Below, in pieces: positions 1 through 30,809 of a stretch of DNA of 30,809 bases (position 1 is its first letter; each line of letters begins with the position of its first letter). Position numbers and translations under genes: made by a program. The DNA is from a virus. The stretch covers positions 1 to 30,809 of the IMG/VR virus record IMGVR_UViG_3300036846_000588; one strand, written 5' to 3'. The notes under the pieces are model-generated. The model did no database searches. It saw only the letters and a program-made list of their open reading frames with translations, and was not told the origin of the DNA.

Positions 1-648
1 CGCATCGCCCCTGATTGTAAGAGCGGCGCCGTTGAGCGTTGTGGTGGTGAAAAATTGCCCCACCGTCCAAGCGTTGGTGTGGCCGACCGCGAGCGATGCC
101 ACCACCGCGCCCGTCGTCGGCGAGATCATCAGCGATCCGTCCGCATTCGAAACCGAATTGACGGCGCCGCTGCCGCTGCCGCACGGTGCCCCGGTGCCCG
201 AAACCACGCCTGTCGTGCTCGCTTGGAGGCATTGCGTGAGCCCGGTGACGTTGATGGTGATACCGGCTTGAAACGTCTGGTTGGCGGTCCAGACGTTGGC
301 TTGGCCGAGCAGCGACGTCTTTGACGCGGCGACGGCCGCAGTCACATAGGATGTCGTCGCGACATTGATGCCGTTGTCACCGGGCGGGCGTGTCGGCGCC
401 GTTGCGCCACCGTTGAACGCCTGGAGCCCCGGCCACGAATTTGCCGCTGACAAGATGCCGGGGTAATCCGCTTTTGCGGTGAATGCCTGATTAAGCCCAA
501 ACGGATTAACCGGCGGCTGATTGCTACACCCGAAATCCGCGCACAGGATCGCGCCTTCGATAAAGCCGGGATTGCTTTGCGCCAACCCCAGCTCGCTCAT
601 CAGCACCAGCAAGATGAGCGCAAGCCCGAATTTTTTAACCGAGTACAT
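1..648 (-). CDS. Tail-fibre-like virion protein, 3' end outside window
   Basis: The reading frame is open from the ATG at 648 through the left edge (216 codons seen), so the C-terminus is missing. After residue 45 the chain is rich in Ala, Thr, Gly, Asn and Val and carries an imperfectly repeated pattern, NVWTANQTF near residues 122-130 and NAWTVGQFF near 192-200. This is typical of tail-fibre or tail-spike shafts that adsorb phage to the cell surface. Residues 1-23 look like a secretion signal: Lys-Lys at 5-6, a hydrophobic run LALILLVLM, then GLAQ. That is odd for a virion protein; a second Met at position 17 would remove most of it. It overlaps the preceding gene by 14 bp in the leftward tail operon. 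Family placement rests on composition and repeats only. Confidence 0.72.
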   Translation of the reverse strand, partial: MYSVKKFGLALILLVLMSELGLAQSNPGFIEGAILCADFGCSNQPPVNPFGLNQAFTAKADYPGILSAANSWPGLQAFNGGATAPTRPPGDNGINVATTSYVTAAVAASKTSLLGQANVWTANQTFQAGITINVTGLTQCLQASTTGVVSGTGAPCGSGSGAVNSVSNADGSLMISPTTGAVVASLAVGHTNAWTVGQFFTTTTLNGAALTIRGDA

Positions 649-892
649 CAGCGCCCCCAAGTTTGCTTTTCCCAAGGATGAATGCCGACGTGGCACCGCA
701 AATCCAGACGTTGGTCGGGGCAACGAACAAAAGCCAATTGTTGGTCGGAATTGAAATCGAAAGAAGCTGGCCGCCGGTCACCACAAAGGTGCCGGTCGAC
801 ACGTTTACGACCAAGCCGGTCCCGCCCGCGCTGACGCCGAGTGGCGTGCCCGCAGCCAAAAACATGCCCGTTTCGAGAGCGACGTTGTTCAT
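635..892 (-). CDS. Small hypothetical virion-associated protein (85 aa)
   Basis: An 85-aa protein rich in Gly, Thr, Val and Ser with a beta-strand-like pattern and no charged stretch (ETGMFLAAGTPLGV at the start, NNWLLFVAPTNVWICG in the middle). Its ATG overlaps the stop of the upstream gene as ATGA, and its end overlaps the tail-fibre-like gene by 14 bp, so it is translationally coupled within the tail operon. Position and composition suggest a small tail or fibre-adaptor component. I do not recognise a family, and no catalytic motif is visible. Confidence 0.68.
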   Translation of the reverse strand: MNNVALETGMFLAAGTPLGVSAGGTGLVVNVSTGTFVVTGGQLLSISIPTNNWLLFVAPTNVWICGATSAFILGKSKLGGADVLG

Positions 893-1311
893 GCCAGTTG
901 CAAAATCCCGTTTGATGCGTCGAACGTCACGGTCAGGTAGTTGCCATCGAGCAAGTTAACCTCTGAGCCAAAATCCCACCAAGCGATCAAGCTCTTTCCC
1001 GGCGACGAATTGTTATAAAGAATGCCGTAGTGAAACTGGGCAATCGGACCACCCGACGCCGTAATCTGCAAATTGGCCGCCGCGATGAGCTTGTAAATGC
1101 CGTTGACCTGTGCCGATGACTGGATCGCCACGGCAAAACCGCCCACCGGATAACCATTGCCGGCCGGGATTTCGGTGATTTGTGCCAACGTGGCATTACT
1201 CGGATTTGGGACGACATCGGTGAGGACCATCTTTAGGTTATCAAACCCAAGATTATGCACCTTGTTGGCGACGTCGCCGACAAACGTGAAAAACTTATTA
1301 AAGCCAGCCAT
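889..1311 (-). CDS. Hypothetical tail/virion protein (140 aa)
   Basis: A 140-aa protein beginning MAGFNKFFTFVGDVANKVHNLG, with repeated short beta-type segments and a conserved-looking C-terminal part (SLIAWWDFGSEVNLLDGNYLTV then DASNGILQLA). Proteins of this size and pattern sit just after the head-tail adaptor in many podovirus-like prophages. Some are called virion or tail proteins, but their role is unknown. Start and stop overlap both neighbours as ATGA, showing tight coupling with the adaptor gene upstream and the 85-aa gene downstream. No signal peptide or membrane segment is seen. Confidence 0.75.
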   Translation of the reverse strand: MAGFNKFFTFVGDVANKVHNLGFDNLKMVLTDVVPNPSNATLAQITEIPAGNGYPVGGFAVAIQSSAQVNGIYKLIAAANLQITASGGPIAQFHYGILYNNSSPGKSLIAWWDFGSEVNLLDGNYLTVTFDASNGILQLA

Positions 1312-1985
1312 CAGCTATACCCCCGTCTGGTGCGCCGGATCGTAAGAGGCCCGGCGTTGTAGCTGGCCTCCTCGCTCAAACTGTTCAATTCGCTGATGGC
1401 TGCGGCCGCACCAGCCTGCCACACTGGAATGCGATCATCATCGTGCAAATACGGCGCCGCCTCCATCAACGTACCGTAGAGATATGCATCGGGCGCAAAC
1501 GAAAACAGCCAATTCGTTCCCTCCGGCGCGGTCGCCAGCGGCGGCAAATACATGCGATAGACAATCTCAACCGGGTAATTGTTATCCGGCGTCGGCACCA
1601 ATTCCATCTCATTGCCAAATATCCCAAACCATACCGGGGGCCCCGGATTAGGATTGAGCGCGCGAATATCGTCGAGCTGAGCGCCGGTTGCGAATTTCAA
1701 ACGAGGCTTAGCCGGGATCGCCCCGGTGCCGCCGCTGAATGCATTGAGCAAACGAACGCGACGCATCGATTGAAAATCAACCGGCAGCAACAAAAACTCG
1801 GGTTCTGACACGTTGATGTCAATCGTCGTGACGCAGCGATTTTCCATCTGGCGACACAACAAATTGCGATTGGCTTTGCCTTCGAACAAGCGAATGAAAT
1901 CGGGCACGCGCGGCGCGATGTCGGCACGGCCAAAAAGCCAATCCTGACACGCTTGCACAAGATCGGTATAGGTCAGGAGGCTCAT
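1311..1985 (-). CDS. Head-tail adaptor protein (SU10 adaptor-like)
   Basis: A 224-aa protein with the layout of SU10-like adaptor proteins, which bind below the portal ring and connect the capsid to the tail. An N-terminal helix pair reads LTYTDLVQACQDWLFGRADIA. The 'FEGKANRNLLCRQME' segment follows at about 34-48, then beta-strands ending in PVDFQSMRRVRLL. Next comes a 'PPVWFGIFGNEMELVP' strand pair, and a C-terminal helix bearing APDAYLYGTLMEAAPYLHDDDR. The ATG at 1985 is chosen because it overlaps the upstream stop as ATGA and follows GGTGGGGGGCAG; an in-frame upstream Met at 2018 would only add sequence lying over the preceding gene. The role is inferred from family resemblance and from its place between capsid and tail genes. 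Confidence 0.82.
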   Translation of the reverse strand: MSLLTYTDLVQACQDWLFGRADIAPRVPDFIRLFEGKANRNLLCRQMENRCVTTIDINVSEPEFLLLPVDFQSMRRVRLLNAFSGGTGAIPAKPRLKFATGAQLDDIRALNPNPGPPVWFGIFGNEMELVPTPDNNYPVEIVYRMYLPPLATAPEGTNWLFSFAPDAYLYGTLMEAAPYLHDDDRIPVWQAGAAAAISELNSLSEEASYNAGPLTIRRTRRGYS

Positions 1986-2311
1986 AACTGCCCCCCACCG
2001 GTCCGCAGAAAGAGCCAATCACGATCATTGAGAAGCTTTTTCACCGCCTCTTTATGGTCGGGGTCGAGCGCATCGACGCCATACGCATGAAGCCAATACA
2101 CATAAACAGAGGGCGGAATTCGAGCGACATGCTTCAAATCGCGCGACGCACTCCAATTCGACGCGTGATTTGCGTCATGCTTATTGGCATCGAGAATAGC
2201 GTCGGTGTACGCGTCGCTGCCACGCACCCCGAGCTTGAACGTCTTATCATCGGCCTGTTCAAACACATGGGTCAGGCCGGTGAAAGGATCGTGGTAGAGA
2301 ACGTCAGGCAT
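1982..2311 (-). CDS. Small phage protein between capsid and adaptor (109 aa)
   Basis: A 109-aa protein starting MPDVLYHDPFTGLTHVFEQADD, with a compact C-terminal helical part (DHKEAVKKLLNDRDWLFLRT). Proteins with the same opening (YHDPFTG) and the same 'SRDLKHVARIPP...' and 'LND.DWLFLRT' segments occur next to SU10-type adaptor genes. Their function is not known to me; a head-completion or virion role is an inference from position. I place the start at 2311: the frame extends farther upstream, but that extension is a shadow of the 73-aa gene. It ends in an ATGA overlap with the adaptor gene. Confidence 0.78.
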   Translation of the reverse strand: MPDVLYHDPFTGLTHVFEQADDKTFKLGVRGSDAYTDAILDANKHDANHASNWSASRDLKHVARIPPSVYVYWLHAYGVDALDPDHKEAVKKLLNDRDWLFLRTGGGQL

Positions 2312-2525
2312 CCTCGACCAGCTTTCGATCTTTGAGGATTTTCGCGACCTCGGGCGACACATCGGCCTCCTCGCCGTGCGCGAGCGACTTGGTGTCGGTC
2401 CAGGGCCCGGCGTGACTGATGCATCGCACCCGCACCTTGCCCTCAGCCGGCGGCGACTTTTTTGCTGTCTCGTGCTTGTCCTGACCCTCTTTGTCCCAAT
2501 CGACGTCATGATGCTTCGTCGTCAT
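2304..2525 (-). CDS. Small hypothetical protein downstream of the capsid terminator (73 aa)
   Basis: Seventy-three residues: a charged, disordered-looking N-terminal half (HHDVDWDKEGQDKHETAKK) followed by a small folded part (KVRVRCISHAGPWTDTKSLAHG then VSPEVAKILKDRKLVEDA). The last segment resembles small phage proteins in which a residue range labels 'x-ation of a value in a dyad-like beta hairpin', but I cannot name the family. The ATG at 2525 has a GGGAGG element about 9 nt upstream (GGGAGGTTTCGCGCG). It is the first gene after the UUCG terminator at 2545-2576, so its transcription depends on read-through. It overlaps the next start by 8 bp. Confidence 0.66.
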   Translation of the reverse strand: MTTKHHDVDWDKEGQDKHETAKKSPPAEGKVRVRCISHAGPWTDTKSLAHGEEADVSPEVAKILKDRKLVEDA

Positions 2526-2544
2526 CGCGCGAAACCTCCCATTG

Positions 2545-2576
2545 AAAAAATCGAAAGAGGCGGCCGAAGCCGCCTC
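2545..2576 (-). terminator. Intrinsic terminator after the major capsid gene
   Basis: On the minus strand, an 8-bp perfect stem GAGGCGGC/GCCGCCTC (2557-2576) is closed by a TTCG tetraloop. It is followed within 3 nt by a T-rich run ending TTTTTT (2545-2550). It lies 5 bp past the capsid stop codon and before the next gene of the same operon. It probably lowers expression of downstream head and tail genes relative to the capsid protein. Confidence 0.85.
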
Positions 2577-2581
2577 GGCAC

Positions 2582-3574
2582 TCAGGTGAGATCGGCGATG
2601 AGACCAAGGCCCTTTTCGGCACCGACGACGACGCCCCACTCCACCGAAATCAGGCGGCGGAACGACAAACCGGTCTTGGCGAGCGGTTCGTTGCGCATGC
2701 CTTGGAGGTAACCCACCTCGACCAACGAGCGATCAAGAATGATGACCTGATGCGGGTCCATGAAGCGATCCGGCACGATCTGCACCTCACCGAAATCGCT
2801 GTCATAGACGTCGATGGCCGCGATGAGCTTCTTATCCTCGGCCTTCTTGAAGCGCGTCGCGTTGCCGGTGTAAGCCGAAATCGACGTCTTGTATGTCGGC
2901 GGGCACAGCACGAAATCGGGCTTGCCGCCGTTGGTCCACATCTGTTGGATCACCGGCTTGAAGATGCCCGCTTCCGATGGCGCATCGAGCACACGCGCGG
3001 TGCCGGCGCCTGGGGCTGTGTTCGGGTAACCGTTGGCGCCGCCCGAAAGTGCCCCGTTGGTGCCGCCGGTCCCGCGATTGGCGTTACCGCCGCCCGTGGT
3101 GCCGATGAACGCCGCAATCGATGCGGTATTGCGCGCACCGGTCAAAGCGACGCCCGCGCTAGCGATCATGCTGCCAGGACCGGCCAAGCGAGCTTCCATG
3201 TCGCGCTTCAATTCCTGCGCCGCATAGAGAACTTGCTTCGCCATCTTTTGGACCTGACCCGCACCGTCAACCATTTCGTCGGTCGACGACACGCCTTTGG
3301 TTTTGGTCATGATCTGCGAATAATTTCCGTGCCGTGTCGCCACGGTCGGGTTGTCATTCGGCGTGTCGTTACCTTCAATGGCCGCGTTATTGCCGTTGGC
3401 AGCGGCCAGCTCGACCACGGGCCATTCATGGTAGGTATTTTTGAATTTGCCCTTGCGTCCCACCGCCTGCATGCAGGGGGTTTCGAGCGGCGAGATTTTG
3501 TAGACGAAATCCGACAAATCCTCGCGAATGGTATTGAAGCTGTAGGTCAGCGCCGTTTGGGGAGGCACAGCCAT
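2582..3574 (-). CDS. Major capsid protein, SU10/DUF5309-like
   Basis: A 330-aa protein matching the SU10-type major head protein family (DUF5309). The N-terminus reads TALTYSFNTIREDLSDFVYKISPLETPC. Then come a 'NTYHEWPVVEL' strand, a central helix QVLYAAQELKRDMEARL at 114-130, and the C-terminal KTGLSFRRLISVEWGVVVGAEKGLGLI. It builds the icosahedral shell with an HK97-type fold (known for the family). Unusual here is a Gly/Asn/Thr-rich stretch at about 159-191, a probable surface-exposed or flexible loop. The ATG at 3574 has GAGAGGG about 8 nt upstream. The scaffold gene ends 12 bp before it, the usual scaffold-capsid order. A strong terminator follows directly. Confidence 0.9.
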   Translation of the reverse strand: MAVPPQTALTYSFNTIREDLSDFVYKISPLETPCMQAVGRKGKFKNTYHEWPVVELAAANGNNAAIEGNDTPNDNPTVATRHGNYSQIMTKTKGVSSTDEMVDGAGQVQKMAKQVLYAAQELKRDMEARLAGPGSMIASAGVALTGARNTASIAAFIGTTGGGNANRGTGGTNGALSGGANGYPNTAPGAGTARVLDAPSEAGIFKPVIQQMWTNGGKPDFVLCPPTYKTSISAYTGNATRFKKAEDKKLIAAIDVYDSDFGEVQIVPDRFMDPHQVIILDRSLVEVGYLQGMRNEPLAKTGLSFRRLISVEWGVVVGAEKGLGLIADLT

Positions 3575-3586
3575 GATCTTGCCCTC

Positions 3587-4582
3587 TCAGCGAATGAGGA
3601 GGGAAACCGCGTCGTCGATGTTTCCCGTCCTGTTGAACCGATCCTGAGCGGCCTTCTTCGCTTGGGCTTTTCCACCACTCGTCGGCTGTCGAGCACCGGG
3701 GGCAGGAACCTGGGTCGCGTTGGCGATCTTGCCTTTAGCCTTTTTCAGCGCCGCTTGGTGGTCATCCCACTGCCGCGCCTTTTCGAGCATGAGGACCATG
3801 CGATGGTCGTAGGCTTGATCGATTTCCGCATCCGAGAAGCCGAAAGCCTTAGTCGCGTACTCGCGCAAAGCTTTCATCTGAACCGGGCCCTTTTCCTTGT
3901 CGGCAAAAACCGGAAGGGCCTTGACCAGCTTTTCGCGCTCGCCGTCGATGAAAGATCGAGCCTGTTGAACAGTCTCGACCCTTCTCTGTTCGGCGATGCG
4001 ATTTTGCTCCTCTCGTACCGCGCCGCGCTGTTGCTCCCGCCGCTGGTAGTCGGTCCACTGCGTGGCATACGCCGCGGGATCGGCCGTGCGGAGGGCGTTC
4101 CATTGCTCTGCGGTTGGTTCCTGATCCGCGGGCCCAAGCCGTTCGAGAATGACTTGAAGCACCTGCGAATATTGGTCGCGTGCGGCACGCGCTTGCGCCG
4201 TCTCGGTTTCGACCGCCTTGCGGGCGTTCGCCACCTCCTCGGTCTTACGCGTGTAATCGACTTGCCGCTGGTAGCCGGCGAGAGCTTCTTTCAGGGTGAC
4301 CGTCTCATCCTTGCCGTCGATTTTGACGGTGTAGAGCGGTTCCGTACTCGGCTCGTCGCCTTCGTTGCCTTCGCCATCGTCGTCGTCGCCGGCATCCCCC
4401 TCGGGCTCATCGGCGTCGGTCCCCTCATCGGGGGTGTCGGGCTCGCCTTGGCCATTCGGTGGAGCGGCGGAATGTTTGTCTCCGTCGTCGGACGCATCCC
4501 CCGCGTTATCGCCCTCTGGTATGCCGGCCAGGAGACCGGCGAGGTCGGTCATGGAAACGGGATCGTCGTCATCGGGAGGCAA
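3587..4582 (-). CDS. Head scaffolding protein
   Basis: About 331 aa, directly before the capsid gene, with the features of a phage scaffold that templates procapsid assembly and is then lost. It has a very acidic, disordered N-terminal third (about residues 20-95, mostly Asp, Glu, Gly and Pro). A short folded 'LYTVKIDGKDETVTLKEAL' segment follows, then long charged helices likely to form coiled coils (KAVETETAQARAARDQYSQ onward). The Lys/Arg-rich C-terminus is of the kind that binds capsid protein. I place the start at the TTG at 4582 because TGGAG lies 7 nt before it and the promoter at 4598-4643 would start transcripts near 4608. An ATG at 4552 lacks an obvious ribosome-binding site, though a 7-codon reading frame from an ATG at 4573 ends on it as ATGA. 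Confidence 0.82.
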   Translation of the reverse strand: MPPDDDDPVSMTDLAGLLAGIPEGDNAGDASDDGDKHSAAPPNGQGEPDTPDEGTDADEPEGDAGDDDDGEGNEGDEPSTEPLYTVKIDGKDETVTLKEALAGYQRQVDYTRKTEEVANARKAVETETAQARAARDQYSQVLQVILERLGPADQEPTAEQWNALRTADPAAYATQWTDYQRREQQRGAVREEQNRIAEQRRVETVQQARSFIDGEREKLVKALPVFADKEKGPVQMKALREYATKAFGFSDAEIDQAYDHRMVLMLEKARQWDDHQAALKKAKGKIANATQVPAPGARQPTSGGKAQAKKAAQDRFNRTGNIDDAVSLLIR

Positions 4583-4597
4583 TGCACAACTCCAGGT

Positions 4598-4643
4598 TTG
4601 AGCATTGCTCAACCCCGATATTACTAAGTTGACGCTATGTCAA
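4598..4643 (-). promoter_or_regulatory. Scaffold/capsid promoter with two dyad operators
   Basis: The gap between the lysozyme-like and scaffold genes holds two 15-bp dyads with centres 31 bp apart: TTGACGCTATGTCAA (4629-4643) and the perfect TTGAGCATTGCTCAA (4598-4612). On the minus strand, TTGACA (4638-4643) with a 17-bp spacer leads to TATCGG (4615-4620), placing the start of transcription near 4608, inside the second dyad. The promoter call is tentative at the -10. The dyads belong to the repeated TTGAG-N5-CTCAA family seen across the window. Confidence 0.6.
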
Positions 4644-4647
4644 GACG

Positions 4648-5517
4648 TTAGGCGAACGGTCCTCGCAATTGAGGAATGGTGATCGGCAGCGGCCGGGTGG
4701 GCCCGGTGTCGGCCGGCGCGAGCTGCATCGGCGTAAATTTTGGCGCTGCCGACTGCGCAATGAGCTGTTGCGCGAGCGCCATCATGCCTTTGCTGGTCTC
4801 GCTCTGTTGCCCGGCTTTTTGCGCGTCGACCGCCGCCTGAGCCGTTTTTACCGCTGCCGCAGGATCGACCGGCGCAGCTCCACCGACTTGCGGCGCGGCG
4901 CTGCCCGCACCGTCTGGGATCGCAGTCGCCAGACTGGCGAGCTGCGGCGGCACAGCGCCGCTCAAATCCTGCGGCGGCGCTGCGCCGGTCGCTGGCCCGA
5001 AAGGCGCCGGCAGCGGTGCTGAGGCCGTCTGCGCGCCGGGCAGGCCGCGGTTGAATTTGTCGGCCCACATATCGGTAAAACCCTTCGCCGAAATGTCGTT
5101 GACATCGAGCTTGCGCAGCGGATTGTCGGACGGAATGTTACCTGTTATTGCCTTTTGCGCGATGGCATCCGACCGATAGTATGGGCGTATGACCTGCCAT
5201 GCCGGCACGTTCGGGTTGGCAAGCAGCGCCGACGCCCCGGTAACGCCTTGCTGATGAGCGAGGTAGTGATCGGCGAATGTGGGATCGCGACCGAGCGCCT
5301 TGGTGAGCGCGCCTGTATTCGCAGCATGCTCAGCAGCGACCGCAGCCGCTTGCGCCATCGGATCGGTGCGGTTCGCGTCGGTGATGCCATACCTGCGCTC
5401 CTCGGTCGGCCCGAATTGACCGAGCCCGCGATTGCTTCCGGTGCGGGCATTGGGATCGCCGCCGCTCTCGATCTTGAACAGCCGGGCAATGTAATCGTTG
5501 AATGTCGGGTCAGCCAC
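4648..5517 (-). CDS. Lysozyme-like (transglycosylase-type) structural protein
   Basis: A 289-aa protein with an N-terminal lysozyme/SLT-like domain. The IESGGDPNA motif at 16-24 places the likely catalytic Glu at 17. It is followed by 'GSNRGLGQFGPTEERRYGI', the usual Gly-x-x-Gln-Phe part of the active-site cleft. Residues from about 165 onward are low-complexity Ala, Pro and Gln, ending in a short motif PITIPQLRGPF. In phages such proteins are carried in the virion and cut peptidoglycan during DNA entry. Position between the portal-linked 99-aa gene and the scaffold supports a virion role rather than the lysis endolysin, but the latter cannot be excluded. It starts 8 bp inside the preceding gene. 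A stop and an operator pair separate it from the scaffold gene. Confidence 0.78.
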   Translation of the reverse strand: MADPTFNDYIARLFKIESGGDPNARTGSNRGLGQFGPTEERRYGITDANRTDPMAQAAAVAAEHAANTGALTKALGRDPTFADHYLAHQQGVTGASALLANPNVPAWQVIRPYYRSDAIAQKAITGNIPSDNPLRKLDVNDISAKGFTDMWADKFNRGLPGAQTASAPLPAPFGPATGAAPPQDLSGAVPPQLASLATAIPDGAGSAAPQVGGAAPVDPAAAVKTAQAAVDAQKAGQQSETSKGMMALAQQLIAQSAAPKFTPMQLAPADTGPTRPLPITIPQLRGPFA

Positions 5518-5809
5518 GGACGGCCTCCTGATAGTTTGCCCGCGCGGTCACTCTGCGTTCGGCGTCCTCGATTTTCTTGCGCTCAGCGCGGTATTGCTGG
5601 CCAAACCCCTGCAAGAAATTTTCAAGCCGCCCCACGGCATGCAAATCGCGCCAGCACTCCTCGCGCTTTTCCGGCGTCAACGCATCTGCCCATGCGCGAA
5701 TGCAGTCGTTTTTCATCTCCGTTAAAATCTCGCGAAATACCCCGTTTTCGAGCAACTGCGTCGAACAGACGCCCAATCGCGTCAGCCGGGCAAATTCTTC
5801 CGACGTCAT
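5510..5809 (-). CDS. Small conserved-type phage protein next to the portal (99 aa)
   Basis: Ninety-nine residues, mostly helical and charged. The central segment MKNDCIRAWADALTPEKREECWRD and the 'AVGRLENFLQGF' stretch resemble small proteins encoded after SU10/P22-type portal genes. The pattern suggests a helical partner protein, but no function is known to me. The ATG overlaps the portal stop (ATGA) and the stop overlaps the next start by 8 bp, so it is translated in step with the head genes. No signal peptide or membrane segment. Confidence 0.78.
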   Translation of the reverse strand: MTSEEFARLTRLGVCSTQLLENGVFREILTEMKNDCIRAWADALTPEKREECWRDLHAVGRLENFLQGFGQQYRAERKKIEDAERRVTARANYQEAVRG

Positions 5810-8355
5810 TCGGCCGCTCCGTTGGCTTTACCGTTCATCCCGGCAACCGCCAACTTGGTCGCGTTGTTCATCAGGTTGCCGTGGTGGGTCACATGGGCAT
5901 CAAGCAACGCGTTGAGGCGATCCGAGTGCCCGTCGACCACCGCCTGATCGACGGCTTGCTGGTGGTCCATGTGCATCTGCAAGAGCTGCATCTGCATCTG
6001 CGCTTTGAGCTTCATGGTTTCGAGCTGGAATTGCGCTTGCTCTTTCATCATTTCGAGCTGCAATTTCATTTGCGCCTGTTTTTCTTGGGATGCGATCTTG
6101 GCCTGTTCTATCTGCGGATCGGGGCCGCTCTTTTGACCATTTGCGGCCTGAGCCTTCGCAGCCATCGCCTGAGACAATTTTTGCAACGCCTCAGTTTTGG
6201 CCTGTGGGTCCATTTGTTCGAGGTCATTGAAGAAACTCACCGTGTTATGATAACCGGCAGTTTCAATGATCTTTTTAAGCGTATAGGAATACTGATCCGG
6301 CGTGACGAATGGATTATCGAAACCCAATTCCTGCATGAGTTGTTCTTGTTTTTGCAGAATTTGGGTCAGATACGACAAGCGATCCTGCACCGATCCGCGT
6401 CCAAACATCGGATAGGGGCAGACGCTCATCTCGATGTCCCACTGGCGGGGATCAACGGTCACCGGCTTGCCGTACAACAGCACGGTGCGGGCGTAATCCA
6501 TGTTTTTGACGGTCTCGCGCAGCATGCCGCGGAACAGCCGCGCAAAGCCAGTCTCGGCAAAAATTCGCGCGATCATCTCGACGCGCGACTGCGCCTTGGT
6601 CAGCGTCGCATGCACGGCGCTCGCAGTCGACGACTGCAACACGGCAGGGTCCAACCCTGCCGACGCGTCGGATTGACCGGTCCGATTTTCCCGCACCTGG
6701 GTCATGAAATCGAGAACCGGCAAAGCTTCCTTGCCGACAAACGGAATGGTGATCGGCTGCACCATGCCGGCCTGCCGCATGCGAATGAGCTTCGACGTGT
6801 CGGAATTCAGCGCGTCGTCGAGGTTAACTTGCCCCTCGACCACGCCCAATTGCGGCTGCACCGACTGCGCCAAGCTGTCGAGCGTATCGCGCAGGATGCG
6901 CGACTTGATGCGCTGAATGTCACGCGTGAGGTCAGCGATACTCTCGCCGAAGAACTGAAACGCCTCGGGATAGGGACACAGGGTCGCAATCGGAATGTCG
7001 TCAATCGGTTCTTCGTCGAGAATTTTGTATTTGGTGCCGCCGGTGATGACACGGATCAACTCGGGAATGCCGTCGCCGTCGCGGTCGCACGTGATGTAAA
7101 GCTCGCCGTACTTGATCAACCGCATCGAGGGGTCGGACGGCGGATCGTCGGCGATGCCGATGGCGCTCGAAATCTGCGGCCGGCGTGCCTGGGTCTCCCA
7201 GTTGTCGCCGTCGTTCTGCATATCGGCGTCGCAATCGTCGAGGTCTTCGGCGTCGTCGACCCAGCCCTCGGCGATGAAATCGCCAACGGTCTTGTCCTCG
7301 GTCATGCCGAGCAACGTGCAGCGTTCAACCCCGGTGGCGCGGCGGGCGACGATCATCGCCTCGCAGGGGATGCCGCGCACCCGCAGCGAGCCGCCCTTTT
7401 GCACCCGCTTGATCTGCATATCGTACAATTTTACCGTTGGCTCAGATGGCCCGCCATCGCCGCCAGGAGGCTCAGGAGCGGGGGGCGGGGGCGGCGCGGG
7501 CCCTGCACCGGGCGGCAGCGCCGAAACGGCCCCAGCAGCCGCGGCGAGCGGGCTGGCGGCCGGCGCCGGGGGTGACGACCCGGCGCCGGGCCCAGCGGGA
7601 CCACCCGCGCCGGGAAGCGGCGGGCCGCCAGGAGGAGCTTGGGGAGGTGGGGGCGGCGGCATCGCTGCGGCCTCGATGGGCGGCCCGATCACGCCGGTCA
7701 TCAGGGATTGCTGGTAAATACGCACCTTGACCACCTCGACGTCATCGTCGGCGGCGAGCGCGTGCGCTTGGTCCTCGGTCAAACTGGTATGCATCGAGAA
7801 CACCGGCTTTTCGGTGGTCTCCCACTGCCAGCGGAAAAAGCCGGTCTTGCGCACCAGCGCGTCTTGAAACACGTCGTGGCAAGTGGTGAAGAATTCGGGA
7901 TTGTCGATGCGCAGCACCACGTCACGGAAATAGGCCGTCGCCTGACACGCATAGGCTTGGTTCTGCGCAAACTTGGCGGGATCGGTCGACGGCACCGGCA
8001 AGAATTCGACTGCGCCATCGGATGAAAAGAAAATCCGCAACAGGTCGGGCATGATGCCGAGCACGGTGTCACGCACCTCGGTCAGCACCACCTTGGAACG
8101 ATCCTCTTGCGCCGCGTCGAGATCGACGTCGGGCAGCTTGCCTTTGTAATATTCGGTGTTTTCGTAACGCTCTTGGGCCAGAAATTCCGACGTGTAGTTG
8201 CGCGCATCGGTGGCCCAGTCGAACACAAGGCCCTGAAACTCGTCATCGGTCATCGCCCGGCCGAGCCGTGCCGGCTTGCGCAGCCCGATTGCCGGCTCGC
8301 GCTTGGACTTTTTGTCGTCGATGAGGTCTTCCGCCTTGACGTCGAGATCGGCCAT
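5806..8355 (-). CDS. Portal protein (SU10/P22-like), with a proline-rich insert
   Basis: A long portal of 849 aa that forms the ring at the capsid vertex through which DNA enters and leaves. The portal fold is suggested by YENTEYYKGKLPDV near 66-79, RSKVVLTEVRDTVLGIMPDLLRIFFS at about 88-113, and the 'RNYTSEFLAQERY' opening helix. A matching later half contains ESIADLTRDIQRIKSRILRDTLD and 'NRTGQSDASAGLDP'. Residues about 227-308 form a Pro/Gly/Ala insert not expected in the core fold. The C-terminus (about 720-800) is a Gln/Met/Lys-rich helix, probably a long coiled barrel. Two ATGs, at 8361 and 8355, are possible. I prefer 8355 because GAGGG lies 7 nt before it. A promoter with an operator lies just upstream (8375-8406). 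Confidence 0.87.
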   Translation of the reverse strand: MADLDVKAEDLIDDKKSKREPAIGLRKPARLGRAMTDDEFQGLVFDWATDARNYTSEFLAQERYENTEYYKGKLPDVDLDAAQEDRSKVVLTEVRDTVLGIMPDLLRIFFSSDGAVEFLPVPSTDPAKFAQNQAYACQATAYFRDVVLRIDNPEFFTTCHDVFQDALVRKTGFFRWQWETTEKPVFSMHTSLTEDQAHALAADDDVEVVKVRIYQQSLMTGVIGPPIEAAAMPPPPPPQAPPGGPPLPGAGGPAGPGAGSSPPAPAASPLAAAAGAVSALPPGAGPAPPPPPAPEPPGGDGGPSEPTVKLYDMQIKRVQKGGSLRVRGIPCEAMIVARRATGVERCTLLGMTEDKTVGDFIAEGWVDDAEDLDDCDADMQNDGDNWETQARRPQISSAIGIADDPPSDPSMRLIKYGELYITCDRDGDGIPELIRVITGGTKYKILDEEPIDDIPIATLCPYPEAFQFFGESIADLTRDIQRIKSRILRDTLDSLAQSVQPQLGVVEGQVNLDDALNSDTSKLIRMRQAGMVQPITIPFVGKEALPVLDFMTQVRENRTGQSDASAGLDPAVLQSSTASAVHATLTKAQSRVEMIARIFAETGFARLFRGMLRETVKNMDYARTVLLYGKPVTVDPRQWDIEMSVCPYPMFGRGSVQDRLSYLTQILQKQEQLMQELGFDNPFVTPDQYSYTLKKIIETAGYHNTVSFFNDLEQMDPQAKTEALQKLSQAMAAKAQAANGQKSGPDPQIEQAKIASQEKQAQMKLQLEMMKEQAQFQLETMKLKAQMQMQLLQMHMDHQQAVDQAVVDGHSDRLNALLDAHVTHHGNLMNNATKLAVAGMNGKANGAAE

Positions 8356-8374
8356 GACCATGCCCTCGGAAAAG

Positions 8375-8406
8375 TTGACGCTATCTCAACCCCTTGGGCG
8401 TGTCAA
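8375..8406 (-). promoter_or_regulatory. Portal promoter with dyad operator over the -10
   Basis: On the minus strand, TTGACA (8401-8406) is followed by a 17-bp spacer and TAGCGT (8378-8383). The 15-bp dyad TTGACGCTATCTCAA (8375-8389) covers the -10 in exactly the same register as at 14826-14840. Transcription would start near 8371, 16 nt before the portal ATG. The site lies at the 3' end of the upstream secreted-protein gene and therefore starts a fresh transcript for the head genes. Confidence 0.65.
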
Positions 8407-8731
8407 AGTTGACCGACTTGCACGCCTGCCCAATCTTGACGGCAGCTTCCTGCAACGCCTGTCGGATCGCCTCGGCGGTTTCCTTGTCGACGCCGGTGTT
8501 GATGGCAAGATTGAAATCAAAACAGGTGACAGAGGTTCGCCGCTCGCGTTGCGCCACCAGCTCGTCGACAATGGTGCGCAACGCCGCGGTGGTGTCGATG
8601 CCGTTCATCAGCACCGTGACGCCCGGCGGGCGAGCATGCAGCTCGCCGGCAAGCTGTTTGAGCGGATCGGCGTCTTGCGCGACTGCGAGCTGCGACGCCA
8701 GCAAACTACCAATTATAAATCTCGATTTCAT
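8381..8731 (-). CDS. Small protein with an N-terminal signal peptide (116 aa)
   Basis: The first 19 residues (MKSRFIIGSLLASQLAVAQ) have a basic start, a hydrophobic core and an AVAQ-type cleavage site, so the product is probably exported to the periplasm. The mature part is about 97 aa, helical, with two Cys (near 70 and 104) and an 'ALRTIVDELVAQRERRTSVTCFDFNLAINTG' stretch. I do not recognise the family. Its place between terminase and portal genes would fit a spanin-like or exclusion role, but nothing in the sequence proves that. The last codons overlap the portal promoter region. The start overlaps the previous small gene by 26 bp. Confidence 0.7.
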   Translation of the reverse strand: MKSRFIIGSLLASQLAVAQDADPLKQLAGELHARPPGVTVLMNGIDTTAALRTIVDELVAQRERRTSVTCFDFNLAINTGVDKETAEAIRQALQEAAVKIGQACKSVNFDTPKGLR

Positions 8732-8900
8732 GCTCGCGCTCCGCCATCAGGGCCCGGCTGCGCTCGCGCGCCGCCGCGACGATGTGAACAGCATGCTCCG
8801 GGTCAAGCGACAATGGCCCGGTGCAGTCGTTTTCGCGATAGCCGCCGCCCTTCGGCACGATGCGGTAGCTCGCACGTTCGCGCTCAGTCGCCGTGAGCAA
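8706..8900 (-). CDS. Possible small protein between terminase and portal genes (about 64 aa)
   Basis: A frame with protein-like content (YRIVPKGGGYRENDCTGPLSL then EHAVHIVAAARERSRALMAERE and a terminal IEIYNW) fills the otherwise empty 150 bp between 8732 and 8883. The only near start is TTG at 8900, inside the end of the preceding gene, with no clear ribosome-binding site; GTG codons further in are alternatives. It may be a translationally coupled small gene or a frameshift extension of the 8884-9219 gene. Function unknown. The lack of a good start keeps confidence low. Confidence 0.42.
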   Translation of the reverse strand: MLTATERERASYRIVPKGGGYRENDCTGPLSLDPEHAVHIVAAARERSRALMAEREHEIEIYNW

Positions 8901-9219
8901 ACGTGTCGAGGACGTCGGGGAGTTGGGCCGCGGTAATCGCCGGGGCAAGAATGCCCGTGTCCGGTTGGGGATTGAGCTTCGCATGCGCGCGGAAAATCTC
9001 TGCCACCATCTCGCGCATCTCGCGGTGAGTGAGGGCGCGGAGCCAGGACTTGATCGCGTCAGCACCGCGAGGGATGTTGCGAAGATGAAGCGCGGGTAAT
9101 TCATTTTCGATAGCCTCCTTCTCAAACAGCTCCGGTTCTTGCTCGCATTGACCACGCGGCATGTAAGGCGAACGACCGACGACTTGCGGCATCGGAAACT
9201 GAGCGTTACCGTTTTCCAT
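8884..9219 (-). CDS. Hypothetical phage protein (111 aa)
   Basis: 111 residues starting MENGNAQFPMPQVVGRSPYM. The C-terminal half is helical (ALHLRNIPRGADAIKSWLRAL, then TAAQLPDVLDTFAHGD). No known domain, membrane segment or signal is visible. The ATG at 9219 is chosen because the upstream extension of this frame lies on top of the next gene. SD-like GAAAGGG precedes it by about 9 nt. It overlaps the upstream gene by 14 bp and belongs to the run of small genes after the large terminase. Function unknown. Confidence 0.68.
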   Translation of the reverse strand: MENGNAQFPMPQVVGRSPYMPRGQCEQEPELFEKEAIENELPALHLRNIPRGADAIKSWLRALTHREMREMVAEIFRAHAKLNPQPDTGILAPAITAAQLPDVLDTFAHGD

Positions 9220-9463
9220 CTGCGGCCCTTTCCTCGGTTTTGATTTTGAGCTGATCGGCGGCCCGCAAAATCTCCTCTCTGGTGAGCTTGGTCGCGAGCC
9301 GCATGATGGCGTCGATGTACTCGATGGGTGTTTCGGGATGGGCAAACGCGAACAACGCTTCCGCACCGCCGCGTGGCAGGCAGATGGTTCGCATCTTGGA
9401 GCCGTTCGGGCCCTCCCATGCGAGATCGACGCGGATTTTTTCGAGCGCCTGATCGGCGTTCAC
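9206..9463 (-). CDS. Hypothetical small phage protein (85 aa)
   Basis: Eighty-five residues with a GTG start that overlaps the preceding stop as GTGA. It opens MNADQALEKIRVDLAWEGPNG, has a basic middle (SKMRTICLPRGG), then a helical end (IEYIDAIMRLATKLTREEILRAADQLKIKTEE). The last part resembles short helix-turn-helix-like segments but does not fit a DNA-binding domain clearly. It is one of four tightly overlapping small genes after the large terminase. Function unknown. Confidence 0.66.
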   Translation of the reverse strand: MNADQALEKIRVDLAWEGPNGSKMRTICLPRGGAEALFAFAHPETPIEYIDAIMRLATKLTREEILRAADQLKIKTEERAADGKR

Positions 9464-9654
9464 TTGGGGCCGCTGTCAATGACGTATCGATATTCGCCGC
9501 ACCAGTCACCCTCGACGGTGCGCGGCCACGCGATGCCGCCGCCTTGGCTGATGACGGTCGGCGGATAGCGCCGACACGTTCCCGCCGTCGCGCCGGATGG
9601 GGGTTTTGTCCAGTGAAAGCACGTATTGCAAAACATCTTATCTTCGTCGGGCAT
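9460..9654 (-). CDS. Small four-cysteine, probable zinc-binding phage protein (64 aa)
   Basis: Sixty-four residues with CNTC at about 9-12 and then CRRYPP and DWCGEY further on. This Cys spacing together with a C-terminal WCGE is shared by a widespread group of tiny phage proteins thought to bind zinc; their job is unknown. The ATG at 9654 is preferred over the TTG at 9660 because a strong GGGAGGG lies 8 nt before it and only 2 nt before the TTG. It begins just after the terminase stop and overlaps the next start as GTGA. Confidence 0.72.
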   Translation of the reverse strand: MPDEDKMFCNTCFHWTKPPSGATAGTCRRYPPTVISQGGGIAWPRTVEGDWCGEYRYVIDSGPK

Positions 9655-9656
9655 AT

Positions 9657-11168
9657 TCAAACCCTCCCTGGTAAATTACGTTTGAGTGGACCTTTCTTCG
9701 ACTTGCCTTGCATTGCGCCCGCAGTGATCGCGCCGGTTCGCGCGAACGTCAAACCCACCGCGTCGGCGCCATCAGGGCTTTTGCCGTCGAGCACGCCACG
9801 GTCGCGCATGTCGTCTTTGCTTTCGACCTTGGCGTTGCCGTTCGACTGATAGACCACGGTCGGCGTCACCAGCTCCTCGACGGTCTCAGGATCGTCGTCG
9901 GGAAACTGCACCGCGTTGGTGGCGAACCAATCCCGCACGTTGAGCCAGATTTCATCGCGCAGCCGCGCCGCCTTTTGCAGAACCGACGCGCTTTCGCCGA
10001 CATTGATGCCGACCGCCGGCAAATCCAATTCGTGCAAGCGATCACAGACGCCGCCGCCGACGCCGATGACGTCGACGAAGATCGCTTCCGGTCGATCCTT
10101 TTCCGGCGTCTCGTCCCACTCTTTGAGAATGACACCGCACAGCTTCATGGTGTTGTCGAACTGCCAACGCTTGACTTTTTCGAGGATTTTGGGGCCTCTG
10201 CGTTTCGCGAGAGAGGATTTGTCACGGGTAAGAGATCGAGCAACGTCGATACCCCAGTAAACGGGTTCAAACCGCGGAGGTATAATCGCTCGCCGCATTG
10301 CAGCTTCGACAAGAGATCGGGCGATAAGCGTATCGTCGTCACCTTGGGGAAACTCACCCAATACACGGACGCGAAAACGGTTTGAGGTCTCGCCATATAG
10401 CCGCTCCTCCTCGATGTAAGCCGGATCGACGCGCGAGCTGTCACGACACGGCACATGCACGCCGCGCCAGATTTTGCGAAACTTGTGGTGGGTGTTGTAG
10501 AAGAACCCGGTGGCGCGGGTCGGATTGCCGGCGAGCACGGTGATGGCACCGCGGGTCGACATCGAGCCCGCCGCCGCTTCATAGACGGTCTCGGCGACAC
10601 CGGATGCCTCATCTGCGATCAACAGCACGTTGTCGGAATGGATACCTTGCAGCGCCTCGGGGTTTTCCTTGCGGCTGGTGCGGTAGGAGCAAAAGCAGGC
10701 TTCCGGCGCGGCGCGCATGAACACGCGCTCAGCGTTGCTGTCGAACACGCCGACGAACTGCGGATGACGTTGCTCGATGCGCTTCAACCACACCCGCACC
10801 TCGGCGGCCAAGGCGTCGAATAGCTGGGGCGCCGATGGCGCCGTCACCGCGACTTTGCAGGGAAAACGCGTAAACAGAAAATGCAGAACGATGCCGGCCA
10901 GGAACATCGTCTTGCCGACGCCGTGGCCTGAGCGGATGGAAAGCCGCGTGCAGCCCTTGTCGAGCTGTTCCAGCTCATGGCGCTGCCACGGTTCGAGGTG
11001 AGCGACGCCCATCATCTCGGTAAAGAAGGCGACGCGATCAAACCGATATTTACGGATGATGTTGGTCAGGAGGACGTCGAGCGACTTAGCGTTGATCGCC
11101 GCCAACTGCGGGGGCAGTGGCGGCGGGAACGGTGTCGATGATGGATCGACGTCCCAATCAATCGTCAT
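9657..11168 (-). CDS. terL: Terminase large subunit
   Basis: A 503-aa packaging motor with both expected domains. The ATPase part has a Walker A motif SGHGVGKT at 80-87 and a Walker B VLLIADE at 181-187 (Asp186, Glu187). The coupling motif follows in 'GAITVLAGNPTRATG'. The C-terminal RNase H-like nuclease has its metal-binding acids at Asp308 (YWGIDVA), Asp366 (AIFVDVIG) and Asp466/Asp469 (SPDGADAVGL). It cuts phage concatemers and pumps DNA into the prohead through the portal. The ATG at 11168 is chosen because it overlaps the end of the upstream gene by 11 bp; the longer frame above it is a shadow. The stretch after Asp308 (SLTRDKSSLAKRRG) departs from the usual 'G.D.S.' pattern of this family, but the acids are present. 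Confidence 0.94.
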   Translation of the reverse strand: MTIDWDVDPSSTPFPPPLPPQLAAINAKSLDVLLTNIIRKYRFDRVAFFTEMMGVAHLEPWQRHELEQLDKGCTRLSIRSGHGVGKTMFLAGIVLHFLFTRFPCKVAVTAPSAPQLFDALAAEVRVWLKRIEQRHPQFVGVFDSNAERVFMRAAPEACFCSYRTSRKENPEALQGIHSDNVLLIADEASGVAETVYEAAAGSMSTRGAITVLAGNPTRATGFFYNTHHKFRKIWRGVHVPCRDSSRVDPAYIEEERLYGETSNRFRVRVLGEFPQGDDDTLIARSLVEAAMRRAIIPPRFEPVYWGIDVARSLTRDKSSLAKRRGPKILEKVKRWQFDNTMKLCGVILKEWDETPEKDRPEAIFVDVIGVGGGVCDRLHELDLPAVGINVGESASVLQKAARLRDEIWLNVRDWFATNAVQFPDDDPETVEELVTPTVVYQSNGNAKVESKDDMRDRGVLDGKSPDGADAVGLTFARTGAITAGAMQGKSKKGPLKRNLPGRV

Positions 11169-11667
11169 CGGGAAGGTCAACGCCTTCGACTTGCGCGTTG
11201 TGGGGATCGGCGGGACCGAATTCCGCGCCAGCATCATGCGCAGCATGCGCGCCCTCGTCGGCTCTCTCGGCAGTGGGGTCGAATTCGGACGCCTCATCGA
11301 CACTGAGGGGCCGCGGCGGCTTGTCGACGCCCGCGGTCGATTGGGCCGGCGCATCGGCAAACGAGCGATCAACCGTCGATTTGAGAAACGCGTGATAGAG
11401 ATTGTCGCTCCACACCGCATAGAGGCCGTTGTCGGATTTGACGACCCAATCGCCGGGGCTGATCGTCAGCTCGCCCTCGGGCGTCCTGATGTGGCCAAGA
11501 TCGTCGCTGACGCGAAGATCGCCGCTGGAAAGCGCGGCGGCGAGCCATGTTGGAAGGGGCGGCGCAGGATCGCTGAATGTGGGCCAGTGATAGGCGCAAA
11601 TCCGATCTGGGCGAACGTGTTTCTGCCCAGCATTGGGGTCGACGGCGACGGGGTTGGTGGCGGCCAT
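11158..11667 (-). CDS. Hypothetical phage protein upstream of terminase (169 aa)
   Basis: A 169-aa protein starting MAATNPVAVDPNAGQKHVRP. The central part has a small beta-domain pattern ending 'HIRTPEGELTISPGDWVVKSDNGLYAVWSDNLYHAFL' (about residues 53-90). That pattern, a Gly-Asp-Trp turn then a Tyr-x-x-x-Phe end, recurs in many small phage proteins of unknown role. The last 60 residues are acidic and look disordered. The ATG at 11667 has GAGGGG 7 nt upstream. It is not a typical small terminase: no helix-turn-helix is evident. It overlaps the large terminase by 11 bp. Confidence 0.72.
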   Translation of the reverse strand: MAATNPVAVDPNAGQKHVRPDRICAYHWPTFSDPAPPLPTWLAAALSSGDLRVSDDLGHIRTPEGELTISPGDWVVKSDNGLYAVWSDNLYHAFLKSTVDRSFADAPAQSTAGVDKPPRPLSVDEASEFDPTAERADEGAHAAHDAGAEFGPADPHNAQVEGVDLPDDD

Positions 11668-11669
11668 GA

Positions 11670-11873
11670 TCAACCCCTCGGGATGTAGCCGCGCGGATGG
11701 GATTGCGGCCACGTGTTGTTCGGCTTGGCGTTCGGCGACGGCGCATCCTCGGATCGCTGAGGGGGCGCAAAGTTGCCGGCCTTGCGGTTCGAACCCTCCT
11801 CGCACGATGGGGTCGAGGAGTTGGGTTTGAGGTGGGGGGCTTTGCCCATCCAACTGCCCTTTTGCAGTTTCAT
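11670..11873 (-). CDS. Possible small disordered protein (67 aa)
   Basis: Sixty-seven residues of low-complexity composition, rich in Ser, Pro, Asn and Lys (KPNSSTPSCEEGSNRK; NAKPNNTWPQSHPRG). It has no hydrophobic core, so it may be a short flexible protein. The ATG at 11873 follows AAAAGGATC at a good distance, and the frame stops 2 bp before the next gene. The upstream repeat at 11873-11900 supplies that ribosome-binding site twice. It could also be a chance frame in a spacer. Function unknown. Confidence 0.5.
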   Translation of the reverse strand: MKLQKGSWMGKAPHLKPNSSTPSCEEGSNRKAGNFAPPQRSEDAPSPNAKPNNTWPQSHPRGYIPRG

Positions 11874-11900
11874 TTGGTTTGATCCTTTTGGTTTGATCCT
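11873..11900. repeat. Two tandem 14-bp repeats over a ribosome-binding site
   Basis: The 14-mer TTTGGTTTGATCCT occurs twice in tandem (11873-11886 and 11887-11900), followed by a third, partial copy (TTTGGTTTTAGG). On the minus strand each copy reads AGGATCAAACCAAA, so the unit carries the AAAAGGA element just before the ATG at 11873. Duplication of a ribosome-binding unit by slippage is the simplest reading. Confidence 0.7.
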
Positions 11901-11909
11901 TATTTGGTT

Positions 11910-12089
11910 TTAGGTTTTAGGTTGGTTGACATTCGAACCGACGCGCCGTGTCCACACACCGTTGCGCTGATGCCAGGGAATTTCGTTGGGATCGTTGGGG
12001 GGTTGTTCGCCGTCGTAAGGCACGAAGCGCGAGGGGGGTGAGGCCGGAAAACGCGGCTTGAACGTCGAAACCGGTCGATGCGCGTCCAT
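11910..12089 (-). CDS. Small protein of 59 aa before the terminase cluster
   Basis: A 59-aa frame (ATG at 12089, TAA at 11910-11912). It reads MDAHRPVSTFKPRFPASPPS, then RFVPYDGEQPPNDPNEIPWHQ, and ends NGVWTRRVGSNVNQPKT. It has a believable soluble-protein composition, with Trp and Tyr in the second half. GGGAGACC lies about 10 nt before the start. It is the first gene after the 493-bp spacer and sits about 200 nt downstream of a promoter-like site at 12293-12321. No family recognised. It could act as a small packaging or host-modifying factor, but that is a guess from position. Confidence 0.6.
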   Translation of the reverse strand: MDAHRPVSTFKPRFPASPPSRFVPYDGEQPPNDPNEIPWHQRNGVWTRRVGSNVNQPKT

Positions 12090-12582
12090 GTCAAGGTCTC
12101 CCGCACCTGCGGTGGTGCTGCGCGCATGTGGCCCCGCACGTGGGGAGGGAGGATCGCGAGACCCTTCACGGCCGAGACTTACGGTGACGAGGCGGTGAGG
12201 CCCGTCATCAGCCCATAGCTCAGGGCCTCGCTCTCCCGCGGTATGCCCGACGCCTCAGGGGCCTGAGGAGGTGGAGCATGTGTCGCAGGGGCACTATGGG
12301 CGCCAGTTGAGCAACTGTCAAAGGGGGGTGGCAGTCAAAAAAATTTTAGAAACGGAGTGGTGGAGTTGCGGGGTGTCGGCGTGGGGGTGCGCGGCTTTCC
12401 ACCGCCCGCCCCGCCCCGCGCGACGGGGGGGCCTTCGGCGAGCGCGCCGGGCGCGACGCGCGCCGGCTCAGCCGCACCGCGTGTCGCGCCCTCCGCCGCG
12501 CCCGCGGCGCGCGCCTCTCGCGGCCGCGGCGTTCGCTCGCGTCACATAATGGCCTATTATGCAACGCTGAAATAAGCTAGCA
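12090..12582. other. 493-bp non-coding spacer between the small-terminase candidate and the terminase operon
   Basis: No convincing gene on either strand. It holds a very GC-rich, CG-dense tract (about 12385-12545), hairpin-forming CCTCAG-GGGC-CTGAGG (12253-12268), the dyad CAGTT-GAGC-AACTG (12304-12317) and an A-rich patch with AAAAAAATTTTAG (near 12340). A near-palindrome, ATAATGGCCTATTAT, lies at about 12547-12561. A spacer next to terminase genes is a natural place for a packaging (pac or cos) site, but no defining feature confirms this. Confidence 0.6.
12293..12321 (-). promoter_or_regulatory. Possible promoter for the terminase-side operon
   Basis: Minus strand TTGACA (12316-12321), 17-bp spacer, CATAGT (12293-12298). 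The dyad CAGTT-GAGC-AACTG lies within the spacer. It would begin a leader of about 200 nt with a hairpin at 12253-12268 before the 59-aa gene. No TTGAG-N5-CTCAA dyad is present, unlike other promoters in the window. Confidence 0.4.
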
Positions 12583-13068
12583 TTACCAATCAATTACGTC
12601 GCCCGTACCCTGATTGTACCCCAGCGGCTTTTGTGTGATGTCCGTCACAGTTCCTTCCACCTGGGCGACAACACGCGGGTCGGGATCACGGTTCGCAGCC
12701 TGCACAGCGGTCAGATAGAGGCTTTGAATGTTGGTCACCATACCGCCAGCGTTTGCATCGTTTTGCGCCGGTTCCGGCGGCACGATTTCGCGCGCCACGC
12801 GGGCGAATTCGAGCGGTGGGTTTTGCAACACAAGGTCCGCCCAAACCTCGAAAACATCGCGCCCGCTCGCATCGCGCCGCGGCGCATCGGGATCGGTAAG
12901 CATGCGCTCCACTTGGTCCCAGATGGCGCGCATGCGATGGCGCGTCGCGCGGCTGTACTCGGCGCGCGCTTGCGGCGCCGACGCGGCGGCAGCGGCGCGC
13001 GCCGACGCGGCGTCGGGCGCGGTGCGCGCCGCGGCCACCGCGGCAGCATGGAACTTTGTAGCAGTCAT
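12583..13068 (-). CDS. Candidate small terminase subunit (161 aa)
   Basis: A 161-aa protein. The N-terminal 35 residues are almost all Ala, Arg and Ser (AAAVAAARTAPDAASARAAA), followed by a helical DNA-binding-like part (RHRMRAIWDQVERMLTDPDAPRR). The 'DVFEVWADLVLQNPPLEFARVAREIVPPE' segment and a C-terminal part naming 'NIQSLYLTAVQAAN' recall phage small terminases. Its position upstream of the large terminase, across a 493-bp spacer, also fits. No helix-turn-helix can be proven by eye; another DNA-binding role is possible. ATG at 13068 with AGGAG 9 nt upstream. The start region carries two TGTAGCAG repeats, one covering the first codon. Confidence 0.6.
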   Translation of the reverse strand: MTATKFHAAAVAAARTAPDAASARAAAAASAPQARAEYSRATRHRMRAIWDQVERMLTDPDAPRRDASGRDVFEVWADLVLQNPPLEFARVAREIVPPEPAQNDANAGGMVTNIQSLYLTAVQAANRDPDPRVVAQVEGTVTDITQKPLGYNQGTGDVIDW

Positions 13069-13354
13069 GTAGCAGTCTCCTAAATCACTGCTACATTAGT
13101 AACCCCTTGACTGGCTTTGCAAGCTTTCCGCTCGTGTAGCAGTGTAGCGGTGAAACTCACACACTTCCCTTAGAAACCTATAGGCTCCGTTCATCTACAT
13201 GAACAAATAAATACATAACATGAACATCACCTATTATGACAGACATTCATCTTATACACTTTCATAGAAATAAATGCTACACTGCTACAGACGTCGATTT
13301 CCCGTTTAGTATCAAAGCTTTGCATTGTAGCACCGATCTGTAGCACTGTAGCCC
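13057..13354. repeat. TGTAGCAG iteron array, ten copies
   Basis: The 8-mer TGTAGCAG or a close variant occurs at 13057-13064, 13068-13075, 13135-13142, 13143-13150, 13326-13333, 13339-13346 and 13347-13354. Inverted copies (CTGCTACA) lie at 13088-13095, 13275-13281 and 13282-13289. Three places have copies back to back with an 8-bp period; two sites are 11 bp apart. One further copy, TGTAGCAA, is at 22489-22496. Sites surround the promoter and start codon of the 12583-13068 gene. They may be binding sites for a replication initiator or a transcription factor. Confidence 0.8.
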
Positions 13355-13698
13355 TTTCCACCACGGTGCGGTTTTCTTGCGCCCCCCGACCGATTTCTTT
13401 TTGATTACACCTCAAAACAGCTTGACGCATTCTGCACAACCCGCGAAAAAGCCATTTCGCCGCCCATGCGTTTTTCCGCTTCCCGCCTTCCCGCCCTCCA
13501 CCCACCACGCAAAACACACCAGCGGCCTCCTAAAGCCCTTGGCGCGCCGGTGTTTCTTTTTGAGCACAGCTCCACCCCCTCGTTACATTTATTTTGAGCA
13601 TACCTCAAAGAATTAGATTGACGCCAATTCTGTTTTGAGCCACTCTCAAATCACGGTCGATCCGACCGCGACGGCAAACCAACTGAACGGGGATTACA
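13069..13698. promoter_or_regulatory. 630-bp divergent regulatory region
   Basis: Non-coding gap between the leftward small-terminase candidate and the rightward DUF932 gene. For the leftward gene, TTGCAA (13117-13122) with a 17-bp spacer to CTAATG (13094-13099) is a reasonable promoter, and an iteron covers its -10 edge. For the rightward side, dyads lie at 13401-13415 (TTGATTACACCTCAA), 13560-13574 (TTGAGCACAGCTCCA), 13594-13608 and 13635-13649. Base composition is AT-richer than the surroundings, which could also suit an origin of replication. Confidence 0.65.
13594..13649 (+). promoter_or_regulatory. Promoter of the DUF932 unit with two perfect dyads
   Basis: TTGACG (13618-13623), 17-bp spacer, CACTCT (13641-13646), with the perfect dyad TTGAGCCACTCTCAA (13635-13649) in the same register over the -10 as at other promoters. 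A second perfect dyad, TTGAGCATACCTCAA, lies 41 bp upstream (13594-13608). The predicted transcript begins at a hairpin CGGTC-N5-GACCG (13654-13668). The -10 is weak, so the start is a prediction. Confidence 0.6.
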
Positions 13699-14739
13699 AT
13701 GGCTCACATGATCGATAATTCGAATGGCCGCGACAACATCGCGTTTCTGGGCTCGCGCAATGATGTCTGGCATCGCCTGGGCACCGAAATGCAGCCCGGC
13801 CAGTCTCTTGACCAGTGGCAGAAATCGGCCGGTCTCGATTGGACCGCAATCAAGGTGCCGGCGCTGATGGATTTGTCGGGCGCCGAATTCAATCACGTTC
13901 CCGGCGGCCGCCAGCCGCGCGCAAACGACCGCTCTTTCATGGTGCGGTCGGACACCGGGATGTTGCTTGGTGACCAGTGTGTTTCCGACGTCTATCAGCC
14001 GGTTCAGCCGCGCGAGGTGCTGGAATGGTTCCAACAGTATATCGCGGTCGATGACCGTTTCGCGCTCGACGTCGCCGGCTCGCTCAAAGGCGGCAGCATC
14101 ATTTGGGCGACCGCGACATGGCGCGATGCGCTGACCGTGGCAGGTGACCAACACGTTGCCCGCGTGCTGATGTCGACCACATTCGACGCCAGCGCGGCGA
14201 CCATAAACCAGATGACCACGACGCGGGTCGTTTGCAACAATACCCTTCGCGCCGCGCATTCCGACCGCCATCATGCCGTTGTGCGGACGCGGCACAACAC
14301 CAAGTTTGACGCCGCTCGCGTCGGCGCCGAATTGGCCGAATTGGCACAATCCGTTGCCCAGTTCAAAAAGGTTGGTGACGCGATGGCACGCGTCACGATC
14401 ACCGCCGCAGAGGTGTCCGCTTTCTTCAAAGCCTGCCTCGATATTCAGCCTGAGGAAAAATTCGAGGACATCAGCACCCGCAAGCAAAACCAGTTCAAGG
14501 CGTTGTCGCAGGCTTTCAACACCACGCGGCGCGAGCGGGAGGCCAACCAAGGCGACGCTATCGATGTCTGGACCGCGTTGCAGGCTGTCACGCGGTATGT
14601 CGACCACGACCGCGTGTCGATCAATGGCGACCTCGGCGAAAAGCAATTCTTGTCCGCGACCTTTGGCTCAGGCGACACGCTGAAAGGCAAGGCGATGGAA
14701 TTGCTCATGCCGCGGATCGCGGACCTTGTGGCCGCATAA
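13699..14739 (+). CDS. DUF932 phage/plasmid-like protein
   Basis: A 346-aa protein of the DUF932 (phage/plasmid-like protein) family, widespread on phages and plasmids of proteobacteria and actinobacteria. Family features: 'PWHRLGT'-type opening (here DVWHRLGTEMQPGQS at 23-37), 'VSDVYQPVQPREVLEWF' at about 95-111, and 'RVVCNNTLRAAHSD' at about 176-189. A further segment, GKAMELLMP, lies near the C-terminus. The function is not established; anti-defence and replication-linked roles have been proposed for members. It is the sole gene of a unit that starts at an operator-covered promoter and ends in a terminator 19 bp after its stop. The ATG at 13699 follows ACGGGGATT. Confidence 0.88.
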   Translation: MAHMIDNSNGRDNIAFLGSRNDVWHRLGTEMQPGQSLDQWQKSAGLDWTAIKVPALMDLSGAEFNHVPGGRQPRANDRSFMVRSDTGMLLGDQCVSDVYQPVQPREVLEWFQQYIAVDDRFALDVAGSLKGGSIIWATATWRDALTVAGDQHVARVLMSTTFDASAATINQMTTTRVVCNNTLRAAHSDRHHAVVRTRHNTKFDAARVGAELAELAQSVAQFKKVGDAMARVTITAAEVSAFFKACLDIQPEEKFEDISTRKQNQFKALSQAFNTTRREREANQGDAIDVWTALQAVTRYVDHDRVSINGDLGEKQFLSATFGSGDTLKGKAMELLMPRIADLVAA

Positions 14740-14758
14740 CCACCACCCACCACGAAAG

Positions 14759-14789
14759 GGGCCCGCCTTGTGCGGGCCCTTTTTATTTT
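14759..14789 (+). terminator. Intrinsic terminator after the DUF932 gene
   Basis: An 8-bp GC stem GGGCCCGC/GCGGGCCC (14759-14766 and 14772-14779) with a 5-nt loop CTTGT, followed by TTTTTATTTT (14780-14789). Confidence 0.9.
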
Positions 14790-14840
14790 GAGGCCAAATC
14801 AAAACCTATTGACCGCGGATTAGAGTTGAGCTAATCTCAA
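14788..14840 (+). promoter_or_regulatory. Promoter of the small-gene cluster with dyad operator
   Basis: TTGACC (14809-14814), 17-bp spacer, TAATCT (14832-14837). This is the clearest promoter of the window. The perfect dyad TTGAGCTAATCTCAA (14826-14840) covers the -10. A degenerate dyad (TTGAGGCCAAATCAA) lies at 14788-14802, overlapping the previous terminator's T-run. The predicted transcript starts at a hairpin CGGTC/GACCG (14845-14860), as in the unit before it. Confidence 0.78.
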
Positions 14841-14879
14841 ATCACGGTCAAACGAGACCGCAACCAAGGGGCCTGCATC

Positions 14880-15101
14880 ATGAACACAATTCGCCTTCAC
14901 GTCGCTGCCGGCGCATGGCACGCGACATATAGCGGACCGCACGCGGCGGAAATCGTCGCGCTGTTTGGGTCCGCGACAATCCCGACCGCGTTTACCGACC
15001 GCGCGCCGCTCGCGACCGTGCGGGAAGCCCTCCGCGCCCGTAATCCCGGTGTCACCATCGTTGCGACCGTTCTCGTTGCAGCCGACGCATTGGGGGGCTG
15101 A
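14880..15101 (+). CDS. Small hypothetical phage protein (73 aa)
   Basis: Seventy-three residues, MNTIRLHVAAGAWHATYSGP first and 'REALRARNPGVTIVATVLV' near the end. The HAAEIVALFGSATIPTAFT segment resembles small proteins I have seen in Rhizobiales prophages, without known function. It leads the operon. AAGGGGCCTG lies 5 nt before the ATG. The stop (15099-15101) is one base before the next start. Confidence 0.7.
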   Translation: MNTIRLHVAAGAWHATYSGPHAAEIVALFGSATIPTAFTDRAPLATVREALRARNPGVTIVATVLVAADALGG

Positions 15102-15102
15102 C

Positions 15103-15237
15103 ATGACACGCATCACAATCCGTCGCCGTCGCCGTGTCCAATGGGACATGGTTGCTGGCATCTGCCTTATCGGCGTCGCGGCTGCGATGCTGGCGGCAAT
15201 GCCTTGGATTTGGACCGCCATCGCTTCGGTACAGTGA
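15103..15237 (+). CDS. Single-span membrane peptide (44 aa)
   Basis: Forty-four residues: a highly basic start (TRITIRRRRRVQW) followed by one hydrophobic span (about 18-38, VAGICLIGVAAAMLAAMPWIW). Such a basic-in, one-helix layout predicts an inner-membrane protein with its N-terminus in the cytoplasm. Holin, superinfection-exclusion and toxin-like roles are all possible, and none is proven. The ATG at 15103 lies one base after the preceding stop, so translation is coupled. Preceded by GGGGGG. Confidence 0.62.
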   Translation: MTRITIRRRRRVQWDMVAGICLIGVAAAMLAAMPWIWTAIASVQ

Positions 15238-15249
15238 AAGGGGCCTGAC

Positions 15250-15519
15250 ATGATCACCGATACCGAAATCGCCGCTGTGATCGCCCGCGTCGACGACGCG
15301 CTGCACATGCATGACCGCTACGCCGCGTTGCGCGCCAAGATCGCAGCCAACAAGCCCGCGCCCACCGCGGCGCCAGCGCAGCCCGCCCATGCGCCTAAGC
15401 CCGCCAACCCTATCGGTGGAGCGGCGATCACCAAACCCGCGCCAGCGCCGCGCGGGCCGCGCCCTGGGGGCATCGCGATGCCGCTGCCGACGCGCATCGT
15501 CGACGAAATCATGTTCTGA
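15250..15519 (+). CDS. Hypothetical protein with Pro/Ala-rich middle (89 aa)
   Basis: Eighty-nine residues. An N-terminal helix (MITDTEIAAVIARVDDALHMHD) is followed by a Pro/Ala/Lys-rich linker (about 35-70) and a short 'PLPTRIVDEIMF' end. The ribosome-binding element AAGGGGCCTGA ends one base before the ATG, so spacing is 6-7 from the G run. No family recognised. The helix-linker-motif layout suggests a protein that joins two partners, but this is inference only. Confidence 0.66.
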   Translation: MITDTEIAAVIARVDDALHMHDRYAALRAKIAANKPAPTAAPAQPAHAPKPANPIGGAAITKPAPAPRGPRPGGIAMPLPTRIVDEIMF

Positions 15520-15529
15520 GGGGGTCGCT

Positions 15530-15670
15530 ATGCATCGATTTCTAACCTTCGTTGCGCTCATGGTGGTCGACGTCATCTTGACCAAAAACTTTCCCGACGT
15601 CTTGCCGCTCGCAATTTGGTTTTGTGCAGTGATGATCGTGGTTCCGATTGCCTGCTTGTTGGAACGCTGA
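15530..15670 (+). CDS. Two-span membrane peptide (46 aa)
   Basis: Forty-six residues, nearly all hydrophobic in two runs: FLTFVALMVVDVIL (4-17) and LAIWFCAVMIVVPIACLL (27-44), with NFPDV between. This predicts a hairpin membrane protein. Position 11 bp after the preceding stop, with GAGGGGGTCG just upstream, supports expression. Two-span peptides in phages are often holins or exclusion proteins, but the lack of a neighbouring endolysin argues against a simple holin. Function unknown. Confidence 0.6.
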   Translation: MHRFLTFVALMVVDVILTKNFPDVLPLAIWFCAVMIVVPIACLLER

Positions 15671-15683
15671 AAGGGGCGTGATC

Positions 15684-15929
15684 ATGGGAAACTTTCACAA
15701 GGCTGACAGTGTGAGCCGCGCCAGCAAAGCAAACCAATGGGCCGCATATGACCGCCTGCCGCCATCGGTGCGGGCGGCGTTGCAGAACGCGGCTTTCGAT
15801 TGGGCGGCGTATCCTATCCACCGCGATTTTGAACGCGGCGTGCGGACCGCTAAGGAAACCGTCAAGGCAATCCGCGAGTGGGATCGCAAACAGATTACTA
15901 AAGACCGCAAACGCGTTTGGGGGGCTTGA
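15684..15929 (+). CDS. DUF6525-like small protein (81 aa)
   Basis: Eighty-one residues with the pattern 'NQWAAYDRLPPSVRAALQNAAFDWAAYPIHRDFERG' (about 17-52), which resembles the DUF6525 family of small alphaproteobacterial and phage proteins (AYD.LP..VR..L..A...W). The C-terminus is basic (KQITKDRKRVWGA). AAGGGGCGTG lies 4 nt before the ATG. Function of the family is unknown. It overlaps neither neighbour and sits 2 bp before the next gene. Confidence 0.68.
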   Translation: MGNFHKADSVSRASKANQWAAYDRLPPSVRAALQNAAFDWAAYPIHRDFERGVRTAKETVKAIREWDRKQITKDRKRVWGA

Positions 15930-15931
15930 CC

Positions 15932-16357
15932 ATGCACGGGACAATTAAAATCGACGGGATCAACGCCAGCGTCGGGGACGTGATCGGTAAGCTTGGCGTG
16001 CCGGCGCCTTTCGGTCCGCTCTATCCGCTGATGGGGCCCACGGTCGCCAAGTTTCGCAAGATGTCTCGCAATGGGCCGCTCACCGCGGACCAGCGCGCGG
16101 CGTACAGCGCGGCCATCGTCGGCAAGGTGCTGGCGCTGCAACGCGCCGAAGCGACCCGCACGCTGCCGGCTGTGCAGCCGCGATGCGCGAGCGGCACATG
16201 GCACAACAATGGTGACGGCGCCATCGGGGCCGCGGTGCGGGAACAGCAACGCCGCGCGCTGGCCGCGTGTCCCGACGCGATCCGGCGGGCCCGCACGCCG
16301 CGCCAGTGGCAGGCCATGTATGACGCGGCTATGAAGGAAAAGCGACGCCGCGATTGA
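15932..16357 (+). CDS. Hypothetical phage protein (141 aa)
   Basis: 141 residues. The N-terminal half has small strands and turns (TIKIDGINASVGDVIGKLGV). A helical, basic C-terminal half contains QQRRALAACPDAIRRARTPRQWQAMYDAAMKEKRRRD. Two Cys occur in the middle and end (CASG, ACPD). No known family or catalytic motif is visible. It ends the cluster that starts at 14880 and is followed by a terminator after 37 bp. The ATG at 15932 is 2 bp after the previous stop. Confidence 0.66.
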   Translation: MHGTIKIDGINASVGDVIGKLGVPAPFGPLYPLMGPTVAKFRKMSRNGPLTADQRAAYSAAIVGKVLALQRAEATRTLPAVQPRCASGTWHNNGDGAIGAAVREQQRRALAACPDAIRRARTPRQWQAMYDAAMKEKRRRD

Positions 16358-16394
16358 GCGCCGCTCGCTTCAAAAAGTTCCTGAAATGCCAAGA

Positions 16395-16423
16395 GGGTCG
16401 CTGTCAACAGCGGCCCTTTTTTT
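16395..16423 (+). terminator. Intrinsic terminator after the 14880-16357 cluster
   Basis: Stem GGGTCGCTG/CAGCGGCCC with a TCAA loop (16395-16416, one G-T pair) followed by seven T (16417-16423). Confidence 0.85.
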
Positions 16424-16442
16424 GAGGTGACATCGGGTCGCA

Positions 16443-16499
16443 GCACTGTTACAAATGACAGTGCACAAGTGCACACTGTGAGAATGCCTCAAAAGAGGT
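16443..16499 (+). promoter_or_regulatory. Inverted-repeat-rich regulatory region before 16519
   Basis: Within 57 bp there are an inverted pair CACTGT/ACAGTG (16444-16463), the overlapping GTGCAC-AA-GTGCAC (16461-16474) and a degenerate operator with the GAG-N5-CTC core (16478-16492, GTGAGAATGCCTCAA). The hairpin CCTC-AAAA-GAGG (16488-16499) follows. A clear -35/-10 pair is not visible. The arrangement matches the other units: terminator, operator, then AAGGGG before the first ATG. Confidence 0.5.
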
Positions 16500-16518
16500 A
16501 GCGCGGGGAAGGGGCCCA

Positions 16519-16707
16519 ATGAGCGAGCTTGAAAGCGAGCTAGAGGGGCTTATTGATCGTCAATCCCTTGGCAGTGTGCTGGCCGCGCTGGTCATGATTT
16601 GCCGCGCCAAAGCCGACAACGGCAACACCAGCAACGCAGTCCTTTGGTCGCTCGCATCGTCGCGTCTGGAACGCGTCGCGGCGTCGATCCGGCGCATGGG
16701 CGTTTGA
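16519..16707 (+). CDS. Small hypothetical helical protein (62 aa)
   Basis: Sixty-two residues: an acidic opening helix (MSELESELEGLIDRQSL), a mid helix (SVLAALVMICRAKADNG) and a basic end (LERVAASIRRMGV). The amphipathic pattern fits a small helical bundle. GGAAGGGGCCC lies directly before the ATG. It is the first gene of the unit that runs on to the DNA-binding proteins and the RuvC-like resolvase. No family recognised. Confidence 0.68.
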   Translation: MSELESELEGLIDRQSLGSVLAALVMICRAKADNGNTSNAVLWSLASSRLERVAASIRRMGV

Positions 16708-16756
16708 CCGGTGGCGCGACCCGAAACCATCGTGCATCGCTTGCGCCGGGAGCGCG

Positions 16757-16864
16757 ATGAATTGCAATGCGAGTGTCGCACGCTTCGCCTCTATTGTGAC
16801 CCTGTTAGAAGCCAAATTGGAGCTTGTTGCCAAACAGATTGAGGGGAAATCAAAAATGGATTGA
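16757..16864 (+). CDS. Possible 35-aa peptide
   Basis: A 35-codon frame (ATG at 16757, stop 16862-16864) with GGGAG 5 nt upstream. The middle is helical and heptad-like (SIVTLLEAKLELVAKQIEGK). A competing 43-codon frame starts at a GTG at 16711, three bases after the preceding stop (MARPETIVHRLRRERDELQ, four Cys later), and overlaps it. Only one may be real, and neither can be proven by eye. Function unknown. Confidence 0.35.
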   Translation: MNCNASVARFASIVTLLEAKLELVAKQIEGKSKMD

Positions 16865-16957
16865 CCGGCAATCTGTTTGCAGCCATTGCCGCCCGCGGGA
16901 TCGTGCTCGCGTCGCGGGCGCCAGTGGCGGCAATCCCGCCGCCGGGTTCATGTTGCA

Positions 16958-17284
16958 GTGCCGAAACAGCGCGCCCGCGCCGCGACCGCGCCCGCCCCGC
17001 CGCCCGCACTGGCCGGGACCGAAAAAGCATGCTTTTTGCCCCCTGAGGAAAAGCATGCTTTTTCCCGCGGCGACATCGAGCGCCAGCTTCGCGGCCGGCC
17101 CTGTGCCTGCGCGCCGCTTGATCTGGGCTGGATTTCCACCATCAATCCGTGCAACGTCTATCTGGTCGACCGCAGCCGCGACGGCGCACCCATTGTGCGC
17201 GCTTATATCGTGATCCTGCCGCGACGAAAAAAGCAGCCGCGACGCAGACGAGGGGCCTACACGAAGGCTGACCCATGCCTTTGA
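16958..17284 (+). CDS. Hypothetical protein carrying two palindrome-derived segments (about 108 aa)
   Basis: From the GTG at 16958 the frame reads a Pro/Ala-rich start and then two segments, EKACF and EKHAF, encoded by the GCATGC palindromes. A protein-like part follows (DIERQLRGRPCACAPLDLGW, NPCNVYLVDRSRDGAPIVRAY), and the end is very basic (PRRKKQPRRRRG). The second half looks like a genuine small domain. An ATG at 16877 in the same frame would add 27 basic residues; the start is uncertain. The stop overlaps the next ATG by 10 bp. The palindromes seem to have inserted in frame into the linker. Function unknown. Confidence 0.5.
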   Translation: MPKQRARAATAPAPPPALAGTEKACFLPPEEKHAFSRGDIERQLRGRPCACAPLDLGWISTINPCNVYLVDRSRDGAPIVRAYIVILPRRKKQPRRRRGAYTKADPCL

Positions 17285-17475
17285 AGCTCTGCCCCAAATG
17301 CAATGCGCCCATCGTGCGGGCAATGGCATTGTCGCGGCGCGATAACGAGACAATGATTTGCGCGCGGTGCGGGACGCGGGAGGCGCTTGAAGATTTCTAC
17401 GGAAGCGACCGCGCGATGGTCGAACGCATGCTGAACCTCATCGACGCAATTCGTTCTTAAAAAAAGCATGCTTTT
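17022..17475. repeat. Three GCATGC-centred palindromes
   Basis: AAAAAGCATGCTTTTT is perfect at 17022-17037. Fourteen-base cores AAAAGCATGCTTTT recur at 17049-17062 (centre 26 bp away) and at 17462-17475 after the 17275-17460 gene. Such palindromes look to me like small dispersed elements known from Bradyrhizobium-type genomes; the host link is from memory and unverified. The first pair is in frame with a gene; the third starts in its neighbour's stop codon region. Confidence 0.8.
17275..17460 (+). CDS. Small zinc-ribbon protein (61 aa)
   Basis: Sixty-one residues with two Cys pairs, CPKC at 6-9 and CARC at 29-32, the layout of a zinc ribbon. The C-terminal helix reads MVERMLNLIDAIRS. Such proteins bind zinc and often nucleic acid or a partner protein. 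The AGGGGCCT element lies 17 nt upstream and a second AAGG is closer (GAAGGCTGACCC). The start overlaps the previous gene by 10 bp. Palindrome 3 follows directly after the stop. Confidence 0.7.
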   Translation: MPLKLCPKCNAPIVRAMALSRRDNETMICARCGTREALEDFYGSDRAMVERMLNLIDAIRS

Positions 17476-17485
17476 GAGGTGCCAC

Positions 17486-17800
17486 ATGGATGACGAGCGA
17501 CGCAAACTAATCGACGAGGTGACCCGCAAGCTGACCGACGAGGGCAAGCTTATCGAAGTCGGCTGGCAGTCCTTCCACTTGATGGCACTGTCGAACGCGT
17601 CGGAACACCAACTCCATGATATGCGGATTGCGTTCTTTACCGGAGCGCAACACTTGTGGGGGGCGATGATGTCCATTCTCAGCCCCGGTGACGAGGCGAC
17701 CGAGGGCGACGTGAGCCGGCTGGATTTGATCGATAAAGAGCTGACGGAATTTATTATCGAGTTCAAACAATCCACACTAACCAAGGGGCCTATGCAATGA
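17486..17800 (+). CDS. Hypothetical phage protein (104 aa)
   Basis: A 104-aa helical protein with a segment (WQSFHLMALSNASEHQLHDMRIAFFTGAQHLWGAMMSIL, about 27-65) that recurs in proteins of Rhizobiales and other alphaproteobacterial prophages. I recall no function. The last part is acidic (GDEATEGDVSRLDLIDKELTEF). The ATG at 17486 is preferred over upstream in-frame codons because GAGGT lies about 6 nt before it. The stop overlaps the next ATG (ATGA), and AAGGGGCCTATG lies at its end for that next gene. Confidence 0.75.
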   Translation: MDDERRKLIDEVTRKLTDEGKLIEVGWQSFHLMALSNASEHQLHDMRIAFFTGAQHLWGAMMSILSPGDEATEGDVSRLDLIDKELTEFIIEFKQSTLTKGPMQ

Positions 17801-18519
17801 AAAAACAGGAGACAATCGGATTTCAGTTGAGCGCGGCAGTCTCAGTCGAGCGCATGGGCTACGTGCTCAAAGCCCTGTTCGACAATGGCTGTCCGCCGGA
17901 TAGCTTCAACCTTCAAGCTCTCGTCGGGGTGATGGGCGGCACCCGCACCAATGGTCACGCCATCAATGCAGAGAATGCAGAGACCGCACCGCAGATTGAG
18001 CACAAAAAGCGAGGGCGGCCTAAAGGCAGCACGACAAGTCGAATGCAGACTATGCGTGACGAAATCATGGTTTATATGCAAAGCCACAAACAAGCTTCGC
18101 GCCCTGAGCTGCACACTCATCTAGCTGCGGCTCAGCCCAAGTTATTTCATCGGCAAATCGTCGACACCGCGGTGCTTGAATTCGTCAAACAGGGTTTATT
18201 GAAACGCCCTTCGGTGGGTGTGCTGACAATGACGGAAGCGGGCCATCGCGCGATGGTACAAGTTGCGCCTGAGCCTGAGCCTAAGCCTGAGCCTAAGCCT
18301 GAGCCCGCACCTGAGGGCCCCGCCTTGGGGTTGGTGGGTAATTCCTTGTTCATCTATTCGCTGCTTCATGCTGAGCCAAACCGCGTCTTTTTCCTTAAAG
18401 ATGTGAGAGACGGCATGAAAGCAGCCGGCCGCGCCCCCGGCAGCGCCAAAGATACGGTTTTGAAACTCGTTCGCCGCAAATACGTTCGTCGCATCGCACC
18501 CGGTAAGTATCAACTCTAA
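17797..18519 (+). CDS. AT-hook, winged-helix-like DNA-binding protein (240 aa)
   Basis: A modular DNA-binding protein. KKRGRPKG at 70-77 is a classic AT-hook for AT-rich minor groove. Residues about 85-155 form a helical winged-helix-like region (RDEIMVYMQSHKQASRPELHTHL, LEFVKQGLLKRPSVGVLTMTEAG). A repeated Glu-Pro-Lys-Pro linker (about 158-172) follows. A second small winged-helix-like part ends at 240 (FLKDVRDGMKAAGRAPGSAKDTVLKLVRRKYVRRI). Two domains of the 'helix, hinge, basic beta wing' type would suit a regulator that bridges two sites. It lies before the XRE-type gene. It is a candidate regulator of the dyads or iterons in this window, unproven. Confidence 0.72.
   Translation: MKKQETIGFQLSAAVSVERMGYVLKALFDNGCPPDSFNLQALVGVMGGTRTNGHAINAENAETAPQIEHKKRGRPKGSTTSRMQTMRDEIMVYMQSHKQASRPELHTHLAAAQPKLFHRQIVDTAVLEFVKQGLLKRPSVGVLTMTEAGHRAMVQVAPEPEPKPEPKPEPAPEGPALGLVGNSLFIYSLLHAEPNRVFFLKDVRDGMKAAGRAPGSAKDTVLKLVRRKYVRRIAPGKYQL
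18267..18306 (+). repeat. Hexamer repeat coding a Glu/Lys-Pro linker
   Basis: GCCTGA and GCCTAA hexamers alternate about six times (18267-18306), coding the EPEPKPEPKPEP linker between the two domains of the AT-hook protein. Slippage of such repeats would change linker length without breaking the frame. Confidence 0.75.
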
Positions 18520-18533
18520 AAGGGGCCTGAGCC

Positions 18534-18887
18534 ATGACTACAACACCGAAGAAAAAGCACGTCAACGGCGGACCGGTTTTCTCATATGCGAAATATCAGT
18601 TTCGCAAAGGCGAGCAAGACCCAATCATTGACAAAATCAGAACCATTTTCAGCGAGTATGGCGAGACCGTCAATCACGTTGCGACCGATGCAGGGGTTTC
18701 CCCCGCCACGCTGTCGAACTGGTTCAACGGCAAGACCATGAAACCGCAATTCGCCACCACCGCGGCCGTGGTGCGGACGATGGGATATGACTTTGTGTTG
18801 GCGCCGATCAAGGATCGGCCGACCGTCGACGCCCATAGCGTCGGCATGATCCTCAAACGCTTCCCTAGCGTCAAACCGGAGAGCTGA
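18534..18887 (+). CDS. XRE-family HTH protein (117 aa)
   Basis: A 117-aa protein with an XRE-type helix-turn-helix at about 34-82: IDKIRTIFSEYGETVNHVATDAGVSPATLSNWFNGKT and then TAAVVRTMGYDFVLAP. The VATDAGVSPATLSNWFNG part fits recognition-helix spacing. The N-terminus is basic (TTTPKKKHVNGG). It is probably a transcription factor of the Cro/CI type, lacking any peptidase domain. AAGGGGCCTGA lies 3 nt before the ATG. The stop overlaps the next start (TGATG). Candidate second regulator of the phage. Confidence 0.78.
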   Translation: MTTTPKKKHVNGGPVFSYAKYQFRKGEQDPIIDKIRTIFSEYGETVNHVATDAGVSPATLSNWFNGKTMKPQFATTAAVVRTMGYDFVLAPIKDRPTVDAHSVGMILKRFPSVKPES

Positions 18888-19270
18888 TGCGTGACTTGAC
18901 GACGCTGGATCGATTTCGTTTCGAGATGCCCGACATAACGGTGCGGGAGATGACGGGCGGCTATGGCGTCGAGGAAGTCGATGAGCGCCGCAACGGTTTC
19001 TTTGCGTTTTCTCGCGACGGCGTTGTGCTTCGCGTCGTCGCCGCATCGGGCGCGGGTTGGGATCATGTTTCGGTCTCGCTGGTGAACCGCTGCCCAACCT
19101 GGGAGGAAATGGAATTCATCGCGCGGCTGTTCTTCAATGACGACGAAGTGGCGATGCAGCTCCACGTCCCGGCCGCCGACCACATCAACCGTCACCCATT
19201 CACGCTGCACTGGTGGCGGCCGATTTCCAAGCTGCGCAAAATCCCGCTGCCACCAAAAAGGCTGGTGTGA
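18887..19270 (+). CDS. DUF7694-like protein (127 aa)
   Basis: A 127-aa protein with the signature of phage DUF7694-like proteins. The chain contains 'GWDHVSVSLVNRCPTWEEMEFIARLFFNDDEVAMQLHV' at about 57-95 and 'NHPF.LH.WRP' near 104-113. Function unknown; a small globular enzyme-like fold is likely from the regular strand-helix pattern. The start (TGATG) overlaps the XRE gene and the end overlaps the next gene the same way. Confidence 0.75.
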   Translation: MRDLTTLDRFRFEMPDITVREMTGGYGVEEVDERRNGFFAFSRDGVVLRVVAASGAGWDHVSVSLVNRCPTWEEMEFIARLFFNDDEVAMQLHVPAADHINRHPFTLHWWRPISKLRKIPLPPKRLV

Positions 19271-19497
19271 TGGCGACTGAGCTGCCAGCATGGATTGTCT
19301 ACGATCACCCAACGGATTTTCCCGACGATTATGTCGCGCGGCTTTGGATGTTTCTGCCGCCGCCGGCCGCCCCGACGTCGCACATCATCACTTGCAAAAA
19401 TCTCGATGCCTTGCGCTTCATGCTCGAAGACGAAGGCTTCATTTGCATTGGGCGCGAACCTGACGACGATCCTAAAATTGTGGAGGTTTGGGTGTGA
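19270..19497 (+). CDS. Hypothetical small phage protein (75 aa)
   Basis: Seventy-five residues, MATELPAWIVYDHPTDFPDD at the start. The core resembles small phage proteins with 'Y..RLW.......PT' openings (DYVARLWMFLPPPAAPTSHI). The end reads CIGREPDDDPKIVEVWV. Translational coupling is shown by TGATG at the start and by overlap of the stop with the resolvase GTG (GTGA). Function unknown. Confidence 0.7.
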   Translation: MATELPAWIVYDHPTDFPDDYVARLWMFLPPPAAPTSHIITCKNLDALRFMLEDEGFICIGREPDDDPKIVEVWV

Positions 19498-19982
19498 AAA
19501 CTCTTGGCATTGATCCGGGCGCCAAAGGCGCCATTGTGCTGTTCGGTGACACGTTGGCCATCCTCGCAATCTGGGACATGCCCACCGTGATGGTCAAAGG
19601 CAAGGTGCGGGTCGATGCCGCCGCGGTCGGGCACATCTTACGCGAAGCCGCACCCGATGAAGCCTTCATGGAACGCGTCGGTGCGATGCCCGGCCAGGGT
19701 GTGGCCAGCATGTTCGCTTTCGGCATGGCCACGGGGATCGTCCTGGGGGCGCTGGCGGCGCTTGAAATCCCGGTGACGCTCCTCACCCCGACCGAATGGA
19801 AAGGCGCTCTGCGCGTCCCTAAAGACAAGGGCGCGGCGCGCGCTCGCGCCAGCCAACTGTTGCCGTCCTATGCGGACCGCTGGCCGATGAACAAGCATGA
19901 CGGGCGAGCTGAGGCGGCGTTGATTGGTCTCTACGGGATCGGGCGCGGCGCGGTGGCACGGCATGAGCTAATCGAGTGGTGA
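19494..19982 (+). CDS. RuvC-like Holliday junction resolvase
   Basis: A 162-aa member of the RuvC-type nuclease group. The RNase H-like core opens TLGIDPGAKGA (Asp7). The second acid is Glu60 (DEAFMERVGAMPGQGVASMF). The 'PTEWKGALRVPKDKGAARARA' helix resembles the DNA-contacting part of RuvC-like nucleases, and the C-terminal acid is Asp136 (KHDGRAEAALIGLYG). It would resolve branched DNA formed in phage replication and recombination before packaging. GTG at 19494 is preferred over the TTG at 19488 because GGAGG lies 7 nt before the GTG and 1 nt before the TTG. Among family members it is complete. Confidence 0.88.
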   Translation: MKTLGIDPGAKGAIVLFGDTLAILAIWDMPTVMVKGKVRVDAAAVGHILREAAPDEAFMERVGAMPGQGVASMFAFGMATGIVLGALAALEIPVTLLTPTEWKGALRVPKDKGAARARASQLLPSYADRWPMNKHDGRAEAALIGLYGIGRGAVARHELIEW

Positions 19983-19988
19983 TCAAAA

Positions 19989-20177
19989 ATGCCTTTGGGG
20001 CCTGGAAAATACGGTAATCTTGCCGCATCTGCCCGCGATCAAACCGATGCGGCGGCGGCTATCGTCATGATTATTGACGGTGTTGATGGCAGTGGGTTCA
20101 GTATCGTTGGACATATTTCACCACATATTTTGGTGAAAATTCTGCGCAGTATGGCGGACCAAATTGAACAATCCTAA
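19989..20177 (+). CDS. Small hypothetical phage protein (62 aa)
   Basis: Sixty-two residues starting MPLGPGKYGNLAASARDQTDA, with 'IVMIIDGVDGSGFSIVGHI' in the middle. The MPLGPGKYD opening and the central strand pattern occur widely in small proteins of alphaproteobacterial phages; function unknown. It is the last gene of the rightward cluster and its last 4 bp overlap the end of the leftward primase-helicase, so the two transcripts converge here. No terminator is visible between them. Confidence 0.75.
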   Translation: MPLGPGKYGNLAASARDQTDAAAAIVMIIDGVDGSGFSIVGHISPHILVKILRSMADQIEQS

Positions 20178-22420
20178 TTTTTCTTGCGGTCTTTCAGCAC
20201 AGCAGCCGCCAGGAATTCGCCGCTCAGCGATGTCAGTCGTAGGTCATTCGTCCACACCGTGACAGGCAGCGAGCCTCCTATTCGCGTTCGCGCTCCGATG
20301 GTGAAATAGCCGTATTTTCGCAGCGCCGTCATTACATGACCTTGGTGCATGTGATCAGCGCCCCACTCGTTGGCGTCCTGTATTTCGCCGACCGTCAACA
20401 GCACGCGACCATGAAACAAGCCGCCTTCGCCAAATTGGTCTTTGAGCCAGCGGTTTGCCGGCGACATCGCCGCATCGATCATGTCGCGTTTGGCCTGTGT
20501 CATCGGGGGGCGGGCCGCTGGATCGAATTTGGAAATGTCACGGCTCATCAGCCAACCGACGCAAACCGCATCGCCGCCGTTATCATAGTAGCTCCACAGC
20601 TCGTTGTAATAAGCGTCGGGTTGCGGGACCATCAGCGAGCGGACAACATCGAAGCGGCGATCCTCCTCGTCGAGCCCAAGGGCGTTGCCGTAATTGGTGC
20701 AGATGATCCAATTGTGAAACCGGTATCCCGCACGAAGCTTCTCATATTTCTGCTCGATTTGCGGGGCGCCCTCCTCGATGCCGATATAATTTTTGATGAT
20801 CAAATACATTTGCCCCTTTTCGAAATTGCGCATCTCGGGGATCAAAATCAATTCGTGGTCTAAAAACGCGTTGTATTTGCTCAATAGGTCTTGCGGCGTC
20901 AGCTTGACGTAATTGCCTTCGCCAAGCCCACGTAACAGCGGCAGAAAGGCGGTATCTTTACCGATGCCTTGGGCGTCCGAATACAGCACCAGCGCGTGGC
21001 CGATCTTAGAGCCTGGTTTTTGTTTGATGAACGCCATGAAATCAAAACAGCGATTGCGCGCGTCCTCGTCGGGCACCATGTTTTCCCAGTGGCGCAGCCA
21101 CAGCGTCGGCTCGACGCCTAGCACCGGATCGAGCGACGATGGGCGCCAGCCGTTGAGCATGCTGTCGCTCTTGACGAAAATTGGTGCGCCGGGTCGATAG
21201 GCGACTGTCGTCGCTTTGCGAGCCCGCTTATCGTTTTGGAAAAGCGCCGCCGCCGTCTTGCGTCCGGTCAAGCCATAGGGAACGACATGGGCATGCAGGG
21301 CGTTGAAAAAATCTTTCGATACGCCGCGGCCGGTGGTCTCCTCGTGAAACCCGCCATCGTGCGCAATCCAACCCTGCACCATGTTCTTCAACGCCAGCTC
21401 GGCGGGGTCGGCGGGGTAGCTGTCCTCAGGCACCGCCTCGTCGAAATCGTCTTGCGCCTGCGAGCCGGTGCCGCTCTTGTCGACCAGCCATTGCCAGCCG
21501 ACCAGCGTTTCGGTGATGCTGTCCCACCGCTTGCGCGTCGCTTCGTCCTCGGTCGACCGCACGCCTGGGGCCCATTCGAGCACGTCGGGATAATATTCTT
21601 CGCAGTCGGAACCCAACGCCCCCTTGATCGCGGCGAGGTGGCGAACGAATTCGTCATGCCCCAGTTCCGCCGGCCGGTACTCGGCGAGCAACGCCAACAC
21701 ATGCTGCGGCGACGGTGCGAGCTTGGAAGGGTCACCCAGCTTCGTGCGGTGGCCGCTGGTGAGGTTTCCCGACGATCCGGTCCCTTTGAGCGGCGTGATG
21801 CCAAAAACCTTTGGGATGCCTTCCATGATGACGGCTTGGACCTGTTCCGCCGTGATCACGGTTAGATTGTAGGGCCCCAGCTCGCACGGATGGGGCGAGG
21901 ACCATCGATAGGGCTCGCCGCTCTTGTGCATGCCCTCGACGCAATAGAATTGCCCAAGGCCCAACAGCTCGACCGCGTGCGGTTTGGCGCCCTCGGGATC
22001 GCCGGGCAGGCGGAACGCCAGCCGCCGCTTGCGCAGGTACGTCGAGCCGGCAGCATACATCGCCAGGACGTGCGACGAACCTTCGACGCTGCGGACCGGT
22101 GCGGGCCCCAGCTCTTTCAACAGATAGGCGGTGACGTCGCGTGCTAGCTCGGGATGATTGATGTCGTTATCGGCGCCGGGGTAATTCCGGCTCAGCATGC
22201 CGACGGTGGCGCCGTCGTGGGACGCCTGTTTGGCCTCGGCGACCGTCATCATGCGGGTCGCCAAGCTGTCGCTGATGCCGACCCACATCCCGTTTGCTTT
22301 TCGGTAGGCCGGAACCTTGCCGCGCATCGCCGGGGAGATGGTTTTACTTGGCGCGTCTGGTGGCGCGACGCTGGTCAGCTCTGTGCTCTCGTAAGTCTTC
22401 ACCCAGCCACGCCATGACAT
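20174..22420 (-). CDS. Primase-helicase (prim-pol plus DUF5906 helicase)
   Basis: A 748-aa replication protein with two parts. The N-terminal half is prim-pol-like: acids Asp84/Asp86 (YPGADNDI), the S-x-H motif near 115-117 (EGSSH) and a third acid near Glu151 (HAVELLG). The C-terminal half is an SF3/DUF5906-type ATPase. It has a Walker A QGIGKDT at 484-490, a hydrophobic-then-acid strand ILIPEM at 524-529, the Asn-containing sensor WIICTNYGNAL near 571-581, and a DRRFDVV at 587-593 acting as arginine finger. The chain combines priming and unwinding at the phage origin. ATG at 22420 after AAGGGAGG. It is the last gene of the leftward replication module, behind its own operator-bearing gap. 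Confidence 0.87.
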   Translation of the reverse strand: MSWRGWVKTYESTELTSVAPPDAPSKTISPAMRGKVPAYRKANGMWVGISDSLATRMMTVAEAKQASHDGATVGMLSRNYPGADNDINHPELARDVTAYLLKELGPAPVRSVEGSSHVLAMYAAGSTYLRKRRLAFRLPGDPEGAKPHAVELLGLGQFYCVEGMHKSGEPYRWSSPHPCELGPYNLTVITAEQVQAVIMEGIPKVFGITPLKGTGSSGNLTSGHRTKLGDPSKLAPSPQHVLALLAEYRPAELGHDEFVRHLAAIKGALGSDCEEYYPDVLEWAPGVRSTEDEATRKRWDSITETLVGWQWLVDKSGTGSQAQDDFDEAVPEDSYPADPAELALKNMVQGWIAHDGGFHEETTGRGVSKDFFNALHAHVVPYGLTGRKTAAALFQNDKRARKATTVAYRPGAPIFVKSDSMLNGWRPSSLDPVLGVEPTLWLRHWENMVPDEDARNRCFDFMAFIKQKPGSKIGHALVLYSDAQGIGKDTAFLPLLRGLGEGNYVKLTPQDLLSKYNAFLDHELILIPEMRNFEKGQMYLIIKNYIGIEEGAPQIEQKYEKLRAGYRFHNWIICTNYGNALGLDEEDRRFDVVRSLMVPQPDAYYNELWSYYDNGGDAVCVGWLMSRDISKFDPAARPPMTQAKRDMIDAAMSPANRWLKDQFGEGGLFHGRVLLTVGEIQDANEWGADHMHQGHVMTALRKYGYFTIGARTRIGGSLPVTVWTNDLRLTSLSGEFLAAAVLKDRKKN

Positions 22421-22585
22421 GGCGCCGCCTCCCTTCCCGTAGGGCGTTTCTTTAAAGAAGGGGCCGGATGCTGGTACGCTGTGCGGTGTGTAGCAACTCG
22501 GCCCCTTTGAGTTGTAACGGGCCCCCCAACGAACAAGTCGTGTAAAGTTGAGGGATGCTCAACCTGCGCCGTCACAAATTCACAG
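22421..22585 (-). promoter_or_regulatory. Gap before the primase gene with a perfect dyad
   Basis: 165 bp with the perfect operator TTGAGGGATGCTCAA (22548-22562), one iteron copy TGTAGCAA (22489-22496) and a small hairpin CAACTC-N9-GAGTTG (22495-22515). A promoter is likely but no clear -35 exists in register. The gap separates the polymerase stop from the primase start, which is otherwise a close leftward gene order. Confidence 0.55.
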
Positions 22586-24829
22586 TCAAGCTTTCGCATA
22601 ACGGTGACCTTGGGCGCCCGCCGCTTTGAGCGGAAAGCCCGGTGCCCATGCTGGAACCTCGCTCATGATGGCGACGAATTCGGCGACGCTGCCGACGCTT
22701 TCGAGCGTTTCGGCAATCAGCTCGTCATGCACGCTGAGGATCAGCGGATAGCCAGCCGCTTCGAGCCGCAGCATGGCACTCGCGAGAAAGTCACGGCACA
22801 TGCCTTGAATGCAATTTTCGAACAGCTTGCCGCCCCATGTGCTTTCCTTTTTCCATTGCTTGGTATAGCTGTCGATACCCCAGTAATGTATTTTCCAGTA
22901 TTTGGTTGGAACAGTTTCGCCATTGTCGGTGATTTCCACATCCTCTTTGGTCGCTTCGATGGTTGGGCGCCGATACCACAACAGCCGACCGGACGGCAGA
23001 CGGCATTGCAGCCAATGCGGCACTCGACGATAGGCAAACGGCCCGCACTTGAAAATCTTATTAGGATTGGCAATGGCGGCCTTGGCGCATTTTTCGAGTG
23101 CATACCAGAAATCGACGACACGCGGATTTTTCTCGCGCCAGCCATAGACGCCTTGCTCGCAGATTTCGAACGGCAGAACGATGCGGCCTTTTTTCTTGCA
23201 GTTGCGCTGAAACGCCGATGGCCCCATGCCGTAACCGCAGCCGAGAATGGTTTCCTTGCCGACAAACCGCGGGATGATGTTGCGCTTGGAATTGTGGAGC
23301 TGCGCCACCTCCTCGACGGAAAGTCCGAAGATCGACGCGCCCATCGTTTCATAGATCGGCGCGTCGGTCGCGAACAGCTCGACCATCTCGGCTTCTTTGG
23401 CGGCCCACACGCAACCGCGCGCCTCGACCTGGGCATAGTCGGCGAAATAGAGCTTACATCCGGGCGCGGCGACGAGCGCACCGCGCATCATCCGGGCGAT
23501 GACGTCAAACGGCGAGCCCCATGTCAGCTCAAAAGTCTCGTCGTCCATATCGCGCATGTCGCGGAAAGCTTGGTCCCAGCCGCCCGGCTCGCTGATACCC
23601 AGCCGCACCAGATTTTGCATCTGAATGCCGCGCCCGCCCCACCGGCCAGGGCCGGCGGCATGGTATTGCAGATTGCCGCGCGCCCGACCGACTGGCGCCT
23701 GAGCGATGAATTTGTCGAGCTTGCTGAGCGAGGATTTGCCGGCTTCCAGCCGCAGCTCGAATGCCGCCCGCACGCTCGGGGCATCGCCGGGTTGCCAATC
23801 GGCATTGCGCTTGCCGGGCACCGCGTCGAGCACATGCACAGCCTCGGGCGCCTCGATTTCCTCCTCGTCAAAATCGGCGTCATCGGCCTCGTCGATAGCT
23901 TCCTCTAGGAGATCGAGCAAAGCATTCTTGTCGACACTTTCGGTCTCGTATTTTTCACCGCTGCGCCGGGTCTTAGTGACGATCTTGAATTCGACGCCCT
24001 CGGCGATGGCGAAGGTTTTGAGGCGGTTGACCTGAGTGACCTTCTCGACGGCGCCGCCGGTCACCTGAGCAATCCGCCGATTGACCCGCTCCATCGCCCG
24101 CCCGGCAAGCGCATGAGCCGTGCGGACAAATTCCAGATCGATATGCACGCCGCGAAAATTCATGTGCTGGTCAAGATGCCAAACTGATATCTCTTGCGGC
24201 TGCAACGGCCGCAAACGATGATCCGCCTCGATTTCGGTCCGCACGTCGGCGACGCAATACTCGGTCAGCCGGGCGAGCTTGTCAGCGTCGTAATGCCAAT
24301 AAATTCGGGAAGGGTCTTCGCCTTTGCGGGCCTGACGCGGCTTGCACATTTGCAGCATCAGCCGATGGCCGATTTTGTCTTTCTTGGACGGGAGATCGAG
24401 CACCATGCCCAGTCGGTCAAGATCGAGCGGGAGCGCCTGCACCGCAGCACGCGCCATCGTGCAGTCGATTTGGTCAAGCGCGGGCGCCGGCCACTCCAAT
24501 TTCGGAACGGCATGGTAGCCGTCCATCGCCATTTCGAAAGCGGCGTTGTGACCGGCAACCGTCGCGCCTTGGGCGATCAGCGTGCCGATTTCGTCGGGAA
24601 AGGGGGGACATTTAGAAACATAATCTGCCAAACTACCATCGACCGCACCTTGCCAGATGATCGGCGTGTTGTAGTGGCCCAGCGTCCCTTTGAGCCGCGG
24701 CCATTCGACAATCCATACCGCGCACAGGATGCGCGTCGAGGGATGCGCGGCGTAGACGTGAGCACCGACTTTCCGAAGATCGACGGTGCTGCGCGTTTCA
24801 TAATCGCGGTGAATGATCGGGGCGGACAT
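22586..24829 (-). CDS. Family A DNA polymerase with 3'-5' exonuclease
   Basis: A 747-aa polymerase. Exonuclease motifs: DYE at 9-11, GHNAAFE at 93-99 (Glu99 where Pol I has Asp) and YCVAD at 191-195 with Asp195. Palm and finger motifs: FADYAQVEAR at 462-471 (Asp464), KETILGCGYGMG at 525-536 (Lys525, Tyr533), and VHDE at 700-703 (Asp702). An acidic, low-complexity insert sits at about 303-330. It copies phage DNA and proofreads it. No 5'-nuclease domain. The stop of the SSB gene directly precedes the ATG, so both are translated together. It has the layout of phage polymerases replacing host Pol III. Confidence 0.93.
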   Translation of the reverse strand: MSAPIIHRDYETRSTVDLRKVGAHVYAAHPSTRILCAVWIVEWPRLKGTLGHYNTPIIWQGAVDGSLADYVSKCPPFPDEIGTLIAQGATVAGHNAAFEMAMDGYHAVPKLEWPAPALDQIDCTMARAAVQALPLDLDRLGMVLDLPSKKDKIGHRLMLQMCKPRQARKGEDPSRIYWHYDADKLARLTEYCVADVRTEIEADHRLRPLQPQEISVWHLDQHMNFRGVHIDLEFVRTAHALAGRAMERVNRRIAQVTGGAVEKVTQVNRLKTFAIAEGVEFKIVTKTRRSGEKYETESVDKNALLDLLEEAIDEADDADFDEEEIEAPEAVHVLDAVPGKRNADWQPGDAPSVRAAFELRLEAGKSSLSKLDKFIAQAPVGRARGNLQYHAAGPGRWGGRGIQMQNLVRLGISEPGGWDQAFRDMRDMDDETFELTWGSPFDVIARMMRGALVAAPGCKLYFADYAQVEARGCVWAAKEAEMVELFATDAPIYETMGASIFGLSVEEVAQLHNSKRNIIPRFVGKETILGCGYGMGPSAFQRNCKKKGRIVLPFEICEQGVYGWREKNPRVVDFWYALEKCAKAAIANPNKIFKCGPFAYRRVPHWLQCRLPSGRLLWYRRPTIEATKEDVEITDNGETVPTKYWKIHYWGIDSYTKQWKKESTWGGKLFENCIQGMCRDFLASAMLRLEAAGYPLILSVHDELIAETLESVGSVAEFVAIMSEVPAWAPGFPLKAAGAQGHRYAKA

Positions 24830-25498
24830 TTACCACTGCGCGTCGTCGTCGTCCTCGCCGGTTTCGAACGCGTCGCCTTGCCCGCTCCATTCTTCGGACG
24901 CGTCGTCGAAATCGTCCTCGGCGATAGGGCGCTCGGCGCCAAAACGCTTGTCGGCCTTTAGGAGCTGCACGTTGCTCAGTCCAAACGTGACGCCGTTATT
25001 CTTACCCTTAATTTCGAAATGGTAAGCTTCGATAGTGGCGCGGGCCCAGCGACCGCCATAGATTTCGCGCAAGTCGGTGATGACCGGGAATTTGCCGTCT
25101 TCGCCACGGATCGCGCCGACCACATGCGGGGGCTTGATGTCCGGTGCCGCCTTGGCGTTGGCGCGGACCATGACCCAGCCTTCCCAGTTGCCGGGCAGCG
25201 GCGTTTTGGCGACGTTCGAATTATAGTCGTCGAAATCTTTGAGCACCAGTTCCGGGGTTTGCTTGATCCGCGGCCAGCTCTTTTGATCGGGGCCGAATTT
25301 GGCGATCATCGCTTCTTTCAGGCATTTCTTGAACGGTGCGGGATCGGTGCCGGCCGGAAACAACATCGTCAGTTGGTAGGTTTCGCGCCCGCTCTCCTCA
25401 TCTTTGCGCGGCGCCATCGGCGGCAAAGTCGGGAAGGACATCCGAAACGGCGGGGTTCGCATGCGACGGGGGTTCGGCTTTTTCAGTTGGGTGTCCAT
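24830..25498 (-). CDS. Single-strand DNA-binding protein (DUF2815 / T7 gp2.5-like)
   Basis: A 222-aa protein of the DUF2815 (Enc34-type ssDNA-binding) family, the functional counterpart of T7 gp2.5. Family segments: 'MSFPTLPPMAPR', 'YQLTMLFPAGTDPAPFKKCLKEA' and 'GRWARATIEAYHFEIKGKNNGVTFGLSNVQLLK' near the end. The last 40 residues are acidic and end EDDDDAQW, the usual tail with a final aromatic that binds polymerase and helicase partners. It lies just before the polymerase gene in the operon. Overlaps the 61-aa gene by 16 bp at its start. Confidence 0.9.
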   Translation of the reverse strand: MDTQLKKPNPRRMRTPPFRMSFPTLPPMAPRKDEESGRETYQLTMLFPAGTDPAPFKKCLKEAMIAKFGPDQKSWPRIKQTPELVLKDFDDYNSNVAKTPLPGNWEGWVMVRANAKAAPDIKPPHVVGAIRGEDGKFPVITDLREIYGGRWARATIEAYHFEIKGKNNGVTFGLSNVQLLKADKRFGAERPIAEDDFDDASEEWSGQGDAFETGEDDDDAQW

Positions 25499-25668
25499 GT
25501 TTCAGTCTCCAGGGTTTCAGGGGTTTTGAGCATCAGCAACGCTTTTTCAGTTTCGCGATAAAGGTCCACATACTCATAAAAACTCATGGTGCCGAATTTC
25601 GTCCGATAAACAATCGGATTGGTTTCGACCAAATGCTCAATTTCTTTTTGGGTAATATGCCTCACCAC
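25483..25668 (-). CDS. Small hypothetical phage protein (61 aa)
   Basis: Sixty-one residues: 'MVRHITQKEIEHLVETNPIVYRTKFGTMSFYEYVDLYRETEKALLML' is mostly helical with a Tyr/Glu-rich middle. No family recognised. The GTG at 25668 is preferred because GAGGAGGG lies about 9 nt before it; it overlaps the stop of the exonuclease gene. It lies between the exonuclease and the single-strand binding protein, so a replication role is possible but unproven. Confidence 0.66.
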   Translation of the reverse strand: MVRHITQKEIEHLVETNPIVYRTKFGTMSFYEYVDLYRETEKALLMLKTPETLETETWTPN

Positions 25669-26882
25669 TCGCCCTCCTCAGCCGTGCCGTCGTCGAAATC
25701 GACCTGACTGGGATGCACCTCGATGCGAGGGCTATTGGCCCGCACCAGCGTCAAGCCCGACGAGACCGCCGGGCACAGCACCTTGAACGCGTCGGTCTTG
25801 CGGTCTTTCGGCGGCAACAGTTTCTCGACCTGGGCCGGGCTGAGGAGTTTGGTTTCCTGTATTGAGCTAAGCTCAACCCCGAAATCAAAACAAAGCACCT
25901 CTATCGCCTTGGCCTCATCCTCCCATTTGCGCCGGGCCTGTTTAGCGACCAGCTTGAAGCCGGGCAGGCCCACCGTTTCGGCGACGACGTGCGCGCGAGC
26001 CCGCACCGCGGTGAGCCACGTTTCGAACACGTCGGCGGCATTGAGCACATGGGCGAGCTGGTCGGGCGTCATCGTCGCCGGGTCGGGCACAGTGCCCGCC
26101 GCCGGCAAATTCAGGGCGTCGTCGAAATCGAGCTGCGCCGCTTCCAGGGTATAGTTACGAAGCGCCTCGCAGGTGCCGGCCGCACGGCAGAATTTGCAGT
26201 GCGAGCCGGGCACCAGTGGCGCACCGGGGTTTTTGGCGACCAGTGCGGCAGCGACCAGCTCGGCGCCGACCGCCTCGATGTCGGCAACCGGCCAACGATG
26301 CCGGCGCACCGGACCGTCTTTGTGCCATGCCCGCGGCTGCACCACCACCAGCTCGATTTCTTTGATGTCGTCGTAGAGCGTCGCCGGCAACACGTTGAGC
26401 GCGCCAAGGGCGTAATAGGCGAGCTGCAAATTCGGTCGACCGTCCGGGCGCGTCACCTCGACCACCTCGCCGCGACCGAATTTGGCGTCATAGACCGAAA
26501 GCACACTGTCCCAGCCCAGCCGCACGCAATCGGCGGTGCCGAAAAAATCGGGGTGCAGGGCTTTGAGATGGAATTTGGTTTCGATTAGCAGCTTGCCACC
26601 GCGCACCTCTTTGTCTTGGCGGATCGTGTCGACATATTTTTGCGTCGCTTCGATCAGCTCCTCATCGATTTCGACGGTCTCGACGGTGCGGCCGGCATAC
26701 TCGATGGCCTCCTGATTTTCGGTGAGGCAGAGGGCGGCGACGGCGTGACCCGCCGTGCCCTCTTGCGCGTAGCTCGACGGCGCGTCGGGCATGTTTTTTT
26801 GCGCCCGCACGGAACCGGGGCAGGCGGTCCAGCGGTGCGCGCCAGACGCACCAAGCGCGGAATGGTCGACCGGGGCGTTCAT
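25662..26882 (-). CDS. DUF2800 exonuclease (PD-(D/E)XK, Cas4-like)
   Basis: A 406-aa protein of the DUF2800 family, phage nucleases of the PD-(D/E)XK superfamily. Catalytic residues: His46 (EGTAGHAVA), Asp118 (FFGTADCVR), Asp132-Ala-Lys134 (VYDAKFG) and the Gln153-x-x-Tyr156 motif. Three Cys near the end of the nuclease domain (229, 232, 238, HCKFCRAAGTC) with Cys21 (WTACPG) form the four-Cys pattern of a Cas4/AddB-type Fe-S cluster. A C-terminal extension of about 165 aa has no clear domain. It likely makes 3' single-strand tails for recombination. A perfect operator lies inside the coding region. Confidence 0.9.
   Translation of the reverse strand: MNAPVDHSALGASGAHRWTACPGSVRAQKNMPDAPSSYAQEGTAGHAVAALCLTENQEAIEYAGRTVETVEIDEELIEATQKYVDTIRQDKEVRGGKLLIETKFHLKALHPDFFGTADCVRLGWDSVLSVYDAKFGRGEVVEVTRPDGRPNLQLAYYALGALNVLPATLYDDIKEIELVVVQPRAWHKDGPVRRHRWPVADIEAVGAELVAAALVAKNPGAPLVPGSHCKFCRAAGTCEALRNYTLEAAQLDFDDALNLPAAGTVPDPATMTPDQLAHVLNAADVFETWLTAVRARAHVVAETVGLPGFKLVAKQARRKWEDEAKAIEVLCFDFGVELSSIQETKLLSPAQVEKLLPPKDRKTDAFKVLCPAVSSGLTLVRANSPRIEVHPSQVDFDDGTAEEGEW
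25862..25876 (-). promoter_or_regulatory. Intragenic perfect operator in the exonuclease gene
   Basis: The perfect dyad TTGAGCTAAGCTCAA lies in the codons for VELSSIQ of the DUF2800 gene. On the minus strand the -10 register reads TTAGCT. No good -35 lies 17 bp upstream. It could be an internal start for the downstream SSB and polymerase genes, or a block to transcription from above. Confidence 0.6.
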
Positions 26883-26886
26883 GTGC

Positions 26887-27399
26887 TCACCCCGTCAGCT
26901 TGGCGACCAGCTTGTCGTAATCCTCAGGCTTGACGTCGATCAGGCGGGTCACCCCGGCGACGTCCTGCATCACCTGCCGTGCTGCCACTTGCCCGCCGTG
27001 GGCCTTGGCATAGGCGCCAAGAGCTTCGATCACCTGTTCGCGGGTTACCGCCGCCCCGTTTCCTCTCGACGCCTGGGGGGCCGTCTCCTGGGCTTCCTGG
27101 GCCGCCTCAGCCTTGGGCTTGGGCGGTCGACCGCGCTTCGGCTTGTCGGCCGCAGCGGCGTCGCCGTTGGTTGGCTTGGGGTCCAATTCGTCGGTCTCGA
27201 CGGCCGGCGCTGCCGCCTCGATGTTGACCGCGAGACCTTGGGGCCGCAGCCGACGCCGCAATTCCTCGACCAGCTCCTCGCTGGTGGCGGTGGCGACGCT
27301 TTTTTGCATCCCCCCGACAAGGCGAATGCATTCACCAAGGTTTTCGCCCTGCAATGTGATTGTGATGACCGGTTCCCGAATTTCCATTTCCCTTTTCAT
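26887..27399 (-). CDS. AT-hook protein (170 aa)
   Basis: A 170-aa protein starting MKREMEIREPVITITLQGENL, with a helix 'TSEELVEELRRRLRPQG' near 39-55. A disordered Ala/Pro/Lys-rich centre contains KPKRGRPPKPK, an AT-hook, near 86-96. The C-terminal part is helical (VIEALGAYAKAHGGQVAARQVMQDV, then PEDYDKLVAKL). Such Cdd1- or HU-like pieces bind DNA loosely; the precise role is unknown. Start: ATG at 27399 follows AGGAG at a short 4-nt spacing; the ATG at 27387 after AAAAGGG is possible. It sits between helicase and exonuclease genes. Confidence 0.66.
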   Translation of the reverse strand: MKREMEIREPVITITLQGENLGECIRLVGGMQKSVATATSEELVEELRRRLRPQGLAVNIEAAAPAVETDELDPKPTNGDAAAADKPKRGRPPKPKAEAAQEAQETAPQASRGNGAAVTREQVIEALGAYAKAHGGQVAARQVMQDVAGVTRLIDVKPEDYDKLVAKLTG

Positions 27400-27411
27400 G
27401 ACACTCCTCAC

Positions 27412-28833
27412 TCACCAGAACATCTGCGAGATCGTCGCCATTTTACGTCGTATCGCACGCGATACAGCCTCGTCGATAGAGCCGGGCAGGTAGACGAACC
27501 GCACCCGCACCGGCCGCGTTTGCCCCATGCGATAAACCCTTGAAAGGGCTTGCTCGTTGTCGCCCGGCGTCCACGACGCCTCAATGAAAATAACCTCGTT
27601 TGCGGCTTGAAGATTGATCGACGCCCCGGCGCAATTGAGCTGGCCGATGAACACGCGGCAGCGCGGATCGGTTTGGAACCGATCAATTTCGGCGACCCGT
27701 TTGGCCTCTGGGATGTCCCCATGTATCACCGCCGGCCGGTACGCCCGCAACGCCCATTGCAGCGTTGAGATAGCCTCACGATGGATCGCAAAGACTACCG
27801 TCTTGGTGCTGTCATTTTCAAGCTCATCAGAAATGGTCAACGCGGTAAAAACCGCTTTAAGTTGCGCCGTTTCGCGCCGCAACGTCGGCAGCGGCGACAT
27901 CGCGCTTTGAATGCAGGTGAGATAGAGATCGAGCGTCTTGGCGTCGAAATGATCGATGTCGGCGACGGAACCGTATTTTTCTTCGAGCGTTCCCATCAGG
28001 CCGGGAAGGTCAGGAATGCTGACCGGCCCGGCGGCACCGACGTCGCCGTCAAGCGGCCACACGTCGACTTGGCACGGCGGCAGATTGAGGACGTCTTGAC
28101 GTTTGACCATATTGACCACCGGAGCGAGCCGCGCTCGCAGCTCATCGAGATTACGGCCCCCGGTCACCGCCATGCCGTATTCCGTCTCCCGCATTTCACA
28201 AAACGCCGCCTCGAATTCCCAGCGTTCCATGACGTGGCCGCGATAGATCATGTGCTCGGGCCACAGCGCCGCGCAGTGCGAATAAAGCTCGCCGGGGTGA
28301 TTGGGCATTGGCGTGCCGGTGGCGAGCCACACGCGTTTGGCGCTGTCGATCAGCCGCCGGCCCTGTTTGGTGCGCACCGGCCCGTAGACGGCCCGTGTCG
28401 TCTTGCCATCTGGATTTTTAAGCCGGTGTGCCTCATCAACGAGCAGCGCCCCCCATTTGCGGGTACAGACCATCGAATGCCATTGAGGTATTATCAGCTT
28501 TTCATAATTGATGACTATGATGTCGGCGCCATCACGGTCGAACGGTTCATTTTTGTTGCGCGCCACCATGACTTTTGGCGGCCATGCCGGATCGAGGGCG
28601 AAATGTCCGATTTCACGCGCCCAATTGGCACGCGCAGTGTTGAGGCACAACACCAGTGCGGGGCCGCGCTCGCGCGACAATTCCCACGCCCGCAGCAACG
28701 GCGCCGTCTTGCCGACCCCGGCCTGCCACGCCAGGAGCGCGTGCGGGGTGTCGAGCAACCACGGCACAATTCGTGCTTGATGAAATCGCAAGCCGGCGAA
28801 ATCGTAACCGTCGATGGGCAGCGGCAAATTCAT
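27412..28833 (-). CDS. SNF2/DEAH-type helicase
   Basis: A 473-aa superfamily 2 ATPase. It has Walker A QAGVGKT at 37-43, a DEAH motif at 133-136 (LLVDEAHRLKN) and a 'VWLATGTPMPN' motif III near 168-178. It also has SNF2-type motifs V and VI (INLQAANEVIFIEASW, and SRVYRMGQTRPV at 431-442). Phage-encoded helicases of this type (as in T4 UvsW-like or SNF2-like replication proteins) remodel DNA during replication and recombination. GGGGAAG lies 5 nt before the ATG. It overlaps the YdaS/Cro gene by 4 bp (ATGA). It is the first enzyme gene of the leftward module. Confidence 0.9.
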   Translation of the reverse strand: MNLPLPIDGYDFAGLRFHQARIVPWLLDTPHALLAWQAGVGKTAPLLRAWELSRERGPALVLCLNTARANWAREIGHFALDPAWPPKVMVARNKNEPFDRDGADIIVINYEKLIIPQWHSMVCTRKWGALLVDEAHRLKNPDGKTTRAVYGPVRTKQGRRLIDSAKRVWLATGTPMPNHPGELYSHCAALWPEHMIYRGHVMERWEFEAAFCEMRETEYGMAVTGGRNLDELRARLAPVVNMVKRQDVLNLPPCQVDVWPLDGDVGAAGPVSIPDLPGLMGTLEEKYGSVADIDHFDAKTLDLYLTCIQSAMSPLPTLRRETAQLKAVFTALTISDELENDSTKTVVFAIHREAISTLQWALRAYRPAVIHGDIPEAKRVAEIDRFQTDPRCRVFIGQLNCAGASINLQAANEVIFIEASWTPGDNEQALSRVYRMGQTRPVRVRFVYLPGSIDEAVSRAIRRKMATISQMFW

Positions 28834-29072
28834 TTGGGCTTCCCCAAATGGCCGCGAAAGAACATATTTGGTTCAAGAAACAATCGTTGCTTGCGTGCCA
28901 GCCGGATGAGGCGCGGAATGTACCGGCTCGGGATCAAGCCCCCCGATCCTTTGGGCGGGGCTTCCGCCCAGCGAAACACCCCCGATGGCGTGATGTCGCG
29001 CAAGGCGCGTGAAACCGCACTGGGGCCCCCCAATCGGCGAACTATTGACCGCGCCGGTTCCAAGGCGTACAC
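28830..29072 (-). CDS. YdaS/Cro-like HTH regulator (80 aa)
   Basis: About 80 aa with the YdaS/Cro-like pattern: IVRRLGGPSAVSRALRDITPSGVFRWAEAP, then 'GSGGLIPSRYIPRLIRLARKQ' and '.L.P.MFFRG' at the end. This fold is a DNA-binding helix-turn-helix used by the Rac/e14-type prophages. It is the first gene of the leftward replication unit, 20 nt from its predicted start of transcription. The start is GTG at 29072 or TTG at 29063; GGGAG lies nearer to a good spacing for the TTG. As the leftward-expressed regulator facing a rightward HTH gene, it takes the place of Cro in the switch. Confidence 0.75.
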   Translation of the reverse strand: MYALEPARSIVRRLGGPSAVSRALRDITPSGVFRWAEAPPKGSGGLIPSRYIPRLIRLARKQRLFLEPNMFFRGHLGKPK

Positions 29073-29097
29073 TCCCGACGGTTTGAGATGTCCTCAA
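29045..29097 (+). promoter_or_regulatory. Rightward immunity promoter with downstream dyad
   Basis: TTGACC (29045-29050), 17-bp spacer, TACACT (29068-29073). Transcription would start near 29080 and meet the perfect dyad TTGAGATGTCCTCAA (29083-29097) at +4 to +18. It serves the HTH gene at 29159. The -10 overlaps the start codon of the leftward regulator. Confidence 0.65.
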
Positions 29098-29098
29098 T

Positions 29099-29128
29099 GA
29101 GCTAATCTCGCCTTCGAGAACGTGTCAA
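29099..29128 (-). promoter_or_regulatory. Leftward early promoter with operator over the -10
   Basis: Minus strand TTGACA (29123-29128), 17-bp spacer, TTAGCT (29100-29105). The core dyad GAGCTAATCTC (29099-29109), identical to the core at 14828-14838, covers the -10 in the same register as elsewhere. The start near 29093 lies inside the neighbouring perfect dyad. It drives the replication module. Confidence 0.68.
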
Positions 29129-29158
29129 GCTTATCGAAACCAAGGGGCCTGAAAAAAT

Positions 29159-29518
29159 ATGCCTGAGAGACACGCATGGCTGCGGAAGGCACTCGCCGAC
29201 CGCGGCTACACCGCGGCTGACCTCGCACGCGCCTGGAAAGTCGACGACGCCGTTCCCCACCGCTACATCAAGACCGGTGAGCCAAAAATCACGGTGTTTC
29301 GCGTCAACGCGCTGGCACAGCTTTTGGAGATGGCGCCGAAAGAATTGCTGGCCCGCCTGAGCGAGCGGCCACTTGATTACGCCGAAATCAAAGACGTGCC
29401 GATTTCGATTGTCGCCGGGATCGCCGGCCAACTCGGCATGAACGTCGACGACGTGCTGGCGCAGCTCGACGCGCCGCGCCGTCGCAAAACCGATGCCGAC
29501 GAAAAGATCGAGTGGTGA
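29159..29518 (+). CDS. HTH regulator, candidate repressor (119 aa)
   Basis: A 119-aa protein with an N-terminal helix-turn-helix: RHAWLRKALADRGYTAADLARAWKVDDAVPHRYIKTGEPKI (about 4-44), where TAADLARAWKVDDAVPHRYIKTG has the turn and recognition helix. A helical middle (FRVNALAQLLEMAPKELLARL) probably mediates dimerisation; there is no peptidase domain. The end is acidic and basic (RRRKTDADEKIEW). It is the first gene of the rightward unit that carries the integrase, 62 bp past a perfect operator. That is the usual place of a phage repressor, so I infer it binds TTGAG-N5-CTCAA. AAGGGGCCTGA lies before the ATG. Confidence 0.72.
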   Translation: MPERHAWLRKALADRGYTAADLARAWKVDDAVPHRYIKTGEPKITVFRVNALAQLLEMAPKELLARLSERPLDYAEIKDVPISIVAGIAGQLGMNVDDVLAQLDAPRRRKTDADEKIEW

Positions 29519-29523
29519 GCGCG

Positions 29524-29742
29524 ATGGCTGCGATGATGGCAAAACTCTATGCGGCGTTGCGCGCCGCCGACGTTCCCGACGACAAGGCCACGGCCGCCGC
29601 TGAGGAGGCGGCGAATTTCGAAAACAGCCTCACTGAACTCAAATCCGTCCAACGTCTGCACACTTGGATTTTGACGTTCAACACCGCGATGTTGATCGCC
29701 ATTTTTGGCGTGTTGATCCGCATGGGGCTTGGTCATGGCTGA
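29524..29742 (+). CDS. Small single-span membrane protein (72 aa)
   Basis: A 72-aa protein with an Ala/Glu-rich helical front (MAAMMAKLYAALRAADVPDDKATAAAEEAANFENSL) and one hydrophobic span near the end (TFNTAMLIAIFGVLIRMGL, about 50-68). It resembles the coiled-coil-plus-one-helix proteins (CCDC90/DUF1640-like) of phages and mobile elements, whose role is unknown. The stop of the HTH gene lies 6 bp before the ATG; in-frame GTGs just upstream are alternatives. It overlaps the next gene by 8 bp. Confidence 0.64.
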   Translation: MAAMMAKLYAALRAADVPDDKATAAAEEAANFENSLTELKSVQRLHTWILTFNTAMLIAIFGVLIRMGLGHG

Positions 29743-30034
29743 ACCGAATTTTGACACCCTCGTCGCCATCGTGCGCGAGCTGAACGACAAGAAACTCGGC
29801 GAGCACGCCGCGATCTGGCGCCAAGCCGCTGCCGTCGTCGAAAGCATGGCGATCCTGAGCCAAACCGCGGCGAGCATGGCGATCATGAGCCAAACCGCGG
29901 CGATGTGGCAGCAACAAATTGCTGACAACGTGCCGCAAAACATGACGCTCGCCGCCCTGGAACAGTCGCGCGCCTATCTGGCGGCAGCCAACGTGCTCAA
30001 AATCATCGCATCGGAATACGAAAGGGGGGCCTAA
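29735..30034 (+). CDS. Small hypothetical protein with an internal repeat (99 aa)
   Basis: A 99-aa helical protein (MAEPNFDTLVAIVRELNDKK at the start). It has a duplicated ten-residue unit, SMAILSQTAA and SMAIMSQTAA, followed by MWQQQIADNVPQN. No family is recognised. Preceded by a TTG at 29729 that is a poorer start than the ATG at 29735. It lies between the small membrane protein and the integrase, and AAAGGGGGGCC near its stop serves the integrase start. Confidence 0.62.
   Translation: MAEPNFDTLVAIVRELNDKKLGEHAAIWRQAAAVVESMAILSQTAASMAIMSQTAAMWQQQIADNVPQNMTLAALEQSRAYLAAANVLKIIASEYERGA
29843..29902 (+). repeat. Two tandem 30-bp repeats inside a coding region
   Basis: A 30-bp unit is repeated once (29843-29872 and 29873-29902) with one mismatch (c versus a, 13 bases into the unit). 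It keeps the frame and duplicates ten residues. Confidence 0.88.
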
Positions 30035-30035
30035 A

Positions 30036-30809
30036 ATGTACGTTACCTATATCGAACGCTCGCCCGGTGTGTGGCGCATTCGGATCGAGCTGGACCGCGG
30101 GCCCGATGGTCAGCGTCGGTTCAAATTCGAAACTATTCGCGGCACGCGCGACGATGTTGACACCCGCAAATTCGAAATTCTCAAAGGGCGTGAACAAAAT
30201 ACATGGACTGAGCCCAGCCGCGTGCTGGTTGCGACCTATCTGAGCCACTGGGTCGACACGCGCGAAGCTGCCAAGGAAGTCACCCGCTCGACTATCGAGG
30301 CATACCGGCGTGCCTTCCAAAATCATATCATCCCGACAATCGGCGGCGTGCATCTGCAAAAGCTGACGACCCAGCAAATCGAGGCCGCCTATACCGCGAT
30401 GACCAAAGCGGGCTTGGAGCCAGCGACCGTGCTGCAAGCCCATGCGGCGCTCTACAAGGCCCTCGGCGAAGCGACCCGCGCCACCCCGCCGTTGCTGGTC
30501 GCCAACCCCGCCAAGCACGCTAAGAAGCCCAAGGCACCCCGCGCCAAACGCCAGGGCCGTGCCAACGCCATCAGCCAGGACGATCTTGAACGTCTGCAAG
30601 CCGAGATCGCCGGGACCGAATACGAGGAGGCGACGCTGTTCACGCTCGAAACCGGCATGCGCCGCGGCGAAATGTGCGGGCTGCAATGGCGCGACATCGA
30701 CCTCGACAATCGACTGGTGACGGTCAGCCACCAGATGGTGCAATACGAAGATTATACAACTGAACGTAAGGAGCCCAAAACAGAGGACGGCGCCCGGTCG
30801 GTGTCGCTC
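30036..30809 (+). CDS. int: Tyrosine recombinase integrase, C-terminus outside window
   Basis: 258 codons of a phage integrase seen, open to the right edge. The N-terminal beta-strand domain (YVTYIERSPGVWRIRIELDR) suggests an arm-binding domain. The core-binding domain is helical (TYLSHWVDTREAAKEVTRSTIEAYRRAFQNHI). The catalytic domain begins near 180 with the first Arg at 209 (TLETGMRRGEMCGLQW) and Lys248 (KEPKTEDGARSVSL); the His and Tyr motifs lie outside the window. It inserts the phage into and removes it from the host chromosome. It ends the rightward immunity unit. The attachment site probably lies beyond the right edge. Confidence 0.93.
   Translation, partial: MYVTYIERSPGVWRIRIELDRGPDGQRRFKFETIRGTRDDVDTRKFEILKGREQNTWTEPSRVLVATYLSHWVDTREAAKEVTRSTIEAYRRAFQNHIIPTIGGVHLQKLTTQQIEAAYTAMTKAGLEPATVLQAHAALYKALGEATRATPPLLVANPAKHAKKPKAPRAKRQGRANAISQDDLERLQAEIAGTEYEEATLFTLETGMRRGEMCGLQWRDIDLDNRLVTVSHQMVQYEDYTTERKEPKTEDGARSVSL

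Follow-up and report, generated by a model that had tools for sequence, protein, structure and literature searches.

The DNA analysed here, referred to below as the window, is a 30,809-base viral contig from IMG/VR. It carries a dense array of TGTAGCA repeats around its most AT-rich stretch, and this array is probably an iteron-type origin of theta replication. Ten of the 16 non-overlapping TGTAGC cores in the whole window lie at 13057-13354 (array coordinates are window positions), and the other six (523, 1358, 11684, 22489, 29205 and 29262) are background copies outside the array. In 1,000 dinucleotide shuffles of 13050-13400, every 6-mer reached at most four copies, compared with the ten copies of TGTAGC observed. 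TGTAGCA also forms the strongest 7-mer cluster in the window, and the exact word TGTAGCAG occurs five times among the array repeats against an expectation of 0.18. The array is therefore real and clustered far above chance, in agreement with the first-pass annotation, which had listed ten iterons here. That annotation had also taken the copy at 22489 (TGTAGCAA), in front of the primase gene, as a supporting site; because it is one of the six scattered background cores, it was given no weight and was discarded as a second primase-linked site. The elements of the array are as follows.

13057-13064, plus strand, repeat 1, TGTAGCAG, exact word, within the 161-aa ORF, in its 5' codons
13068-13075, plus strand, repeat 2, TGTAGCAG, exact word, touching the ATG of the 161-aa ORF
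13088-13095, minus strand, repeat 3, TGTAGCAG, exact word, inverted
13135-13142, plus strand, repeat 4, TGTAGCAG, exact word, left inward-facing pair
13143-13150, plus strand, repeat 5, TGTAGCGG, variant, 8 bp past repeat 4
13151-13273, no strand, AT-rich spacer between the facing tandem pairs, candidate DNA unwinding element
13274-13281, minus strand, repeat 6, TGTAGCAT, variant, right inward-facing pair
13282-13289, minus strand, repeat 7, TGTAGCAG, exact word, 8 bp from repeat 6
13326-13333, plus strand, repeat 8, TGTAGCAC, variant
13339-13346, plus strand, repeat 9, TGTAGCAC, variant
13347-13354, plus strand, repeat 10, TGTAGCCC, variant, 8 bp past repeat 9

The core of the array consists of two tandem pairs with an 8-bp step, one on the plus strand (13135/13143) and one on the minus strand (13274/13282), which face each other; on the left, three outer repeats at 13057-13095 extend over the beginning of the 161-aa ORF, and on the right three more occupy 13326-13354. 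Together with 13339/13347, these make three pairs with an exact 8-bp period, confirming that some of the direct and inverted 8-mers stand in tandem at this spacing, and the remaining neighbour spacings are 11 and 13 bp. The enclosed spacer of 123 bases has 33% GC, compared with 60% for the contig, and is the GC minimum of the contig, where the lowest-GC 100-base window starts at 13190. The earlier description of iterons in an AT-richer gap holds for this spacer and fails for the gap as a whole. The window thus displays two features of iteron origins, namely repeat clustering above chance and an adjoining AT-rich region.

The genes that matter for the interpretation are listed below.

9657-11420, minus strand, terminase large subunit TerL, start uncertain, with homology from near 11,170
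12583-13068, minus strand, 161-aa ORF preceding the terminase block, a small terminase by position only
13699-14739, plus strand, DUF932 protein, encoded by the early gene nearest the array on its right side
20174-22420, minus strand, DUF5906 primase/helicase, the candidate initiator, separated from the array by 6.8 kb

On its left side the array is followed by the 161-aa ORF, which runs leftward, TerL, the portal and the major head protein, and on its right side by the rightward DUF932 gene. It occupies a divergent late/early junction and begins 2.0 kb upstream of TerL. The repeats had been reported to surround the start codon and presumed promoter of the 161-aa ORF. The repeats do reach the start codon, with repeat 1 in the first codons and repeat 2 touching the ATG, but the promoter part of the statement is unproven because a scan for sigma-70-like promoters near the array found none. 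Minus-strand genes for replication occupy 20-29 kb and encode the DUF5906 primase, PolA, an Enc34-type ssDNA-binding protein, a DUF2800 protein and an SNF2-type helicase. The DUF5906 protein is a candidate initiator of the D5/VapE/Primase_Cterm helicase kind within the genome of the array itself; it matches a primase in the PDB (6k9c/6k9e) weakly and shows 29% identity over 425 alignment columns to the primase of phage L134, itself followed by a TGTAGCA array at its 3' end. AlphaFold models of the window primase reached a pLDDT of 31 in two runs and were set aside. Cumulative GC skew was inconsistent and uninformative on the origin, its extremes tracking gene direction, and it was dropped as evidence. 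A palindrome-rich, very GC-rich segment at 12400-12545, which separates the 161-aa ORF from the terminase-side ORFs, adjoins a local change in GC skew.

To place the array in a wider context, viral contigs were scanned for three close TGTAGC copies, which gave 27 loci, and twice for facing pairs, which gave 19 further loci, for about 40 other loci overall. Most of these loci, with GC contents of 35-70%, contain between 4 and 13 sites, as a rule on both strands and surrounding AT-rich DNA; three (L126, L128 and L144) have only three sites and lack this mixed-orientation, AT-rich architecture. Same-strand spacing in 14 representative arrays peaked at 8 bp (31 of 61), and the GC minimum fell in or beside the array in about a dozen surveyed loci. 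A search with the reversed motif, the single control word used, returned five matches, three in coding sequence and two in simple tandem runs, none of them built like the TGTAGCA arrays. The recurrence of TGTAGCA is partly selected, because the motif itself was the search query, whereas gene position was not. In eight phage groups the array stands at the 3' end of a primase or helicase gene, with the nearest site at most 140 bp away.

L127, array adjoining a DUF3987 gene
L134, array adjoining a DUF5906 gene
L135 and Streptococcus phage Javan150, array adjoining a VapE gene
L138, array adjoining a Prim-Pol+DUF3987 gene
L149/L150, array adjoining a VapE gene
L271 group, array adjoining a DnaG-type gene
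L288, array adjoining a Prim-Pol+DUF5906 gene
L147, array adjoining an AAA_25 gene

The eight groups are not fully independent, because some of the initiators are distantly related. In L280 the array lies 309 bp upstream of a VapE gene. A second placement, beside the terminase, is seen in the window, in L281 (terS of phrog_57) and in a set of marine phages. The marine phages (L129-L131, L133, L136, L140-L143, L146, L148, L151 and L152) have in common a TGTAGCA array, conserved among them, that immediately precedes a Terminase_2 terS. No adjacent primase was found in L281 or the marine records, and a search there for the primase families phrog_1156 and phrog_3022 found neither, although these records may be incomplete. 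A phmmer comparison (1e-4) revealed no protein family common to all the array phages compared; a C-terminal DNA-binding domain common to all initiators was likewise rejected, the similarity being confined within families such as window plus L134. BLAST with synthetic array DNA recovered one phage and no plasmid, and a literature search on tandem TGTAGC words found no paper in the collection searched. In the large phage contig L289 (172 kb), TGTAGCA arrays face each other as pairs at three separate places, near 40.0, 91.5 and 171.0 kb, possibly marking several origins.

The organization of the window array resembles that of known replicons. In iteron plasmid origins, which combine a Rep protein, iterons and an AT-rich unwinding element, the repeats border the AT-rich region as they do here. 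Classical plasmid iterons are longer direct repeats, while the window units are 7-8 bp and occur in both orientations, and the window proteins scanned included none recognisable as a RepA-type initiator. The origins of SaPI and SCCmec (Cch2) elements pair clustered short direct repeats with a phage-type primase/helicase of the D5/VapE kind, as in the window. The Rep helicases of SaPI and SCC elements bind, through their C-terminal domain, short iterons just downstream of their own gene (PMC7581432), and the eight TGTAGCA phage groups match this placement directly downstream of the initiator gene. The window departs from it, with its array 6.8 kb from the primase 3' end and beside TerL; the words also differ (AAGTG for Cch2, TGTAGCA here), and C-terminal binding by the initiator is a feature of the SaPI/SCC systems. 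In the Chromobacterium phage-like plasmid pChV1, TGTAGCAAGTTGCTACA inverted repeats flank parA/parB (PMC5871888); these are two distant palindromes rather than an array, more like a partition site and unlike the window.

The array is the most likely start of DNA copying because it flanks AT-rich DNA and because the same layout stands beside DNA-copying genes in otherwise different phages. For the initiator, its binding to the iterons, the melting and the origin activity itself, we infer the following course. A phage initiator, most likely the DUF5906 primase/helicase (20174-22420) or a partner, would bind the TGTAGCA iterons; the 8-bp tandem pairs that face each other across 13151-13273 would load helicase and melt this AT-rich segment; and priming would start there. 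Counting against an origin are the distance of the window array from its own primase, together with its contact with a terminase-side ORF, the lack of a protein family common to the array phages compared, the missing exact motif upstream of TerL in the closest relatives, the uninformative GC skew, and the many similar repeats that bacterial chromosomes carry away from replication genes. The best reading is that the window origin sits at the late/early junction and not at the primase end. The first-pass annotation had offered either a replication origin or a regulator-binding array; the array architecture and the eight groups strengthen the former indirectly, without deciding between the two.

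Among close relatives the junction is retained while the word changes. L006 and L007, the closest relatives by TerL (70% identity), do not conserve the exact word, as TGTAGC is absent upstream of their TerL. Ten copies of TGCATGG are found there instead, some of them in tandem at exactly 8 bp. They surround the GC minimum of these relatives (23%), upstream of RuvC/TerL and 1.6 kb from TerL, and resemble the window array in position and architecture but not in word. Conservation in relatives, which the first-pass annotation had proposed as a check, thus gives a split answer, applying to position and architecture and not to the sequence of the repeat. MW202496 (L290) has GTAACAG and CCACGT clusters between its early genes and RuvC/TerL, with the GC minimum beside GTAACAG, and in phiM5 the gap ahead of the terminal repeat holds a weaker ATTGCGC cluster, with the GC minimum elsewhere; both arrays are placed like that of the window and differ in word. 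At 31668-31755 of MW202496, CCACGT/ACGTGG occurs eight times, mostly as a GACGTG tandem run, directly before the RuvC gene. The records of L006/L007, MW202496 and phiM5 do not describe these arrays as origins, and more distant TerL relatives mostly lack a strong array. Judged from these sequences, the pattern would fit a word and its binding protein changing together.

Since the array adjoins the terminase, packaging and operator roles both remain candidates. A small phage DNA-binding protein might bind the TGTAGCA sites cooperatively and control the divergent terminase-side ORF and DUF932 early operon, a role that we consider possible but doubtful. It retains weight because the array overlaps the 161-aa ORF start (repeats 1 and 2) at the divergent late/early junction; the 8-bp step would suit cooperative binding of the type that ribbon-helix-helix proteins can achieve, regulator-like genes are present at 18534-18887 and 17797-18519, and in the unrelated phage L121 a cluster of TAGTAGC occupies the gap on the left side of the DUF932 gene. 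However, the array region has no sigma-70-like promoter, ten sites around a GC-minimum spacer exceed a usual operator, and the eight primase/helicase-end arrays are poorly explained by such a role. A separate family of TTTGAG-N5-CTCAAA dyads, moreover, already resembles an operator set and is probably the operator family of the phage repressor. Within three mismatches 21 such dyads occur in the window against nine expected, several in intergenic gaps, including those at 13400-13416, 13593-13609, 13634-13650, 14787-14803, 14825-14841, 16477-16493, 22547-22563, 25861-25877 and 29082-29098. A packaging start, at which a small terminase would bind the array and TerL cut nearby, is improbable. The array does lie upstream of the terminase block in the window and directly upstream of terS in the marine phages and L281, and phiM5, a TerL relative, has an annotated terminal repeat immediately upstream of terL. 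Yet TerL of L127 is 16.8 kb from an array that stands beside the primase, so that the array there is not a terminase feature, and the other primase/helicase-end groups argue in the same direction. The 161-aa ORF, moreover, gave no match in homologue and family searches and has no recognisable small-terminase homology. Nor would a pac site be expected to contain an AT-rich spacer, which also counts against packaging.

We regard it as very improbable that the array is a REP- or MITE-like bacterial chromosome repeat that landed in the phage without phage function. Such repeats do exist: about 75 copies of TGTAGCACTGTAGC were counted in each of two genomes, a Bacteroidales MAG and Clostridiaceae BRH_c20a (the genomes of L195 and L154), where a control word gave 0, and the Bacteroidales copies flank assorted housekeeping genes. 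The bacterial genome contigs recovered (L153-L270, mostly Bacteroidales) carry dispersed chromosomal elements; in those of Bacteroidales, triplets of TGTAGCAC face outward from a core of roughly 70-100 bp that is AT-rich and often palindromic, and these elements were rejected as primase-linked origins in view of their neighbours. The window array, by contrast, is irregular and not a compact inverted-repeat unit, the word at the equivalent position in its close relatives is another one, and the primase/helicase-end placement in eight phage groups is unlike random insertion.

Collectively, the window array is best read as a replication origin, and the unusual part is that one 7-mer is common to unrelated initiators. 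TGTAGCA arrays could represent a recurrent phage origin box across VapE, DUF5906, DUF3987, DnaG-type and AAA_25 initiators and across hosts. A shared factor that binds origins, perhaps encoded by the host, would then be implied, and it would act on the dispersed chromosomal TGTAGCA elements as well; we put this forward tentatively, as an unlikely generalization. Few metagenomic phages have a known replication origin, and the array provides a searchable signature for such origins, namely iterons of 7-8 bp that face each other on either side of a GC minimum and in many cases adjoin the 3' end of a primase or helicase gene. If one word does serve unrelated initiators, it would constitute a common origin code worth explaining.
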